64,000 nt of DNA. It comes from Leisingera sp. ANG-M7 (GTDB lineage: Bacteria; Pseudomonadota; Alphaproteobacteria; Rhodobacterales; Rhodobacteraceae). Below are positions 1 to 64,000 of this stretch, in pieces. Positions within the stretch are counted from its first letter, which is position 1. Each line of letters begins with the position of its first letter. Below the pieces are notes generated by a model. It was not told the DNA's origin, searched no databases, and worked only from the letters and a program-made list of their open reading frames with translations. The position numbers were made by a program, and so were the translations under genes. The stretch spans positions 496,001-560,000 of the forward strand of contig NZ_JWLI01000001.1 in assembly GCF_000813965.1 (NCBI RefSeq). The letters are read 5' to 3'.

Positions 1-196
1 CGGCATGATCCTGCATAGATTTGTCCGGATGCCTATGTATTTCTTTGTGTACTGTTTGGCGTCCACAGCCCGCCTGCCGGTGCGGCCGCCACAGAAACAC
101 GTATTTTGCCCTCAAATGGGGCCGTGACGGTACGGCGGTCTTGCCAGAAGGCTGCCCCTGGATAGGCTGACCGGCGAAACAGGGAGGCCTGAAATC
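1..196. other. Left-edge intergenic stretch
   Basis: No convincing gene is seen here. The stretch probably holds the promoter and leader of the SDR gene; AGGGAGG about 10 bases before its ATG is a good ribosome binding site. The end of the preceding gene lies outside the window. Confidence 0.4.
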
Positions 197-949
197 ATGA
201 CTTTGCAAGGCAAACACGCGCTAGTGACCGGCGGCGGCACTGGGATCGGGCTCGCAATTGCCTGGGCCTTGGCGGCGGAAGGGGCACAGGTCACCATCAC
301 TGGCCGCAGGCAGGAGGTGCTGGAGGATGCCGCCACCGAAGGGCTGCATCCCATGGCTATGGATGTGCGCGACGAAGAGGATGTAGCGGCCAAGGTGGAC
401 GCAGCCGTGGCGGCCCGCGGCCCCGTCCAGATCTGCGTTGCCAATGCCGGCATCGCTGAAGGCGCGGCGCTGCACAAGACCTCGATGGAATTCTGGCGCG
501 ACATGATGGCCACCAATCTGGATGGCGCTTTCCTGACCATCCGGGAGAGCTTCAAATCCATGCGGCAGACCGATTGGGGCCGGGTCATCACCGTGTCGTC
601 CATTGCAGGCCTTCGAGGCCTGAAAGGCGGCGCCTGCTACACCGCCAGCAAACACGGGCTGGTCGGACTGACCCGCGCGCTGAGCGAGGACTACCTGGGC
701 ACGCCCTTCACCTTCAACGCGCTTTGCCCCGGATACGTGGACACGCCGATTGTCGAACGCAACATCACCTCGATCGCCCAGCGCGCCGGGTTGAATGCGG
801 TGGAGGCCTTGGACGTGATGGTCAACGCCAACCGCCACAAGCGGCTGATCGAGCCGGAGGAAGTGGCGGCGGCGGCCCTGTGGCTGTGCGGCCCCGGGTC
901 GGGGTCGGTCAACGGCCAGTGCATCGAAATCGCCGGAGGGCAGATGTGA
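197..949 (+). CDS. SDR family NAD(P)-dependent oxidoreductase
   Basis: 250 aa, the usual length of a classical short-chain dehydrogenase/reductase. The Rossmann cofactor motif TGGGTGIG is at residues 11-18, VANAG at 81-85, the catalytic Asn near 107, Ser at 134-135 and the Tyr148-x3-Lys152 pair. It should oxidise or reduce a hydroxyl/keto group in the cytoplasm; the substrate cannot be read from the sequence, though it resembles 3-hydroxyacyl or 3-hydroxybutyrate dehydrogenases. The stop codon overlaps the next ATG (TGATG), so it is translationally coupled to the MmcQ-like gene and lies upstream of kynU and kynA. A link to tryptophan catabolism is possible but is inferred from position only. 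Confidence 0.9.
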   Translation: MTLQGKHALVTGGGTGIGLAIAWALAAEGAQVTITGRRQEVLEDAATEGLHPMAMDVRDEEDVAAKVDAAVAARGPVQICVANAGIAEGAALHKTSMEFWRDMMATNLDGAFLTIRESFKSMRQTDWGRVITVSSIAGLRGLKGGACYTASKHGLVGLTRALSEDYLGTPFTFNALCPGYVDTPIVERNITSIAQRAGLNAVEALDVMVNANRHKRLIEPEEVAAAALWLCGPGSGSVNGQCIEIAGGQM

Positions 950-1326
950 TGGACCGCAAGGCATTCAATGAGTTCTGCGCCACCTTCCCTGCGGCGGAGC
1001 ATGTGGTGCAATGGGGCAATGCAGACGTCTGGAAAGCGGGCGGCAAGCTGTTTGCAGTCTGCGGCTGGGCCGATGGCAGGGACGCCTTTACCTTCAAGGC
1101 TGGCGACATCGCCTATGAGGTGCTGCAGGAGCGCCCCGGCGTCCGTCCGGCCCCTTACTTGGCATCGCGGGGGATGAAGTGGCTGCAGCAATATGATGAA
1201 AACGGGCTGACCGATACGGAGCTGAAGGAGCAGATCACCCTGTCCTATGAGATGGTGACAGCCAAGCTGTCGAAGAAGAAGCGCGCCGAGTTCGGGATAC
1301 CGGACCCGAAGTCGGCCGAGCGCTAG
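949..1326 (+). CDS. MmcQ/YjbR family protein
   Basis: 125 aa cytoplasmic protein with the MmcQ/YjbR fold pattern: an N-terminal FPAAEHVVQWGNADVWK-type segment, a central FTFKAG strand and a C-terminal helix with the typical 'SYEMV..KLSKKKR' ending. The family is called DNA-binding-like from its CyaY-type structure, but its role is unsettled. The start was chosen because the ATG overlaps the SDR stop codon (TGATG), which implies co-translation. The reading frame is open further upstream, but that part is the out-of-frame shadow of the SDR gene. Confidence 0.85.
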   Translation: MDRKAFNEFCATFPAAEHVVQWGNADVWKAGGKLFAVCGWADGRDAFTFKAGDIAYEVLQERPGVRPAPYLASRGMKWLQQYDENGLTDTELKEQITLSYEMVTAKLSKKKRAEFGIPDPKSAER

Positions 1327-1407
1327 GCACTGGACAGAACGTCCAGGATGAGATAGCAAACCGGAAAAGCTTCAAGCTTAAAATACCGACCAGACGCGAG
1401 GCCCTCC

Positions 1408-2601
1408 ATGACCGATTTTGCCGCAACCAAAGCGATGTTCGACCTGCCCGACGGGGTGATCTATCTGGATGGCAACTCGCTTGGCCCCCTGCCCCGTGCT
1501 GCCAAGGACCGGGTCGCGGCGATGATGCAGGACGAATGGGGCCAGATGCTGATCACCGGCTGGAACAAGGCCGGCTGGATGGACAAGCCCAAGGCGCTGG
1601 GAGACCGGGTCGGGCGGCTGATCGGGGCGGAGCCGGGCCATGTGGTGATGGGCGACACACTGTCGATCAAGGTCTATCAGGCGGTTGCCTCGGCGCTGGA
1701 GCTGAACCCGGGGCGCAAGGTGGTGCTGTCGGACAACGGCAACTTTCCCACTGACCTGTACATGGCAGACGGGCTGCTGAAGTCACTCGGGCCGGACTAT
1801 GAGCTGCGGGTGGTCGACCCGGAGGCGGTGGAGGACGCCATCACCGATGAGATCGCAGTGCTGATGATCACCGAGGTGGACTACCGCACGGGGCGCAAGC
1901 ACGACATGAAGGCGCTGACCGAAGAGGCCCATGCCCACGGCGTGCTGACGGTCTGGGATCTGGCGCACTCCGCCGGCGCCATTCCGGTCGATCTGGCCGG
2001 GTGCAAGGCGGATTTTGCAGTGGGCTGCACCTACAAGTACCTGAATGGCGGCCCCGGCGCGCCGGCCTTCATCTATGTCTCGCCGCGCCACGCAGAGACC
2101 GTCCGCCCCGCCCTGTCGGGCTGGCTGGGGCATGAGGCCCCCTTTGCCTTCGACCTGGACTACCGGCCCGGCAGCGGCATCGACCGGATGCGCGTCGGCA
2201 CCCCGCCGATCCTGCAGCTGACCGCGCTGGAGGCGGCGATGAATATCTGGGACATGGCGGAGATGGACGCGGTGCGCGCCAAATCCATCGAACTGTGCAA
2301 CCTGTTTATCGCTCTTGTTGAGGAAAGCTGCCCGCAGCTGGAGCTGGCCTCGCCCCGCGATCCCGCCTTCCGCGGCAGCCAGGTGTCGTTCAAGTTTGAC
2401 GAAGGCTATGCCGCGATGCAGGCGCTGATTGCCCGCGGTGTGATCGGCGACTTCCGGGCGCCTGACATCATGCGCTTCGGCTTTACCCCGCTGTATATTG
2501 ACGAGGGCGACGTCCGCGCCGCGTCAGAAATCATTGCCGATGTAATGACCAACGCCCTGTGGGACCGGCCGGAATACATGGTCCACCACGCCGTCACCTG
2601 A
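1408..2601 (+). CDS. kynU: Kynureninase
   Basis: 397 aa PLP-dependent enzyme that cleaves kynurenine (or 3-hydroxykynurenine) to anthranilate (or 3-hydroxyanthranilate) and alanine. Seen: DGNSLGPLP near residue 21, a WDLAHSAGA segment at 183-191 with the PLP-contacting Asp and His, and the Schiff-base lysine in CTYKYLNGG (Lys210). Length fits the family (about 400 aa). It is followed 149 bases later by kynA on the same strand, so the two cover the two ends of the tryptophan-to-anthranilate branch. The intervening kynurenine formamidase (KynB) is not in the window. An 81-base gap separates it from the MmcQ gene, and two AAGCTT copies lie just upstream of the start. Confidence 0.96.
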   Translation: MTDFAATKAMFDLPDGVIYLDGNSLGPLPRAAKDRVAAMMQDEWGQMLITGWNKAGWMDKPKALGDRVGRLIGAEPGHVVMGDTLSIKVYQAVASALELNPGRKVVLSDNGNFPTDLYMADGLLKSLGPDYELRVVDPEAVEDAITDEIAVLMITEVDYRTGRKHDMKALTEEAHAHGVLTVWDLAHSAGAIPVDLAGCKADFAVGCTYKYLNGGPGAPAFIYVSPRHAETVRPALSGWLGHEAPFAFDLDYRPGSGIDRMRVGTPPILQLTALEAAMNIWDMAEMDAVRAKSIELCNLFIALVEESCPQLELASPRDPAFRGSQVSFKFDEGYAAMQALIARGVIGDFRAPDIMRFGFTPLYIDEGDVRAASEIIADVMTNALWDRPEYMVHHAVT

Positions 2602-2750
2602 TGCGGCTGCGCCGTTCATATCACCTGCCGCTCTGCCGCCCGGCGGGCTGGGTCGCGCTGTGGCGCCGCCTGGCCCAATGCGGCACCCTGAACCGGAGGA
2701 CGCATTCCTTTCCCTGACATATACTGACTTTAGGAAAAGGAACGACTCCG

Positions 2751-3584
2751 ATGAGCAAACCCTATGATCCCGCCGAAGACGGCGCCCAGATGTCCTTTGA
2801 CGGACGCATGTCCTATGGCGATTACCTGTCGCTCGATATGCTTCTGAACGCGCAGAAGACATGGACCGACACCCATGATGAAATGCTGTTCATCATCCAG
2901 CATCAGACCTCTGAACTGTGGATGCGGCTGGCCATTCATGAGCTTTCCGCCGCCCGCAACCGGCTTCTAGGCGGCGAAGCACGGCAGGCGTTCAAGATGC
3001 TGGCCCGTGTCGCCCGCATCTTTGAGCAGTTGAACTCGGCTTGGGACGTGCTGCGCACGATGACGCCGTCGGACTACACCGCCTTCCGGGATGAGCTGGG
3101 CCAAAGCTCCGGCTTTCAGTCGCACCAGTACCGGCAGATCGAATTCATGCTCGGCAACCGCAACAAGGCGATGCTGCGGCCGCACGCCCACCGTGCAGAC
3201 ATTCTGGCGCTGCTGGAGGCGGAACTGGAACAGCCGTCACTGTACGATGTGGCACTGAAGGCATTGGCGCAAAGTTTCACCCTGCCGGAAGAGGTGGTGA
3301 ACCGGGATGTGTCGGAGGCCTATCAGCCGCATGAGGCGGTGCAGGCCGCCTGGACCGAGGTCTACCGCGATACCGAGGCCCACTGGGAGCTGTATGAACT
3401 GGCCGAGAAACTGGTGGATTTCGAGGATTATTTCCGCCGCTGGCGTTTCAACCATGTCACCACGGTGGAGCGCGTCATCGGCTTTAAGCGCGGCACTGGC
3501 GGCACCGGCGGCGTCAGCTATCTGAAGCGGATGCTGGAGGTGGAGCTGTTCCCGGAGCTGTGGCACCTGCGCACCGAACTCTGA
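2751..3584 (+). CDS. kynA: Tryptophan 2,3-dioxygenase
   Basis: 277 aa cytoplasmic haem dioxygenase that opens the indole ring of L-tryptophan to N-formylkynurenine, the first step of the kynurenine pathway. Seen: [10 protein letters not shown] at residues 51-60 (distal His51), [10 protein letters not shown] at 119-128, the proximal haem-ligand region WRFNHV (His235) and the flexible GTGGTGG loop at 248-254. Length matches bacterial TDO. AAAAGG about 10 bases before the ATG is the ribosome binding site. It forms one arm of an imperfect inverted repeat with TTCCTTTCC at 2705-2713 that could partly mask it. Co-directional with kynU. Confidence 0.96.
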
Positions 3585-3593
3585 GACACTTAC

Positions 3594-3612
3594 GGGCCGG
3601 CCTGTCCGGCCC
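3594..3612. terminator. Hairpin between convergent kynA and TetR genes
   Basis: GGGCCGG / CCGGCCC with a 5-base loop, centred between two convergent stop codons. There is no clear T-tract on either side, so it may be a weak or bidirectional terminator. Confidence 0.4.
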
Positions 3613-3615
3613 GCC

Positions 3616-4197
3616 TCACCGCGGCGTCAGCCCGGCTCCGGCCAGGGCAGCCAGCTGGCGCACCCCTGCCTGATAAGACTCGTAGTCCGCGGCGGTCTGC
3701 TTGATCCCCTTCAATGACGCGCAGAGGGTTCGGGCAATCACCGACGCCTCGCCGCTCAGCACCGCCCGCCCGGCCGCAACCTGCTGCTGCAGCCAGTCCG
3801 CATAGATCCCGCTCAGGGCGGCCTCGCCTGCTTCGATTTCTGCCCCGGCCACGTGCTTGGTGACTTCGAACAACTCCATCCCGTGCGGCGAGGCCATCAT
3901 CTGCTGAACCGCTTCACCGCCCTGGGCTGCAAAGGCGGCCTGCAACTGGTCCGGCAGCGGCCCCGGCCCGGCCAGCGCGGCGCGGACACCTGCAGCGGCG
4001 TTGCCGTAATAAGCGGTCACCAAGGCCCGGAATATCGCATCCTTGTTCTTAAAATGCAGGTACAGAGCAGGCCGCGACATGCCCGCGCCCTTGGCGATGT
4101 CATCCATCGAGGTCTTGCGGAACCCGTAAGTTGAGAACGCCATCCAGGCGGCCTCAAGGATTGCCTGCTGCTTCGGATCAATGCCTGCCATGTTCAT
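3616..4197 (-). CDS. TetR family transcriptional regulator
   Basis: About 193 aa. The N-terminal TetR helix-turn-helix is clear (FRKTSMDDIAKGAGMSRPAL then YLHFKNKDAIF); the C-terminal ligand-binding part is not assignable. The start is placed at MNMAGIDP; an in-frame extension of 17 residues would run through the operator-like palindromes and is unlikely. It is divergent from the molybdoenzyme genes with about 90 bases between starts, and this gap holds two palindromes. The simplest reading is an autoregulated repressor of the iorA/iorB-like operon, released by the enzyme's aromatic substrate; that is inference. Confidence 0.9.
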   Translation of the reverse strand: MNMAGIDPKQQAILEAAWMAFSTYGFRKTSMDDIAKGAGMSRPALYLHFKNKDAIFRALVTAYYGNAAAGVRAALAGPGPLPDQLQAAFAAQGGEAVQQMMASPHGMELFEVTKHVAGAEIEAGEAALSGIYADWLQQQVAAGRAVLSGEASVIARTLCASLKGIKQTAADYESYQAGVRQLAALAGAGLTPR

Positions 4198-4227
4198 GTT
4201 TCTGCTTCTGACATTGTTTGTAAAAAA

Positions 4228-4268
4228 TGTCAATTGACACCCTGACAAAACTCGTTATTTTTGTCAGG
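4228..4268. promoter_or_regulatory. Two operator-like palindromes between TetR and iorA-like genes
   Basis: TGTCAATTGACA at 4228-4239 is a perfect 12-bp palindrome. Right after it CCTGACAAAA (4241-4250) pairs with TTTTGTCAGG (4259-4268) around an 8-base spacer. Both share the TGTCA core, and both sit in the divergent promoter gap, as expected for TetR operators. Confidence 0.65.
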
Positions 4269-4290
4269 AGCACAGCAAGGGAGTCCCGCC

Positions 4291-4755
4291 ATGCCAACAG
4301 ACCTGCGCATCAATGGAAAAACCCATCAGGTGGATCTGCCTGATGATGTGCCCCTCCTCTGGGTTCTGCGGGATGAGGTCGGCCTCACCGGCACCAAGTT
4401 CGGCTGCGGCGTGGCTGCCTGCGGCGCTTGCACCGTCCATATCGACGGCGAGGCGGTGCGCTCCTGCCAAGTGGCGCTGTCGGATGTCTGGGGAGAGGTC
4501 ACAACGATCGAGGGCCTCGGCACGCCGGACGCCATGGCGGCAATCCAGCAGGCCTGGGTGGAACATCAGGTGGCCCAATGCGGCTATTGCCAGTCCGGCC
4601 AGATCATGCAGGCGGCGAGCCTGCTGGCGGAAAACCCGGCGCCATCTGATTCAGAGATTGACGAAGCGATGCAGGGCAACCTGTGCCGCTGCGGCACCTA
4701 CCCGCGCATCCGTGCCGCCATCCATTCTGCCGCGCAGAAGATGCAGGAGGCGTAA
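4291..4755 (+). CDS. (2Fe-2S)-binding subunit of a xanthine dehydrogenase family enzyme (IorA-like)
   Basis: 154 aa small subunit carrying two [2Fe-2S] clusters that pass electrons from the molybdenum site. The plant-type cluster ligands are Cys39, 44, 47 and 59 (motif CGVAACGAC); the second cluster uses CGYC (97-100) and CRC (132-134). The length and the lack of a signal peptide match the alpha subunit of isoquinoline 1-oxidoreductase. The start at 4291 is preceded by GGGAG at good spacing; an upstream ATG at 4261 would lie inside the operator. Three bases separate it from the large subunit, so they form one operon. The substrate is not certain; aldehyde or N-heterocycle oxidation is known for the family. 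Confidence 0.92.
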
Positions 4756-4758
4756 TCC

Positions 4759-6999
4759 ATGGCCAGCTTCAAGAAAATAGCCCGCCGCTCCTTCCTGATC
4801 GGCTCTGCCGCAATTGTGGGCGGCGTTGCCTTCGGTGCCTATTACGTCAGCCGCCCTGCTCCGAACCCGCTGAAACCGGCCGAAGGCGAAGCGGCGTTCA
4901 ACCCGTTTGTGATGATTTCAAACGACAAGATCACCCTGATCGCCCCGCGCGCCGAGATGGGCCAGGGCGTGCACACCACCTGGGCCGCGCTGATCGCCGA
5001 AGAACTGGATGTGACGCTGGATCAGGTGGAAGTCATCCACGGCCCTGCCGCCACCGCCTATTACAACTCCGCCCTGCTGGGCGAGGTGATCCCCTCCAAG
5101 GGATACGACAAGTCCCGCTTTGTGCATTCGCTGGGTGAAGCGCTTGGCCATGCGGGCAAGCTAATGGACATGCAGGTGACCGGCGGCTCTTCCTCGATGA
5201 AGGACGGGTATGAACGGATGCGTGCCGCGGGCGCCTCTGCACGGGAAACGCTGAAGCTTGCTGCGGCCAACCGGCTGGGGATTGCCAGCAGCCAGCTGTC
5301 CACCAGAGACGGCAAGGTGATTGCCCCCGGCAACGTCGAGATTGCCTATACCGAACTGGCTGCAGAGGCCGCCGGGCTGGAACCGGTCGAGGCCCAATTG
5401 CGCCACCGCAGCGAATGGAAGCTTCTGGGCAAGGCGCAGCCGCGTGTGGACATGCCCGGCAAGGCCACTGGCACCGCAAAATTCGGCATCGACATCCGCC
5501 TGCCGGGGATGAAGTTCGCGGCCCTCAAGGCGAACCCCCACCTTGGCGGCGCAATGAACGGCTTTGATGCCAGCGAAGCGCTGCAGATGCCGGGCGTCGA
5601 ACAAGTGGTGGATCTGGGCAACGCCTTTGCCGTGGTTGGAAGCAACACTTGGCTGGCCATCCAGGCCACCGAGGCGGTCGCCGCAGACTGGGGGCCTGCT
5701 CCCATTCCGGGTACGCAAGCGGAAATCCATAACGCAATCCGCGCCGCCTTTGACGCCGAGCCGAACTCCACCCTGCGCGACGATGGCGATGTCTCTGCAC
5801 TTCCCCAAGGCGCGCAGGAAGTGTCCGCCGAATACGAGGTGCCATTCCTGGCCCACGCGACGATGGAGCCGCTGAACGCCACCGCGCTCTACGATGGCAG
5901 CAAACTGCAGCTTTGGAGCGGCAACCAGGGGCCGCTTCTCACCCGCAACCACTGTGCCGATGCGTCGGGGATCGAACCCGAGCAGGTCGAGGTGAACACC
6001 CTGCTGATGGGCGGCGGCTTCGGGCGACGCGGCGAGATGGACTTCTCGGTCTATGCCGCCAAGCTAGCGCGGCAGATGCGGGGCACCCCGGTGCAGCTCA
6101 CCTGGAGCCGGGAAGAGGACATGACCCATGACTTCTACCGCCCCGGCGCCATGGCCCGGATGCGCGGCGCCGTGAAGGACGGCAGCGCAGTCCTGCTGGA
6201 CGGCCAGATCGCCAGCCAGGCACTGACCCCGCAGCTGATGAGCCGCTGGTTCGGCATGACCCCTGCGGGTCCAGACACAGCACTTGTCGACGGCGCCTTC
6301 AACCAGCCCTACGGCATCCCCAACTACCGCATCCGCGGCCACGCTGCGGACCTGCAGGTCCCGATCGGCGCCTGGCGGTCTGTCGGGGCGTCCTTCAACG
6401 GCTTCTTCATGGAAAGCTTCATGGACGAAATGGCCCATGCGGCCGGAGCCGACCCGCTGGAATTCCGGCTGACCCTCACACGCCAGGAATGGGCGCCTGC
6501 AGCCAAGGTGCTGGAAACAGTCAAGGAAATGTCCGGCTGGACCGGCAACGCGCCTGACGGCGTAGGCCGGGGCGTTGCCATGACTTACAGCTTCGGCACC
6601 CCTGTGGCTCAGGTAATTGAGGTGGCAGAGGAAGACGGGCTGATCCGCCTCAAGAAGGCCTGGATCGCCGCCGACCTAGGCGTTGCGCTGGATCCGCAGA
6701 ACCTTGAAGCACAGATGTTTGGCGGCATGGCCTACGGGCTGTCAGCTGCGATGTTCGGGGAGATCACCTTTGCCGAAGGTGCGGCGGAGCAAGGGAACTT
6801 CCCCGATTACGACGCTATCCGCATGCATACGATGCCCGAGGTGGAGGTGCGTATTCTGGAAGAGCAGTCGCATATCAGCGGCGCAGGCGAGCCCGGCACC
6901 CCGCCAGCAGCCCCGGCACTGGCAAATGCGCTATTCGACCTTACCGGCAAGCGCGCCCGGCGGCTGCCGCTGATGCATGACTTTGATCTGCTGATCTGA
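4759..6999 (+). CDS. Molybdopterin-binding large subunit (IorB-like, TAT-exported)
   Basis: 746 aa. The N-terminus has a twin-arginine signal (ARRSFLIG then a hydrophobic stretch to about residue 30), so the folded enzyme probably acts in the periplasm with the small subunit carried along. The body matches the isoquinoline 1-oxidoreductase beta subunit: GQGVHT near residue 72, GGGFGRRGEMD near 420 and the C-terminal GAGEPGTPPAAPA segment with the catalytic Glu. Family enzymes hydroxylate N-heterocycles or aldehydes using a molybdenum-cytosine-dinucleotide cofactor. No cytochrome subunit or maturation factor follows, so these must be elsewhere. Expression is probably under the divergent TetR. 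Confidence 0.92.
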   Translation: MASFKKIARRSFLIGSAAIVGGVAFGAYYVSRPAPNPLKPAEGEAAFNPFVMISNDKITLIAPRAEMGQGVHTTWAALIAEELDVTLDQVEVIHGPAATAYYNSALLGEVIPSKGYDKSRFVHSLGEALGHAGKLMDMQVTGGSSSMKDGYERMRAAGASARETLKLAAANRLGIASSQLSTRDGKVIAPGNVEIAYTELAAEAAGLEPVEAQLRHRSEWKLLGKAQPRVDMPGKATGTAKFGIDIRLPGMKFAALKANPHLGGAMNGFDASEALQMPGVEQVVDLGNAFAVVGSNTWLAIQATEAVAADWGPAPIPGTQAEIHNAIRAAFDAEPNSTLRDDGDVSALPQGAQEVSAEYEVPFLAHATMEPLNATALYDGSKLQLWSGNQGPLLTRNHCADASGIEPEQVEVNTLLMGGGFGRRGEMDFSVYAAKLARQMRGTPVQLTWSREEDMTHDFYRPGAMARMRGAVKDGSAVLLDGQIASQALTPQLMSRWFGMTPAGPDTALVDGAFNQPYGIPNYRIRGHAADLQVPIGAWRSVGASFNGFFMESFMDEMAHAAGADPLEFRLTLTRQEWAPAAKVLETVKEMSGWTGNAPDGVGRGVAMTYSFGTPVAQVIEVAEEDGLIRLKKAWIAADLGVALDPQNLEAQMFGGMAYGLSAAMFGEITFAEGAAEQGNFPDYDAIRMHTMPEVEVRILEEQSHISGAGEPGTPPAAPALANALFDLTGKRARRLPLMHDFDLLI

Positions 7000-7018
7000 A
7001 GCCCCAATGCGGTCTGCC

Positions 7019-7044
7019 CTGACGGGCGGACCGCCTCCCGCCTT
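7019..7044. terminator. Hairpin between convergent iorB-like and amidotransferase genes
   Basis: An 11-bp stem (one G-T wobble) with loop TGAC lies 20 bases after the iorB-like stop. No T-tract follows, so its function as a terminator is only likely. Confidence 0.45.
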
Positions 7045-7068
7045 AGGCCTGAGGTACCAGAGACCTTC

Positions 7069-7848
7069 TTATGCGGATTTTTGAAGACCGGCCCGCATCC
7101 CCGCGTCCGCCCAAGCCCGCACCGCATCCCCGAAAGCCTCAAACAGCGGCCGCGATACCGGGTCCGCTGCCGCTTCCCACTCTGGGTGCCATTGCACCGA
7201 CAAGGTGAACCCCGGCGCATCCTTGACATAGACGGCCTCCGGCGTGCCATCCGGCGCGTGGCCGTCGATGACAACCCGCGCGCCGGGGCGCTTGATACCC
7301 TGGCCGTGAAGGGTGTTGGTCATCACCTCTTCGGCCCCGAACAGGCGGTGAAACACCCCGCCGGAATTGAACTTGACTGTGTGGCGCAGGGCGAATTTTT
7401 CCTCCAGCGTACCGTCCGGCGGCATCCGGTGGTTCATCCGCCCCGGCAGGTCGCGGATTTCCGGGTGCAGGGTACCGCCCATCGCAACGTTCACCTCCTG
7501 AAAACCGCGGCAGATTCCCAGGAACGGCTGGCCGCGCTCCACGCAGGCGCGCACCAGCGGCAGGGTGATCGCATCGCGCGCCCGGTCAAAGGCGCCATGC
7601 GCCTCTGTCTCGGCCTCGCCGTATTCGTTGGGATGCACGTTGGGGCGCCCGCCGGTCAGCAGGAAACCGTCGAAAGTATCCAGCAGTTCCGCCACTGTCA
7701 CAAACCGCGGGTCTGAGGGGATCATCAGCGGCATACAGCCCGCCACCTCGGCAATCGCCTCGGAGTTCATCGTCCCGCCCGCATGCACGGGATACTGATC
7801 GTTCAGCAGATAGGAATTGCCGATTATGCCTACTTTGGGTCGCGCCAT
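7069..7848 (-). CDS. Gamma-glutamyl-gamma-aminobutyrate hydrolase family (PuuD-like) class I amidotransferase
   Basis: 259 aa cytoplasmic peptidase_C26 enzyme. The nucleophile elbow GICRG places the catalytic Cys at 113, and VQWHPEW gives His221 and Glu223, completing the triad. Such enzymes hydrolyse gamma-glutamyl amides, for example gamma-glutamyl-GABA in putrescine breakdown. No other putrescine genes are nearby, so the substrate is open. It has its own start with GGAG about 10 bases upstream and is followed convergently by the iorB-like gene. Confidence 0.9.
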   Translation of the reverse strand: MARPKVGIIGNSYLLNDQYPVHAGGTMNSEAIAEVAGCMPLMIPSDPRFVTVAELLDTFDGFLLTGGRPNVHPNEYGEAETEAHGAFDRARDAITLPLVRACVERGQPFLGICRGFQEVNVAMGGTLHPEIRDLPGRMNHRMPPDGTLEEKFALRHTVKFNSGGVFHRLFGAEEVMTNTLHGQGIKRPGARVVIDGHAPDGTPEAVYVKDAPGFTLSVQWHPEWEAAADPVSRPLFEAFGDAVRAWADAGMRAGLQKSA

Positions 7849-7950
7849 GTCGTGCTTGTCTCCGTTCCCTGACAGAAAACCTAGCTCCGCGAGGGGCCGG
7901 GTTCAACCGCAGTGACGGCGCAACAGAGTGTTCACAGGCGCACGGGAGGG

Positions 7951-8379
7951 TTAGATTTCACCTTTCAGGCCAGCGGCTTCGATGCCGGCCATCGCGGCAA
8001 TCGCGTCGTTGTCAGAGGTGTCGCCGGTCACGCCAACTGCGCCGATCACCGCGCCGTCTGCGCCGCGCACCAGCACGCCGCCCGGCACCGGCACCACCTG
8101 GCCGCCGTAAACACCGTTCACCGCTGCCATGAAATAGGCCTGCGCCTCTGCCCGTGCCATTTGGGCGCTGCCGGCCATGCCCAGCATCACCGAGCCATAG
8201 GCCTTGCCATGCGCAATCGGGAAGCGGCCCGGTGCGGCACCGTCTTCGCGCTCAAACGCCTGCACGTGGCCGCCAGCATCCAGCACCACCACCGACAGCG
8301 GCTTCAGGTTCAGCTCATGCCCCTTGTCCAGCGCCACGCGGATGATGGTGCGTGCCTGCTCCAGTGAAATCCCAGACAT
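7951..8379 (-). CDS. GlcG/HbpS family protein
   Basis: 142 aa single-domain protein of the GlcG/HbpS (DUF336) family: VVVLDAGGHVQAFEREDG near residues 30-47 and the glycine-rich VPVPGGVLVR segment near 95-104. Some family members bind haem or cobalamin; the GlcG role in glycolate use is unknown. The neighbouring upstream gene is malate synthase G, as in the glc operon of other bacteria, which supports a link to glyoxylate metabolism. AGGAGAGGAGG precedes the ATG. A terminator-like hairpin stands between glcB and this gene, so it may have its own promoter or depend on read-through. Confidence 0.88.
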   Translation of the reverse strand: MSGISLEQARTIIRVALDKGHELNLKPLSVVVLDAGGHVQAFEREDGAAPGRFPIAHGKAYGSVMLGMAGSAQMARAEAQAYFMAAVNGVYGGQVVPVPGGVLVRGADGAVIGAVGVTGDTSDNDAIAAMAGIEAAGLKGEI

Positions 8380-8411
8380 GTGTTCAGCCTCCTCTCCTGA
8401 CGTTACGGAAC

Positions 8412-8435
8412 AGAAAAGGAGGCCAAAAGGCCCCC
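8412..8435 (-). terminator. Rho-independent terminator of glcB
   Basis: On the minus strand a GGGGGCC / GGCCTCC stem with one mismatch and a TTTT loop is followed by TTTTC. It lies 55-75 bases beyond the glcB stop and before the GlcG-like gene. Confidence 0.6.
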
Positions 8436-8488
8436 TTTGACTACCCCTTTTTGCGGGGAAACTGTTTCATCCGGTCAGTTTGCCGCAG

Positions 8489-10636
8489 TCAGGCTGCGGC
8501 TTCCTGTGCCTTCAGCTCCAGCCGGCGGGCATGCAGCACAGGTTCGGTATAGCCGGAGGGCTGCACCCGTCCCTTGAACACCAGATCACAGGCCGCCTTG
8601 AAAGCAATGCTGTCATAGCCCGGCGCCATCGCGCGGTAGGTATTGTCGCCGCGGTTCTGCTCATCCACCACCTTGGCCATCTTGCGCAGGGAGCCCATGA
8701 CTTCCTCCTCAGACACAACGCCATGGTGCAGCCAGTTGGCAATGTGTTGCGCCGAAATACGGCAGGTGGCGCGGTCTTCCATCAGGCCGACGTCGTTGAT
8801 GTCCGGCACCTTGGAGCAGCCGACGCCCTGATCCACCCAGCGCACCACGTAGCCGAGGATGCCCTGCGCGTTGTTGTCCACCTCGCGGGCAATCTGGCGC
8901 GGGGTCCATTTGCGGTAGGTCGCCAGAGGGATTTCCAGGATGCCGTCCACATGGGCGCGGCGGCCACCCTCTTTCAGCTTCTCCTGCACTGCCAGCACAT
9001 CCACCTTGTGGTAATGCAGCGCGTGCAGCGTTGCGGCGGTCGGGCTTGGCACCCAGGCGCAATTGGCGCCGGATTTTGGATGCTCGATCTTCTGCTCCAG
9101 CATTGCCGCCATCATGTCCGGCATTGCCCACATACCCTTGCCGATCTGCGCCTTGCCAGACAGGCCGCATTCCAGGCCGATGTCGACGTTCAGATTTTCA
9201 TAGGCGCCGATCCAGCCCTTGCGCTTGATGAAGTCCTTACGGCTGAACGGGCCTGCCTCCATGGAGGTATGGATCTCGTCGCCGGTGCGGTCGAGGAAAC
9301 CGGTGTTGATGAAGGCCACCCGGTGCTTGGCGGCGCGGATGCATTCCTTGAGGTTAACCGAGGTGCGGCGCTCCTCATCCATGATGCCGATTTTCACGGT
9401 GTGACGCGGCAGGCCCAGGATATCCTCGACCTTGGCGAAAATGCGGTCAGTGAACGCCACTTCCTCCGGCCCGTGCATCTTGGGCTTCACCACATACACT
9501 GAACCATGGGACGAGTTGCCCCCCTCCCGCTTCAGGTCATGTTTGGCAATCATCACGGTGATCAGCGCGTCCAGCAGGCCCTCGTAGGCCTCGTTGCCGT
9601 TCTGATCCAGCACCGCCGGGTTGGTCATCAGGTGGCCGACGTTGCGCACCCACAACAGGGCGCGGCCCTTCACCGACATGGCAGAGCCGTCCGGCGCGGT
9701 ATAACCGAAGTCCGGGTTCAGGCGGCGGGTGATGGTCTTGCCGCCCTTCTCCAGCTCTGCCTCCAGATCGCCCTTCATCAGGCCTAGCCAGTTGGAGTAT
9801 GCCTGCACCTTGTCCGCGGCATCGACGCAGGCGACCGAGTCCTCGCAGTCCATAATGGCCGACATTGCACTTTCCAGCCGCACGTCGGCCAGACCTGCCT
9901 GATCGCGGGCACCGATGGCGTGGGCGCGGTCAAAGACCAACTCCACATGCAGCCCGTTGTTGCGCAGCAGCACAGCTTCCGGTGCCTTGGGATTGCCGCG
10001 GTAGCCTGCAAACTTCTCCGGCTGTGCCAGCGGCAGGTCGTCAATGAGCAGCTGGCCCTCCTGAACATGGTAGCGGCGCACGTCGGCGTGGCTGGCGCCG
10101 CTGATCGGAAAGGCCTCGTCCAGGAACACCCGCGCCCGCGCCACAACCCGCGCGCCGCGGCCCTTGTCATAGCCGCCCTTGGGCGCCGGGGTTCCCATGG
10201 CATCGGTGCCGTAGAACCCGTCATACAAGCTCCCCCAGCGCGCATTGGCAGCATTCAGCGCGTAGCGGGCATTTGTGATCGGCACCACCAGCTGCGGCCC
10301 CGGAACCTTGGCAATCTCCGGATCCACGTTCCGGGTCTCGATCTCAAAATCGCCGCCCTCCGGCAGCAGGTAGCCAATGTCCGCCAGAAACGCCTTGTAG
10401 GCGTCATGGTCATGCGGCTTGTCGCGGTTGGCGATGTGCCAGGCGTCGATCTTGGCCTGGATCTCTTCCCGCTTGGCCAGCAGCGCCCGGTTTTCCGGTC
10501 CAAAGGTGTTCACAAGTTCCGCCAGGCCTTTCCAGAAAGCTTCCGCCTCGATCCCGCTGCCTGGCAGCGCCTGTTTTTCGATAAACTCCACCAGCTCAGG
10601 CGCCACCTGAATTCCCTGTTTCTCGACCTGGCTCAT
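8489..10636 (-). CDS. glcB: Malate synthase G
   Basis: 715 aa, the size of the large G isoform. It condenses glyoxylate with acetyl-CoA to malate, the second step of the glyoxylate bypass and of glycolate use, in the cytoplasm. Typical segments are the [12 protein letters not shown] acidic loop near residue 252, [13 protein letters not shown] near 402, and the [17 protein letters not shown] and [17 protein letters not shown] regions in the C-terminal half of the TIM barrel. The start at 10636 has AAGGAG six bases upstream; a further upstream in-frame start lacks one. Divergent from pepN, with about 220 bases between starts. Confidence 0.96.
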
Positions 10637-10858
10637 GACTTGCTCCTTCTGGCGGTACACCACTGTATGCTGACACCTAACTAGGGCAGAAGTTTCCACT
10701 CAGCAACAAAACACCCCATCGGTGAAACCGAACTCAATTTCTTGATTTTCAAGAAAGTGCTGCGGATTTTCCGGAAGCCGAATTTCAACCGCCAATCCGC
10801 TTGCAGTCCCGCCCCTATCCTCTACACCTGAAAAGAAGCAGTGCAGAGGAGAACGAGA

Positions 10859-13411
10859 ATGGCCAAAGACACGCCCCAGACCTTCTACCTGAAAGATTAC
10901 ACGCCCTTTGGGTTTGACGTAGAAGGCGTTCACCTGACCTTCCGCCTGGCGCCGGAAACAACCCGCGTCATCAGCAAGATCCGCTTTGCCCCGAAACCGG
11001 ATGCGGCGGACAGGACCTTCTTTCTGCACGGCGAAGAACTGAAACTGATCTCCGCTAAGATTGACGGTCAGGCGGTCACGCCGGAACTGGTCGATGGCGG
11101 TCTCAAATGCGACGTGCCCAGCGCCCCCTTCACCTGGGAAGCCGAGGTGGAAATCAACCCGGCCAGCAACACCGCGCTGGAAGGGCTTTACATGTCAAAC
11201 CGCATGTATTGCACCCAGTGCGAGGCCGAGGGTTTCCGCAAGATCACCTATTACCCCGACCGCCCAGACGTGATGTCCACCTTCACCGTGCGGATCGAGG
11301 GCGACGAGCCGGTGATGCTGTCCAACGGCAACCCGATGGGCGCGGGCGAAGGCTGGGCCGAATGGCACGATCCCTGGCCGAAACCGGCCTATCTGTTTGC
11401 GCTGGTGGCGGGCGATCTGGTGAACCATCCCGGCAGTTTCACCACCAAGTCCGGTAAGAAGGTTGAGTTGAACATCTGGGTCCGTCCCGGTGATGAGGGC
11501 AAATGCGCCTTCGGCATGGAAGCGCTGAAGAAGTCGATGAAATGGGACGAGGACGTCTACGGCCTGGAATACGACCTGGAGCTGTTCAACATCGTCGCCG
11601 TGGACGACTTCAACATGGGTGCGATGGAGAACAAGGGCTTGAACATTTTCAATTCCTCCTGCGTTCTGGCGTCGCCTGAGACCTCCACAGATGCCAATTT
11701 CGAACGTATTGAGGCAATTATTGCCCATGAATACTTCCACAACTGGACCGGCAACCGCATCACCTGCCGCGACTGGTTCCAGCTCTGCCTCAAGGAAGGC
11801 CTGACCGTTTTCCGCGACGCGCAGTTCACCGCCGACATGCGCTCTGAGCCGGTGAAGCGCATCGACGACGTGATTACGCTTCGCGCCCGTCAGTTCCCGG
11901 AGGACAACGGTCCCCTCGCCCATCCGCCGCGCCCCGAGCAATTCCAGGAGATCAACAACTTCTACACCGCCACCGTGTATGAAAAAGGTGCCGAGGTGAT
12001 TGGCATGCTCAAGCGGCTGGTTGGGGATGACAATTACTACAAGGCCCTGAAGCTCTACTTCGAGCGCCACGACGGCCAGGCCTGCACCATCGAGGACTGG
12101 CTGAAGGTGTTCGAGGATGCCACCGGCCGCGACCTCAGCCAGTTCAAGCTGTGGTACAGCCAGGCCGGCACCCCGCGGGTGAAAGTCTCCGAGGACTATG
12201 CAGACGGCACCTATACCCTGACGTTTGAGCAATCGACGCCCCCGACCCCTGGCCAGCCGGAGAAGGATCCGCGGGTGATCCCGGTCGCGGTGGGCCTGCT
12301 GTCGCCCAATGGCGATGAGGTGCGCGCAACGCAGGTGCTGGAGCTGACCGAGGCGAAGCAGAGTTTCACCTTCGACGGTCTCGCCACCAAGCCGGTTCCT
12401 TCCATCCTGCGCGAATTCTCCGCCCCGGTCGTCCTGGAGCGTGAAACTACCAATGCCGAGCGTGCTTTTTTGCTGGCCCATGACACCGACCCGTTCAATC
12501 GCTGGGAGGCCGGCAATGCGCTGGCCAAGGAAACCCGCGTTGCCATGGTGCTGGACGGCGCCGCTCCAGATGCGGCCTATCTGGATGCGCTGGAAAAACT
12601 GGTGCGCGATGATAATCAGGACCCGGCCTTCCGCGCGCTGGTGCTGTCGCCTCCCAGCCAGTCGGACATTGCGCAGACCCTGCATGAGCGCGGCTATACC
12701 CCTGATCCCCAGAAAATCTATGACGCGGCAGAGACCTTCGCCCAGACACTGGCACAGCAATTGGAAACCAGCCTGCCCCGCCTCTATGCGGCGACAACGG
12801 TCGATGGTCCCTACTCTCCCGACGCTGAAGCTGCTGGAAAACGCGCGCTCAACAGCCGCATCCTGTCGCTGCTGACCCGGCTGGACGGCGGCGAACAGGC
12901 TGCGCGCCAGTATGCCTCTGCCGATAACATGACCCAGCAATATGCCGCCCTTGGCGCGCTGATGAAGGCAGAGAACGGCGAAGCGCAAAGCCAGGCATTC
13001 TTTGATCAGTGGCAGGACGACCGGCTGGTAATGGACAAATGGTTTGCACTGCAGATCGCCTGCGCCGCGCCAGAGAAGACCGCCGCAGCCGCAGCCGCGC
13101 TCACAAAACACCCGCTGTTTGACATGAAAAACCCCAACCGTTTCCGTGCCGTGATGGGCGCGCTGGCGGGCAATCACGCAGGCTTTCACCATGCCAGCGG
13201 CGAGGGCTACCAGCTGTTGGCCGACAACCTGATTGCACTGGACAGTCTGAACCCGCAAACCACCGCCCGCATGTGTGCCGCCTTCCAAACCTGGAAGCGC
13301 TATGACGCGGGCCGCCAATCGCTGATCCGCGCCCAACTCAGCCGGATTGCCGGGACTGAGGGCCTCAGCCGCGACACCAATGAAATGGTGACCCGGATCC
13401 TGGATGCCTGA
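10859..13411 (+). CDS. pepN: Aminopeptidase N (M1 family)
   Basis: 850 aa zinc aminopeptidase that removes N-terminal residues from peptides in the cytoplasm. Seen: the GAMEN exopeptidase motif in MGAMENKGLN near residue 255, and the HEYFHNW zinc site with its distal Glu in LKEGLTVFRD near 295-320, followed by the ERAP1-like C-terminal helical domain. Length agrees with the E. coli enzyme (about 870 aa). The start was chosen at ATG 10859, preceded by GAGGAGAA; an ATG six codons upstream has poorer context. The end overlaps the next gene by 8 bases, so they are probably cotranscribed. Confidence 0.96.
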   Translation: MAKDTPQTFYLKDYTPFGFDVEGVHLTFRLAPETTRVISKIRFAPKPDAADRTFFLHGEELKLISAKIDGQAVTPELVDGGLKCDVPSAPFTWEAEVEINPASNTALEGLYMSNRMYCTQCEAEGFRKITYYPDRPDVMSTFTVRIEGDEPVMLSNGNPMGAGEGWAEWHDPWPKPAYLFALVAGDLVNHPGSFTTKSGKKVELNIWVRPGDEGKCAFGMEALKKSMKWDEDVYGLEYDLELFNIVAVDDFNMGAMENKGLNIFNSSCVLASPETSTDANFERIEAIIAHEYFHNWTGNRITCRDWFQLCLKEGLTVFRDAQFTADMRSEPVKRIDDVITLRARQFPEDNGPLAHPPRPEQFQEINNFYTATVYEKGAEVIGMLKRLVGDDNYYKALKLYFERHDGQACTIEDWLKVFEDATGRDLSQFKLWYSQAGTPRVKVSEDYADGTYTLTFEQSTPPTPGQPEKDPRVIPVAVGLLSPNGDEVRATQVLELTEAKQSFTFDGLATKPVPSILREFSAPVVLERETTNAERAFLLAHDTDPFNRWEAGNALAKETRVAMVLDGAAPDAAYLDALEKLVRDDNQDPAFRALVLSPPSQSDIAQTLHERGYTPDPQKIYDAAETFAQTLAQQLETSLPRLYAATTVDGPYSPDAEAAGKRALNSRILSLLTRLDGGEQAARQYASADNMTQQYAALGALMKAENGEAQSQAFFDQWQDDRLVMDKWFALQIACAAPEKTAAAAAALTKHPLFDMKNPNRFRAVMGALAGNHAGFHHASGEGYQLLADNLIALDSLNPQTTARMCAAFQTWKRYDAGRQSLIRAQLSRIAGTEGLSRDTNEMVTRILDA

Positions 13412-13862
13412 AACGCCTGAAACATGCCCCCCGGCGGAGGACTACAGTTTCTCCCGCCGGGGCCGCTCCCCCGCTGCCATTCTGGCAACTGGCGGCTGGC
13501 TGGCCGCGCTAATGGTCCTGTGGCTGGTGCTGGATGCCGCGCTTTGGCTCGTAATCCTGCTTGCCCTGCCGGTCCTGCCCGCGATCGCCGATCTGGTCCG
13601 AAACCCGGTGTCCGGGCTGAAGGTGTTCCCGAACAGGGTCGAATGGTTCACCGGAAAACTGGCAGGACATGCAGAACTGGATGAAATCGACCGTGTGCGG
13701 TTCGATACCCGCTGGGACTTCTCCGTCCGCGCAACCCTGATCCTTCGCAGCGGCAAGCGCATCCGCTTGCCCCAGGAAGCCACGCCGCCCCACGCTGAAG
13801 CTGACGCCGTGTTTCAGGCCCGCGGCCTGCGCACTGAACGCCACCACTTCACCGCGTTTTGA
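13404..13862 (+). CDS. Hypothetical membrane protein
   Basis: 152 aa, not recognised. After an N-terminal cytoplasmic stretch there are one or two hydrophobic helices (about residues 25-65: ILATGGWLAALMVLW and a following LAL segment). The C-terminal half is soluble with a VRATLILRSGKRIRLP strand pattern, resembling small PH-like or YcxB-type membrane proteins. It starts inside the last codons of pepN (8-base overlap) and is likely coupled to it. No function is assigned. Confidence 0.75.
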   Translation: MPETPETCPPAEDYSFSRRGRSPAAILATGGWLAALMVLWLVLDAALWLVILLALPVLPAIADLVRNPVSGLKVFPNRVEWFTGKLAGHAELDEIDRVRFDTRWDFSVRATLILRSGKRIRLPQEATPPHAEADAVFQARGLRTERHHFTAF

Positions 13863-13918
13863 CCCCGTCCGTCAAAAGCACGCCAATTCCACTTTGGATT
13901 TTAGACAGCAATACGCGA

Positions 13919-13939
13919 TTAACCGCCTAGGCGCGTTAA
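13919..13939. promoter_or_regulatory. Imperfect TTAA-ended palindrome
   Basis: A 21-bp nearly symmetric element with TTAA at both ends around the self-complementary core CGCCTAGGCG, about 85 bases before the start of the hypothetical gene at 14023. It is a possible operator; the spacing (13 bases between TTAA) does not fit CtrA. Confidence 0.35.
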
Positions 13940-14022
13940 CTTCCTCAGTGCCGCCATCTTTGCGCCCCATTGCCTGACGAAACTGGCAGCAACGATAAGC
14001 TGCCACTCATCAGGAAGCACAA

Positions 14023-15294
14023 ATGCTCACACAGTCTCGACAGGCACTGGATCTCTTCTCCCGGATTTCAGGCCTGGTTTCCAGCCGGTCCAGGCCTGCT
14101 GCACGCCAGGCGCCAGCCCCAGCGGAACAGCCATTGGCCCAGCGCCCGGAGGATTGCCTGTCCATCACGGTCCTGAGCGCGCAGGACGCCCCCGAAGGCA
14201 CCGAGGCCCAGGACCGCGGCCAGTTTTTGGCCCGGCAGGAACGCTGGGACGACCTGTCCCGGCAGATCCGCACGGCCGACGAAACCCGCGCTGCCACCCG
14301 CTGCGGGATGCCGCTGGCCGATCTCATTGCTTTTGGCGCCCGCGCCGATGTGGTGACCGCCACGGAACACGCGCTGGCCGAAAATCACGACGCCCGCAGC
14401 CGCGCCCTGATCCGCGGCCTGATGGCCTTTGAGGCGCTGCGCGCGGAGAACCGGCACGATCCCTATCTGACCGCCCTGGTGGCGCTTGCCCACATTGATA
14501 TCGGCTGGGCCTGGCGCGGAACCGGCGGGCAGGATACGCCGGCCTCGAACCAGCGCCGCTGCGCCGCCCATTTCGACCGTGCCGCCACGCTGCTGGAGCC
14601 GATTGCAGGGGACAGCCGGAACAGCCCGTTTCTGCTGGCCGCGCAATGCGCGCTCTTTGCCGGCCGCAGCACCGGCACCCTGCAGGTGGCGGACACCTAC
14701 AGCGCGCTGATTGACCTGGCGCCTGCCAATCACCGCCACATGCGGGCGCTTGGCACCCATATGCTGCCGCGCAGCGCCGGTTCCTACGCCGCGCTGGAGC
14801 TGGAGGCGCGCCGCACCGCTGCCCGCACCGAAGCCACATGGGGCGCAGGCGGCTACACTTGGGTATACTTTGACGCCATCACCCTCGACAGCCAGGCCTG
14901 CGCCCGTGTCGACACCCGCTTCTTCCTGGACGGGCTGCGCGACATCGTCCAGGCCGACGCGTCGCAGGAAATGATCAACCTGCTGGCCGCCTATTGCACC
15001 GTTGCCCTGCCCAAGGACATGGGACAGGACCTGCAAGCCGACGTGCCGCGGCTCAGGATTGCAGGGGCTGCCGACTGGCTGATCCGCGATCACCTGACAG
15101 AGCTTCACCCGCTGATCTGGGCACACGCGGAGGAAGGCTTCGACAACAGCGCGCTGATCCGCTCCGTCAGCCGCTTTGCCGCCCGCGGGCATGCCGGCGC
15201 ACTGCAAGCCCTCGCCGTCCAGTTCCGCGAGGAGATCGAAAGCGGCCAGAAGATCTCCTTCACCGAAAAGGGACTGCACCTCAGCCCCGCCTGA
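14023..15294 (+). CDS. Hypothetical protein (423 aa)
   Basis: 423 aa, no recognised domain. It is soluble, alanine-rich and helical, with no signal peptide or membrane segment. A middle region (about 140-250) has a repeat-like helical pattern that could be TPR-related, but no clear TPR consensus is visible. The reading direction rests on AGGAAG six bases before the ATG and the intrinsic terminator after the stop. A long open frame on the opposite strand is treated as its shadow. Probably conserved in Rhodobacteraceae, but this was not checked. Confidence 0.7.
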   Translation: MLTQSRQALDLFSRISGLVSSRSRPAARQAPAPAEQPLAQRPEDCLSITVLSAQDAPEGTEAQDRGQFLARQERWDDLSRQIRTADETRAATRCGMPLADLIAFGARADVVTATEHALAENHDARSRALIRGLMAFEALRAENRHDPYLTALVALAHIDIGWAWRGTGGQDTPASNQRRCAAHFDRAATLLEPIAGDSRNSPFLLAAQCALFAGRSTGTLQVADTYSALIDLAPANHRHMRALGTHMLPRSAGSYAALELEARRTAARTEATWGAGGYTWVYFDAITLDSQACARVDTRFFLDGLRDIVQADASQEMINLLAAYCTVALPKDMGQDLQADVPRLRIAGAADWLIRDHLTELHPLIWAHAEEGFDNSALIRSVSRFAARGHAGALQALAVQFREEIESGQKISFTEKGLHLSPA

Positions 15295-15335
15295 CAATCC
15301 CCATTGAATTGGGAAACGCGCCTAATTGAAAAAGA

Positions 15336-15357
15336 AAACGGGGCCACGGCCCCGTTT
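15336..15357 (+). terminator. Intrinsic terminator hairpin
   Basis: A perfect 10-bp stem AAACGGGGCC / GGCCCCGTTT lies between the convergent 14023 gene and tex. It can serve both strands: the A-run on its left gives a T-rich tail when read from tex. Confidence 0.75.
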
Positions 15358-15359
15358 CC

Positions 15360-17726
15360 TCATTTCTTCTTGAAGGCATCCATCAAGGCTGCACCCAGTG
15401 CGCCAGTACTTTGGCCTGGGCCCTGACCGGACGCCTGCCCGCCCTTGGGCCCGGCAGACATCCTGCCTTTGCGGCCCTGGGTTCCGCCCGGCTTACCGCC
15501 CCGTCGCGGCACTGCCCCCTTGGAGGCCCCGCGCGCATTGCGCTCTGCCTTGGCAGAAGCGCCGCCGTCCTTCTTCATGGTCAGCCCGATCCGCTTGCGC
15601 GGCACATCCACCTCGGTGACGGTGACCTTGACCACCTGACCGGTCTTCACCACCTCATGCGGGTCCTTCACAAACCGGTCGGCCAGCTGGCTGACATGCA
15701 CCAGCCCGTCTTGATGCACCCCGATATCCACAAAGGCGCCAAAGGCCGCCACATTGGTCACGGTGCCCTCCAGCACCATCCCGGGCTTCAGATCTGTGAT
15801 CTCCTCCACGCCGTCCTTGAACGATGCCGTGACAAAGGACGGGCGCGGGTCGCGGCCCGGCTTTTCCAATTCCTGGAAAATGTCGCGCACGGTGGGCAGC
15901 CCTACCTCGCCGCCGACAAACTCCTCCGCCCGCAGGGGCTTCAGTGCCGCGCCGTCGCCCATGATCTGGCGGATGTCGCGGCCGCAGGCAGCGACGATCT
16001 TGCGGGCCACATCATAGCTTTCGGGGTGGACCGAGGATGCATCCAGCGGCTCCTTGCCATCGCGGATGCGCAGGAAGCCCGCACATTGCTCAAACGCCTT
16101 GGGGCCAAGCCGCGCCACCTTCAGTAATTCCTTGCGCGAAGTAAACGCGCCGTTGATGTCCCGGTGCGCCACAATCGCCTCTGCCAGACCTGGGCCAAGT
16201 CCCGAAACATGGGACAAGAGCGGCGCAGACGCCATATTAAGGTCGACGCCGACCGCGTTCACCACGTCCTCGATCACCGCCTCCAGCGACTTCGACAGTT
16301 TATGCTGGTCCACATCATGCTGGTACTGGCCGACGCCAATGCTCTTGGGCTCGATCTTCACCAACTCCGCCAGCGGATCCTGCAGGCGCCGGGCAATCGA
16401 CACTGCGCCGCGCAAGGATACGTCCAGATCCGGGAACTCCCGCGCCGCCAGTTCGGAGGCGGAATAGACCGAGGCGCCGGCCTCGCTCACCACCACTTTG
16501 GTCGGTACTTTGATCTTGGCAGGCAAGTGTTTCAGCACCTCCGCCACCATCCGCTCGGTCTCGCGGCTGGCGGTGCCGTTGCCGATGGCGATCAGCTCCA
16601 CTCCGTGTTCGGCGATCAGCTTCACAATCGACACCTGCGCCCCGCGCAGATCGTTCTTCGGCTGGAACGGGTACAAGGTCTCTGTGGCCACCAGTTTCCC
16701 GGTTGCATCAACCACTGCCGCTTTGACGCCGGTGCGGATGCCCGGATCCAGCCCGAGGGTCGGCCGCGCACCGGCCGGAGCTGCAAACAGCAGGTCCTTG
16801 AGGTTGCGGGCAAAAACCTGAATGGCGTCCTCCTGCGCGCGGCCGCGCAGATCACCCATCAGTTCCAGCATCATCGACAGTGACAGCTTCACCCGCCATG
16901 TCCAGCCCGCCACCTTGCGCAGCCACTTGTCGCCCGGCCCATTGCCGCCCGCGCCCAGTTCTGCCGCAACCATTCCTTCCGCCCGGGCCACGCCCTCTTC
17001 CGGCTCTGGCCCGACGTCCAGCGTCAGCACGCCTTCGTTGGAGCCGCGCAGCATCGCCAGCGCCCGGTGCGAGGGCACATCCGCCCAGCGCTCCGAATGG
17101 GCGAAGTAGTCAGAGAACTTGGTGCCCTCCTGCTCCTTGCCCTCAATCACCTTGGCGGTCAGCACGGCCTCCCGCTGCAGGAACTCCCGCAGCCGCCCCA
17201 GCAGGGAGGCGTTTTCCGTCAGCCGCTCGGTCAGGATATCCCGCGCGCCGTTCAGCGCGTCCTTCACCGTGGTCACAGCCTCGGTCACATAGCCTTCGGC
17301 CAGCCTCTCCGGGTCGGCGCTGCGGTCGCCCAGGATGGCATCTGCCAGCGGCTCCAACCCGTTTTCCTTTGCAATCATCGCCTTGGTGCGCCGCTTCGGC
17401 TTGTAGGGCAGATAGATATCCTCCAGCTGCGCCTTGGTTTCCGCCTTGGCAATCGAGGCCGCCAGATCGTCGGTCAGCTTTTCCTGCCCCTTGATCGACT
17501 CAATGATGGCGGCGCGGCGCGCTTCCAGTTCCCGTAAATACGCCAGCCGCTCCGCCAGGGTGCGCAACTGGGTATCGTCCAGCCCGCCGGTCGCCTCCTT
17601 CCGGTAGCGCGCAACAAAGGGTACCGTGGCACCTTCGTCCAGCAGCGCCACCGCAGCGCTCACCTGCTTGGCGGCGGCACCGATTTCCGTGGCAATGGTC
17701 TGGCTGATGCGGGCGGATGTGTCCAA
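15360..17726 (-). CDS. tex: Tex-like S1 RNA-binding transcription accessory protein
   Basis: 788 aa. The domain order is that of Tex: N-terminal helical HtH/YqgF-bearing core ([17 protein letters not shown] near 325), tandem helix-hairpin-helix segments near 500-560 ([15 protein letters not shown]) and an S1 domain near 640-710 ([21 protein letters not shown]). It ends in a basic Gly/Lys-rich tail of about 60 residues that may add RNA affinity. Tex binds nucleic acid and affects transcription and ribosomal stalling outcomes; its exact role varies. It stands alone, convergent with the upstream hypothetical gene. Confidence 0.95.
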
Positions 17727-17826
17727 GGCGGCCTCCTCAAAATTCTGCTCGGGCTGCCAGTTCTATCTGCCTGCCCGCGCCGCGCCAAGGGCTCAATGCG
17801 TGTCTGGCGGCACCCCGCCAGCAGCA

Positions 17827-18159
17827 TCAAGGCGTGTCCGGCAGATCCGGTGTATGGGCCTCCCCCCAAGCACGGATCGCACTCATGACCGGGGCCAGCG
17901 CCTCGCCTCTTTTGGTCAGGCGGTACTCCCATCGCGGCGGGTTCTGCGAATAGGCCTGGCGCTCAAGCACACCGTTTTCCTCCAGCCTCCGCAGCCGGCC
18001 TGACAAGGTGTTCGGTGAAATCTTCAAAATGTCCTGCAAATCCTGGAACCGGCGCGGACCTTCTAAAAAGAACTCGCGCAGTATCAACAGGACCCATTGG
18101 TCCCCCATAACATTCGACGCCCGCAGAACCGGGCAATTTTCACGTGGCTGCTGGTTCAT
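17827..18159 (-). CDS. HxlR family transcriptional regulator
   Basis: 110 aa winged helix protein of the HxlR (DUF24) type: a conserved N-terminal Cys (NCPVLRAS), then MGDQWVLLILREFFLEGPRRFQDLQ and the recognition region LSGRLRRLEENGVL. Family members often sense electrophiles or redox state through the N-terminal Cys. The start is taken as ATG at 18159; a TTG two codons upstream is less likely. Divergent from a membrane protein gene with about 105 bases between, which contain a palindrome likely bound by this regulator. Confidence 0.9.
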   Translation of the reverse strand: MNQQPRENCPVLRASNVMGDQWVLLILREFFLEGPRRFQDLQDILKISPNTLSGRLRRLEENGVLERQAYSQNPPRWEYRLTKRGEALAPVMSAIRAWGEAHTPDLPDTP

Positions 18160-18193
18160 GGGCAAAATTTAAGCACTCAGCTTGCAAATGTGA

Positions 18194-18222
18194 AGTCACT
18201 ACTTATTTGATAGTCACTATCA
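18194..18222. promoter_or_regulatory. HxlR-type operator candidate
   Basis: TGATAG-TCA-CTATCA (18208-18222) is a perfect inverted repeat with a 3-base centre, and AGTCACTA occurs twice (18194-18201, 18212-18219). The element is in the gap between the divergent HxlR and membrane protein genes. Confidence 0.55.
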
Positions 18223-18264
18223 CGCAAGGACCAACAGATTTCCAGCCCAGTAGGAGTCACAGAA

Positions 18265-18999
18265 ATGTTCGAATCTCTCGCCACCGTTTATGTTCAGGCC
18301 TTCGCCGTCATCCTGCCTGCCTTTGCAATCGGCCTTGTCAGCATCGGCGCCCTAAGATCCGGCCTGCCGCTGAGGCAAGCCGCAACCGGAGTAACTGTCA
18401 CCGCTGCCGTTCTTGGCTTGTGGTTCCCGCTGGTCACAGGTTTGGCCCAAGCCGGCATTCTCATGCCGCCACTCGAGATCACTGATCCGCCCTACGCGCT
18501 GATGCCGCTCATCGGCGGGGCTTTCCTGCTCTGGGCCATGGGCCGGCTGACGGCAACGGGACGGGCCATTCTGCACGGGCTCAGCCACGCGCATCTGATC
18601 AGCATTCAAAGCCTTCGTCTGATGGGCGGCGTGTTTCTGATCGGCTGGCTGATGGGCGACCTGCCCTGGCAGTTTGCACTGCCCGCAGGCATCGGCGACG
18701 TTCTGGCAGGCATTGCGGCAATTCAGGCCATGCGCGCGCTGAACCGCGGCGACGCCAATGCCGAGGCCCTGGTCCGCCGCGCCAGCTACATCGGCTTGCT
18801 GGATTTCGCAGTGGCGGTCAGCCTTGGCATCGCAACCTCGGCAGGAGCCCTGCAGCTGATGGCCTTTGATAACCCCAACATCATCAACGCCTATCCTCTG
18901 GCCCTGTTCCCGGAATACTTCGTACCGGTGTTCATTGCCTTCCAGTTGTTCTCCCTGGGCGCTCTGCGCCGCAGCAGCCGGCTGCTGGCCACTGCCTGA
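18265..18999 (+). CDS. Hypothetical multi-pass membrane protein
   Basis: 244 aa, hydrophobic throughout, with about six to seven predicted membrane helices (for example residues 8-28, 42-62, 75-92, 110-135, 165-190 and 200-235). No family motif is recognised. AGGAG with good spacing precedes the ATG. It is divergent from the HxlR regulator and probably its main target. The function is unknown; a transport or membrane stress role would be guesswork. Confidence 0.78.
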
Positions 19000-19178
19000 C
19001 TGCACGCCGCGGCGGCTCTTCGGAGCCGCCGCTGTCCGGTGCCCGCTCCGCCATCTGGATGCAACTTTCCATATTCCGCCCCTTAGCCGCAGTTTCCCAT
19101 CCCTGCGGCTCTTGCCCCCCTTGCCGCACTGGCCTAGAACGCTTGCCAACATTGGACATTCGGATACGGCGGAAAACC

Positions 19179-20690
19179 ATGCTCGACCTGACATATGAAC
19201 TCCCCAAGCCCAAGGTGATCGCGGGCGCCAAGCATGACTGGGAACTGGTCATCGGCATGGAGGTGCATGCTCAGGTCAGCTCCAATTCGAAGCTGTTCTC
19301 CGGTGCCTCCACCAAGTTCGGCGCAGAGCCGAATTCGAACGTGGCTTTTGTCGACGCGGCAATGCCCGGCATGCTGCCGGTGATCAACGAATACTGCGTC
19401 GAACAGGCGGTGCGCACCGGCCTGGGCCTCAAGGCCGGCATCAACCTGTGGTCGGCCTTTGACCGCAAAAACTATTTCTATCCTGACCTGCCGCAGGGCT
19501 ACCAGATTTCCCAGCTTTATCATCCCATTGTGGGCGAAGGCGAAGTGCTGGTGGAACTGGGCGACGGCACCGCGCGCAACGTCCGCGTCGAGCGTATCCA
19601 CATGGAGCAGGACGCCGGCAAGTCGATCCACGACATGGACCCCAACATGTCGTTCGTGGACTTGAACCGGACCGGCGTCTGCCTGATGGAGATCGTCTCG
19701 CGCCCCGACATCCGGGGTCCGGAGGAAGCCGCTGCCTATATCGCCAAGCTGCGCCAGATCATGCAGTACCTGGGCACCTGCGACGGCAACATGCAAAACG
19801 GCAACCTGCGCGCTGACGTGAACGTCTCGGTCTGCCTGCCCGGCCAGTACGAGAAGTATCAGGAAACCCAGGACTTCAGCCATCTCGGCACCCGCTGCGA
19901 GATCAAGAACATGAACTCCATGCGCTTCATCCAGCAGGCCATCGAGGTCGAGGCCCGCCGTCAGATCGCCATCATCGAAGGCGGCGGCAAGGTCGAGCAG
20001 GAAACCCGTCTGTATGACCCGGACAAGGGCGAAACCCGCTCCATGCGCTCCAAGGAAGAAGCGCATGATTACCGCTATTTCCCCGACCCCGATCTGCTGC
20101 CGCTGGAAATCGAGCAGGCCTGGGTCGATGAAATCGCCGCCAATCTGCCGGAGCTGCCGGACGAGAAAAAGGCGCGTTTCATCAACGACTTCGGCCTCAG
20201 CGACTATGACGCCTCGGTGCTGACCGCGGATGTGGAATCGGCGGCTTTCTTTGAAGAAACCGCCAAGGGCCGCAGCGGCAAGCTGGCTGCCAACTGGGTG
20301 ATCAACGAGCTGTTCGGCCGCCTGAAGAAAGAAGACCACGCGATCACCGAATCCCCGGTCTCCCCGGCCCAGCTGGGCGGCATTATCGACCTGATCGCCT
20401 CTGACGCCATCTCTGGCAAGATCGCCAAGGACCTGTTTGAAATCGTCTATACCGAAGGCGGCGACCCGGCGCAGATCGTCGAAGAACGCGGCATGAAGCA
20501 GGTGACGGATACCGGCGCCATCGAGACCGCCCTGGACGAGATCATCGCCGCCAACCCGGCGCAGGTGGAGAAGGCCAAGGTGAACCCGAAGCTGGCAGGC
20601 TGGTTCGTCGGCCAGGTGATGAAAGCCACCGGCGGCAAGGCCAATCCCAAGGCAGTGAACGAGCTGGTCGCCAAGAAACTGGGCGGCTGA
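19179..20690 (+). CDS. gatB: Asp-tRNA(Asn)/Glu-tRNA(Gln) amidotransferase subunit B
   Basis: 503 aa. GatB is the kinase-like and tRNA-binding subunit of GatCAB, which converts Glu-tRNA(Gln) or Asp-tRNA(Asn) to the amide form in the cytoplasm. Seen: VIGMEVHAQ near residue 25, the [14 protein letters not shown] zinc/ATP cradle motif near 90-105, EIVSRPD near 175, and the C-terminal GatB/YqeY helical domain ending [13 protein letters not shown]. The start at [10 protein letters not shown] gives the usual family length; an upstream extension of 40 residues is unlikely. It stands alone and ends in a strong terminator. Confidence 0.97.
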
Positions 20691-20711
20691 TCCGCTGCAC
20701 ATCCTATAGCG

Positions 20712-20740
20712 AAAGGGCGCCCCTTGCGGCGCCCTTTTTT
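20712..20740 (+). terminator. Rho-independent terminator of gatB
   Basis: AAAGGGCGCC / GGCGCCCTTT, a 10-bp perfect stem with a 6-base loop, followed by a run of T, 22 bases after the gatB stop. Confidence 0.9.
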
Positions 20741-20886
20741 GTGACCGGAAGGGGGGTGACATGCGTGCACCCCCTGTACACTCCCTGTGCACCGGGCGGT
20801 GCCTTTCCCCGCCGCTGCAGCGGAATTCCCCGCCTTGACCTTCGCCGCGCCAAGGGCTTTCCTCCTGCCAAAATCCCGGAGGTTTC

Positions 20887-22128
20887 ATGCAGCCCAATTT
20901 CGATCAGGAACTTGAGGACCGTCTGGTCCGCTACGCCGCCATCGACAGCCAGAGCGACGAGACATCCGCCGCCACTCCCAGCACCGAAATCCAGTTCGCC
21001 ATGCTGAACCTGCTGGTGGCAGAGCTGCAGGAGATTGGTGCCGCCGACGTGACGCTGACGGATTACGGCGTGGTACTGGCCACCATTCCCGCCACAGCGC
21101 CGGGGCCGGCCATCGGCCTTCTCGCCCATGTGGATACCGCGCCGCAGTTCAATGCCACCGGCGTCAAGCCGCGGGTGATCAAAGGGTATGACGGCGGTGA
21201 TATCACCTATCCCGACAACCCGGACCTGGTGCTGTCTCCGCAGAAATCCCCTTATCTGGCCTCCAAACAGGGCGATGATCTGATCACCGCCTCCGGCCTC
21301 ACCTTGCTGGGCGCTGACGACAAGGCGGGGGTTGCCATTGTAATGACCCTGGCGCGGCACCTGCTGGCGAACCCGGAGATCAAACATCCGAAGATCCGCC
21401 TTGCCTTCACCCCGGACGAGGAGATCGGCCGCGGGGTCGGCGAGGATCTACCCAAAAACCTGGGCGTGGATTTCGCCTATACGCTGGACGGCGGCGACGC
21501 GGGGGAGATCGTCTATGAGAGCTTCTCTGCCGACCGTGCGGTGGTCAGCATCAAGGGCGTGTCGATCCACCCCGGTTGGGCCAAGGAGAAGATGGTCAAC
21601 GCCGCGCATCTGGCGGCGAAGATCGTGCAGACCCTGCCGCAGGCCACCATGACGCCGGAAACCACTGACGGGCGCGAGGGCTTCATTCATATCACCGACA
21701 TGAATGGCGGGTCTTCAGAGATGGAGATCAAGCTGATCCTGCGTGACTTTGAAATGGACGGTCTGGCGGCCAAGGGCGCCCTGTTGCGCGGTGTCTGCGA
21801 GGCGGTGCAAGCCACCGAGCAGCGGGCGGAGATCACCTGCGAAATCTTCCCGCAATACCGGAACATGCGCTATTGGCTGGAAAACGACATGACCCCGGTG
21901 GAACTGGCACTGGCAGCCTGCCGTGCACATGAGATCGAGCCTATCTCTGCCCCGATCCGCGGCGGCACAGATGGTTCACGGCTGACCGAGCTCGGGGTGC
22001 CGACACCCAATATCTTCACAGGCATGCAGAGTGTGCACGGGCCGCTGGAGTGGATTTCGGTGCAGGACATGGCCAAAGCCACGGAGGTCTGTCTGACCCT
22101 GGTGCAGAAAGCGGCGGAAAAAGGCTGA
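20887..22128 (+). CDS. pepT: Peptidase T (tripeptide aminopeptidase)
   Basis: 413 aa M20B metallopeptidase that removes the N-terminal residue of tripeptides in the cytoplasm. Seen: the zinc-ligand and catalytic motif AHVDTAPQFN near residue 79, GADDKAG near 142, the catalytic glutamates in TPDEEIGRG near 177, and the dimerisation domain (ISIKGVSIHPG) near 220. Length matches E. coli PepT (about 408 aa). GGAGG precedes the ATG. It is flanked by terminators and a small gene, so it is probably monocistronic or paired with the DUF4177 gene. Confidence 0.95.
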   Translation: MQPNFDQELEDRLVRYAAIDSQSDETSAATPSTEIQFAMLNLLVAELQEIGAADVTLTDYGVVLATIPATAPGPAIGLLAHVDTAPQFNATGVKPRVIKGYDGGDITYPDNPDLVLSPQKSPYLASKQGDDLITASGLTLLGADDKAGVAIVMTLARHLLANPEIKHPKIRLAFTPDEEIGRGVGEDLPKNLGVDFAYTLDGGDAGEIVYESFSADRAVVSIKGVSIHPGWAKEKMVNAAHLAAKIVQTLPQATMTPETTDGREGFIHITDMNGGSSEMEIKLILRDFEMDGLAAKGALLRGVCEAVQATEQRAEITCEIFPQYRNMRYWLENDMTPVELALAACRAHEIEPISAPIRGGTDGSRLTELGVPTPNIFTGMQSVHGPLEWISVQDMAKATEVCLTLVQKAAEKG

Positions 22129-22236
22129 CCCGGCGGGCGGCCCCGGAAAACGGCCGCCTGCAGCACACCTGCCCGCTGCCGCGTCTTGACCGCTCCCCCC
22201 ATTCCGCTAAACCTGCCCGCAAGACAGGAGACGTTC

Positions 22237-22734
22237 ATGCAAGCATTTGAATACAAGGTTGTCCCCGCCCCGGCCAAGGGCACCAAGGCCAAGGGGGTGA
22301 AGACACCGGAGGCGCGCTTTGCCAATTCGATCGAGATCCTGCTCAACGAGATGGCTGCTGAGGGCTGGGAATTCCAGCGCGCCGAGCTGCTGCCGAGCGA
22401 GGAGCGCTCCGGCATGATGGGCTCGGCCACCAACTGGCGCAACGTGATGGTGTTCCGCCGCGCGCTGGCGGCGGACAAGCCTGCTGAGAAGGCCGCGAGC
22501 ACCCGCAAGGAGCCTGCCGCACCGTCGGTGGAATTCCGTCACAGCGAACCGGAAACACCTCGACTGACGGCGGCGGCAGGCGACCCTGAGGCACCGCCGG
22601 AAGCGGAACAGGTGCCTGGCCCTGGTGCCGCAAAGATGCAGGCCGATGACGGGGTTGAGGAGCTGAGCCCGGTCTCCGGCATGACCGCGGCATTGAAGGC
22701 GCGGGCCGGCCTTAAAGACGGCAACGACAAGTAA
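22237..22734 (+). CDS. DUF4177 domain protein
   Basis: 165 aa. The N-terminal 70 residues (FEYKVVPAP then LNEMAAEGWEFQRAELLP and NVMVFRR) match the DUF4177 pattern; the rest is a low-complexity Ala/Pro/Glu-rich tail, probably disordered. AGGAG lies 6 bases before the chosen ATG. Unknown function. It is 108 bases downstream of pepT. Confidence 0.8.
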   Translation: MQAFEYKVVPAPAKGTKAKGVKTPEARFANSIEILLNEMAAEGWEFQRAELLPSEERSGMMGSATNWRNVMVFRRALAADKPAEKAASTRKEPAAPSVEFRHSEPETPRLTAAAGDPEAPPEAEQVPGPGAAKMQADDGVEELSPVSGMTAALKARAGLKDGNDK

Positions 22735-22745
22735 ATCATTGGAAT

Positions 22746-22806
22746 GGCGGGCAGATTGCCCGCCCGTTTGGCGCCTTGCTTCGCAGGGCGGGCGAATCGG
22801 CCCGCC
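22746..22806. terminator. Pair of near-identical hairpins
   Basis: GGCGGGC / GCCCGCC occurs twice (22746-22764 and 22787-22806), between the convergent DUF4177 and bolA genes. Only short T-runs follow, so a bidirectional terminator is likely but not sure. Confidence 0.5.
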
Positions 22807-22817
22807 GCTCTTTGGCC

Positions 22818-23072
22818 TCAGGCGCCGATATCCAGCGCCAGCGCGTGAATGCGCGGCACGATGCCGCCCAGCGCCTTGTGCACTGCGCGGTGCTGCTGCA
22901 CCCGGTTCATGCCCTGAAAGGCCCCGGCGCGGATCATCACTGCAAAATGGCTCTCGCCGGAGCCATCGTCGCCTGCGTGGCCCGCGTGTTTGTGGCTTTC
23001 ATTCACCACTTCCAGTGCGGTTGGCTCAAACGCCGCCTGCAGCGCCGCTTCCATTTCCTGCTTCACACTCAT
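22818..23072 (-). CDS. BolA family protein
   Basis: 84 aa, the full length of a BolA domain. The conserved signature is present: LEVVNESHKHAGH near residues 20-32 and the C-terminal RVQQHRAVHKALGG ending. BolA proteins work with monothiol glutaredoxins in iron-sulfur cluster handling and iron regulation; the conserved His residues can bind the shared cluster. It is divergent from the J-domain gene with about 100 bases between; the same pair is common in alphaproteobacteria (family knowledge). Confidence 0.93.
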   Translation of the reverse strand: MSVKQEMEAALQAAFEPTALEVVNESHKHAGHAGDDGSGESHFAVMIRAGAFQGMNRVQQHRAVHKALGGIVPRIHALALDIGA

Positions 23073-23177
23073 TTTCCGCTCATCCCCATCTTTTTTGCCT
23101 GCGCCCCCTTCAATCTGACGCCCCTTAGACTAAACTGCTGCCTCCGAGTCGAACAGATGCGTCTAGAAGGTGCGCCC

Positions 23178-23801
23178 ATGTCCAAATCCGATCCCTTTGG
23201 CTTCGATATGTCCGTCCGCTCCGCCAAGAAGAAGAATCCGCGCGGGCGGCGCGCAGCCAGCGGTGCCTCCGAGACGTCCCAGCGCGTGTGCGACAAGGAC
23301 GGCTGCGAGGAAGCCGGCAAGTTCCGCGCCCCCAAAGCACCGGATGTGCTGGATGACTTCTTCTGGTTCTGCCAGGAGCACGTGCGCGAGTACAACAACC
23401 AGTGGAACTTCTTTGAAGGCACCACCGAGGCAGAGCTGAACGCGCAGCGCTCCAAGGACAAGGTGTGGGAGCGCGAGACCAAGCCGATGGGCGATCCGGA
23501 GGCCCGCGCCTGGGCCCGGCTGGGCATCGAGGACCCGCATCAGGTGCTGGGCGCCAATGCGACCCAGAACCCGGGCCGCGCCGCCAAGGCAGGCCGCCGC
23601 CTGCCGCCTACCGAGCGCCGCGCGATCGAGATCCTGGAGGCAAAGGACGACTGGTCCAAGGCCGACATCCGCAAGGCCTACAAGAAGCTGATCAAGGTGC
23701 TGCATCCCGACATGAATGGCGGCGACCGCAGCCAGGAAGAACAGCTGCAGGAGGTCCGCTGGGCCTGGGACCAGATCAAGGACAGCCGCAGCTTCAAGTA
23801 A
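23178..23801 (+). CDS. J-domain protein
   Basis: 207 aa. The C-terminal 60 residues form a J domain (WSKADIRKAYKKLIKVLHPDMNGG; the HPD motif is at about 179-181), which should stimulate an Hsp70-type ATPase. The N-terminal half has a possible metal site (CDKDGCEE and WFCQEHV) and a basic stretch KKKNPRGRRA. The J domain is C-terminal, unlike DnaJ, so it is a specialised co-chaperone. The start at 23178 has AGAAGG 7 bases upstream; a start seven codons earlier is weaker. A clear terminator follows. Confidence 0.88.
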   Translation: MSKSDPFGFDMSVRSAKKKNPRGRRAASGASETSQRVCDKDGCEEAGKFRAPKAPDVLDDFFWFCQEHVREYNNQWNFFEGTTEAELNAQRSKDKVWERETKPMGDPEARAWARLGIEDPHQVLGANATQNPGRAAKAGRRLPPTERRAIEILEAKDDWSKADIRKAYKKLIKVLHPDMNGGDRSQEEQLQEVRWAWDQIKDSRSFK

Positions 23802-23826
23802 GCCACGGGCAGATTTCCGGAAGGAC

Positions 23827-23849
23827 GGGCGGCGGCAGCCGCCCTTTTT
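23827..23849 (+). terminator. Rho-independent terminator of the J-domain gene
   Basis: GGGCGGC / GCCGCCC with loop GGCA and a TTTTT tail. Confidence 0.85.
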
Positions 23850-24209
23850 CTTGCGGCAGCGCCAGTTGCGATGCGCGGTCTTTTGCCGAAAGTTTATGAT
23901 AGAAATTTTATTTCTTTGACGCACCCCGTTGCGACCGGTTACGCAAGGACATGCCGGATGCAGCTGTCCCCCCAAAAGCTAGACATAACCGGCAAAACGC
24001 GCCCCCTGCTGCCCGGCTGGGGGCGCTTTGACGTAAAGGCCGCGGCTGCGATCCGGTCAGCGCCCGCCGTTCAGCCCGTCCAGTTAGGCGCCAATCACCC
24101 CTTCAGCTGGTTTCAAGCGCGACTTTCCCTTGCGCGCGCGGCCCAGATCAGGCACCAATCCCGCGAATTGGCCCCTGACAGCAGGGAAGAGGGATAAGGA
24201 CCGACTGCG
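23850..24209. other. Intergenic region before cobS
   Basis: About 360 bases without a gene. It has an AT-rich patch at 23889-23921 unlike the surroundings, a plausible promoter area for the cobS-cobT operon. No clear riboswitch is recognised: a cobalamin-type structure was looked for and not identified. Confidence 0.4.
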
Positions 24210-25196
24210 ATGACCGACGGATTTGTGGACATGAATGCGAAACCGACCGAGACAATTTCGGTGCGCGATGTGTTCGGGATCGACACCGACATGACGGTCA
24301 AGGGCTTTGCCGAGGGCTCTGAGCGCGTTCCGGCGATGGACCACACCTACAAGTTCGACCCGGAAACCACGCTGGCAATTCTTGCGGGCTTCAGCCACAA
24401 CCGCCGCGTAATGATCCAGGGCTACCACGGCACCGGCAAGTCGACCCATATCGAACAGGTCGCGGCACGGCTGAACTGGCCCTCTGTCCGGGTGAACCTG
24501 GACAGCCACATCTCCCGGATCGACCTGATCGGCAAGGACGCGATCAAGCTGCGCGACGGCAAGCAGGTCACTGAATTCCACGAGGGCATCCTGCCCTGGG
24601 CGCTGCGCAATCCGGTTGCCATCGTATTCGACGAATACGACGCGGGCCGCGCCGACGTGATGTTCGTGATCCAGCGGGTGCTGGAGCATGACGGCAAGCT
24701 GACCCTCTTGGACCAGAACGAGATCATCACCCCGAACCCGTTCTTCCGCCTGTTTGCCACCGCCAACACCGTTGGCCTCGGCGATACCACCGGTCTGTAC
24801 CACGGCACCCAGCAGATCAACCAGGCGCAGATGGACCGCTGGTCGCTGGTCTCCACCCTGAACTACCTGAGCCATGACGCCGAAAGCGCCATCGTTCTGT
24901 CCAAGGCCCCGCATTACAACACCGCCGAGGGCCGCAAGAAGATCTCTCAGATGGTGACCGTTGCCGACCTCACCCGCACCGCCTTCATGAACGGCGACCT
25001 GTCGACCGTGATGTCGCCGCGGACTGTGATCAACTGGGCCCAGAACGCCGAGATCTTCCGCAACGTGGGCTATGCCTTCCGCCTGTCGTTCCTGAACAAA
25101 TGCGACGAGTTGGAGCGTCAGACCGTGGCCGAATTCTACCAGCGCTGCTTTGACGAGGAGCTGCCGGAAAGCGCTGCGAGCGTGAGCCTGGGGTGA
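24210..25196 (+). CDS. cobS: Cobaltochelatase subunit CobS
   Basis: 328 aa AAA+ ATPase of aerobic cobaltochelatase (CobNST), which inserts cobalt into hydrogenobyrinic acid a,c-diamide in vitamin B12 synthesis. Seen: Walker A in [10 protein letters not shown] near residue 71, Walker B in IVFDEYDAG near 138, and sensor segment [12 protein letters not shown] near 185. Length matches Pseudomonas denitrificans CobS. The stop TGA overlaps the GTG start of the next small gene. CobT is two genes on; CobN is not in the window. Confidence 0.96.
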
Positions 25197-25384
25197 CGCC
25201 GATTTTCGTCATAGCAGCCATTTGGGTCGCGCTTGACGCAGTCTGGTTGTTTGACAAAACTGGTTGGAAGAAGACTGATCCGTCAGCAATGACGGGCAGT
25301 CAACACAGTCATTTGATACGGCTGCGTTGGGAATGCGCCCTTTTGTTCCTGACGGTGTCGATCTGGAGTGCGTTCAATGGCTAA
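25193..25384 (+). CDS. Small two-helix membrane protein between cobS and cobT
   Basis: 63 aa, GTG start overlapping the cobS stop (GTGA) and stop codon 8 bases inside cobT, so a fully coupled small gene is plausible. Two hydrophobic stretches, about residues 3-20 ([17 protein letters not shown]) and 46-60 ([15 protein letters not shown]), flank a polar loop with several Lys and His. The stretch has visibly lower G+C and different codon use from cobS and cobT, hinting at later insertion. No family is recognised. It might also be a non-coding gap, but the exact overlaps argue for a gene. Confidence 0.55.
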
Positions 25385-27257
25385 AAAGCCCAACGACAAC
25401 CCTGCCGATCCGTTCAAGAAGGCCCTGTCTGAGGCCACCAAGGTGATGGCCAACGACCCGGAACTGACGGTCAGCTACACGGTCGATCCCTCGGGCCTCA
25501 CAGGCGATACCATGCGGCTGCCGCAGGTCTCCCGCCGGATGACGCGTGAGGAGGTGCTGCTTGCCCGCGGCACCGCGGATGCGCTGGCGCTGCGCCACAA
25601 GTTCCACGACGACGCCACTCACGCCAAATACGTGCCGCAGGGCGAAATGGCCCGCGACCTCTATGAGGCGATGGAAACCGCCCGCTGCGAGGCGATGGGC
25701 GCGCGCCACATGCCGGGCACCGCGTCCAATATCGACGTGAAAATCCGCAACGAGTCGATCCGCCGCGGCTATGACCAGATGAAGTCCTCCTCCGAGGCGC
25801 CGCTGGCTGCCGCCGCAGGCTATCTGGTGCGCCATCTGGCGACCGGCCGCGAGCTGCCCGAAGGTGCAGGCAATATCATGGAGCTGTGGCGCGGCTTCAT
25901 CGAATCTCAGGCCGGCGGCACGCTGGAGAACCTGGACGAAACCATTGCCGACCAGGCCGCCTTCGCCAAGCTGGCAAGGCAGGTGATCTCTGACCTTGGC
26001 TACGGCGACCAGCTGGGCGACGACCCGGATGAGCTGGACGACGAGGCAAACGACGAGGCCGAAGACAACGCCGAGGAGCAACAGGACCCGGACAGCACCG
26101 GCCAGGACGACAGCGAGGAGGAGCAGGCCGACGCGTCGCCGGAGCAGAGCCAGGAGCAGCAGCAGGACGAGAGCCAGGCCCAGGTCTCGATGGACGAGAT
26201 GGCCGATGATGAGCTGTCCGAGGACGTGGAGATGCCCGACGGCGAGGCGCCGCTGGAGCCGCCTGCCCCGCCGCCTGTCTCTGACGCTGATCCGGACTAC
26301 AAAGTGTTCCGGGATGCCGATGATGAGGAAATCAACGCCGAGGAACTGGCCGAGCCTGCCGAGCTGGAGCGCCTGCGCGCCTATCTCGACCAGCAGCTGG
26401 AGCCGCTGAAGGGCGCCGTCAGCCGCTTGGCGAACAAGCTGCAGCGCCGCCTGCAGGCGCAGCAGAACCGGTCGTGGGAGTTTGACCGCGAGGAAGGCAT
26501 CCTGGACGCAGGCCGTCTGGCGCGTGTTGTCGCCAACCCGACCACGCCCTTGAGCTTCAAGGTCGAAAAGGACACTGAGTTCCGCGACACCGTGGTGACG
26601 CTGCTGCTCGACAACTCCGGCTCGATGCGCGGCCGCCCGATCTCCATCGCCGCGATCTGCGCCGATGTCCTTGCCCGCACGCTGGAGCGCTGCAACGTGA
26701 AGGTCGAAATCCTCGGCTTCACCACCCGCGCCTGGAAAGGCGGACTGGCGCGCGAGGCCTGGCTGAACGAGGGCCGCCCGCAGCAGCCCGGCCGCCTCAA
26801 CGATCTGCGCCACATCATCTATAAGGGCGCCGACGCCCCGATGCGCCGCACCCGCACCAACCTCGGGCTCATGATGAAAGAGGGCCTCTTGAAGGAGAAC
26901 ATCGACGGCGAGGCGCTGGAATGGGCGCACCGGCGGATGGTGGCGCGGCGCGAGGCCCGCAAGATCCTGATGGTGATCTCCGACGGCGCGCCGGTGGATG
27001 ATTCGACGCTCTCGGTGAACCCGGCGAACTACCTGGAGAAGCACCTGCGCGACGTGATTGCGATGGTGGAAAAGCGCAAGCAGGTAGAGCTGCTGGCGAT
27101 CGGCATCGGCCACGACGTGACCCGCTACTACGAGCGCGCGGTGACGATCACTGACGTTGAGCAGCTCGCCGGCGCGATGACCGAACAACTGGCCGCCCTG
27201 TTTGACAGCGACCCGTGCGCCCGTGCCCGCGTCATGGGCATCAAGCGCGCCAGCTGA
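25377..27257 (+). CDS. cobT: Cobaltochelatase subunit CobT
   Basis: 626 aa. With CobS it forms the ATP-driven motor that acts on CobN. The C-terminal third is a von Willebrand A domain with the MIDAS motif DNSGSMRG (near residue 410) and a late DGAPVDD segment. The middle (about 215-320) is a strongly acidic Asp/Glu/Gln-rich linker typical of CobT, and the N-terminal 200 residues form the helical CobT domain. Length fits the family (about 630 aa). The ATG overlaps the end of the small membrane gene. Confidence 0.96.
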
Positions 27258-27628
27258 TCCTGTACCGGACAATTGCAAGGGCGCACTCCCGCGCCTTTAG
27301 CCTGCATCTGCAGATACCGTCTTCAGCCTTGGGCATGGCCGCGCGCTGACGCGCGCGGCGGCGCCGGATGCACTGCATCCGGCGCATGGCCCAACGGGCC
27401 GCAGCGCATCTTGGATGCGCCAAGGCCGGGCGGGAGCACTCCCCCGTTTCAAGCTCTTTCGCTTGTTCCGTCAGGTCCCTGCAAATCTCTCCGCAGCCGC
27501 CCTTGCCAGCCGCAGGGGTATTTGGGACAAGAAGGGGCGCGCGGCGGCTCAGCCCCGCGCCTTTTCTTTGCTGCGGCCCTCAGGGTTTCCCCTGCTGCCG
27601 CCCCGCCCTCTAAGCAGGAGAGACGCCG
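27258..27628. other. Intergenic region cobT to M24 peptidase
   Basis: About 370 bases, no gene. It contains the hairpin cluster at 27341-27420, a smaller GGGAG/CTCCC hairpin near 27432, and the AGGAGAG ribosome binding site of the next gene. Confidence 0.5.
27341..27420. repeat. Cluster of four tandem hairpins
   Basis: Four back-to-back inverted repeats: GCGCGC-TGAC-GCGCGC (27341-27356), GCGCCGGATG / CATCCGGCGC (27361-27385), GGCCC-AAC-GGGCC (27388-27400) and GCGCATC-TTG-GATGCGC (27404-27420). It stands between cobT and the M24 gene. It is a REP/BIME-like or transcript-stabilising element; no T-tract follows, so it is not a plain terminator. Confidence 0.6.
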
Positions 27629-29419
27629 ATGTATCAGACCTTTGATGTGACCGCCCGCCCGGACCAGGGCCCGCCCCGGCTGGCGGCTCTGCGTAAGGAA
27701 CTGACGGCGGAAGGTCTCGATGGCTTCCTGGTGCCGCGCGCCGACGCCCATCAGGGCGAGTATGTCGCGCCCCATGATGAGCGCCTTAGCTGGCTCACCG
27801 GTTTCACCGGCTCCGCGGGCTTTTGCGCGGTGCTGCAGGACATCGCGGGCGTCTTCATTGACGGACGTTACCGCACCCAAGTGAAACGGCAGGTGGCTGC
27901 GGATTACACGCCGGTGCCGTGGCCCGATGTGCAGCTGGCGGACTGGCTGAAAGAACAGCTGCCCAGTGGCGGCAAGGTGGGCTTTGACCCCTGGCTGCAT
28001 GCCGCCGGACAGATCACCTCGCTGGAAAAGGAGTTGAAAGGCAGCGGCATCACCCTGGTGCAATGCGATAACCTGGTGGACCGGATCTGGGACGACCAGC
28101 CGGCGCCGCCGATGAACCCGGTAACCGCGCACCCGCTGGACTACGCAGGCGAAAGCGCCGCTGACAAATGCGCGCGGCTGGCCAAGGGTCTCCGCGATGC
28201 AGGCCAATCGGCGGCGGTCATCACTCTGCCCGACAGCATCATGTGGCTGCTGAACATCCGCGGCGCCGACGTGGCCCGCAACCCGGTGGCGCATGGCTTT
28301 GCCATCCTGCACGACGACGCGCGGGTGGACCTGTTCATGGCGGCAAAGAAACTGGAAGGGCTTGAAGGCCATTTCGACAGCTCCGTCACCATTCATGCGC
28401 CTGAGGACTTCCTCAAGGCCACGGCCGCCCTCAATGGCTCCGTCGCCGCCGATTCCGGCACCGTGCCGCAGATCGTGGCAGACAAGCTGGGCGAACGGCT
28501 GGTGCCCGCCGGCGATCCCTGCGCCCTGCCCAAGGCGCGCAAAAACGGGGCCGAGATCGCGGGCAGCGCCGCGGCGCATCTGCGCGACGGTGCCGCGATT
28601 GTGGAGATGCTGGCCTGGCTGGATGCGCAGGCGCCCGGCACCATTACTGAGATCGACGTGGTGAAGAAGCTGGAGGCCCTGCGCCGCGAAGACCCGGCCC
28701 TGCGCGACATCAGCTTTGAAACCATCGCAGGCACCGGCGAGAACGGCGCTGTTATGCATTACCGCGTGACCGAGGAGACCGACACACGGCTGGAGGACGG
28801 CCATCTGCTGGTCATGGACAGCGGCGGCCAGTATCTGGACGGCACCACGGATATCACCCGCACCATCGCCATCGGCTCGCCCGGCGAGGAGGAGCGCACT
28901 GCCTTTACCCGCGTGCTGCAGGGCATGATCGCCATGTCCCGCTTGCGCTGGCCCAAGGGGCTGGCGGGCCGCGACATCGAATGCATCGGACGGATGCCGC
29001 TGTGGCTGGCAGGCCAGGACTTCAACCATGGCCTCGGCCACGGCGTCGGCGCCTACCTCAGCGTCCATGAAGGCCCGCAGCGTCTGGCGCGCACCAGCCA
29101 TGTGCCGTTTGAACCCGGGATGATCCTGTCCAATGAGCCGGGATACTACCGCGAAGGCGCCTTTGGCATCCGGATCGAGAATCTTCTGGTTGTTGAAACC
29201 GCCCCGGCTCTTGACACCAGCGACCCGGAGCGCGACATGCTGTGCTGGCGCACACTCACCTTTGCCCCGGTTGACCGGCGGCTGGTGAATGTCTCCATGC
29301 TGACAGCAGACGAGAAAGACTGGCTCGACAGCTATCACCAGGAGGTTCTGGCAAAAATCGGCCCGCAACTCAGCCCCGCCGCAAAGGCGTGGCTTGATGC
29401 CGCAACCGCCCCCTTGTGA
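27629..29419 (+). CDS. M24 family Xaa-Pro aminopeptidase
   Basis: 596 aa three-domain aminopeptidase P of the eukaryote-like long type. Two creatinase-like N-terminal domains (residues about 1-300) precede a pita-bread catalytic domain with metal ligands: the Asp pair in MDSGGQYLDGTTDITR near 400, HGLGHGVGAYLSVHE near 470, and Glu in NEPGYYREGAFGIRIEN near 520. It cleaves N-terminal residues before proline, cytoplasmic. A C-terminal 60-residue domain (PVDRRLVNV...) is typical. AGGAGAG precedes the ATG. Confidence 0.95.
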   Translation: MYQTFDVTARPDQGPPRLAALRKELTAEGLDGFLVPRADAHQGEYVAPHDERLSWLTGFTGSAGFCAVLQDIAGVFIDGRYRTQVKRQVAADYTPVPWPDVQLADWLKEQLPSGGKVGFDPWLHAAGQITSLEKELKGSGITLVQCDNLVDRIWDDQPAPPMNPVTAHPLDYAGESAADKCARLAKGLRDAGQSAAVITLPDSIMWLLNIRGADVARNPVAHGFAILHDDARVDLFMAAKKLEGLEGHFDSSVTIHAPEDFLKATAALNGSVAADSGTVPQIVADKLGERLVPAGDPCALPKARKNGAEIAGSAAAHLRDGAAIVEMLAWLDAQAPGTITEIDVVKKLEALRREDPALRDISFETIAGTGENGAVMHYRVTEETDTRLEDGHLLVMDSGGQYLDGTTDITRTIAIGSPGEEERTAFTRVLQGMIAMSRLRWPKGLAGRDIECIGRMPLWLAGQDFNHGLGHGVGAYLSVHEGPQRLARTSHVPFEPGMILSNEPGYYREGAFGIRIENLLVVETAPALDTSDPERDMLCWRTLTFAPVDRRLVNVSMLTADEKDWLDSYHQEVLAKIGPQLSPAAKAWLDAATAPL

Positions 29420-29481
29420 CACCGCTGTGTTACATAGGCTGAACACAAGACGACACGAACGAAGAGAATGGGAAAACACGC

Positions 29482-29823
29482 ATGACCACTATCCGTATCC
29501 GCAAGGCCGAAGGCACCTGGACTGTCCGCTCCGGCGGCGCCGTATTGGGGGAAACCTCCAATGCACTGGAGCTGTCTGAGGGCGATCTGGATCCGGTCAT
29601 CTATTTCCCGCGCGAAGACATCGCGATGGCATTCCTGGACCGCACCAGCAAGACCACCCATTGCCCGCACAAGGGCGACGCCAGCTATTTCTCGATCGCC
29701 AACAAGTCCTCGGTGACGGAGAACGCTGCCTGGAGCTATGAGGATCCCAAGGAAGACGTGGCGCAGATCAAGGGCCATCTGGCCTTTGTGCTGAGCGACT
29801 CCGTCAAGGTGGAGCAAGTCTGA
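29482..29823 (+). CDS. DUF427 domain protein
   Basis: 113 aa, one DUF427 domain: RKAEGTWTVRSGGAVLGET at the start, then PVIYFPREDIAMAFLDRT and the conserved THCPHKGDASYFSI region near 55-70. Function unknown; a beta-tent fold is known for the family. It follows the M24 gene by 62 bases and ends in a terminator. Confidence 0.88.
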   Translation: MTTIRIRKAEGTWTVRSGGAVLGETSNALELSEGDLDPVIYFPREDIAMAFLDRTSKTTHCPHKGDASYFSIANKSSVTENAAWSYEDPKEDVAQIKGHLAFVLSDSVKVEQV

Positions 29824-29881
29824 GCCAGCCTGCCGGCCGCAATGCCGCCCGGCCTGACGGCAAAAAGTTTGAAAAACCACG

Positions 29882-29907
29882 CACCGGTGCCCTGGCGCCG
29901 GTGTTTT
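29882..29907 (+). terminator. Rho-independent terminator of the DUF427 gene
   Basis: CACCGG / CCGGTG outer stem extended by three further pairs (one wobble) around a CCTG loop, followed by TTTTC. Confidence 0.75.
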
Positions 29908-29989
29908 CATATTCGGGAGAATGAGGCCAGCCTTACCCTGCCGCTGCCGCGCACAGCATCTGTCTGCCTGCCGGCTCAGAGGGAGGGGT

Positions 29990-30241
29990 TCAGGTCAGGA
30001 CGGCCCGGCTGAGATTCTGCCTGGCTTGCTCCAGAGAGTCTCCAGCCCCCAGGATATCCGTCTCGCGCGCGCATTGGATCGCATAGTTGATCACTGCTTC
30101 CAGTGCTGCCCGTTCGTTTTCCCGCTCGTTCGCCTTGTGTTTCGTACCAGCCTCTTGCGGGCCAGTTTCGAATTTTCGCATTTTGGTGCCTGCCAATGTG
30201 AGTATTTTTGCGATTTTCTCACGTAATGGTGAGCCAGACAT
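29990..30241 (-). CDS. Small hypothetical protein behind a CtrA-type box
   Basis: 83 aa, mostly helical and charged, no recognised domain (basic N-terminal half, a possible amphipathic helix AALEAVINYAIQCARETD). The start at 30241 is chosen over a GTG six codons upstream; no strong ribosome binding site is visible for either. A perfect TTAA-N7-TTAA site lies 22 bases upstream. It may be a CtrA-regulated small gene of the Rhodobacteraceae; reality of the gene is moderately supported. Confidence 0.5.
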   Translation of the reverse strand: MSGSPLREKIAKILTLAGTKMRKFETGPQEAGTKHKANERENERAALEAVINYAIQCARETDILGAGDSLEQARQNLSRAVLT

Positions 30242-30262
30242 TGCCGCAGGGCAATGCACAGA

Positions 30263-30277
30263 TTAATTAAACCTTAA
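30263..30277. promoter_or_regulatory. CtrA-type binding site
   Basis: TTAATTAAACCTTAA fits the CtrA consensus TTAA-N7-TTAA exactly. It is only 22 bases before the small gene's start, so if that start is right the site would overlap the -10/+1 region (repression) rather than the -35 box. Confidence 0.6.
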
Positions 30278-30375
30278 CCTGTATCCAAAATCTCACATAT
30301 CCGGGGAACAAGGGGGAATGTTTCCCCTAAACCGCCGCGGGTTGTTGCGGGCAGCGCTGCAACTCTTGCGCCGGC

Positions 30376-32058
30376 CTACCTGTGCTCCTCGGCGGCTGTG
30401 GCTGCGAGGGCACGGTTGTAGGCCTTCAGCGCATCCACATGATAGAGCGCACCAATGACCTGCTCCCTTCCCTCTTCTTCCATGACCACCGGCAGATAGG
30501 CCGCGTCGGCCCGGTCAAACACCGGCATCGCCGCCTCCAGCGAGGCAGCGGCCCGGATGCACAACCCCTCTTCCACCAGCGCCTCGCACTCCTCCAGGCT
30601 GGCGCAACGGCTGTCGCCCATCGGCCGCATCACCGCACCGGCCCGGATCATGCCCAGCAGGTAGGCCTGCGGGCCTGCCGCGCAGTGGATGTCGCGCCGC
30701 TCCAGCTGGGTCAGGAAGAACGACCGGTCCACCAGCCGCGAGGCCAGTGCAGTGGACATGGAGACCGACACCATCACCGCCAGGCCGATCTGCCAGTCGC
30801 CGGTCAGCTCGAACACAATGAGTGTGGTGGAAATCGGCGCGCCCAGCACCGCGGCGGCCACCGCCCCCATGCCGGCAAAGGCGTAAAGCGTGTGGGTGCC
30901 GGACACATCCGGCAGCACCGAAGTGGCAATCAGCCCGAAGGCCAGCCCGGTCAGTGCGCCGATCATCAGCGAGGGCGAGAAAACCCCGCCGCCCATGCGC
31001 CCGCCCATGGTGATGGCCACAGCGGCGGTCTTGACCACGGTGAAGATCACCGCCTGCCCCAGCAGCAGGCCTCCGGTCAGTGCCAGAACGGTAGTTTCAT
31101 AGCCGACACCGATGATATGCGGGAACCAGACAGCAATCACACCCAGCATCGCCCCGGACACCGCAGGGCGCAGCCAGCGCGGCAGCGACAGGCGCTGCTG
31201 CACCGTGTTGCCCACCTTCTCGGCAAAGAAGATCGCCCGCATCTGCGCCACGGCCACCAAGCCGCAGATCAGTCCGAGGATCAGAAAGGCGGGCAACTCC
31301 ACATAGAATTGCAGCGCGCCGGGCGTGTTGAGGGTAAACTCGGTCACGTCGCCGTATTCCAGCCGGTTGATCACAGTGCCCGCGACCGAGGCCACCACGA
31401 TCGGCGCAAAGGCGTTGACGGAGAAATGCCGCAGCACCACCTCCATCGCAAACAGCGCCCCCGCAATCGGCGCGTTGAAGCTGGCAGAGACACCCGCGGC
31501 CACCGCGCAACCCAAGAGGTCGCGCCCGGTGATGCCGTCGGCGTTGATGCGGTTGCTGACCCAGGTGGAAATCACCCCGGCCAGATGCACCACCGGCCCT
31601 TCCCGGCCCGTAGAGCCGCCGGTCGACAGCGTGATGAAGGACGCCAGCGCCGAGGCCAGGCCCTCCTTGTGCTCCACCCGTCCGTCATGCAGTGCCGCGC
31701 CCTCGATAACGTCGGCAACAGACCGCACCCGGGCATCCGGGGTGAAACGGTCGAGGATCAGCCCCACCACCAGCCCGCCGCCTGCAGCAATGCTGACCAG
31801 CACATACCAGGGCAGGTCCTGCGCGTAGGAATGCAGGTAGTCGACATCCGGCGCGCCATAGACCCAGGCCTGCAGCGCTGCGATCCCCTTGCGGAAGAAC
31901 AGTGCCGCAAAACCCGCGGCGATGCCGATCATGAGCGCGATCAGCCAGAACTGGAACTGGCTGGGGCCGCGGTGGCGCAGCACCCGCCAGATGTCCTTAA
32001 GGCCAGCCAGCCATTGCAGCGATATTGCGGAAAGGGACGAACGGATTTCTTGCACCAT
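30376..32058 (-). CDS. ClC family chloride channel or transporter with CBS-like tail
   Basis: 560 aa. The ClC membrane domain (about 1-440) has the gating glutamate in GREGP (Glu153) and GGGVFSP near 365. The first filter motif GSGIP is replaced by RSVAD around 112-116, retaining only the Ser. In the helix after FNAPIAG the pair is Glu206-Val207: the position of the proton glutamate Glu203 of E. coli ClC is Val, as in channels. The soluble C-terminal part has CBS-like sequence (AVMRPMGDSRCASLEE). It should move chloride or another anion across the inner membrane. Confidence 0.92.
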   Translation of the reverse strand: MVQEIRSSLSAISLQWLAGLKDIWRVLRHRGPSQFQFWLIALMIGIAAGFAALFFRKGIAALQAWVYGAPDVDYLHSYAQDLPWYVLVSIAAGGGLVVGLILDRFTPDARVRSVADVIEGAALHDGRVEHKEGLASALASFITLSTGGSTGREGPVVHLAGVISTWVSNRINADGITGRDLLGCAVAAGVSASFNAPIAGALFAMEVVLRHFSVNAFAPIVVASVAGTVINRLEYGDVTEFTLNTPGALQFYVELPAFLILGLICGLVAVAQMRAIFFAEKVGNTVQQRLSLPRWLRPAVSGAMLGVIAVWFPHIIGVGYETTVLALTGGLLLGQAVIFTVVKTAAVAITMGGRMGGGVFSPSLMIGALTGLAFGLIATSVLPDVSGTHTLYAFAGMGAVAAAVLGAPISTTLIVFELTGDWQIGLAVMVSVSMSTALASRLVDRSFFLTQLERRDIHCAAGPQAYLLGMIRAGAVMRPMGDSRCASLEECEALVEEGLCIRAAASLEAAMPVFDRADAAYLPVVMEEEGREQVIGALYHVDALKAYNRALAATAAEEHR

Positions 32059-32147
32059 AACCTGTCAGCGGGTCTTTTTGTTTTCTGTGGCCCCTAGTTG
32101 CCACAGTCCGGTTAAAGAACCCTCACCCAGGCTTTGGCGTCGGCGGG

Positions 32148-33797
32148 TCATCCCGCCAGCAGCGCGCGGGCCGCGGCGCGGGCCTCCTCGGTGATGGTAT
32201 CACCGGACACCATCCGGGCAAGCTCATCCACCCGCTCGGCCTCGGCCAACGGCACCACCTGCGACAGGGTCATGCCGTCAACCACCTGTTTGCGCACCTG
32301 CCAGTGATGGCCGCCAAGCGCTGCAACCTGCGGCGAGTGCGTGACCACCAGCACCTGCCCGCCGCCCGCCAGGCTGCGCAGGCGCCGGCCCACGGCATCG
32401 GCCGTCGCACCGCCGACGCCGCGGTCGATCTCGTCGAAAATCAATGTCTTGCTGGAATTCTCGCCGCGCAAGCAGACCTTCAGCGCCAGCAGGAACCGGC
32501 TCAGCTCGCCGCCGGAGGCGATCTTGTTCAGCGGCCCCGCGGGCGCGCCCGGGTTGGTGGCAACGGTAAAGGCCACTGCGTCCATGCCCTCCGGCCCCGG
32601 CTCTGCCGTGGTGATGCGGGTCTCGAACACCGCGCGTTCCATCTTAAGCGGTGCCAGTTCTGCCATCACCGCCTTATCCAGCGCCGCAGCGCTTTGGCGG
32701 CGCACCGCGCCCAGCTGCTTGGCGGCCTCGGTATAGGCCGCCTCCGCGGCCTTCAGCGCGGCTTCCTGATCGGCCAGGTCCTGATCGCCCGCATCCAGTG
32801 CCGCCAGCTTGGTGCGCAGGGTTTCGGCGTAGCCTGCCAGCTCATCCGGCTGCACATCATGCTTGCGGGCCAGGCCGCGGATCGCAAACAGGCGCTCCTC
32901 GCAGTCCTCCAGCTCACCGGGATTGAAATCCAGGCTGTCCAGCACCCGTTCGACCCCGTCCTGGGCATCGCCGAGTTCGATCATCGCCCGGCTGAGAGCC
33001 GCCAGCGGCTCATCCAGGCCGCCCTCGGCCTCCTGCCCCGCAACGCCTTCCAGCCAGCGCTGCGCCTCGCCCATTGCCGTCTCGGCGCCTTCGCTCAGCA
33101 GCGCGTGGGCGCGGGCGATGTCGCCGCGGATGCGTTCCGCCGCCTGCATCTGGCGGCGGCGGGTGTCCAGCGCCTCGTCCTCGCCCGGCTGCGGGTCCAG
33201 CTTATCCAGCTCCGCCACTGCGTGGCGCAGGAATTCCTCTTCGGCCCTCACGGCGTTCAGCGCGGCGCGGGTCGCCGCCACCGTCTTGCGCGCCTTTGCG
33301 GCCGCGCCCCAGGCGCTGCGCACCTGTGCCAGCAGGTCCTGCACACCGGCATACTGATCCAGCAGCGCCATGTGGCCGCGCGGATTTAGCAGCCCGCGGT
33401 CGTCATGCTGGCCGTGCAGTTCAACCAAAGTCTCCGACAGCGCCCGCAGCACCTCACCCGAGCAGCGGCGATCGTTGACCCAGGCGGTCTTGCGCCCCTC
33501 GGCAGTGTTGACCCGGCGCAGGATCAGCTCAGTGCCGCCCGGCAGCCCGGCTTCCTCGAGGATCGCGTGTGCGGGGTGGTCCGCGTTCAGCTCGAACTCC
33601 GCCAGAACCTCCCCCTGCGACGCCCCCTGGCGCACCAGTTCAGCGCGTCCGCGCCAGCCCAGCACAAAGCCAAGGCTGTCGAGAAGGATCGATTTCCCTG
33701 CCCCGGTCTCGCCGGTCAGCACGTTGAGGCCGGGCTGAAAATTCAGCTCCAGATGATCGATGATCAGGATATCCCGGATATCAAGCGCGCGCAGCAT
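32148..33797 (-). CDS. recN: DNA repair protein RecN
   Basis: 549 aa SMC-like ATPase acting early in double-strand break repair. Seen: Walker A GETGAGKS at residues 29-36, long central coiled-coil arms (about 150-370) and the C-terminal signature and Walker B (SGGELSRFLLALK, then LIFDEIDRGVGG near 460). Length agrees with E. coli RecN (553 aa). It is 27 bases downstream of bamD on the same strand, so the two are probably cotranscribed. Confidence 0.96.
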   Translation of the reverse strand: MLRALDIRDILIIDHLELNFQPGLNVLTGETGAGKSILLDSLGFVLGWRGRAELVRQGASQGEVLAEFELNADHPAHAILEEAGLPGGTELILRRVNTAEGRKTAWVNDRRCSGEVLRALSETLVELHGQHDDRGLLNPRGHMALLDQYAGVQDLLAQVRSAWGAAAKARKTVAATRAALNAVRAEEEFLRHAVAELDKLDPQPGEDEALDTRRRQMQAAERIRGDIARAHALLSEGAETAMGEAQRWLEGVAGQEAEGGLDEPLAALSRAMIELGDAQDGVERVLDSLDFNPGELEDCEERLFAIRGLARKHDVQPDELAGYAETLRTKLAALDAGDQDLADQEAALKAAEAAYTEAAKQLGAVRRQSAAALDKAVMAELAPLKMERAVFETRITTAEPGPEGMDAVAFTVATNPGAPAGPLNKIASGGELSRFLLALKVCLRGENSSKTLIFDEIDRGVGGATADAVGRRLRSLAGGGQVLVVTHSPQVAALGGHHWQVRKQVVDGMTLSQVVPLAEAERVDELARMVSGDTITEEARAAARALLAG

Positions 33798-33824
33798 TGC
33801 CCCGCCCCATTGCCGCGGCGGCCG

Positions 33825-34673
33825 CTACAGCCACCGCCCCTTGATCGTCTGACGGTAAATCTGGCTCAGCCAGTTGTTGCCGCGGTCCTTGGGCTTGAGC
33901 CCGTTTGCGGTCAGCAGCCTGTAGCTGTCCTCATACCAGTCGGTGGACTGGAAGTTGTGACCCAGAATAGCCGCTGCAGTCTGCGCCTCGGCAGTCAGCC
34001 CCAGCGACAGGTAAGACTCGACCAGACGGTGCAGCGCCTCCGGCGTGTGGCTGGTGGTCTGGAAATCCTCCACCACCACCCGGAAGCGGTTGATCGCAGA
34101 GGTGTAATGGCCGCGGCGCAGGTAGTAGCGGCCGATCTCCATCTCCTTGCCCGCCAGATGGTCAAAGGCCAGGTCGAATTTCAGGATCGCCGAGTTGGCG
34201 TATTCGCTGTCCGGGTAGACCTCAATCACAGTGCGCAGCGCCTGCAGCGCCTGGAAAGTCAGCCCCTGGTCGCGGCCCACTTCGTCGATCTGGTCATAAT
34301 AGCTCAGCGCCAGCAGATACTGGGCATAGGCCGCATCCTCATCCGCCGGGTAGAAGTCGATGAACCGCTGCGCAGCAGCGCGGCTGTTCTCGTAGTCCTT
34401 GATCCGGTGATAGGCAAAGGCCTGCATGATCACCGCCTGCTTGGCCCATTCGGAATAGGGATACAGGCGTTCGATCTCGGAGAAATAGTAGACAGCATCC
34501 TTGGGGCGCCGGTTGGCCAGTTCGAACTCGCCGCGCTCATAGATCTGATCGGGAGAGAATGCCTCGACCGACTGGCCGCGCTTCACTGCGCCGCCGTCGC
34601 CGCCGCAGCCTGCAAGGGCTGCAACCAGCAGAACCGCGCCGAGGGTTTTGGCTCCCGCCCAGATGCCGTTCAT
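33825..34673 (-). CDS. bamD: Outer membrane protein assembly factor BamD
   Basis: 282 aa lipoprotein of the BAM complex, which inserts beta-barrel proteins in the outer membrane. The signal peptide ends with the lipobox LAGC (Cys23), followed by five TPR-like repeats (for example YERGEFELANRRPKDAVYYF and AYHRIKDYENSRAAAQRFI). Length matches BamD/ComL. It lies between lpxC and recN; co-location of envelope genes fits its job. Confidence 0.95.
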   Translation of the reverse strand: MNGIWAGAKTLGAVLLVAALAGCGGDGGAVKRGQSVEAFSPDQIYERGEFELANRRPKDAVYYFSEIERLYPYSEWAKQAVIMQAFAYHRIKDYENSRAAAQRFIDFYPADEDAAYAQYLLALSYYDQIDEVGRDQGLTFQALQALRTVIEVYPDSEYANSAILKFDLAFDHLAGKEMEIGRYYLRRGHYTSAINRFRVVVEDFQTTSHTPEALHRLVESYLSLGLTAEAQTAAAILGHNFQSTDWYEDSYRLLTANGLKPKDRGNNWLSQIYRQTIKGRWL

Positions 34674-34857
34674 AATGCCTCACCTCACCGTCTTTGCCTT
34701 ACGGGTGTCCGCCCCGGTTATGCCGTCTCTAGCATATTCAAATGGCGCGCAAAACGCCTTTCGCCACTTCCGCCCTCACTTGGCAGAGAAAGCCGGCGAT
34801 GGTCAAGGCCGGCCGGCAGCACAGGCCCACATCTGCAGGCAAACCCGCGGTAAAAGA
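34674..34857. other. Gap between bamD and lpxC
   Basis: No gene seen. It should contain the bamD-recN promoter on the minus strand. Confidence 0.4.
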
Positions 34858-34879
34858 CCCGGGACGATTATGTCCCGGG
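34858..34879 (-). terminator. Terminator of lpxC
   Basis: CCCGGGAC-GATTAT-GTCCCGGG, an 8-bp stem 34 bases beyond the lpxC stop, followed by TCTTTTA on the minus strand. Confidence 0.8.
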
Positions 34880-34912
34880 CCAGTCTGTCCGCTCGTTCTT
34901 TGGTTTTCTGCC

Positions 34913-35848
34913 TTATGCCACGCGGCGCTGTTCGGCCGGGATTTCCGACCAGATCAGCCCCTGCCCCGGCAGCCGTGCGGTCATCGCTGCATCGCAGGCG
35001 ACGGCCCGGACCGCACCCGGCTCCGCAAACAGGGCCCGCAGCAAGGTGTTGGTCAGCGCGTGCCCCGCGCGCTCTCCAACATAGCGCCCCAAGATCGGCC
35101 CCCCGGCCAGCGCCAGATCGCCCAGCGCATCAAGCATCTTGTGGCGTACAGGCTCGTCCGAGTGGCGCAGGCCCGCACCGCTCTCGACCCGTTCTCCGTC
35201 AAACACAACGGCGTTCTCACCGGGCACACCGCCCAGGGCGAGGCCGTTGGCCTGCATTGCTTCGACATCTGCCTGGCGGCAGAAGGTGCGGCTGTCGCAC
35301 AGCTCACGCGCAAAGCTGCCGTTGCGCATGTCCAGGGACTTGCTCTGGCGGCCGATGGCGGCCTCGGCAAAGTCGATGTGGAATTCGATGGTTAGCCGGT
35401 CGCTGGGCAGCAGAGTGGCGCGGGCGCCATCCTTCTCGACCGTTACCGGCTTCAGGATTTCATAGGCGATGATCGGCGCGTTCTGGCGCTGCACGCCCTG
35501 GCTCATGATGCCGCGCACGAACGGCGCTGAGGAGCCATCGACGATCGGCACTTCCGGGCCGTCGATTTCGATCAGCGCATTGTGCACGCCGCAGCCGGCC
35601 AGCGCCGCCATGATGTGTTCGACGGTGGAGACGCTGACGCCGGAGCCATTGACCAGGCGGGTGCAAAGCGGGCTGCGCTCAACCAGATCCCAGCGGGCCG
35701 GAACCAGGGTATTGCCCAAGGCGATGTCGGTGCGTTTGAACACGATGCCATGCCCCGCCGGAGCCGGGATCAGGACCATGCGTGCGGGTTTGCCGGAATG
35801 CAGGCCGGCCCCTTCGAATGCCACCGATGCTTTGAGCGTGTTCTGCAC
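34913..35848 (-). CDS. lpxC: UDP-3-O-acyl-N-acetylglucosamine deacetylase
   Basis: 311 aa zinc deacetylase, first committed step of lipid A synthesis. Zinc site: TVEHIMAAL near residue 78 and HKMLDALGDLALAG near 238; catalytic His in GERAGHALTN near 262. The start is the GTG at 35848 (VQNTLKASVAFEGAGLHSGK), which reproduces the family N-terminus and length; the open frame extends further upstream through the ftsZ terminator and is not coding there. It is the last gene of the dcw run, separated from ftsZ by a terminator. Confidence 0.95.
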   Translation of the reverse strand: MQNTLKASVAFEGAGLHSGKPARMVLIPAPAGHGIVFKRTDIALGNTLVPARWDLVERSPLCTRLVNGSGVSVSTVEHIMAALAGCGVHNALIEIDGPEVPIVDGSSAPFVRGIMSQGVQRQNAPIIAYEILKPVTVEKDGARATLLPSDRLTIEFHIDFAEAAIGRQSKSLDMRNGSFARELCDSRTFCRQADVEAMQANGLALGGVPGENAVVFDGERVESGAGLRHSDEPVRHKMLDALGDLALAGGPILGRYVGERAGHALTNTLLRALFAEPGAVRAVACDAAMTARLPGQGLIWSEIPAEQRRVA

Positions 35849-35935
35849 TTTGCGCCTCGTCTCACTGTTTCCGGCCTCGGGGGCCGTGTTGCGGATGAGA
35901 GTTAAGGTTTTGCTCAAAAACGCACAACTCAATCT

Positions 35936-35963
35936 TTGTAACGGTTTGAAACATGCTTGTAAC
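35936..35963. promoter_or_regulatory. Direct repeat in the lpxC upstream region
   Basis: TTGTAAC occurs twice (35936-35942 and 35957-35963), 21 bases apart, about two helical turns, between the ftsZ terminator and the lpxC start. Candidate regulator site for lpxC. Confidence 0.4.
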
Positions 35964-36008
35964 AGCTCGGCAAAACACCGCTCAGAACACACCAAGCCAT
36001 TGCTAACA

Positions 36009-36040
36009 AAAAAGAAAAAGCCGCCCGAAGGCGGCTTTTG
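36009..36040 (-). terminator. Rho-independent terminator of ftsZ
   Basis: On the minus strand AAAAGCCGCC-TTCG-GGCGGCTTTT followed by a T-rich tail (36009-36016), 20 bases beyond the ftsZ stop. It separates ftsZ from lpxC. Confidence 0.9.
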
Positions 36041-36059
36041 AAGCGTGATATGTGATGCG

Positions 36060-37805
36060 TCAGTTGGCTTGGCGGCGCAGGAAAGCGGGGATTTCGATGC
36101 GCTCCTGGTCCGGATCCGCCTGCTGCTGCTGCGCCTGCTGCGGCTGGGCCGCCGGTGCATGCGCGTGCATGGAGGGCTGCTGGCGCACCGCTTGCGGCTG
36201 CTGTTTGGCGGCCGGGGCGTCGTTGCTGCCGGTCATCCGGTGGATCAGCGAGTTGAGGCCGAAGCGGCGCTGCCCTTCGGGCTGCTGCTGGGCTTGCTGC
36301 TGCTGATGTTGCTGCTGCGGAGCCGGGGCCGCCGGGCGCATTGGCTGCTGAGCCTGCGGCTGCTGAGCTTGGGGCTGCTGCACCCGCTGGGCCGCGGCCT
36401 GCAAACGCTCCAGCGCTTGCGGCGACGGGGTGCCCGGTGCCGGCGCCTTGGGGGCGACAAAGGCAGCTTGCGGGGTTTCCGCAACATCTGCCTGCGGACG
36501 GAACTCCGGCACCTGAGGCTGGTACGCGGGGGGCGGCAGGCCATCGTCGGCCATCTGCTCCACGGTTTCCACGACCTCTTCCACCAGGTCCTGATCAGCA
36601 GCCTGCTGCGTGTTCATTTCTTCGAACAGAGACGGCTCTTCCAGGGCCGCGGCGGCGGCAGGCGCCTCTGCTGCGGCGGCAGGAGCCGCAACCGGCGCGG
36701 CCTCAGCGGCTGCGGGCTGCTGAACCGGGGTTTCCAGCTCCAGCGGCGCGGCGCGGTTTTCCTCGACACTGACAGTCTGGCGCAACGGCGCCGACATCGG
36801 GCGGCGCGGCACCGGCATGTCGGTGTTCACGTCGGTTGCGTCGATGCCGGTGGCGACGACGGAGACCCGCATCTTGCCTTCCATGCCGGTATCCAGGGTG
36901 GAGCCCACGATGATGTTGGCATCCGGGTCCACTTCCTCGCGGATGCGGTTTGCGGCCTCATCGAGTTCAAACAGGGTCAGGTCGTGCGAACCTGTGATGT
37001 TGATCAGCACGCCCTTGGCGCCCTTAAGGCTGATTTCGTCCAGCAGCGGGTTGGCAATCGCCTTCTCGGCGGCCTGAACCGCGCGGTCCTCGCCTTCACC
37101 CTCGCCGGTGCCCATCATCGCCTTGCCCATCTCGTCCATCACGGCGCGAACGTCGGCAAAGTCGAGGTTGATCAGGCCCGGGCGGACCATCAGGTCGGTC
37201 ACGCCTTTGACGCCCTGATACAGAACGTCATCCGCCATCGAGAATGCCTCGGTGAAGGTGGTCTTCTCGTTGGCGAGGCGGAACAGGTTCTGGTTCGGGA
37301 TGATGATCAGCGTGTCGACCACCTTCTGCAGACTTTCCACACCAGCCTCGGCCTGGCGCATCCGCTTGAGGCCCTCGAACTGGAACGGCTTGGTGACAAC
37401 GCCCACGGTCAGGACGCCCAGCTCCCGCGCGGCTTGCGCGATGATCGGAGCGGCGCCGGTGCCGGTGCCGCCGCCCATGCCCGCGGTGATGAAGCACATA
37501 TGCGCGCCCGCCAGATGATCGACGATCTGCTCGATGCTTTCCTCAGCTGCGGCGGAGCCCACCTGCGGGCGGGCGCCTGCGCCCAGACCTTCAGTGACCT
37601 TGATGCCCAGCTGCACCCTGCTCTTGGCCGAGCTTTGCTGCAGCGCCTGCGCGTCGGTGTTGGCCACGACGAATTCGACGCCATCCAATTCCTTGGCGAT
37701 CATGTTGTTGACGGCATTGCCGCCAGCGCCGCCGACACCAAACACGGTGATCTTCGGCTTCAACTCTTCATTCCCGGGCATCGAAAGGTTCAACGTCATG
37801 CTCAT
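36060..37805 (-). CDS. ftsZ: Cell division protein FtsZ
   Basis: 581 aa tubulin-like GTPase that forms the Z ring. Seen: [12 protein letters not shown] near residue 24, the tubulin signature [10 protein letters not shown] near 113, and the C-terminal peptide [12 protein letters not shown] that binds FtsA. The globular core ends near 330; the linker of some 235 residues is very long and rich in Gln, Ala and Pro, with QAQQPQ repeats. Start: ATG at 37805 with AGGCGG upstream; a second ATG at 37799 is equally possible. ftsZ has its own upstream region of 380 bases with a CtrA-type site. Confidence 0.97.
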
Positions 37806-38185
37806 ACCGCCTGTGTTACCTGCCCTTCCCGCAAAGGGCTTATTCCTGTCCTATTCACCATAATCTACCGCGGAGAGGGGGTTTCGTCATCCCAAAAAGC
37901 ACGACGAGCCACAAAATAAGGCCTCATTCTAAGGCAAAAACCGCGGTATTTCGCCGTCCCTAGCAGATATTGCGGATTGAGCACAAGCCACACACAACAA
38001 AACCTCTCCAGCCGCAAAATCGCTTTGCAGAGGAGGTCGGTTCCGAAACTTGGCTGGCCACTGCCCGGCCTGCTGAATCGCCGCGTTTGCCGCGGGCGTT
38101 AAGCACAACTTAACGGGTGACCGGGGCGCTGTCACGCCCTCTTTGCCCGTTCCGGCTGAATTGATTTGCGGCGCTCGTCCCGGCT
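37806..38185. other. ftsA-ftsZ intergenic region
   Basis: 380 bases with no gene, unusually long for this compact cluster, and holding a CtrA-type box at 38099-38113. It is the likely ftsZ promoter region (minus strand). Confidence 0.6.
38099..38113. promoter_or_regulatory. CtrA-type binding site upstream of ftsZ
   Basis: TTAA-GCACAAC-TTAA fits the CtrA consensus TTAA-N7-TTAA exactly, in the region between ftsA and ftsZ. CtrA controls ftsZ in Caulobacter (established knowledge); here the control is inferred. Confidence 0.65.
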
Positions 38186-39520
38186 TTACCAGTTGTCGCG
38201 GAACCAGCGCACCGCACGGCCCAGGGTGCCTGCCGGATGGCGGCCTGCGGGCATCTCGAAATCCCACCATTCATCCTGCGGATGGGCGGCAAACAGGCAC
38301 AGCCCCACGGCTGAGGCAAAGCCCGGCCCGGTGGCCGACTGCGGCAGGCCATGGACACGCAGCGGGCGGCCCAGTCGCACCTGCTGGCCGAGAATGCGGC
38401 TGGCCAGCCCGTCCAGCCCCATGATCTGGCTGGAGCCGCCGGTCAGCACGATCTGCTGGCTGGGCAGGTACTCGAACCCGGCCGCATCCAGCCGTGCCCG
38501 CACCTCTTCCAGGATTTCCTCGACGCGGGGGCGCATGATGCCGATCAGCTCCGCCCGGCTGACGGTGCGCCGGTCGTGCTCCCAGTCGCCGGTGTCGCCG
38601 CCGATGTCGATGATTTCACGGTCGTCGGCGCCGGTGGCATGCACCCCGCCGTTGAAGGTCTTGATCCGCTCCGCATTGGCCATCGGGATCCCCAGGCCCA
38701 TCGAAATGTCGCTGGTGATATGGTCGCCGCCCAAGCGCACTGCGTCCGCGTAGATCATGTGTTTCTTCATGAAGATCGAGATCGACGTGGCGCCGCCGCC
38801 CATGTCGATACAGGCCGCGCCCAGTTCCTGCTCATCCTCGACCAGCGCCGAAAAGCCGGAGGCATAGGCAGAGGAGGCAATCCCCGCCAGCTCCAGGTCG
38901 CAGCGCTGGATGCAGCGCACCAGGTTCTGCACCGCGATGGCGTCCACCGTCAGCATGTGCATATCGACCGCCAGCGTCTGCCCCATCTGGCCGCGCGGAT
39001 CGCCCAGGCCGGAGCGGTTGTCGAGTGCGAAGTTCACCGGCTGCGCATGCAGCACCTCGCGCCCCGCCCCGTATTCCGGCACCTCGCAGGAGGCCAGCAC
39101 CTGCGCCACCTCATGCTCGGAGACCACCTGCCCCTCAAGGTCCAGCTTGGCATCCAGCCCGTAGGAGCGCGGATTGGCGCCGGAGAAACAGGCGATCACA
39201 TGATCGACCCGCACTTCTGCCATTTTCTGCGCCGCCTGCACCGCGGTGCGGATCGCACGCTCGGTCTCCTGCATGGCGTTGATCTCGCCGAACTGCACGC
39301 CGCGCGAACGGGTTGTTGCGGCGCCGATCACCCGGAACCCGGACTGCCCGGCCAGGGCCCCGATGGAGCCGTCCTCGCTGAGCCGCCCGGTGCCGCCAAA
39401 GCGCAGCACCAGGCAGGCGATCTTGGAACTGCCCACGTCCAGAATGGCCACCACGCCGCGCTGCATCGCCTGACGCCGCATCTGCCGCATCGCCCGTTGC
39501 GATTGATAAAGATCTGTCAT
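38186..39520 (-). CDS. ftsA: Cell division protein FtsA
   Basis: 444 aa actin-like ATPase that tethers FtsZ to the membrane and recruits later division proteins. Seen: the phosphate-1 motif ILDVGSSKIACLV near residues 27-39, the SHS2 (1C) domain about 100-180, the phosphate-2 motif CIDMGGGATSISIF near 231, and the adenosine motif VLTGGSSQIMGL near 365. The C-terminus (AGTLGRAVRWFRDNW) is the amphipathic membrane-targeting helix. One base separates it from ftsQ. Confidence 0.96.
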   Translation of the reverse strand: MTDLYQSQRAMRQMRRQAMQRGVVAILDVGSSKIACLVLRFGGTGRLSEDGSIGALAGQSGFRVIGAATTRSRGVQFGEINAMQETERAIRTAVQAAQKMAEVRVDHVIACFSGANPRSYGLDAKLDLEGQVVSEHEVAQVLASCEVPEYGAGREVLHAQPVNFALDNRSGLGDPRGQMGQTLAVDMHMLTVDAIAVQNLVRCIQRCDLELAGIASSAYASGFSALVEDEQELGAACIDMGGGATSISIFMKKHMIYADAVRLGGDHITSDISMGLGIPMANAERIKTFNGGVHATGADDREIIDIGGDTGDWEHDRRTVSRAELIGIMRPRVEEILEEVRARLDAAGFEYLPSQQIVLTGGSSQIMGLDGLASRILGQQVRLGRPLRVHGLPQSATGPGFASAVGLCLFAAHPQDEWWDFEMPAGRHPAGTLGRAVRWFRDNW

Positions 39521-39521
39521 G

Positions 39522-40415
39522 TTACTGCCCGCCCCCGTTCAACTGCCGGATCCGCCACCAGTTTTCCACTGAGTTTTCGGTCATCCGCACGGTGGGGCGC
39601 CCAGCCAGACGCATATCCACCGCTGCCACATCGCGTTCCAGCAAATCCTGCACTTCACTGACCGCCAGCACCCGCTCCAGCGCCCGGACCGGGTTCTTGG
39701 CCGGCAGCATGATGCGCTGCTTGCGGTCCAGCACCACGTCCCAGCGGCGTTCGCCGACACGCACCAGCCCGCGCAGCCGCGGCCCCAGCGGTTTTGCGGC
39801 CGCAAACAGCCGCAGCGCCTGCGCCGCATGGCCGGCAGCCCCCTTGCCCGCAATCAGCGGCAGGTCCGGATGCAGGCTGCGGCGGCCGAGCTCGGCCACG
39901 TGAATACCGTTTTCGTCCAGCAGCGCCAGCCCCTCGCGGCTGCGCCAGATCAGCGCCGGCTCGCGTTCCTCAACATCGACCTGCAGGATGCCGCCAGGAC
40001 GGATCCTGACGCTGGCGGTCTTTACTGGGTCCAGCCCGGTGATTACGTCACGGATCTGCTCCAGATCCAGATCGAAGGAGCTGACCGGGAAATCCAGCGG
40101 CACCACCTCGCGGATGTCGCGCGCCACGCTGACGCCGGCACCGTCCACCGCCATCACCTTGACCATGAATTCGGGCCGTTCCTGGATCGCGGCGCGGGCA
40201 TCATTATAAAGCCCCACCAGCGTATCGCGCCGGGCCTCATCCGCCAGATAGGCGCTGCCGGCTGCAAAAACCAGGCAAAACGGAACCCCGAAACGCAGGC
40301 CGAAGCGGATGCCCGGCGTCAGCATCCAGCGCTGCAAACGGTACTTCAGCCTCGACGGCGCCGGGTCGCAGCGCCCTTCCTCCGGCTTGCGGAACCAGCT
40401 CCTCAGCGGTTGCAT
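39522..40415 (-). CDS. ftsQ: Cell division protein FtsQ
   Basis: 297 aa bitopic membrane protein. A cytoplasmic N-terminus (about 38 residues) is followed by one membrane helix (GLRFGVPFCLVFAAGSAYLA, about 37-56), a POTRA domain (FMVKVMAVDGAGVS near 83) and a beta domain that binds FtsB/FtsL. It links early and late divisome parts. The start overlaps the end of ddl by 13 bases. Confidence 0.94.
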   Translation of the reverse strand: MQPLRSWFRKPEEGRCDPAPSRLKYRLQRWMLTPGIRFGLRFGVPFCLVFAAGSAYLADEARRDTLVGLYNDARAAIQERPEFMVKVMAVDGAGVSVARDIREVVPLDFPVSSFDLDLEQIRDVITGLDPVKTASVRIRPGGILQVDVEEREPALIWRSREGLALLDENGIHVAELGRRSLHPDLPLIAGKGAAGHAAQALRLFAAAKPLGPRLRGLVRVGERRWDVVLDRKQRIMLPAKNPVRALERVLAVSEVQDLLERDVAAVDMRLAGRPTVRMTENSVENWWRIRQLNGGGQ

Positions 40416-41323
40416 GACGCATCCTCCACCATCCAGGCGCAGAGCTGGCCAAAGGTCATGCCGCAGTGGGCGGCCTGCTCCGGCGCCAGCGAGGTCGGCG
40501 TCATGCCGGGCTGGGTATTTGTTTCAAGCAGAACAAGCCCGCTGGCGCCGCGCGCCTCATCCCAACGGAAATCGGTGCGGCTGACACCGCGGCAGCCCAG
40601 CACCTCATGCGCCTTCAGGGCGTATTCCAGACACAGGTCAAAGATTTCCCGCGGCAGATCCGCAGGCAGCACATGGCGCGATCCGCCGGGCTTGTACTTG
40701 GCATCATAGTCATACCAGCCGTCGGTCAGAATGTCCGTGACGGTCAGCGCCCGGTCCCCGACCACGGTGGTGGTCAGCTCGCGCCCCGGCGCGTAGGTCT
40801 CGACCATCACCTCGGCCGGCATTTCCTGCGACAGCTGCGGCGGACCGTTGGCGGCCTCATGCACGATATAGATGCCGACGCTGGACCCCTCATTGTTGGG
40901 CTTCACCACATAAGGCGGGGCCATGACATGGCCTGCGCTCACATCATCCTTGGCGAACAGGCCGCTTTCAACCACCGGCAGCCCGGCGGCGCGGTAAACC
41001 TCCTTGGAGCGCTGCTTGTCCATTGCCAGCGCCGAGGCCAGCACTCCGGAGTGGGTATAGGGGATCTGCAGCCATTCCAGCACGCCCTGGACGCAGCCGT
41101 CCTCGCCCCAGCGCCCGTGCAGCGCGTTGAAAACCACATCCGGCTTCACATCCAAAAGGCGCGCGTGCAGGTCGGCGCCTGCATCCACCTCGACAATCTC
41201 GAATCCCTCACCGCGCAAAGCGGCCGCGCACTCACGGCCACTGGACAGCGATACCTCGCGTTCGGCTGACGGTCCGCCCATCAGCACCGCGACTTTCGGG
41301 AGTGCCCTGCTCGACTTACTCAC
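40403..41323 (-). CDS. ddl: D-alanine--D-alanine ligase
   Basis: 306 aa ATP-grasp ligase making D-Ala-D-Ala for the peptidoglycan pentapeptide. Seen: VAVLMGGPSAEREVSLSSG near residue 12, YVVKPNNEGSSVGI near 141, and LLETNTQPGMTPTS near 265 with the Mg2+-binding acidic and Asn residues. The GTG at 41323 is preferred: TTGAGG sits at ribosome-binding distance, whereas a TTG five codons upstream would consume that motif. Overlaps ftsQ by 13 bases. A near-CtrA box lies about 180 bases upstream. Confidence 0.94.
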   Translation of the reverse strand: MSKSSRALPKVAVLMGGPSAEREVSLSSGRECAAALRGEGFEIVEVDAGADLHARLLDVKPDVVFNALHGRWGEDGCVQGVLEWLQIPYTHSGVLASALAMDKQRSKEVYRAAGLPVVESGLFAKDDVSAGHVMAPPYVVKPNNEGSSVGIYIVHEAANGPPQLSQEMPAEVMVETYAPGRELTTTVVGDRALTVTDILTDGWYDYDAKYKPGGSRHVLPADLPREIFDLCLEYALKAHEVLGCRGVSRTDFRWDEARGASGLVLLETNTQPGMTPTSLAPEQAAHCGMTFGQLCAWMVEDASCNR

Positions 41324-41615
41324 CACGAAACGCCTCAATATACGCGGGGCTTTTTGCCCCTGTTTCTTGGGACCCGTTGCAGGCCCGCCTTATAATTTTG
41401 CGCCGGATTTATCCCGGCTGATCCTTGCAGGGCTGGACACCCCTGAAACCGGCGGTGCCTTGCCGCCTGTGCGGCACCGTAACGCCCAAAATCTTACCGG
41501 TGCATTAACAGTGCCTTTACCACGGTTAAGATTTCCGCTTCCCGGACCTGTGCCAAGCCCTGTTCCTTCTCCAGCTGCCGGTGCAGAAGCCTTTGCCGGC
41601 GCTCAAGATTTCCGG
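41324..41615. other. murB-ddl gap
   Basis: 292 bases with no gene; carries the CtrA-like site and presumably an internal promoter for ddl-ftsQ-ftsA on the minus strand. Confidence 0.45.
41505..41519. promoter_or_regulatory. Near-consensus CtrA-type site upstream of ddl-ftsQA
   Basis: TTAA-CAGTGCC-TTTA has seven of eight consensus bases with the correct 7-base spacer, in the 292-base gap between murB and ddl. Another TTAA follows at 41526-41529. Confidence 0.45.
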
Positions 41616-42557
41616 TTATTCGGGAAGCGGATCACCTATCCGCATGATTTCCCACTCTAGCGTGATGCCCGAATCCTCGTAAACCTTTTTCCGCACATCT
41701 TCGCCCAGCCCCTCCAAATCTGCGGCAGTTGCGCCACCCGTATTGATCAGGAAGTTGGAATGCTTCTCGCTCATCTGCGCGCCGCCGCGCCGCGCACCGC
41801 GCATGCCCGCGTTGTCGATCACCTTCCAGGCCTTGAGGTCATGAACGTCGTCGGCGCGCCCGGTTGAGGAGAACCCCGCCGGATTGCGGAAGGTGGAGCC
41901 GGCCGAGCGGTCCCTGGTCGGCTGGGTATCGTCCCGCTTCTGCAACTGCGCCGCCATCCGGGCGTGCAGCTCTTCCGGGTCTCCCTTAGCGCCGCGCAGG
42001 GTGGCTGAGACCAGCACCGCGCCCTCCGGGAATGCGGTTTGCCTGTATTGGAAAGCCAGTTCTTCCGCGCCGATCTCCCGGATCTCGCCTTGGCGGGTGA
42101 CGATGGTAGCCGACACGAATACATCCGCCGTATAGCTGCCATAGCAGCCCGCGTTCATCCGCACCGCGCCGCCGATGGAGCCGGGAATGGTGCGCAGGAA
42201 GGTCAGGTCAATCCCCGCATCCGCCGCGCGCTTCGCTACATGCGCATCCAGCGCCGCGGCGCCCGCGGTCACTGTATCGCCGTCAGCTTCAATACTGTTG
42301 AACCCGCGGCCCAGACGGATCACCACAGCCCGCATGCCGCCGTCGCGCACGATCAGATTGGAGCCGACGCCCATCGGAAAAACCCGCACGCCCGGGTCCA
42401 GCTGGCGCAGGAAATCAGCCAGGTCATCAACATCCGCAGGCTGAAACAGATAGTCAGCCGGGCCGCCGACCCGCAGCCAGGTCAGTTCCGCAAGCGGCTT
42501 CTGCCCAGTAAGGCGGCCACGCACCGCCGGAAGTATAGCTTGATCTTGCGCCGCCAT
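41616..42557 (-). CDS. murB: UDP-N-acetylenolpyruvoylglucosamine reductase
   Basis: 313 aa FAD enzyme that reduces UDP-GlcNAc-enolpyruvate to UDP-MurNAc with NADPH. Seen: [18 protein letters not shown] near residue 26, [11 protein letters not shown] near 65, the catalytic Ser region [10 protein letters not shown] near 216, and [15 protein letters not shown] near 253. The start at 42557 is chosen for GGAAG upstream and the expected N-terminus; alternatives at 42581 and 42596 exist. All of them overlap the end of the upstream small membrane gene. Confidence 0.94.
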
Positions 42558-42820
42558 CGCCGCTTCCGCCCCAAGTTCCATCCTACAAACGCGCATAGTC
42601 CGTAAACAAGATGGCCGCGGAAATAAAGGGACAACGCAACCTCGCGGAAATCATGGATGTGATCAGCAAAACACTGCTTCTGCTCCAGCCAGACCAGCAT
42701 GGCCAGCCAGCCTGCTGCAGCCAATGCCGCCAGCCAATGCCGCCGGAAGCGGCCGAGGTAATAAAAGCCAAGCAGCCACATCAGGCCAAAGGACAGCCAA
42801 ATTGCAGAAACGGCGATCAT
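42482..42820 (-). CDS. Small membrane protein between DUF2484 and murB
   Basis: 112 aa, unrecognised. Hydrophobic helices at about residues 2-22 ([20 protein letters not shown]) and 28-45, possibly a third near 75-88, and a strongly basic C-terminus ([15 protein letters not shown]). GGAGG six bases before the ATG strongly supports translation. The 3' end overlaps murB by about 76 bases in another frame, which is unusual. Confidence 0.55.
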
Positions 42821-42948
42821 TGCCTGCCTCCACCGCCGGAAAGCACGTACCGGCATCAAACGGGTTACAAAGAGTATTCCCGCCTGAGTATCAGGCCAAC
42901 CGGAAGAAAAGGTTAAACCTTTCGATCCGGCAGCCCTTTTGTGAAGTT

Positions 42949-43197
42949 TTACCGGCCCAACGCGCGTTTAACCCAGCGCCCGAAATACAGCACCGGCCAG
43001 CGCAGCACCGACATCCCCGCCAAGAGCACAGCCAGCCCCCACCAGGGGCCGTTTTCATAGGTCACATACCCCAGCAACGGAATGCCCAGCGCAATCAGCA
43101 CATAGGCCCGCCGCCAGTGGTTGTCGCGGCTGGGGATCATCGCCAGCACGTTTGCTGCCAGCGCCCAGACGGCGGCCAGGGTCAGTGACAGCGTCAT
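42949..43197 (-). CDS. DUF2484 family membrane protein
   Basis: 82 aa with two to three hydrophobic helices (LTLAAVWALAANVLAMI at 4-20; RAYVLIALGIPLLGYVTY about 28-45; WGLAVLLAGMSVL). It matches the DUF2484 family, seen in Rhodobacteraceae next to murC. The start at 43197 lies 4 bases after the murC stop, so it is in the same transcript. Function unknown; the location suggests a link to the cell wall or division. Confidence 0.8.
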   Translation of the reverse strand: MTLSLTLAAVWALAANVLAMIPSRDNHWRRAYVLIALGIPLLGYVTYENGPWWGLAVLLAGMSVLRWPVLYFGRWVKRALGR

Positions 43198-43201
43198 CCT
43201 C

Positions 43202-44599
43202 TTAGCGCTCCAGCCGTTCCGGCAGGCCGTTGGCCCAGGTGCTGATGGTGCCGGCGCCAAGGCAGACAACCATGTCGCCGGGGCGCGCCTGCTCGCGCAC
43301 CAGGCGCTCCAAATCTTCCTCGTTCAAGATGGCACGGGCGTGGCGGTGGCCGTGGCGGATCAACCCCTCGACGAGGTCATCGCGACTGGCGCCCTCAATC
43401 GGCTCTTCGCCGGCCGCGAACACTTCGGCGATTGCCACCACGTCCGCCTCGTTGAAGCAGGCGCAGAAATCTTCGAACAGGTTCGACAGGCGCGAATAGC
43501 GGTGCGGCTGATGCACCGCGATCACCCGGCCCTCACAAGCCTGGCGCGCCGCCTTCAGCACTGCGGCAATCTCCACCGGGTGGTGGCCGTAATCGTCAAT
43601 GATGGTGACGCCGTTCACCTCGCCCACCTTGGTGAAGCGGCGGTTGACGCCGCCAAAGGCCGCCAGCGCCTCGCGGATCTCAACACTGTTCATGCCCAGA
43701 TGCCGCGCCACTGCCACCGCAGACAGCGCGTTGGAGACATTGTGGTCCCCCGGCATCGGCAGGGTGCAGCCCTCGATCACCCGGTCCTCGGCCTGCAGTA
43801 CCACGTCGAAATGCGCAACGCCGCCCTTGTAGGTCAGATTGACGGCGCGCACATCCGCCTGCGCATTGAAGCCATAGGTCACCACCCGGCGGTCGGAAAT
43901 CCGGCCCACCAGCGCCTGCACCTCGGGGTGGTCGGTGCAGCAGACAGCCACACCGTAGAACGGGATGTTGGAGACAAACTCCAGGAAGCCGTCGCGCAGC
44001 GTGTCGAAGTCGCCCCAGTGCTCCATATGCTCAGGGTCGATATTGGTCACTACAGCGATGGTTGCAGGCAGCCGGTTGAAGGAGCCGTCGCTCTCATCCG
44101 CCTCGACCACCATCCATTCGCCCTGCCCCATCCGTGCGTTGGAGCCATATGCGTGAATGATGCCGCCGTTGACGATGGTCGGGTCAAAGCCGCCGGCCAC
44201 CATCAGTTCGGCCATCATGGTGGTGGTGGTGGTCTTGCCGTGGGTGCCGGCAATGGCGACGTTGGACTTGAGCCGCATCAGCTCTGCCAGCATGTCGGCG
44301 CGGCGCACCACCGGAAGGCCGCGCAGACGCGCTTCGTCCAGCTCCGGGTTGCCCGGCTTGATTGCAGAGGAGATCACCACAACCGCGGCCTCCTCAAGGT
44401 TCTCCGCCTTCTGGCCCACGAAAATCCGCGCGCCCAGCTTCTCCAGCCGCTGGGTGATCTTGGAGGACTTCAGGTCCGAGCCCTGCACCATGTAGCCGAG
44501 GTTCAAGAGCACCTCGGCGATGCCCGACATGCCGATGCCTCCGATACCCACGAAATGGATCGGGCCGACGTCGCCAGGCAGTTTGGTTGCAGGGTTCAT
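43202..44599 (-). CDS. murC: UDP-N-acetylmuramate--L-alanine ligase
   Basis: 465 aa Mur ligase adding L-Ala to UDP-MurNAc. Seen: [18 protein letters not shown] near residue 14, the ATP motif [12 protein letters not shown] near 117, EADESDGSF near 172, and the C-terminal [10 protein letters not shown] near 340. GGAAGGA eight bases before the ATG. Directly downstream of murG, with a 5-base gap. Confidence 0.97.
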
Positions 44600-44604
44600 G
44601 ATCG

Positions 44605-45696
44605 TTATCCTTCCTCGGCCAGTTGCTCCACCAGTGCTGCCAGACGTTCGGCGGCATCGGGGACCCCGGCGCTCAGTGCAGCGGTTGCCATCTGGGTGGC
44701 AGCCTGCGGGTTACTCAGAATCGCGCCCATATGCTCTGCCAGCACCGGGATATCAAGGGCGCTTTCGGGAATCATCACGGCAGCATTGGCATCGACCAGA
44801 CCGCGGGCATTGGCGCTCTGGTGGTCGCCTGCAGCGGCGGCAAAGGGGATCAGGATCGACGGCCGCCCGACGATCGAGATATCCGCGACCGAGGAGGCGC
44901 CTGAGCGCGAGATCACCAGCTGCGCCTCCGACATGCGAGCGGGCACATCGGTGAAAAACGTCTGCACATCGGCATTTATGCCGTGTTCGGCATAAAACGC
45001 ACTGACCCGCTGCAGGTCCTCCTCGCGCGCCTGATGCGACACGCGCAGGTGCCTGCGGATCTCTTCCGGCAGCGCCGCCACAGCAGCGGGGACCACGTCG
45101 GACAGGATGCGCGCACCCTGGCTGCCGCCCATCACCAGCAGCGACATCGGGTAATCCCCCGGCGGGATATAGCCGGCGCCGGCTCGTTCCTTCACCGCGC
45201 TGCGGACCGGGTTGCCCACATGCTCATGCGCAACGCCTTCTGGCAGCGCGGTCGGCCAGGTGCCGCAAGCCACGCCCGCGACGCGGGTGGCAAAGATCTG
45301 GTTGACGCGGCCCAGCACGCCGTTCTGCTCATGGATCATCCGCGGCAGTTTCAGCAGCGTTGCCGCCCCCAGCGCCGGGATCGACGGGTAGCCGCCAAAG
45401 CCGATCACCGCATCGGGGCGGTCACTGCGCATCTGCATCGCCATCGACAGGACGCCGCCGGCAATCTTCGGCGCCACCAGCGCCTTGGCCAGCAGACCGC
45501 CGCGGGCAAAAGTGGCAGAGGACACCTGCGAGATTTCCACTGCGCTGGGGAAGGACGCGGTGTAGCGCGCGCCGCGCGCATCCGTCGACAGCTTCACCCG
45601 CCAGCCGCGTGCCAGCATCATCTCGGCCAGCGCCTGTGCAGGAAACATATGGCCGCCGGTTCCCCCGGCAGCCATCAAAAGCATTTTCTGTGCCAT
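44605..45696 (-). CDS. murG: UDP-N-acetylglucosamine--N-acetylmuramyl-(pentapeptide) pyrophosphoryl-undecaprenol GlcNAc transferase
   Basis: 363 aa GT28 glycosyltransferase that turns lipid I into lipid II on the inner face of the membrane. Seen: the N-terminal glycine loop [12 protein letters not shown] near residue 9, [12 protein letters not shown] near 125, VMGGSQGAR near 190, and the UDP-GlcNAc site [12 protein letters not shown] near 267 followed by [14 protein letters not shown]. Length is usual. It lies between ftsW and murC. Confidence 0.96.
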
Positions 45697-45722
45697 CGCA
45701 GCTGGTCTCTTTTCTTATCTCG

Positions 45723-46889
45723 TCAGCGGCCGCGGCCGTTCAGGTAATCGGCAATCCCGCCCTGCGGGCGCGTCCGGGTAAAGGCCAGGAGCATACCCAC
45801 CGCGATCCCGGTGGCAATCAGCGAAGATCCGCCATAGCTGACAAACGGCAAAGTCATGCCTTTGGCGGGCAAGAGCCGCACCGCAACCCCCATGTTGATC
45901 ATCGCCTGCACACCGAACATGCACACAAGGCCAGTGCCTGCGAGGCGGATGAAGGTATCGCGCTCGCGCATCAGCCGGAACAGCGAGCGCACCACGATAG
46001 AGGCGTAAAGCGCAATCAGCACCGCCACCAGCACCAGCCCGTATTCCTCTGCCGCGACGGCAACGATGAAGTCGGTGTGCGCATCGGGCAGCGACCATTT
46101 CACCTGCCCCTCGCCAACGCCGACCCCGAACAGCCCGCCCTCGCGGATCGCGTTGGTGGCATAGCCCAGCTGGGTTGTGGGATCGACATCCGGGTTCAGG
46201 AAGCCGTCGATGCGGCGGGCGAAGTGTTCCGAGCTGTTATAGGCGAAGACACCGCCCATCACGACCACGGCGGCCATGCAGACCAGCAGCAGCATCGGCG
46301 CCCCGGCAACGAAATACATTACCCCCCAGCCGAACAAGATCAGGCTCGCCTGGCCGAAATCCGGCTGCAAAACCAGCATCATCACCACCATCATGCACAG
46401 TGCAAAGGACATCAGCGTGCCCGGCGGGCCGTTGATTTGCTGGCTTGCCGCAATCATCCAGGCGGCCACCACGATGAAACCGGGCTTCAGGAATTCCGAG
46501 GGCTGCAGCGAGGCAAAGCCAAGCGAGTACCAGCGCACCGCGCCCTTGCCGAAATCGGTGCCGAAAATCGGCAGGAAGGCCAGCGCCACAAAGGCCACGG
46601 CAAAACCCAGCACTGCCAGCCGCCGCACCAGCGTGGGCGACATCACCGAGGTGATCAGCATCGCCATCAGCGCCGTCAGGCCGAAAACCGCCTGCCGCTG
46701 AACATAGTGGAAATTTCCGAACCCGTTTCTTTCTGCAAGCGGCACCGAGGCGGCAAGCCCCAGCAGCAGCCCGATCACGAACAGCATCAGGATGCAGGAC
46801 ATTGTCCATTTATCCAGCGTCCGCCACCACTTGGGAAGAATCGGTTCACCAGCCTGCACGGGAACCGCGCCATAGACCATCTCAGTCAT
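45723..46889 (-). CDS. ftsW: Lipid II polymerase FtsW
   Basis: 388 aa SEDS family membrane protein that polymerises septal glycan with FtsI. Ten helices are expected; visible are those at 30-52, 66-88, 95-113 and onward, with the extracellular loop after PDAHTDFIVAVAAEE and the C-terminal PFVSYGGSSLIA motif. The start is ATG 46889 (MTEMVYGAV); the open frame continues upstream into the region antisense to the BaiN-like gene, which is not coding for ftsW. Confidence 0.95.
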   Translation of the reverse strand: MTEMVYGAVPVQAGEPILPKWWRTLDKWTMSCILMLFVIGLLLGLAASVPLAERNGFGNFHYVQRQAVFGLTALMAMLITSVMSPTLVRRLAVLGFAVAFVALAFLPIFGTDFGKGAVRWYSLGFASLQPSEFLKPGFIVVAAWMIAASQQINGPPGTLMSFALCMMVVMMLVLQPDFGQASLILFGWGVMYFVAGAPMLLLVCMAAVVVMGGVFAYNSSEHFARRIDGFLNPDVDPTTQLGYATNAIREGGLFGVGVGEGQVKWSLPDAHTDFIVAVAAEEYGLVLVAVLIALYASIVVRSLFRLMRERDTFIRLAGTGLVCMFGVQAMINMGVAVRLLPAKGMTLPFVSYGGSSLIATGIAVGMLLAFTRTRPQGGIADYLNGRGR

Positions 46890-47124
46890 GGGAATACCGC
46901 CACTATATGCCTCGTTCCGCCCCATTTTTCGGGGTCTCACAGAAACTGTAACGATTCGTGAGCCGCGGCGCCAGAAAAAGAACACAGTTCGGCAAGAATC
47001 CACCGCCCGCGCGGCGGCCCGTCTTGACAGGCAGGAAGCCGCCCGCCTGCCAGCGCCAATCCGCCGGGCCGCGCCCGCCGGCCTGCCCCTTGCGCCACCA
47101 CCAGTTCCGTGGTGGATGCGCGCC

Positions 47125-48306
47125 ATGCGGATAAACACCCTGATTCTCGGCGCCGGCGCGGCTGGCATGATGTGCGCGGCCCGCGCGGGCGGCAGCACAT
47201 TGGTGATTGACCACGCCAAGGCGCCGGGTGAAAAGATCCGCATTTCCGGCGGCGGCCGCTGCAACTTCACCAATATGTATGCAGAGGCGAAGAACTACCT
47301 CTCTGCCAATCCGCATTTCTGCAAATCGGCACTGGCGCGCTATACCCAGTGGGATTTCATCGAACTGGTAGACCGCCACGGCATCGCCTGGCACGAAAAG
47401 ACCCTGGGCCAGCTGTTCTGCGACGGCTCCTCCAAACAGATCATCGCCATGCTGGTTGAGGAGATGCGGGCGGCCGGCGCCGACCTGTGGCTGCACACCG
47501 CTGTTGAGGCCGTGGAGCGGACCGCAGACGGCTATAACGTCCGGCTGCTGCGCGAGGGCAAGGCGCAGACCGTCACCTGCCGCAACCTGGTGCTGGCGAC
47601 CGGCGGCAAGTCGATCCCCAAGATGGGCGCCACTGGCCTCGCCTATGACCTTGCCCGCCAGTTCGGACTTGAGGTGACAGAGACCCGCGCAGGCCTGGTG
47701 CCTTTCACATTCCCCGACGGGCGGTTCCAGCCGCTGGCGGGCGTCTCGCTTCCTGCGCGTCTCAGTAACGCGCGCACCTCCTTCGACGAAGCGCTCTTGT
47801 TCACGCACCGCGGCCTTTCCGGGCCTTCGGTGCTGCAGCTCTCCTCCTACTGGCGCGAGGGCGAGGAGATCACGGTCAACCTGATCCCGGAAACGCCGCT
47901 TTATGCTCTCCTGCGCGACCAGCGTCAGACCGAAGGCCGCCGCGACCTGACAACCGAACTTTCCCGCCACCTGCCCGGCAAGCTGGTGGATTTCCTTGCC
48001 CCGCAGCTGGGCCTCAAGGGCCGCCTGGCGGACCAGTCCGACGCCGCGCTTCAAGGCTTAAGCGAAGCCCTGCAAACCTGGCATCTGCTGCCCGCCGGCA
48101 CCGAGGGCTACCGCACCGCCGAAGTCACCCTAGGCGGCATCTGCACCGATGACCTCTCCTCCAAAACCATGGAGGCCAAGGCCGCCCCCGGGCTCTATGC
48201 AATCGGCGAAGCAGTGGACGTGACCGGCTGGCTCGGCGGCTACAATTTTCAATGGGCCTGGGCGTCGGGCCATGCCGCGGGCACCGCCATCGCCGCCAAA
48301 GGCTGA
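47125..48306 (+). CDS. BaiN/HI0933-type FAD-dependent oxidoreductase
   Basis: 393 aa flavoprotein. Seen: the dinucleotide motif LILGAGAAGMMCA near residue 6, the family signature RISGGGRCNFTNM near 40, ATGGKSIPKMGATGLAYDLA near 160, and the C-terminal AIGEAVDVTGWLGGYNFQWAWASG. The family includes RdsA and bile-acid BaiN; the substrate is unknown. The start is ATG 47125 or 47116; the frame upstream runs antisense to ftsW. It is the first gene of a plus-strand block inside the dcw cluster. Confidence 0.93.
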   Translation: MRINTLILGAGAAGMMCAARAGGSTLVIDHAKAPGEKIRISGGGRCNFTNMYAEAKNYLSANPHFCKSALARYTQWDFIELVDRHGIAWHEKTLGQLFCDGSSKQIIAMLVEEMRAAGADLWLHTAVEAVERTADGYNVRLLREGKAQTVTCRNLVLATGGKSIPKMGATGLAYDLARQFGLEVTETRAGLVPFTFPDGRFQPLAGVSLPARLSNARTSFDEALLFTHRGLSGPSVLQLSSYWREGEEITVNLIPETPLYALLRDQRQTEGRRDLTTELSRHLPGKLVDFLAPQLGLKGRLADQSDAALQGLSEALQTWHLLPAGTEGYRTAEVTLGGICTDDLSSKTMEAKAAPGLYAIGEAVDVTGWLGGYNFQWAWASGHAAGTAIAAKG

Positions 48307-48313
48307 ACTCGGC

Positions 48314-48357
48314 TTGACTTCCGGCAATGCTCCGCTCATATAGTTATCATGATAACT
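48314..48357 (+). promoter_or_regulatory. Promoter with MarR-type palindromic operator
   Basis: TTGACT (48314-48319) and CATATA/TATAGT near 48337-48344 form a -35/-10 pair. AGTTATCATGATAACT (48342-48357) is a perfect 16-bp palindrome covering the -10/+1 area. It lies just before the monooxygenase-MarR gene pair, so autoregulation by MarR is likely. Confidence 0.7.
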
Positions 48358-48372
48358 TAAATGGAGCGTGCC

Positions 48373-48666
48373 ATGACTTCCCCATTTCAATTAGTCGCCA
48401 AAATCACCCCGAAGCAGGAGCACATGCAGGATGTGCGCCAAAGCCTGCTGGACATTCTGGAGCCGACCCGGGCCGAACCGGGCTGCCTGAAGTTCCTGCT
48501 GGCCGAAGGCCGCGATGGCGATTGCTTCTATCTGGACGAAGAATGGGCCAGCGACGACGCCTTGGCGGCGCATTACGCAGCAGATTACATCACGCCGGTC
48601 TTCGCCAAATACGAGGCTTGGCTTGCCGCCCCGGTGGAAATCCACAAGATGACCCCGCTGGCCTGA
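48373..48666 (+). CDS. Antibiotic biosynthesis monooxygenase (ABM) family protein
   Basis: 97 aa dimeric alpha-beta barrel protein: FQLVAKITPKQEHMQDVRQSL at the start, then EPGCLKFLLAEGRDG and DEEWASDDALAAHYA near 58-72. It is the putative quinol monooxygenase (YgiN-like) type and may act on quinones or other aromatic compounds. GGAGC seven bases before the ATG. It is followed after 5 bases by a MarR gene in the same operon, as in quinone-sensing systems. Confidence 0.88.
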   Translation: MTSPFQLVAKITPKQEHMQDVRQSLLDILEPTRAEPGCLKFLLAEGRDGDCFYLDEEWASDDALAAHYAADYITPVFAKYEAWLAAPVEIHKMTPLA

Positions 48667-48671
48667 CGCGA

Positions 48672-49106
48672 ATGTTCTTCCTCAAGGACCTGCCATCGCA
48701 GCAAATGGTCGGCACCTATGCCGAGGCTTACGGTGCCGACCCGGCCCATATCAGCGGCGCGCTTCTGATGATGCGCCGCGCCAGCCTTCTGATCCGCAGC
48801 CTGGAAGCCTTTTTCGCAGCACAAGGCCTGTCCCAGCTGCGGTTCCTTGTGCTGATCGTGATCGACCGGGAACCGGACCGCGACTGGCTGAGTCCAAACG
48901 AGATCGCCGAGCGCATCGACGTGTCCAAACCGGTGATGACCCGCACCCTGCAATCGCTGCAGAAAGACGGGCTGATAACCATATCGGCAAGCCCTTCCGA
49001 CGGGCGGTCAAAAAAGGCCAAGCTGACAGCAGAAGGCCGCCACCGGCTCAAAGAGACTCTTCCCGGCTACTTCAAGATTTTGTCACAGGAAATGTCCAAA
49101 GGCTGA
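48672..49106 (+). CDS. MarR family transcriptional regulator
   Basis: 144 aa winged helix protein. The DNA-binding part is clear: LSPNEIAERIDVSKPVMTRTLQSLQKDGLITI and the wing SPSDGRSKKAKLTAEG. It is in one operon with the ABM gene, which carries the palindromic operator at its promoter; the protein probably represses the pair until a quinone or aromatic ligand binds. The start at 48672 follows the ABM stop by 5 bases. Confidence 0.9.
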   Translation: MFFLKDLPSQQMVGTYAEAYGADPAHISGALLMMRRASLLIRSLEAFFAAQGLSQLRFLVLIVIDREPDRDWLSPNEIAERIDVSKPVMTRTLQSLQKDGLITISASPSDGRSKKAKLTAEGRHRLKETLPGYFKILSQEMSKG

Positions 49107-49162
49107 GTTGCTGGGTTTTCCTCTTGGGCGAGAATGAAATCCTCCTTCTCTCAATTCAGCCT

Positions 49163-50056
49163 TCACCCGGCGAATTCTGCCACCTCCGCCAGCAGCCAGC
49201 TGCGGAAGGCTGCTATGGCCGGGGCATCGCGGCGCGCCTCCGGGTAAACCAGCCAGACAGAGATATCATCCTCCGTCACCAGATCGAACGGCTGCACCAG
49301 CGCGCCGCTGGCAATCAGGCCGCGGGCATAGGCCGGTGTCAGCAAGCAAGCGCCCTGGCCCGCAAGCGCCGCCTGCACTTCCAGCATCTGGGTGCCCAGG
49401 CTGTGCTGCTCCGCCGGTTTTGGCGGCGCCACCCCCGCAGCCCGGAACCACAGGGCCCAGGCCGGGTCGCCGGCATCCACCCGCGGAACCCGCAGCAGGT
49501 CGGCGGGGTCTCTTATGGGGCCATAGGCCTCCATCAGCGCAGGCGTCATCAGCGGCGCATAGCTGCCGCGGATCAGCAGGTCCGCCGCCAGCCCCGGCCA
49601 GCTGCCGCGCCCGGCCCGGATCGCGACGGTGGCCTCCCCCGCCAGCAAGTCCGCCACCCTCGGATTGACGTCCACCCGTGTGGTGATGCCCGGATGCGCG
49701 ACCTGAAACTGCCCCAATCGAGGCGCCAGGATGAAGGCCGCAAAACTGGTGAGGGTGCTGATCACCAGCTCCTCGCCGCCGCCGCGCAGGTCTGCCCAGC
49801 CTTGGCGCAGCAGGTCCAGAGCCTCGGCAGCATGCCGCTGCAACAGCTTGCCCGCGGCCGTGGGTTCCACCCCGCGCGGCAACCGTTTGAAAAGGGGCTG
49901 GCCGGCCCGGTCCTCCAGCAGCTTGATCTGGTAACTGACCGCGGCTTGCGTCATCGCAAGTTCCTCCGCCGCGCGGCTGAAACTGCCCAGCCTGGCCGCG
50001 GCCTCAAAAACGCGCACCGCCTGCAGCGGCGGCAAGGGAGTTACAGAGCGTTCCAT
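49163..50056 (-). CDS. LysR family transcriptional regulator (GcvA-like)
   Basis: 297 aa. The N-terminal helix-turn-helix (LPPLQAVRVFEAAARLGSFS then AAEELAMTQAAVSYQIKLLED) and a C-terminal periplasmic-binding-protein-like effector domain with the GcvA-type LFKRLPRGVEPT segment are present. It is divergent from the small DUF1127 gene. A palindrome in the gap is its likely site; the effector is unknown. Confidence 0.93.
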   Translation of the reverse strand: MERSVTPLPPLQAVRVFEAAARLGSFSRAAEELAMTQAAVSYQIKLLEDRAGQPLFKRLPRGVEPTAAGKLLQRHAAEALDLLRQGWADLRGGGEELVISTLTSFAAFILAPRLGQFQVAHPGITTRVDVNPRVADLLAGEATVAIRAGRGSWPGLAADLLIRGSYAPLMTPALMEAYGPIRDPADLLRVPRVDAGDPAWALWFRAAGVAPPKPAEQHSLGTQMLEVQAALAGQGACLLTPAYARGLIASGALVQPFDLVTEDDISVWLVYPEARRDAPAIAAFRSWLLAEVAEFAG

Positions 50057-50120
50057 AAAGGGAGCTTATACCAGCACCGCTGAGATTCAATTGGTCATTG
50101 GCGCAGCAAGCGCCCACATC

Positions 50121-50137
50121 TTGTTCATACAGAACAA
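50121..50137. promoter_or_regulatory. LysR-type palindrome
   Basis: TTGTTC-ATACA-GAACAA, 6-bp arms with a 5-base centre, between the divergent LysR and DUF1127 genes and just before the DUF1127 ribosome binding site. Confidence 0.5.
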
Positions 50138-50148
50138 GGATTGCCATC

Positions 50149-50313
50149 ATGGCTGAATTGCTTTCGCAGATGAACCTCTGGCACGTTATCAATGGATTTT
50201 TTGCCTCTCCCCGCCGCCGGGGCGATCAGGCCAGCCAAACCGCCAGTCAACAGCTGGCCCGCAGGCGGCTGAGCCACCTGCCCGAGCACCTGCTGCGGGA
50301 CATCGGCCTGTGA
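50149..50313 (+). CDS. DUF1127 protein (54 aa)
   Basis: 54 aa. The C-terminal DUF1127 motif is present (LARRRLSHLPEHLLRDIGL). These short basic proteins can bind RNA in some alphaproteobacteria. AAGGA eight bases before the ATG. No CCTCC-type small RNA hairpins follow it, unlike the second DUF1127 gene at the right end; a long terminator hairpin follows instead. Divergent from the LysR gene. Confidence 0.8.
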   Translation: MAELLSQMNLWHVINGFFASPRRRGDQASQTASQQLARRRLSHLPEHLLRDIGL

Positions 50314-50337
50314 GTCGACCAGTGAGACTGGCTCAGG

Positions 50338-50370
50338 AAGTCGGCCGGGGCATCCTGCCCCGCCGACTTT
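50338..50370. terminator. Long terminator hairpin
   Basis: AAGTCGGCCGGGGCA pairs with TGCCCCGCCGACTT (one bulged base), loop TCC, followed by CTTTGC. It stands between the convergent DUF1127 and thiamine-binding genes. Confidence 0.8.
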
Positions 50371-50372
50371 GC

Positions 50373-50714
50373 TCATTCCCCGATGAACACCTTGTTGCTC
50401 GGCGTCACGCCGCGGGTATAGGTGCAGAAGGTGTCATGCGCCTCGGGAGTGGTGGTGTGGATCTTGATATTGGTGATCACCTCCACCGCGCCGAACTCCA
50501 GGCAGGCTTTCTCTGCCTGCTTGACGATCTCCAGCAGGTGATCCAGCTCCCCCTTCATGGTGGTTTCCATCGCTCCCACCTGGAACGGCACGCCTGCGGA
50601 TTTCACCACGGCAATCGCCGCATCCACCGCCTCAAAGTTGTTGCCCTCGCGCAGCCGCGGAATGACCTGAAATGCCAGCATAACGGTGTTTTCTGTTGAA
50701 GAGCCTGCGGTCAT
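50373..50714 (-). CDS. Thiamine-binding (MTH1187/YkoF-type) family protein
   Basis: 113 aa, a small ferredoxin-like domain of the Thiamine_BP type: VMLAFQVIPRL at the start, GVPFQVGAMETTMKGELDHLLEIV near 39-62 and VITNIKIHTT near 78. Members bind thiamine or a related pyrimidine in the cytoplasm. AGGAGG eight bases before the ATG at 50714 decides the start. It follows murD by 19 bases on the same strand and may be cotranscribed. Confidence 0.83.
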   Translation of the reverse strand: MTAGSSTENTVMLAFQVIPRLREGNNFEAVDAAIAVVKSAGVPFQVGAMETTMKGELDHLLEIVKQAEKACLEFGAVEVITNIKIHTTTPEAHDTFCTYTRGVTPSNKVFIGE

Positions 50715-50733
50715 GCCTGTTTCCTCCTGCGGC

Positions 50734-52131
50734 TTAGCCAAGCCGCGATTTCACTTCTGAAACGAAATCATCGCCGCGCTGCTCAAAATTGTCGTACTGG
50801 TCAAAGCTTGCAGCGGCGGGTGCCAGCAGCACCGTATCACCGGCCTCAGCCTCCTCCATGGCGCGCTCCACCGCTGCGGCCATGGTGGTGCAGACTTCCG
50901 CCTCCACGTCCAGCTGCAGCGCGAACCCTGCCGCCTCGCGGCCGATCACATAGGCCTTTTGCACATTACCGGTCTGCCCCTTCAGCGCATCCAGCCCGCC
51001 GTCCTTTTCCAGCCCGCCGCAGATCCAGCGGATGTTCTTGAAGGCGCTCAGCGCCTTCACCGCGCTGTCCAGGTTGGTGGCCTTGCTGTCATTCACATAG
51101 CGCACGCCATCTGCCTCGGCGATGGTCTGGCTGCGGTGCGGCAAGCCCGGGAAGGTCGCCATCGCCTCGCCGATCAGCCGCGGCGCCAGTCCCAGGGTGC
51201 GCGCCGCAGCATAGGCCGCGCAGGCGTTCTGGTGATTATGCGCGCCCGGCAGGCCCATCATCTCACGCAGGTCGACCGAGGCCGCCTGCCGCCCCTTGCG
51301 GTACTCGCTCAGGAACCCTTTGCGGGCAAAGACCTGCCAGCCCGGCCCGGTCAGCTTGCGCGCGGCGGACACCCGGATCACCCGGTCGTCCCCCAGCCCT
51401 TCGGACAGCTGGCCCGCCAGGAACAGCCCCTCATCCTCGTCGATGCCAATGACCGCGCGGTCCGGCCCGCCTTCGGCAAAGAGGCGCCGTTTGGAAGCGA
51501 AATAGCCGCCCATGCCACCATGCCGGTCCAGATGATCGGGCGACAGGTTGGTGAAGACCGCCACATCCGGGGTCAATGCGCGGGCGAGTTCGGTCTGATA
51601 GCTGGACAGCTCCAGCACCACAACGCCGCCCTCGCCCGGCGGGTCGATGTCCAGCACGCCGCGGCCGATATTGCCCGCCAGCTGGCTGTCGCGGCCCGCC
51701 TCCTGCAGGATGTGGTGCAGCAGCGCCACCGTGGTCGACTTGCCGTTGGAGCCTGTCACCGCCACCACCTTGGGCGGCTGCTCAAACATCTGCCACTCAG
51801 CATCAGCAAAGGAGAGGAAGAACAGCCCGATGTCATTGTCCACCGGTACGCCCGCCTCAATCGCCGCGCGGATCACCGGGTTGGGCTTGGGATAGAGATG
51901 CGGAATGCCGGGTGAGGTGATCAGCGCCGCCACATCGTCAAAGGCACCGGCTTTATGCAGGTCGCGGCAGTCAAAACCTTCTGCCTCAGCTGCCTCGCGC
52001 GCGGCCGGGTTGTCGTCCCAGCACAGCGGCACTGCATCGCCTGCCCGCAAGGCCCGTGCGGTTGCCAGGCCCGATCGCCCCAGACCCAGCACAGCAACTT
52101 TCGCGCCTTCATAACCTTTGACCGGGATCAT
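50734..52131 (-). CDS. murD: UDP-N-acetylmuramoylalanine--D-glutamate ligase
   Basis: 465 aa Mur ligase adding D-Glu to UDP-MurNAc-L-Ala. Seen: [15 protein letters not shown] near residue 14, the ATP motif [13 protein letters not shown] near 120, [14 protein letters not shown] near 190, and the C-terminal [15 protein letters not shown] near 335. GGAGG precedes the ATG at 52131; a start five codons upstream is weaker. It is separated from mraY by the plus-strand glutaminase. Confidence 0.96.
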
Positions 52132-52261
52132 CACCTGCCCTCCCATATGTCTATTGCCAGAACCGCTATCCGATCCCGCAGGCCTTTGCCAGTGCCGTCA
52201 GATTGACAAGCCGCGGCCCTTGCCGGAGATTCCGCGCAAATCAAGAAGGAAGGATTGCCCC

Positions 52262-53176
52262 TTGGCTGCGGATATGCAGGTTTTGCTAAACCGGATCAGT
52301 GCTGAAATGCAGAGCCACACCGACCGCGGCGCCGTCGCCAGCTATATCCCGGAGCTGGGGCAGGTTGATCCCAACCAGTTCGCCATCGCGGTGGCCACTG
52401 CCGATGGCGGCCTGTTCCACGCGGGCGACGCGCTGACCCGGTTTTCCGCCCAAAGCATCACCAAGGTCTTCACCCTCGCCATCGCGCTGGGGCGCGCAGG
52501 CGACCAGCTGTGGAACCGGGTCGGGCGCGAGCCCTCGGGCACCGCCTTCAATTCCATCGTCCAGCTGGAGCATGAGCGCGGCCGCCCTCGCAATCCCTTT
52601 GTCAACGCAGGCGCCATCGTCACCACGGATGAGCTGCTGGCCGGCCGCGCGCCCAAGGAAGCGCTGGCGGAAATCCTCGCCTTCATCCGCGCCGCTGCAG
52701 GGGACGAGGACATCCACATCAACAAGGCGGTGGCCAGCTCGGAAACCCGCCACGGCCACCGCAACTTTGCCCTTGCCAATTTCCTGGCATCTTTCAGCAA
52801 CCTCAAAAACACGCCAGAGAAAACACTGGGCACCTATTTCCACCAATGCGCCACTGAACTGACAACAGTACAGCTGGCCAAGGCCGGCCGCTTCCTGATC
52901 GGCGGTGGTGCGAAACCGGTGCTGGTGTCGCAAGGCAGGGTACGGCGGCTCAATGCGCTGATGCTGACCTGCGGCCATTACGACGGCTCGGGAGAGTTCG
53001 CCTATCGCGTCGGCCTGCCCGCCAAGAGCGGGGTTGGCGGCGGCATTCTGGCGATTGTGCCGGGCAAGGCCAGCATCGCGGTCTGGTCGCCGGGGCTGGA
53101 CCACAACGGCAACTCCAAGCTTGGTACTGAGGCGATGGAGGTTTTGGCGCGCGAAATGGACTGGTCGGTGTTCTGA
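52262..53176 (+). CDS. glsA: Glutaminase
   Basis: 304 aa serine-dependent glutaminase (beta-lactamase-like fold) that hydrolyses glutamine to glutamate and ammonia. Seen: the active site [13 protein letters not shown] (S-x-x-K) near residue 66, [16 protein letters not shown] near 91, [14 protein letters not shown] near 112, and the Tyr/Val region [17 protein letters not shown] near 247. TTG at 52262 is favoured because AGGAAGGA is 7 bases upstream; ATG 52274 is the alternative. It is inserted between mraY and murD on the opposite strand. Confidence 0.94.
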
Positions 53177-53498
53177 AGGCCGCGCGGGTGTTGCGTACCC
53201 ACCGTACGCTGCCCTCACCGCATCTTCACTCCGTCAGGTTAGTCTCCAAGCGTTGCAACGCGAAGATCAGGAGACCGGCCCCCTCAGACCACCTCTTCAT
53301 TGGGTGCAGGGCGGGCCCGCATAGGCCGATAGACGGGCTCAGCCCCTTGGCAAGTGCTGTCCGATGCTCCGCCCCTCCGGCGGCGCCGCCTTCTTCCTCA
53401 AAGACAAACCGCCCTCAGCAGCAGCCCCGGGCGGTTCAATGAAATGAGAGTTCAAACTGCCCCGCCGGCGTGACGGCGCGGCAGCCAAACGGCGTGTC
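53177..53498. other. Gap between glsA and mraY
   Basis: 322 bases. No gene. A hairpin AACCGCCC / GGGCGGTT (53407-53414, 53429-53436) with a 14-base loop lies between the convergent genes; no T-tract, so its role is uncertain. Confidence 0.4.
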
Positions 53499-54581
53499 TT
53501 AGCGCACTTTCAAGGTCGCCAGCCCGATCATCGCCAGGATCAGCGAGATGATCCAGAAGCGGATCACGATCTGCGGCTCGGCCCAGCCCTTCTTCTCGTA
53601 ATGGTGATGGATCGGCGCCATCAGGAAGACCCGCCGCCCGGTGCGCTTGAAGTAGAGGACTTGGATGATCACCGACAACGCCTCGACCACAAACAGGCCG
53701 CCGACGATGGCCAGCACCAGCTCGTGCTTGGTGGCAATGGCGATTGCGCCCAGCGCGCCGCCCAGGGCCAGCGAGCCGGTGTCGCCCATGAACACCGCCG
53801 CAGGCGGCGCGTTGTACCACAGGAAGCCGAGGCCGGCACCGAACAGCGCTGAGCAGAAAATCAGGATCTCGCCGGTGCCCGGCACGTAATGCACGTCCAG
53901 ATACTCGGTGAAGTCGACGCGGCCCACCGCATAGGCGATGACGCCCAGGGTGCCTGCCGCGATCATCACCGGCATGATCGCCAGACCGTCCAGGCCATCT
54001 GTCAGGTTCACCGCATTGGCAGCACCAACCACCACGCAGATCGAGAACGGCACATAGAAGATCCCGAGATTGATCAGCGTGTCCTTGAACACCGGCAGAG
54101 CCAGATGGTTTTGCAGAGGTTCCGGATGATAGGCTGCAGCCCAGATCGCCGCTATCACCGCAATCATGATCCCCAGCGCCAGCCGGACCTTGCCGGGCAC
54201 GCCCTTGGTGTTCTGCTTGGACACTTTGGCGTAATCATCGGCAAAGCCGATTAGGCCGTAGGCCAGTGTCACGAACAGCACCAGCCAGACAAAGGGATTG
54301 TCCCAGCGCGCCCACATCAGGGTTGCGGTCAGCAGCGCGCCGACCACCAAAAGGCCGCCCATGGTCGGGGTGCCTGCCTTGGAAAAATGCCCCTCCGGCC
54401 CGTCATCGCGGATCGGCTGGCCCTTGCCCTGGCGCTTGCGCAGCACGTTGATCAGCGGCTTGCCGAACAGGAAGCCGAAGATCAGCGCGGTCATGAAGGC
54501 GCCGCCTGCGCGGAATGTGATGTAGCGGAAGAGGTTGAAAACATCCCCCCCGTCCGACAAAGCGGTCAGCCAATAGAGCAT
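53499..54581 (-). CDS. mraY: Phospho-N-acetylmuramoyl-pentapeptide transferase
   Basis: 360 aa membrane enzyme that makes lipid I on undecaprenyl phosphate. Ten helices expected; seen: [13 protein letters not shown] near residue 67, the catalytic Asp in GFADDYAKV near 115, [14 protein letters not shown] near 188, and the conserved [15 protein letters not shown] near 320. The usual length. Directly downstream of murF. Confidence 0.97.
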
Positions 54582-54601
54582 CTGAGCCCTTCCCTCGTTC
54601 T

Positions 54602-56002
54602 TTACGCGTTTTCTTGTGTGGGGGTGGAGTGACCCATTTCGCGGATGCCGTCAACAATCCTGGCCAGTGCCATGCTGAGCGATCCCTTGGCGAGCACGAT
54701 GTCGCCGCCGCGGATTTCATCACCCAGGCCGGGCACTGCCTCGGCGCTGGATTGATACCAGCCGCCGCGTTTTTCCTCCGGCAAGGCATCATGCAGCGCC
54801 TGCATCAGCGGGCCGATGCAGTGGATCCTGTCGATGCCCTGCACCGCATCCAGACCGGCCAGCCCGGCGTGAAGCTCCGCCTCCTGCGGGCCAAGCTCCT
54901 TCATGTCGCCGACATAGGCGATCCTTCGCCCCTGCCCCGGCGTGGCCGCCAGCACCGCCAGCGCGGCCGCCATCGAGGTCGGATTGGCGTTGTAGCTGTC
55001 GTCCAGCAGGGTGATGGCACCGCCTGACAGCCGGACAGTCTCGCGCACGCCGCGGCCCTTGACCGGCGACCACAGGGCGAGGCTTTCAACGGCTTTAACC
55101 GGATCAGCACCCAAGGCTTCGACACAGGCCAGAGCGCCCAAGGCATTCATCGCAAAATGGGCGCCAAGGGATTGAATATGCAGCTCAACTTCGCGCCCCG
55201 CGGTGGTGGCGCGGGCAACGGTCTCCTCGCCCTCGATCCCGGCAGACATCAGGGCGTAATCGGTTGCGCTTTCGCCAAACCAGCGGGCGGTTGCGCCCAG
55301 GTCCGCGGCCACATCCCGCAGCACATCGGCCTCTGCAATGTCGGCGTTCAGAACCGCGACGCCGCCGGGCTCCAGCCCTTCCATGATCGCGGCTTTTTCG
55401 CGGGCGATACCCTCAACGTTTTCAAACGCCTCCAGATGCACTGCGGCCACGGTGGTCACCATCGCCACATGCGGGCGCGCCTGCTTTGCCAGCGGCGCGA
55501 TTTCGCCGGGGTGGTTCATGCCGATCTCGATCACCGCAAACTCGGTATCGCGCGGCATCCGCGCCAGCGTCAGCGGCACGCCCCAGTGGTTGTTGTAGCT
55601 GGCCACCGCAGCATGAGTGCGGCCCTGATCGCTGAGCATCCGCGCCAGCATTTCCTTGGTCGAGGTCTTGCCGACCGAGCCAGTGACGGCAACGACCTTG
55701 GCGTTCGTGCGGGCGCGCGAGGCACAGCCCAGGGCCTCCAGCCCCGCCTGCACGTCCTCAACGATCAAGAGCGGCGCATCCGCAGGCACCCCATCCGGAA
55801 CGCGGGACACCAGTGCGGCGCCTGCACCCTTCTCCAGCGCCTGCGCCACGAAGTCATGGCCGTCGCGCGCGGCTTTCAACGCGACAAACATGTCGCCGGG
55901 TTCGATGGTGCGGGTGTCGATCGACAGGCCGGAGACAGCCCAGTCCCCTTGTGCCTTTCCGCCAGTGGCGGCGGCGGCCTCAGATGCGGTCCAAAGGGTC
56001 AT
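54602..56002 (-). CDS. murF: UDP-N-acetylmuramoyl-tripeptide--D-alanyl-D-alanine ligase
   Basis: 466 aa Mur ligase adding D-Ala-D-Ala, the product of Ddl in the same cluster. Seen: [17 protein letters not shown] near residue 25, ATP motif [13 protein letters not shown] near 110, [13 protein letters not shown] near 163, and [11 protein letters not shown] near 332. Its ATG overlaps the end of murE by 4 bases. Confidence 0.96.
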
Positions 56003-57501
56003 GCGATCCTCCCGTCCAATGCTGCCACGGCAATGCTGGCCTGCTCCACATCATCAAACGGCAGCACCGTGTCGCCGACGGTCTGACCGGTCTCATGCCC
56101 CTTGCCGCAGACGATCAGCGCATCACCCGCCTGCAGCATGTCAGCGCCGCGCAGGATCGCCTCGGCGCGGTCTCCGATCTCAATGCAATCCGGCGCGCCG
56201 CCCTTGACCGCGGCGCGGATGATGGCCGGGTCTTCGCTGCGGGGGTTGTCGTCGGTGACGATCACCACATCGGCGTTCTCATGCGCAGCCTGCCCCATCA
56301 GCGGCCGCTTGGTGGTGTCGCGGTCGCCGCCTGCGCCGACAATGGCAATCAGCCGGCCCAGCACATGCGGGCGCAGCGCCTTGATGGCGCTGGCAACGGC
56401 ATCCGGCGTATGGGCGTAGTCGACAAACACGGCAGAGCCGTTGTCGCGCGATGCCGCCAGCTGCATCCGGCCGCGCACGGTGGTCAGATGCGGCAGGGTT
56501 TCAAACACCCGCTCCGGGTCCTCGCCGCCGGCAATCACCAGCCCGCAGGCGAGCAGCACGTTTTCCGCCTGGAAGCCGCCGATGAGGTTCAGCCGAACCT
56601 GATACGGCTTGTCATGCCAGGAGAACCGCACGTCCTGCCCGGTGCCGTCATAGCGCATGCCCATCAGGTTCAGATCGCCAAGGCCCCGGCCAACCGAAAT
56701 CACTTCCTGCCCCCGGGCAGCGGCCACGGCACGCATCTCGGCGCCGCGCGGGTCGTTCATGTTGATGACGGCCACGCCCTCATCCGGCAGCACCCGGCGG
56801 AACAGGCCCGCCTTGGCGGTAAAATAGGCGTCGAATGTCTCGTGGTAGTCCAGATGGTCCTGGGTGAAATTGGTGAAGCCGGCAGCCGCCAGTTGCACCC
56901 CGTCCAGACGCCGCTGATCCAGCCCGTGCGAGGAGGCCTCCATCGCCGCATGGGTAACGCCTGCCTCTGCCGCGGCGGCCAGCGCGCGGTGCAGAGTGAC
57001 GGGTTCCGGTGTGGTATGGGCCAACGGGTAGCTCCAGGCGCCTTCGATGCCGGTGGTGCCCATGTTGACGGCCTCATGGCCCAGCTCGCTCCAGATCTGG
57101 CGCACAAAGGTCGCAACAGAGGTCTTGCCGTTGGTGCCGGTCACTGCCACCACGGTCTGCGGCTGGCCGCCGAACCACAGGGCGGCGGCATAGGCCAGCG
57201 TCTGGCGAGGGTCTTCGACAACCACCAGGGCGGCGTGGCTTTCGTCCAGCACCTTGGCGGCGATTTCCGCCCCTGCGGCATCCGTCAGGATCGCAGTTGC
57301 GCCCTTATCCAATGCGCCCGGAATGAACTTGGCGCCATGCATCTGGCTGCCCGGCAGGGCGGCAAACAGGAAGCCTTCGCGCACTTCGCGGCTGTCCACT
57401 GCCAGTCCGGAAATCTGCGGGTCAGCGCCGCCGCGGGCAGTAAGCCCCAATTGGCTCAGTCTCAATTGGTTCTGGGGCTGGTCTGGTCTGCTGCTGCTCA
57501 T
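55999..57501 (-). CDS. murE: UDP-MurNAc-L-Ala-D-Glu--meso-DAP ligase
   Basis: 500 aa Mur ligase adding the third amino acid. The DNPR motif (TDDNPRSEDP near 416) marks meso-diaminopimelate specificity. Also seen: VDSREVREGFLFAAL near 35, ATP motif TGTNGKTSVATF near 112, ASSHGLDQRRLDGV near 170. GAGGG before the ATG at 57501 supports that start; a GTG four codons upstream is weaker. Confidence 0.96.
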   Translation of the reverse strand: MSSSRPDQPQNQLRLSQLGLTARGGADPQISGLAVDSREVREGFLFAALPGSQMHGAKFIPGALDKGATAILTDAAGAEIAAKVLDESHAALVVVEDPRQTLAYAAALWFGGQPQTVVAVTGTNGKTSVATFVRQIWSELGHEAVNMGTTGIEGAWSYPLAHTTPEPVTLHRALAAAAEAGVTHAAMEASSHGLDQRRLDGVQLAAAGFTNFTQDHLDYHETFDAYFTAKAGLFRRVLPDEGVAVINMNDPRGAEMRAVAAARGQEVISVGRGLGDLNLMGMRYDGTGQDVRFSWHDKPYQVRLNLIGGFQAENVLLACGLVIAGGEDPERVFETLPHLTTVRGRMQLAASRDNGSAVFVDYAHTPDAVASAIKALRPHVLGRLIAIVGAGGDRDTTKRPLMGQAAHENADVVIVTDDNPRSEDPAIIRAAVKGGAPDCIEIGDRAEAILRGADMLQAGDALIVCGKGHETGQTVGDTVLPFDDVEQASIAVAALDGRIA

Positions 57502-57518
57502 GGCGGCCCTCACCTGTG

Positions 57519-59303
57519 TCAGTTCGAGGTGAGGGTTATACCAGTCACCTCTGCGGGTTCAACTTGCGGACGCAGCCCCAAGAGCGGCGCGACACGGCCG
57601 ATCATCTCAGCCGCCACCGGGGTGGCGGTCCAGCCTGCGGTGCGGCGCTCCTCGCCGTGGGCGATGATGGAGGGCTCGTCCAGCGTCACGATCAGCACAT
57701 ACTTGGGGTCATGTGCCGGGAAAATAGAGGCAAAAGTGGCAATGACCTTGTCATCATAATAGCCGCCGCGGGGCTTGGGCTTGTCAGCGGTGCCGGTCTT
57801 GCCGCCCACCTGATAGCCTTCAACCTCGGCAAAAGAGGCGGTGCCTTCGCTGACCACCTTGCGCAACATCTTGCGCGCGGCCCTGGCAGATGCCTCGCTC
57901 ATCACCCGCTGGCCCAGCTGCGGCGCGGTCTGTTTCAGAATCGTCGGCGCCACGTAAAGGCCGCCATTGGCCACCGCCGCATAGCCCGCCGCCAGATGCA
58001 TCGGCGTGGTAGAGATGCCGTGGCCGTAGGAGATGGTCATCGCAGACAACTCCGACCAGTTGGCGGGCAGAAGGGGCTTGCCGCCAGCAGCCTCAGAAAT
58101 TTCAAACGGCGTCGGCTCCAGCATTCCCATCGTTTCGAGGAAGCTTTTCTGCCGTTCCACCCCGATCTGCTGTGCCAGCCGCGCGGTGCCGATGTTGGAG
58201 GATTTAACGATGATCTTGGTCACCGACATCTCGTTTCCGTAGTTGCGGAAATCGCGGATCGCAAAGCGGCCCCAGCGCAGCGGCCCGCGGGTGTCAATCA
58301 CGGTGTCGGCGTTGACCAGGCCCAGGTCCATCGCCTGCGCGGCGGTGAAGATCTTGAAAGTGGAGCCGAGCTCATACACGCCCTGCACCGCGCGGTTGAA
58401 CAGCGGGCTGTCAGAGGGGTCAAAGCCGGAGGTCGGCGGGCGCGGCCGGTCGTTGGGGTCGAAGTCCGGGAAGGAGACCACCGAGATCACCTCGCCGGTG
58501 TGGGCATCCATCAGGATCGAGGTTGCGCCTTTGGCGTTCATCAGCTTCATGCCGCCATAGAGCACCTGCTCCGCCGCCGCTTGCACGGTGAGGTCCAGCG
58601 ACAGCTGCAGCGGCTTGCCCGCGTTGGCGGGATCGCGCAGGTAATCGTCGAACTGGCGCTCGACTCCGGCAACGCCGATCACCTCGGCGGCGTTCACGCC
58701 TTCCTTGCCGAAACCGGCCCCGCCCAGCACGTGAGCCGCCAGGCTGCCGTTTGGATACAGGCGCATCTCGCGCGGGCCGAACATTAGGCCGGGATCGCCG
58801 ATGTCATGGACGGCCTGCAGCTGCTCAGGGCTGATTTTCTTCTTCACCCACAAAAACTTGCGCTTGCCGGTGAAATCCTTGATCAGGCGCCCGCGGTCGA
58901 GATCGGGGAAAATCTCCACCAGCTTTTCCGCGGCACCGATTGGGTCGATCATCTGCGGCGGCTGGGCATAGAGAGAGTGCGTTTCAAAATTGGTGGCCAG
59001 CAGGCTGCCGTTGCGGTCAACGATATCGGCGCGCTGCGCGGCGATGGCTGCGCCGGGGACGCTGGCGACGGGCTCGGCCGGTTCCGACACTGCGGTCATG
59101 CCCATGCGGGCGATGATGGCGCCGAAGGCGCAGACGAAAAACAGGCCCAGCACCAGGAGCCGCCCTTCGGAGCGCTGGCGGGCCTGCACCTGCATTTCCT
59201 GATGGCGCAGGGAGATGTTTTCTTCTTCGATCACATCCGGGTTTTCACCGCTTGCGCGGGCGTGGAGGATGCGGGCCAGCGGGCGGAGCGGCGTGCGGAT
59301 CAT
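57519..59303 (-). CDS. ftsI: Peptidoglycan transpeptidase FtsI (PBP3)
   Basis: 594 aa class B penicillin-binding protein for septal cross-linking, working with FtsW. One membrane helix (about 49-66) follows a cytoplasmic tail, then a non-catalytic pedestal and the transpeptidase domain with STFK (catalytic Ser) near 300, SSN near 353 and KTGT near 490. The start is ATG 59303 with GGGAG six bases upstream; it overlaps the ftsL stop by 4 bases, so the two are coupled. Confidence 0.96.
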   Translation of the reverse strand: MIRTPLRPLARILHARASGENPDVIEEENISLRHQEMQVQARQRSEGRLLVLGLFFVCAFGAIIARMGMTAVSEPAEPVASVPGAAIAAQRADIVDRNGSLLATNFETHSLYAQPPQMIDPIGAAEKLVEIFPDLDRGRLIKDFTGKRKFLWVKKKISPEQLQAVHDIGDPGLMFGPREMRLYPNGSLAAHVLGGAGFGKEGVNAAEVIGVAGVERQFDDYLRDPANAGKPLQLSLDLTVQAAAEQVLYGGMKLMNAKGATSILMDAHTGEVISVVSFPDFDPNDRPRPPTSGFDPSDSPLFNRAVQGVYELGSTFKIFTAAQAMDLGLVNADTVIDTRGPLRWGRFAIRDFRNYGNEMSVTKIIVKSSNIGTARLAQQIGVERQKSFLETMGMLEPTPFEISEAAGGKPLLPANWSELSAMTISYGHGISTTPMHLAAGYAAVANGGLYVAPTILKQTAPQLGQRVMSEASARAARKMLRKVVSEGTASFAEVEGYQVGGKTGTADKPKPRGGYYDDKVIATFASIFPAHDPKYVLIVTLDEPSIIAHGEERRTAGWTATPVAAEMIGRVAPLLGLRPQVEPAEVTGITLTSN

Positions 59304-59665
59304 GGCTGGCTCCCGTCTGAGTTCTGGCCGGCATTGAGGCCAGAGACTTCGACCTCGTTGGTGATCTCCAGTTCCGGCGGCGCCGGGTAGGAGACCTCGT
59401 CCACGCGGCCGAACTGATCCGGACGCAGCGGCAAGAGACCGAGGCTGTCGAAGTTGATGTCGGCCAGATCGCGCAGGCGCTGCGGCCGGTTGAGATAGGC
59501 CCATTCGGCGCGCAGCACACTCAGACGGACCTGCGCCGCGCCGATTTCACGCTGCAGCGCGCGGGTGTCTTTCAGCACCTGCTGGGTGGCATAGTTTTCG
59601 CGGTAGGCCCAGAAGGCGAGGCCGAAGACGGCCAGGCAAGTTGCGGCATACAGCAAAGTCTTCAT
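59300..59665 (-). CDS. ftsL: Cell division protein FtsL
   Basis: 121 aa bitopic protein: one membrane helix at about 3-20 ([17 protein letters not shown]), then a coiled-coil segment ([22 protein letters not shown]) and [12 protein letters not shown] near 59-70. It partners FtsQ and FtsB in the divisome. It sits between rsmH (4-base overlap) and ftsI (4-base overlap), the standard order. Confidence 0.9.
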
Positions 59666-60654
59666 TTGCGCGCCTCTTTCAGCTGCGGCATTCCAAGTTC
59701 CTTGGCCGAGATTGGCCCGGGTTCAGCATCGGTGCGGCGCCCGACCCGCAGACGGGCGGAACGGGAGCGCGGGTTTTCGGCCAGTTCCTGATCGTCCGGC
59801 CCCACCGCCTTGCGGGTGACCAGTTCGAACTGTGACGGCGCTTCTTCCTGCTCCGGCGCCCAGCGGTTTGCGCGGCCGGTCTTGCCTGCGCGGTGCTGGA
59901 AGAAGCGTTTGACCATCCGGTCCTCGACCGAGTGGAAGGTGACAACCGCCAAGAGCCCGCCGGGCTTCAGCGCCCGTTCAGCGGCCAGAAGACCCTCGAA
60001 CAGTTCCTCATATTCGGCGTTCACCGCGATGCGCAGGCCCTGAAAGCTGCGGGTCGCAGGGTGCGACTGGCCGGGCTTGGGGCGCGGCAGGCAGCTTTCG
60101 ATGATTTTGGCCAGGCGCAGGGTGGTCGTGATCGGTTCGATTGCCCGTTCTTTTACAATCGCCTTGGCAATGCGGCGGCTGGCGCGCTCCTCGCCGTAGT
60201 GGAACAGGATGTCGGCGATCTGCGCCTCGTCCAGTTCCGCGATGAGGTCGGCAGCGGAGGGCCCGGATTGCGACATGCGCATGTCCAGGGGGCCGTCTTT
60301 CATGAAGGAGAAACCGCGTTCAGCAAGGTCCAGCTGCATCGAGGAGACGCCAAGGTCCAGCACCACGCCGTCGAGGTCCTGCGCGTATTCATCCATGCGG
60401 GAGAACACACCGGGTTGCAGGATCAGACGGTCGCCGTACTCCCCAGCCCAGGGTTTTGCCAGTTCAAAGGCCAGCGGGTCACGGTCCACGCCGATCACCT
60501 GCTCTGCACCGGTCTCCAAGAGGCCGCGGGTATAGCCGCCGGCGCCGAAGGTTCCGTCAAGCCAGCGGCCCGAAACCGGCGCCACGGCTGCAAGCAGCGG
60601 GCGGAGGAGAACCGGAATGTGGGGACCATTGGCAGCTGTTTGGTCCTGGGTCAT
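59662..60654 (-). CDS. rsmH: 16S rRNA (cytosine1402-N4)-methyltransferase
   Basis: 330 aa MraW/RsmH methyltransferase that modifies C1402 of 16S rRNA with RsmI. SAM-binding motif [15 protein letters not shown] near residues 33-47, [19 protein letters not shown] near 99, the [13 protein letters not shown] segment near 200 and the [18 protein letters not shown] motif near 237. Usual length. It follows mraZ by 3 bases. Confidence 0.96.
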
Positions 60655-60657
60655 GTC

Positions 60658-61161
60658 TTAAGCGCCCCCGGCGCCGTCTAGGAATTCCATTGGATCGAAG
60701 CCCTCTGGCAGGTCATCCATCCACTCTTCGGCCTGGGCCAGCTCTTCCTGCTCGTAGGTTTCCGGCTTCCAGATCTGGAAGGTGTCGCCTGCGGCGATGA
60801 AGAAGGCCTCTGCCTCAAGATCGATCTTCTGTCGCAGCTTGGCCGGCAGCACCAGGCGGCCGGTCTCGTCCACGTTGGTCGGGAACGACTGGCCGTGGAA
60901 CATGCGCTGCAGCATCTTGCGCTGCATCGAGCCGCGCGGGAGCTGGTCGATCTTGGCGTCGACCTCCTCGATCGCCTCTATAGTATAGCATTCCAGGAAG
61001 TTGCGGCGCTGGTCTCCGTAGACGATCACCAATTCGGGGTTCTGGCCGGGCTGCCAATTGGGGTCGGCGGCCTCCAGCACACGGCGAAAGGAGGCCGGTA
61101 TCGACACCCGCCCCTTTGTGTCCACCTTGTGGTGGCTTTCGCCTCTGAACCTGCGGCCCAA
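60658..61161 (-). CDS. mraZ: Transcriptional regulator MraZ
   Basis: 167 aa with two SpoVT/AbrB-type DNA-binding repeats: DTKGRVSIPASFR near residue 13 and DETGRLVLPAKLR near 95. MraZ binds TGGGN repeats and represses its own dcw operon in E. coli. The start is taken as TTG at 61161 (LGRRFRGES), because it gives the family N-terminus and AAAAGGACGG lies at ribosome-binding distance; the frame is open upstream but does not fit the family. Rare start codons lower output, in line with a regulator. Confidence 0.93.
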   Translation of the reverse strand: MGRRFRGESHHKVDTKGRVSIPASFRRVLEAADPNWQPGQNPELVIVYGDQRRNFLECYTIEAIEEVDAKIDQLPRGSMQRKMLQRMFHGQSFPTNVDETGRLVLPAKLRQKIDLEAEAFFIAAGDTFQIWKPETYEQEELAQAEEWMDDLPEGFDPMEFLDGAGGA

Positions 61162-61763
61162 TTTCCCGTCCTTTTCGCGCGTCCCTCGCGTTAATCCGTC
61201 CCCCAGAATGAAAAGGGGCGGGTTGATCTGCTGCCACTGATCAACCCGCCGCCTTGGCCCGCTTTGCGGGATGTCCGACTGCACGCGCCACCTGGGGGGA
61301 TGTCTGCTCGCCCGCGCGCCGGATCTCTTGTTCGATGAAAGCGAAGGCCTGTATGAAACCTGCTTGTTTTGTTTTTGGCTCTGGGGTCGTTTGGCGCCCC
61401 GTCCCTCGTCTCATCCGATGAACTAGGGATACTATGGGAATTGATGGTCCCGCAACTGTTTTTTGCGGGAAATCGCCGAAGCCTTGACAAGGAATCCGCA
61501 GATTCGGGCAAGATTCGCAGTCAAATTGGGGCAAAATCCGGAACCACTAGTGAGTAAACTCAGCGCAAACACTAGATATAGATACAGATTGCAGAGGCAA
61601 TTTTTTTCCCATACTTTCCCGCGACTTTGCAGGTCCTGCACCCATGATTCAGAATGTTCCCGGTACGTTCAGGCCCGGCAATCAAAAAAAGCGCCAAAAA
61701 CACCCTGCGTAAGCGTTTCAACACCGAGTGATTCGCAACTTCAAGGGGTGCACTGCGGGAATG
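61162..61763. other. Leader and promoter region upstream of mraZ
   Basis: About 600 bases without a convincing gene. It contains a hairpin TCCCGCAA / TTGCGGGA (61448-61455, 61463-61470), and an isolated pair of MraZ-like boxes (TCCCA and TCCCG at 61607 and 61617, 10 bases apart), next to AT-rich stretches likely to hold the mraZ promoter. The exact -35/-10 could not be fixed. Confidence 0.5.
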
Positions 61764-61912
61764 GGCCATGATTTCCCATGCTGCCCATGATTTCCCGCAG
61801 TTCCCATGCTTTCCCACCAGCCCCACGCACCGCCACCTGTCCCATAGGCTCCCACCCGGCGCAGCAAGTGCCATGCAGTCCCATCTCAGGCGGGCAATCC
61901 CATCTGCGCCCA
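61764..61912 (-). promoter_or_regulatory. Array of about 16 phased MraZ boxes (TGGGN)
   Basis: Read on the minus strand (mraZ direction) the boxes are TGGGN. On the plus strand NCCCA starts at 61774, 61783, 61802, 61812, 61821, 61840, 61850, 61879, 61898 and 61908 (10 exact), with single-mismatch copies at 61764, 61793, 61831, 61859 and 61869; the slot at 61888 is lost. Intervals are 9 or 10 bases, mostly alternating. MraZ boxes are known in E. coli as three TGGGN copies at 10-bp spacing; this is far longer. Confidence 0.8.
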
Positions 61913-61986
61913 AAGCAGCAGAGCTCCCTGCCCCGCCAGCAAGACCCGCCGCGTCGGCAAGCCGTGGATCAACTCCGCCACGCAAA

Positions 61987-62009
61987 AGGCCCGCCAAAAC
62001 GGCGGGCCT
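61987..62009 (-). terminator. Terminator of mrp
   Basis: AGGCCCGCC / GGCGGGCCT with a 5-base loop, followed by TTTTGCG on the minus strand, 40 bases beyond the mrp stop. It insulates the TGGGN array from mrp transcription. Confidence 0.8.
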
Positions 62010-62048
62010 GTCAGAAAAGCCTCACTATATTAGTGGCGGACCGGTGCC

Positions 62049-63113
62049 TCAGGCCATGCCGCCGCCGATCAAGCCTTCGGCGATGCGGGCATATGCTTGG
62101 GCCATCATCCCATCCCCCGCTGCAATAGGCGTGCCGCTGTCGCCGGCCAGCCGCGTCTCCAGGTCGATGGGCAAGGCGCCCAGGAGAGGCAGACCCAAAG
62201 TCTCTGCCTCAGCCGCCACACCGCCGCGACCGAAGATGTGATGCTCGCCGCCGCAGTCAGGACAGGTGAAGAAGGACATATTCTCAATCAGCCCCAGCAC
62301 CGGGGTTTTCAGGGTGCTGAACATATCCATCGCCTTGCGCGCATCCAACAGCGCCACGTCCTGCGGGGTGGAGACAACGATGGCACCGGTCAGCTCTGCC
62401 TTGGTGCAGAGCGTCAGCTGCACGTCGCCGGTCCCTGGCGGCAGGTCGACGATCAGCACGTCCAGCTCACCCCAGTTCACCTGCCCCAGCATCTGCTGCA
62501 GCGCGCCCATCAGCATCGGGCCGCGCCAGACCACCGCCTTACCCTCCTCCAGCATGAAACCGATCGACATCAGGGTGACACCATGGGCGTGCAGCGGTTC
62601 GATGATCTTGCCGTCCGGGCTGGCAGGCCGTCCCTTGGCGCCCATCATCCGGGGCTGGGAGGGACCGTAGATATCTGCATCCAGCAACCCGACCTTGCGG
62701 CCCTGTTTGGCCAGCGCCACGGCAAGGTTCGAGGACACGGTGGACTTCCCCACCCCGCCCTTGCCGGAGGCAATCGCCAGGATACGCTTCACCCCTGCAG
62801 GCTTCAGCGGCTCCGCCTGCGGTTTCGGGTGGCCGCCGACCTTGAGGCTGGGGGCGGGCTGCTGGGGGGCATGGGCGGTCAGTGCGGCGGAGACGGTTTC
62901 AACGCCTTCCAGCGACTGCACCGCGGCCTCGGCGGCCTTGCGCAGCGGCTCCATCAGTTTGGCGATCTCGGGGCTTGGCGCCTCGATTACAAAGCTCACC
63001 TTGCTGCCCTCAATCCGCAAGGCCCGCAGCATGTCGCGCGACACCAGGGTGCCGCCGTCCGGCAGCGCCAGCCGCTCCAGCACCGCGTGAATCTGTTCCT
63101 GTGTGACACCCAT
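62049..63113 (-). CDS. mrp: Iron-sulfur cluster carrier protein Mrp/ApbC
   Basis: 354 aa. N-terminal MIP18-type domain (about 1-90), then a P-loop NTPase with SGKGGVGKSTVSS near residue 115 and a D-D-P-P-G motif (VDLPPGTGDVQL), and a CPDCGG-type Cys pair near 280 that binds the cluster. It carries [4Fe-4S] clusters to client proteins. Preceded by a divergent region with TATATATG; the DUF1127 gene is on the other strand. Confidence 0.95.
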   Translation of the reverse strand: MGVTQEQIHAVLERLALPDGGTLVSRDMLRALRIEGSKVSFVIEAPSPEIAKLMEPLRKAAEAAVQSLEGVETVSAALTAHAPQQPAPSLKVGGHPKPQAEPLKPAGVKRILAIASGKGGVGKSTVSSNLAVALAKQGRKVGLLDADIYGPSQPRMMGAKGRPASPDGKIIEPLHAHGVTLMSIGFMLEEGKAVVWRGPMLMGALQQMLGQVNWGELDVLIVDLPPGTGDVQLTLCTKAELTGAIVVSTPQDVALLDARKAMDMFSTLKTPVLGLIENMSFFTCPDCGGEHHIFGRGGVAAEAETLGLPLLGALPIDLETRLAGDSGTPIAAGDGMMAQAYARIAEGLIGGGMA

Positions 63114-63456
63114 GGCTGCTCTCCTGCGTCAATTCCGGCCCATATATATGTGTGTGCCCGCGCGCAGGGAACCCGGCCTGCGCCTTTGCCGCATCTGCAG
63201 GGAGGCGGATATGTCAATCCGCAGCCGCACAAGCCCTGCGCCGAGCGCGGGCGGATGCCCGAAAATTATACAGGCGCATAACGAACTGCTGAAAATCTCG
63301 TCCAATAACAAAGGTCTACCCTGCGTCACCCATGCACATGCCGCATAGCAGCAATGACGAAGCACGGGATTGTGCATCCGCAGCATATCCTTAAATTGTC
63401 ATTCAAGAAATGCCACAGCGGCACACGACGAGACGGTTAGACGAAGGAACAGAACG
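63114..63456. other. Divergent promoter region mrp / DUF1127
   Basis: 343 bases without a gene. TATATATG near 63143 may be the mrp -10 region. The promoter of the DUF1127-small RNA unit must also be here; an RpoH-type element is expected from Rhodobacter but could not be located with confidence. Confidence 0.45.
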
Positions 63457-63666
63457 ATGGCAGCAGCACAACAGATCTCCGCGGTGAGCTTTGCATCCCC
63501 GCTTGGCTTCCTGGATGCCCTGCTGGTCAAGTTCGTCCGCTACCGCCTGTACCGCCAGACCGTCAATGAGCTGTCTGCGCTGACCGCCCGCGACCTGGCA
63601 GACCTGGGCCTGAACCGGTCTGAAATCAAGCGCGTCGCCTACCAGGCGGCTTACGAGAACAACTGA
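63457..63666 (+). CDS. DUF1127 protein, host gene of the CcsR-like RNA array
   Basis: 69 aa. The DUF1127 signature is present in the C-terminal half (VRYRLYRQTVNELSALTARDLADLGLNRSEIKRVA). In Rhodobacter sphaeroides a homologue (CcaF1) is an RNA-binding protein cotranscribed with the CcsR small RNAs and needed for their maturation. GAAGGA eight bases before the ATG decides the start. The four CCTCC hairpins follow 9 bases after the stop. Confidence 0.88.
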   Translation: MAAAQQISAVSFASPLGFLDALLVKFVRYRLYRQTVNELSALTARDLADLGLNRSEIKRVAYQAAYENN

Positions 63667-63674
63667 ATAGAGAT

Positions 63675-63708
63675 CAGGCTCCTTCTCCTCCTCCCTTAGA
63701 AGAGCCTG
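63675..63708 (+). ncRNA. CcsR/cuckoo-type small RNA hairpin 1
   Basis: CAGGCTC / GAGCCTG stem (63675-63681, 63702-63708), extended by TTCT / AGAA, with CCTCCTCCC (63687-63695) in the loop. Confidence 0.75.
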
Positions 63709-63714
63709 TCTTCT

Positions 63715-63748
63715 GCGGCGGCATCCTCCTCCTCCCTGATGCCGCCGC
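63715..63748 (+). ncRNA. CcsR/cuckoo-type small RNA hairpin 2
   Basis: GCGGCGGCAT / ATGCCGCCGC, a perfect 10-bp stem, with CCTCCTCCTCCC (63725-63736) exposed in the loop. Confidence 0.8.
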
Positions 63749-63779
63749 ACCCTATACCGGCCGAAAGCCGGGCTTGGAT

Positions 63780-63811
63780 CACCGGGTTCTCCTCCTCCCT
63801 GATACCCGGTG
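63780..63811 (+). ncRNA. CcsR/cuckoo-type small RNA hairpin 3
   Basis: CACCGGGT / ACCCGGTG, an 8-bp stem with CCTCCTCCC (63791-63799) in the loop. A small extra hairpin CCGGC / GCCGG (63757-63771) without the motif lies just before it. Confidence 0.8.
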
Positions 63812-63819
63812 TTTGACAG

Positions 63820-63867
63820 AACGGCGGTGCCCCTCCTCCTCCCTGGGCGCCGCCGTTTCTTATTTTT
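63820..63867 (+). ncRNA. CcsR/cuckoo-type small RNA hairpin 4 with terminator
   Basis: AACGGCGGTGCCC pairs with GGGCGCCGCCGTT (63820-63832, 63845-63857, one wobble) around a loop holding CCTCCTCCC (63835-63843). A TTTCTTATTTTT tail follows, so the last RNA doubles as the unit's terminator. Confidence 0.85.
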
Positions 63868-63980
63868 GGGCCAGGTTTGCCGCGTGCTGGCCGGAGCCCT
63901 GACGTTTTCCCGCTATCCCTTTCTTGCATCTGCTGATTTTATCGCCGGCATATGCAGCAGCGATTTGCGGGACCGGTGTC

Positions 63981-64000
63981 ATGAAATTCATTCATCTGAC
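63981..64000 (+). CDS. Start of a truncated gene, possibly a metallophosphoesterase
   Basis: Only the first residues are in the window (MKFIHLT). This beginning is typical of calcineurin-like phosphoesterases of the CpdA/SbcD type, but seven residues are not enough for a firm call. The gene runs off the right edge. Confidence 0.35.

Follow-up and report, generated by a model that had tools for sequence, protein, structure and literature searches.

In Escherichia coli, the operator of MraZ is reportedly located at the mraZ promoter. The sequence directly before mraZ in E. coli K-12, TGGGAAATTGTGGGGCAAAGTGGGA, carries TGGGA-N5-TGGG direct repeats, which form a single three-box site between the promoter and the start codon, on the sense strand. 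According to the accessible text of PMC7761207, the MraZ site of Burkholderia cenocepacia comprises four repeats with a 10-bp period near the transcription start, and MraZ binding to it was demonstrated by gel shift, whereas the upstream half of the same gap was not bound by MraZ. In Mollicutes, the MraZ site consists of direct repeats at the mraZ promoter and the protein is an octameric ring (Fisunov et al. 2016, as cited in PMC8475190 and PMC7761207, the latter describing a toroid); the boxes are different, namely AAAGTG[T/G], and remote clusters are not described in the accessible parts of these two papers. The R. sphaeroides mraZ leader has a length of 268 nt and contains the terminator of the sRNA UpsM, with no promoter closer to mraZ, the search for start sites having been confined to 300 nt from mraZ (PMC5089854, accessible text). 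TGGG, MraZ binding and repeats are mentioned nowhere in that accessible text, which covers the leader and not the DNA beyond the promoter.

The locus considered here lies in a stretch of 64,000 bp from Leisingera sp. ANG-M7 (contig NZ_JWLI01000001.1, positions 496,001–560,000), hereafter the window, within which all coordinates are given. The genome encodes MraZ: the mraZ gene (60658..61161, minus strand, inferred start codon TTG) matched Pfam PF02381 with an E-value of 7.6 × 10−18, and its upstream neighbor on the same strand was a gene for an ATPase of the mrp/NUBPL type (62049..63113; PF10609, E-value = 2.9 × 10−97). As in the R. sphaeroides UpsM leader described in the accessible text of PMC5089854, the mraZ leader is long and contains an intrinsic terminator of the UpsM type (61211..61251, minus strand), recognized from its sequence and conserved in the alignment. 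A putative promoter (61427..61455, minus strand; −35 element TTGCGG, −10 element near 61427–61434) was placed by eye in a conserved block approximately 265–300 bp upstream of mraZ, in agreement with the 268-nt leader given in the accessible part of that paper. This promoter is overlapped by the predicted promoter operator AGGGA-N5-TGGGA-N5-TGGT (61425..61448, plus strand), which lies in the conserved promoter block and scored 8.8 and 20.8 bits with an operator matrix built from 66 promoter operators of 73 loci outside the genus of the window. The leader region 61190–61460 was matched in 186 of the 196 genomes of the order. The UpsM-type leader proper (61211–61327, minus strand) is nearly invariant, with a mean identity of 0.979 in 13 loci, unlike the DNA upstream of it. 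An Rfam search of 60300–63400 yielded only two sub-threshold matches (E-value = 0.37).

An earlier note on this DNA had described, on the minus strand at 61764–61912, 16 TGGG slots, of which 10 were exact, five had one mismatch and one was lost, at steps of 9 or 10 bp and approximately 600–750 bp ahead of the mraZ start codon; both the slots and their position were confirmed. Since the promoter itself lies well upstream of mraZ, the array is about 320–465 bp upstream of the promoter operator. The TGGG chain score in the 887-bp mrp–mraZ gap was 29.0, whereas 1,000 dinucleotide shuffles of this gap gave a mean of 4.0 and a maximum of 9.3, and 2,000 shuffles of the array only gave a maximum of 12.6. 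Among the 256 4-mers tested across the gap, TGGG had the highest score, and the runners-up ATGG (18.0) and GGGA (17.7) both overlap it. The 9/10 pair of intervals was the best of the 11 pairs compared (29.0; second-best pair 7.9), and elsewhere in the window the top TGGG chain reached 6.0. The array is genuine and lies far above chance.

The anatomy of the array was established by aligning 13 arrays, namely, those of the window, ten Leisingera-type loci (L003–L011 and L042), L012 and L091. No array among the 13 had an exact (T/C)GGG at the slots with 5′ ends at 61892 and 61863, and the array is therefore made up of seven two-box units, i.e., 14 boxes. This replaces the proposed series of 16 equivalent boxes recurring every 9.6 bp on average: the boxes are 10 bp apart within a unit, and the unit starts follow one another at 29, 29, 19, 19, 19 and 19 bp, with the unit consensus TGGGAAWTCATGGG. 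All units are on the minus strand. Unit 1 (TGGGCGCAGATGGG, 61899..61912) is weak (<8 bits), its box pair being conserved in the 13 aligned arrays; unit 2 (TGGGACTGCATGGC, 61870..61883) was identified both by the matrix (16.7 bits) and by the array alignment, and units 3 (TGGGAGCCTATGGG, 61841..61854) and 4 (TGGCGGTGCGTGGG, 61822..61835) were recognized from the array alignment and fall under the matrix threshold in the window. Units 5 (TGGGAAAGCATGGG, 61803..61816), 6 (CGGGAAATCATGGG, 61784..61797) and 7 (TGGGAAATCATGGC, 61765..61778), the last being the closest to mraZ, scored 20.4, 17.2 and 20.9 bits, respectively. Four of the seven units thus pass the 8-bit threshold in the window, and in the whole 64 kb at least 8 bits was reached at 12 places, seven of which are inside the mrp–mraZ gap. 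Unit 7 contains the exact sequence TGGGAAWTCATGG, the sole mismatch-free match in its own genome; with at most one mismatch, the 13-base unit had 13 matches in this genome, four of them in the mrp–mraZ gap, versus one for the control. The bare triple TGGG pattern was rejected as a specific marker (seven own-genome matches versus four with the pattern reversed). A five-box 10/9 pattern with at most two mismatches was found in 28 of 390 genomes and its reversal in 11 of 390; among the positive genomes with a known leader position, the former lay directly upstream of the leader in nine and at other places in seven.

In the 13 aligned arrays, the mean column identity was 0.912 for the boxes and 0.761 for the spacers, compared with 0.613 upstream of the array and 0.756 in the stretch from the array to the promoter. 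Two of the 14 boxes, at −546 and −441, were mostly or always TGGC/TGGT. The spacer within units fitted AAWTCA at 0.79 of positions (n = 50), whereas the linkers between units did so at 0.29 (n = 40). Counting the boxes in the aligned gap, as the earlier note had suggested, thus revealed an array conserved in the genus, with boxes retained more than the surrounding gap (0.912 versus 0.613–0.761), and not the loss of the period in a conserved gap that the note had named as contrary to its reading. It should be noted that locus L012 comes from a record titled Nocardioides marinus, an actinobacterium (JAHVJD010000007.1); its MraZ is 89% identical to that of the window and it has the same array, so the title looks wrong.

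A further unit, CGGGAAAGTATGGG (61608..61621, minus strand; 13.3 bits), lies between the array and the promoter, at a position that is conserved across genera. The comparison across Rhodobacterales was based on 75 loci hand-picked among the matches listed, with one or a few per genus, which together with the window made 76 loci from 67 genera; weak matches being missing from the matches listed, genera with weak leaders are under-represented. One further set of 80 loci represented the best 80 of 397. Two-box units with a spacing of exactly 10 bp were found in the distal zone of 66, in the proximal zone of 58 and, in reverse orientation, at the promoter of 68 of the 76 loci, whereas on the opposite strand they occurred in nine, two and five loci, respectively. 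In the distal zone, spacings other than 10 bp were found in 17–41 of the 76 loci. With the operator matrix at 12 bits, the distal zone yielded 95 sense matches in 62 of the 73 loci and one antisense match, and the proximal zone 50 sense matches in 46 of the 73 loci and no antisense match; the stretch from −230 to −150 had none on either strand, and the downstream region had two sense and no antisense matches. Since the matrix was derived from promoter operators, the promoter sites alone predict the upstream clusters.

In an extended set of 156 loci, there were no distal units in eight loci, one in 66, two in 48 and three in 16, and larger clusters of four, five and six units occurred in eight, six and four loci, respectively; within the clusters, spacings of 19 bp (84 cases) and 22 bp (14 cases) predominated. 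The Leisingera array is an enlarged local form of this predicted distal cluster, which has one to three units in most of the Rhodobacterales loci examined. Locus L110 has an expansion of its own between about −650 and −470 relative to the leader anchor, with units TGGGATCCYATGGC placed 22 bp apart and seemingly independent of the 19-bp arrays. An exact search for the Mrp P-loop peptide did not find it in the stretch of upstream DNA covered in 45 of 81 loci; the predicted clusters travel with mraZ and not with mrp.

The units correspond to the E. coli operator in having TGGGA-N5-TGGG direct repeats; the first two-box unit of the latter, TGGGAAATTGTGGG, matches TGGGAAWTCATGGG, and the E. coli site thus contains a unit of the Rhodobacterales type. 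The Leisingera locus differs in that its promoter operator occupies the opposite strand, with extra units approximately 172 bp and 317–464 bp upstream of it. With the B. cenocepacia site as described in the accessible text of PMC7761207, the units share repeats with a 10-bp period, whereas most of the units predicted here are far upstream. From other alphaproteobacterial families, 29 mraZ loci were considered, of which four without a recognizable motif were dropped and 25 were scored with a matrix derived from the 76-locus set, including the window. In 24 of the 25 loci, the 300 bp preceding the first mraZ motif contained an antisense unit of at least 12 bits, the remaining one (L193) scoring 11.5; a further-upstream unit was found in none of the 25 in 24,832 bp scanned on both strands. 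The strand of the mraZ operator is sense in E. coli and antisense in the scored alphaproteobacterial loci, as seen on comparing L165 and L184–L212.

The identity of the unit with that of the E. coli mraZ operator, and its detection by the same matrix as the operators beside mraZ throughout the class, support the assignment of the boxes to the MraZ type in the earlier note, and the protein that binds them is very probably MraZ. The absence of the promoter operator was associated with the absence of the distal site (67, 4/1, 4; Fisher p = 2.6 × 10−4) and of the proximal site (58, 13/0, 5; p = 4.6 × 10−4), in statistics that ignore kinship; of the five loci without a promoter operator, one (L112) keeps a strong distal site. 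Rank correlations of the site scores were weak (0.20–0.22, p = 0.05–0.08). MraZ was present in 12 of the 12 genomes checked, with a weak partial match only in the operator-less genomes G069 and G013, whereas G191, which has no operator at 8 bits, had a strong match; the evidence for joint loss of MraZ and operator is therefore mixed.

AraC, LacI and GalR are looping repressors in which separated operators serve one oligomeric protein and the distances between them are helically phased. They are unrelated to the MraZ protein family, and the phasing described below is natural variation between genera, not the result of engineered insertions. The distance from the proximal unit to the promoter operator was available for 58 loci, as 18 of the 76 had no scored proximal or promoter site; it was 169–174 bp in 46 loci, 159–162 bp in six and elsewhere in six, and pairwise identity of the intervening sequence had a median of 0.33 (263 equal-length pairs). 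Some of the values 132, 142–144, 210 and 230 bp fall out of phase with 172 bp. The distal–proximal distance, available for 57 loci (19 of the 76 having no scored distal or proximal site), ranged from 98 to 198 bp with one outlier of 44 bp and formed groups near 113, 124, 135, 146, 157 and 167 bp. The Rayleigh R of these distances at 10.5 bp was 0.69 (n = 57, p = 1.4 × 10−12), with a best period of 10.8 bp. It was 0.61 when each distance was counted once (n = 32, p = 5.6 × 10−6), 0.68 for clean two-box units only (n = 39), 0.60 when the best-scoring distal unit was taken instead of the nearest, 0.68 for one locus per genus (n = 48, with genus labels entered by hand) and 0.64 in the 156-locus set (133 usable loci, best period 11.1 bp). 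When distal and proximal positions were re-paired between genomes, the observed R was reached in none of 20,000 trials at five thresholds (n from 59 to 41, R from 0.69 to 0.57). In the controls, R was 0.20 for the distance from the distal unit to the leader anchor (p = 0.11), 0.29 for that from the proximal unit to the same anchor (p = 0.009; 0.10 on unique values) and on average 0.20, with a maximum of 0.41, for further (T/C)GGG words in the vicinity of the distal unit (200 draws). Phasing between the distal unit and the promoter operator was weaker (R = 0.45).

The same regularity was found in 66 independent pairs taken from a tree of the leader and the mraZ start. The distal–proximal distance was unchanged in 14 pairs and differed by 1–2 bp in 14, by 3–8 bp in none, by 9–14 bp in 19 and by at least 18 bp in 19. 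Changes of at least 4 bp numbered 38, of which 31 lay no more than 2 bp from a multiple of 11 and seven (14, 18, 25, 27, 29, 30 and 70 bp) were out of phase; a jitter null equalled the observed phasing in none of 5,000 runs. The proximal–operator distance changed by 0–2 bp in 57 of 65 tree pairs, by 10–12 bp in five and by 38, 39 and 57 bp in three. In the seven pairs inspected as alignments, the sequence separating the sites was of low identity and contained numerous indels. Looping studies have given an in vivo helical repeat with which a period of approximately 11 bp is consistent, and the helical phasing probably reflects a loop. At the same time, 19 bp does not correspond to whole turns, so the units of a long array cannot all loop with equal geometry; the long Leisingera array may thus add occupancy or wrap DNA instead of providing equivalent loops.

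Other elements were also observed in the gap. After the distal cluster, there is a GAATC (GANTC, CcrM-type) at 61730–61734 (minus strand), a hint of cell-cycle methylation control. At 61569–61584 (minus strand), approximately 37 bp downstream of the proximal unit, there is a palindrome-like sequence TATCTATATCTAGTGT of the CACWATATNTWGTG type, which we take to resemble an NrdR box. Its best score was at least 12 of 15 in 45 of the 76 loci and in none of one shuffle set; with one mismatch it occurred at four places in its own genome versus three for the control, including, by eye, places beside ccrM (L180) and gyrA (L183), and exact matches in 41 genomes numbered 39, compared with six for controls, one of them being beside a ccrM-like gene (L227). 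Sequences resembling a DnaA box, TTATCCACA/TGTGGATAA, were noticed by eye between the distal and proximal units in L094, L095, L096, L135, L138, L140, L014 and L023.

Several other explanations of the array were weighed against phased action at a distance. The reading of the earlier note, in which the array winds round one or several MraZ rings loaded side by side and forms a local nucleoprotein block with no contact to the promoter, accounts for the ten contiguous slots with alternating 10- and 9-bp steps, which are conserved in Leisingera, and for 19 bp being the commonest unit spacing; however, two of the slots are not boxes, and most loci have a single distal unit (66 of 156) or just a pair (48 of 156), too few to wrap and still phased, so that taken as the whole explanation it is unlikely. 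It is less probable still that the extra units are a reservoir which soaks up MraZ and sets the threshold for filling the promoter operator without contact. Such titration needs no fixed strand, distance or phase, whereas the strand, the proximal spacing of 171–173 bp and the steps of approximately 11 bp are all kept, even though the many copies near the gene, the variation in unit number between lineages and the seemingly repeated origin of expansions (19-bp arrays in Leisingera and others, 22-bp units in L110) would fit a reservoir. Neutral expansion of a tandem repeat without function, which the near-identity of units 5–7, as after slippage, might suggest, is already contradicted by the predicted sites' conservation, with boxes kept over spacers, and by the strand bias and phasing across genera, and it can hardly be maintained.

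A second upstream promoter, marked by the distal cluster together with a CGAATC approximately 40 bp further on, with each cluster repressing its own promoter, was considered about as improbable as titration. CGAATC was present in the zone from −520 to −330 in 57 of the 76 loci, compared with 22 on the other strand and three in a downstream control, often 30–60 bp from the last distal unit, and the start-site search in R. sphaeroides covered only 300 nt from mraZ, according to the accessible text of PMC5089854; but no conserved −10 or −35 element surrounds CGAATC in the aligned logo, and a second promoter leaves the distal–proximal phasing unexplained. CGAATC itself showed partial phasing with each of the two sites (R = 0.45 and 0.51, or 0.33 and 0.37 when each value was counted once), and another protein could therefore be the phased partner. 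That the units themselves are bound by a protein other than MraZ is very improbable: the low confidence of the AlphaFold model of the window MraZ (mean pLDDT = 49.1) leaves some room for it, whereas the identity of the unit with the E. coli MraZ operator, its presence beside mraZ in nearly all scored loci of other Alphaproteobacteria and the joint loss of the promoter operator with the distal and proximal sites, kinship being ignored, all speak against it.

The stronger evidence thus points to phased action of the array at a distance, together with 61608–61621 and 61425–61448, and not only to rings side by side, and autoregulation of the dcw operon remains the natural reading of the array, as the earlier note had it. 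We estimate a probability of roughly 65% that the remote MraZ operators, whose number has increased in Leisingera, act on the promoter operator via a helically phased DNA loop. In this model, the array would be the distal component of an MraZ control region made up of three parts, in which the oligomeric MraZ ring, with its many DNA-binding faces, would bind two-box units at three places: the promoter operator in the opposite orientation, the proximal unit approximately 172 bp upstream and the distal cluster of one to several units. Since MraZ forms rings, as described for the Mollicutes toroid in the accessible text of PMC7761207 (solved MraZ structures are also available), it could hold the distal, proximal and promoter sites together; one ring holding more than one unit, the bound rings would bridge these places and fold the intervening DNA into a loop. 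The identity of the units, their fixed strand, the fixed proximal spacing and the helical steps are what would be expected if one complex held all three sites. Because the operator overlaps the putative promoter, the outcome, we infer, would be repression of UpsM/mraZ/dcw transcription, and the loop would strengthen and sharpen the autorepression of the dcw operon; the seven-unit Leisingera cluster should raise the chance of occupancy or admit more rings.

The array has the 10-bp direct TGGGN repeats of MraZ operators and the recognition sequence of the promoter operator; as it lies away from the promoter, at which the site at 61425–61448 is located, it is classified here as a remote MraZ site and not as a canonical operator. 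As in known looping systems, three separated places are recognized, here by one matrix, and the distances between them are in helical phase. No description of remote MraZ clusters or of looping by MraZ was found in the literature searched, which consisted mainly of open-access journal papers. In a broader form, the balance leans, by a smaller margin than for the loop itself, towards control of the dcw operon throughout Rhodobacterales by a helically phased MraZ loop, with distances kept at whole turns and a period near 11 bp, the seven-unit Leisingera array serving as a platform for several rings or for one ring wrapped by DNA. Few regulators of bacterial cell division are as widespread as MraZ, and conserved, phased remote sites would give its ring a job, namely, holding distant DNA together.
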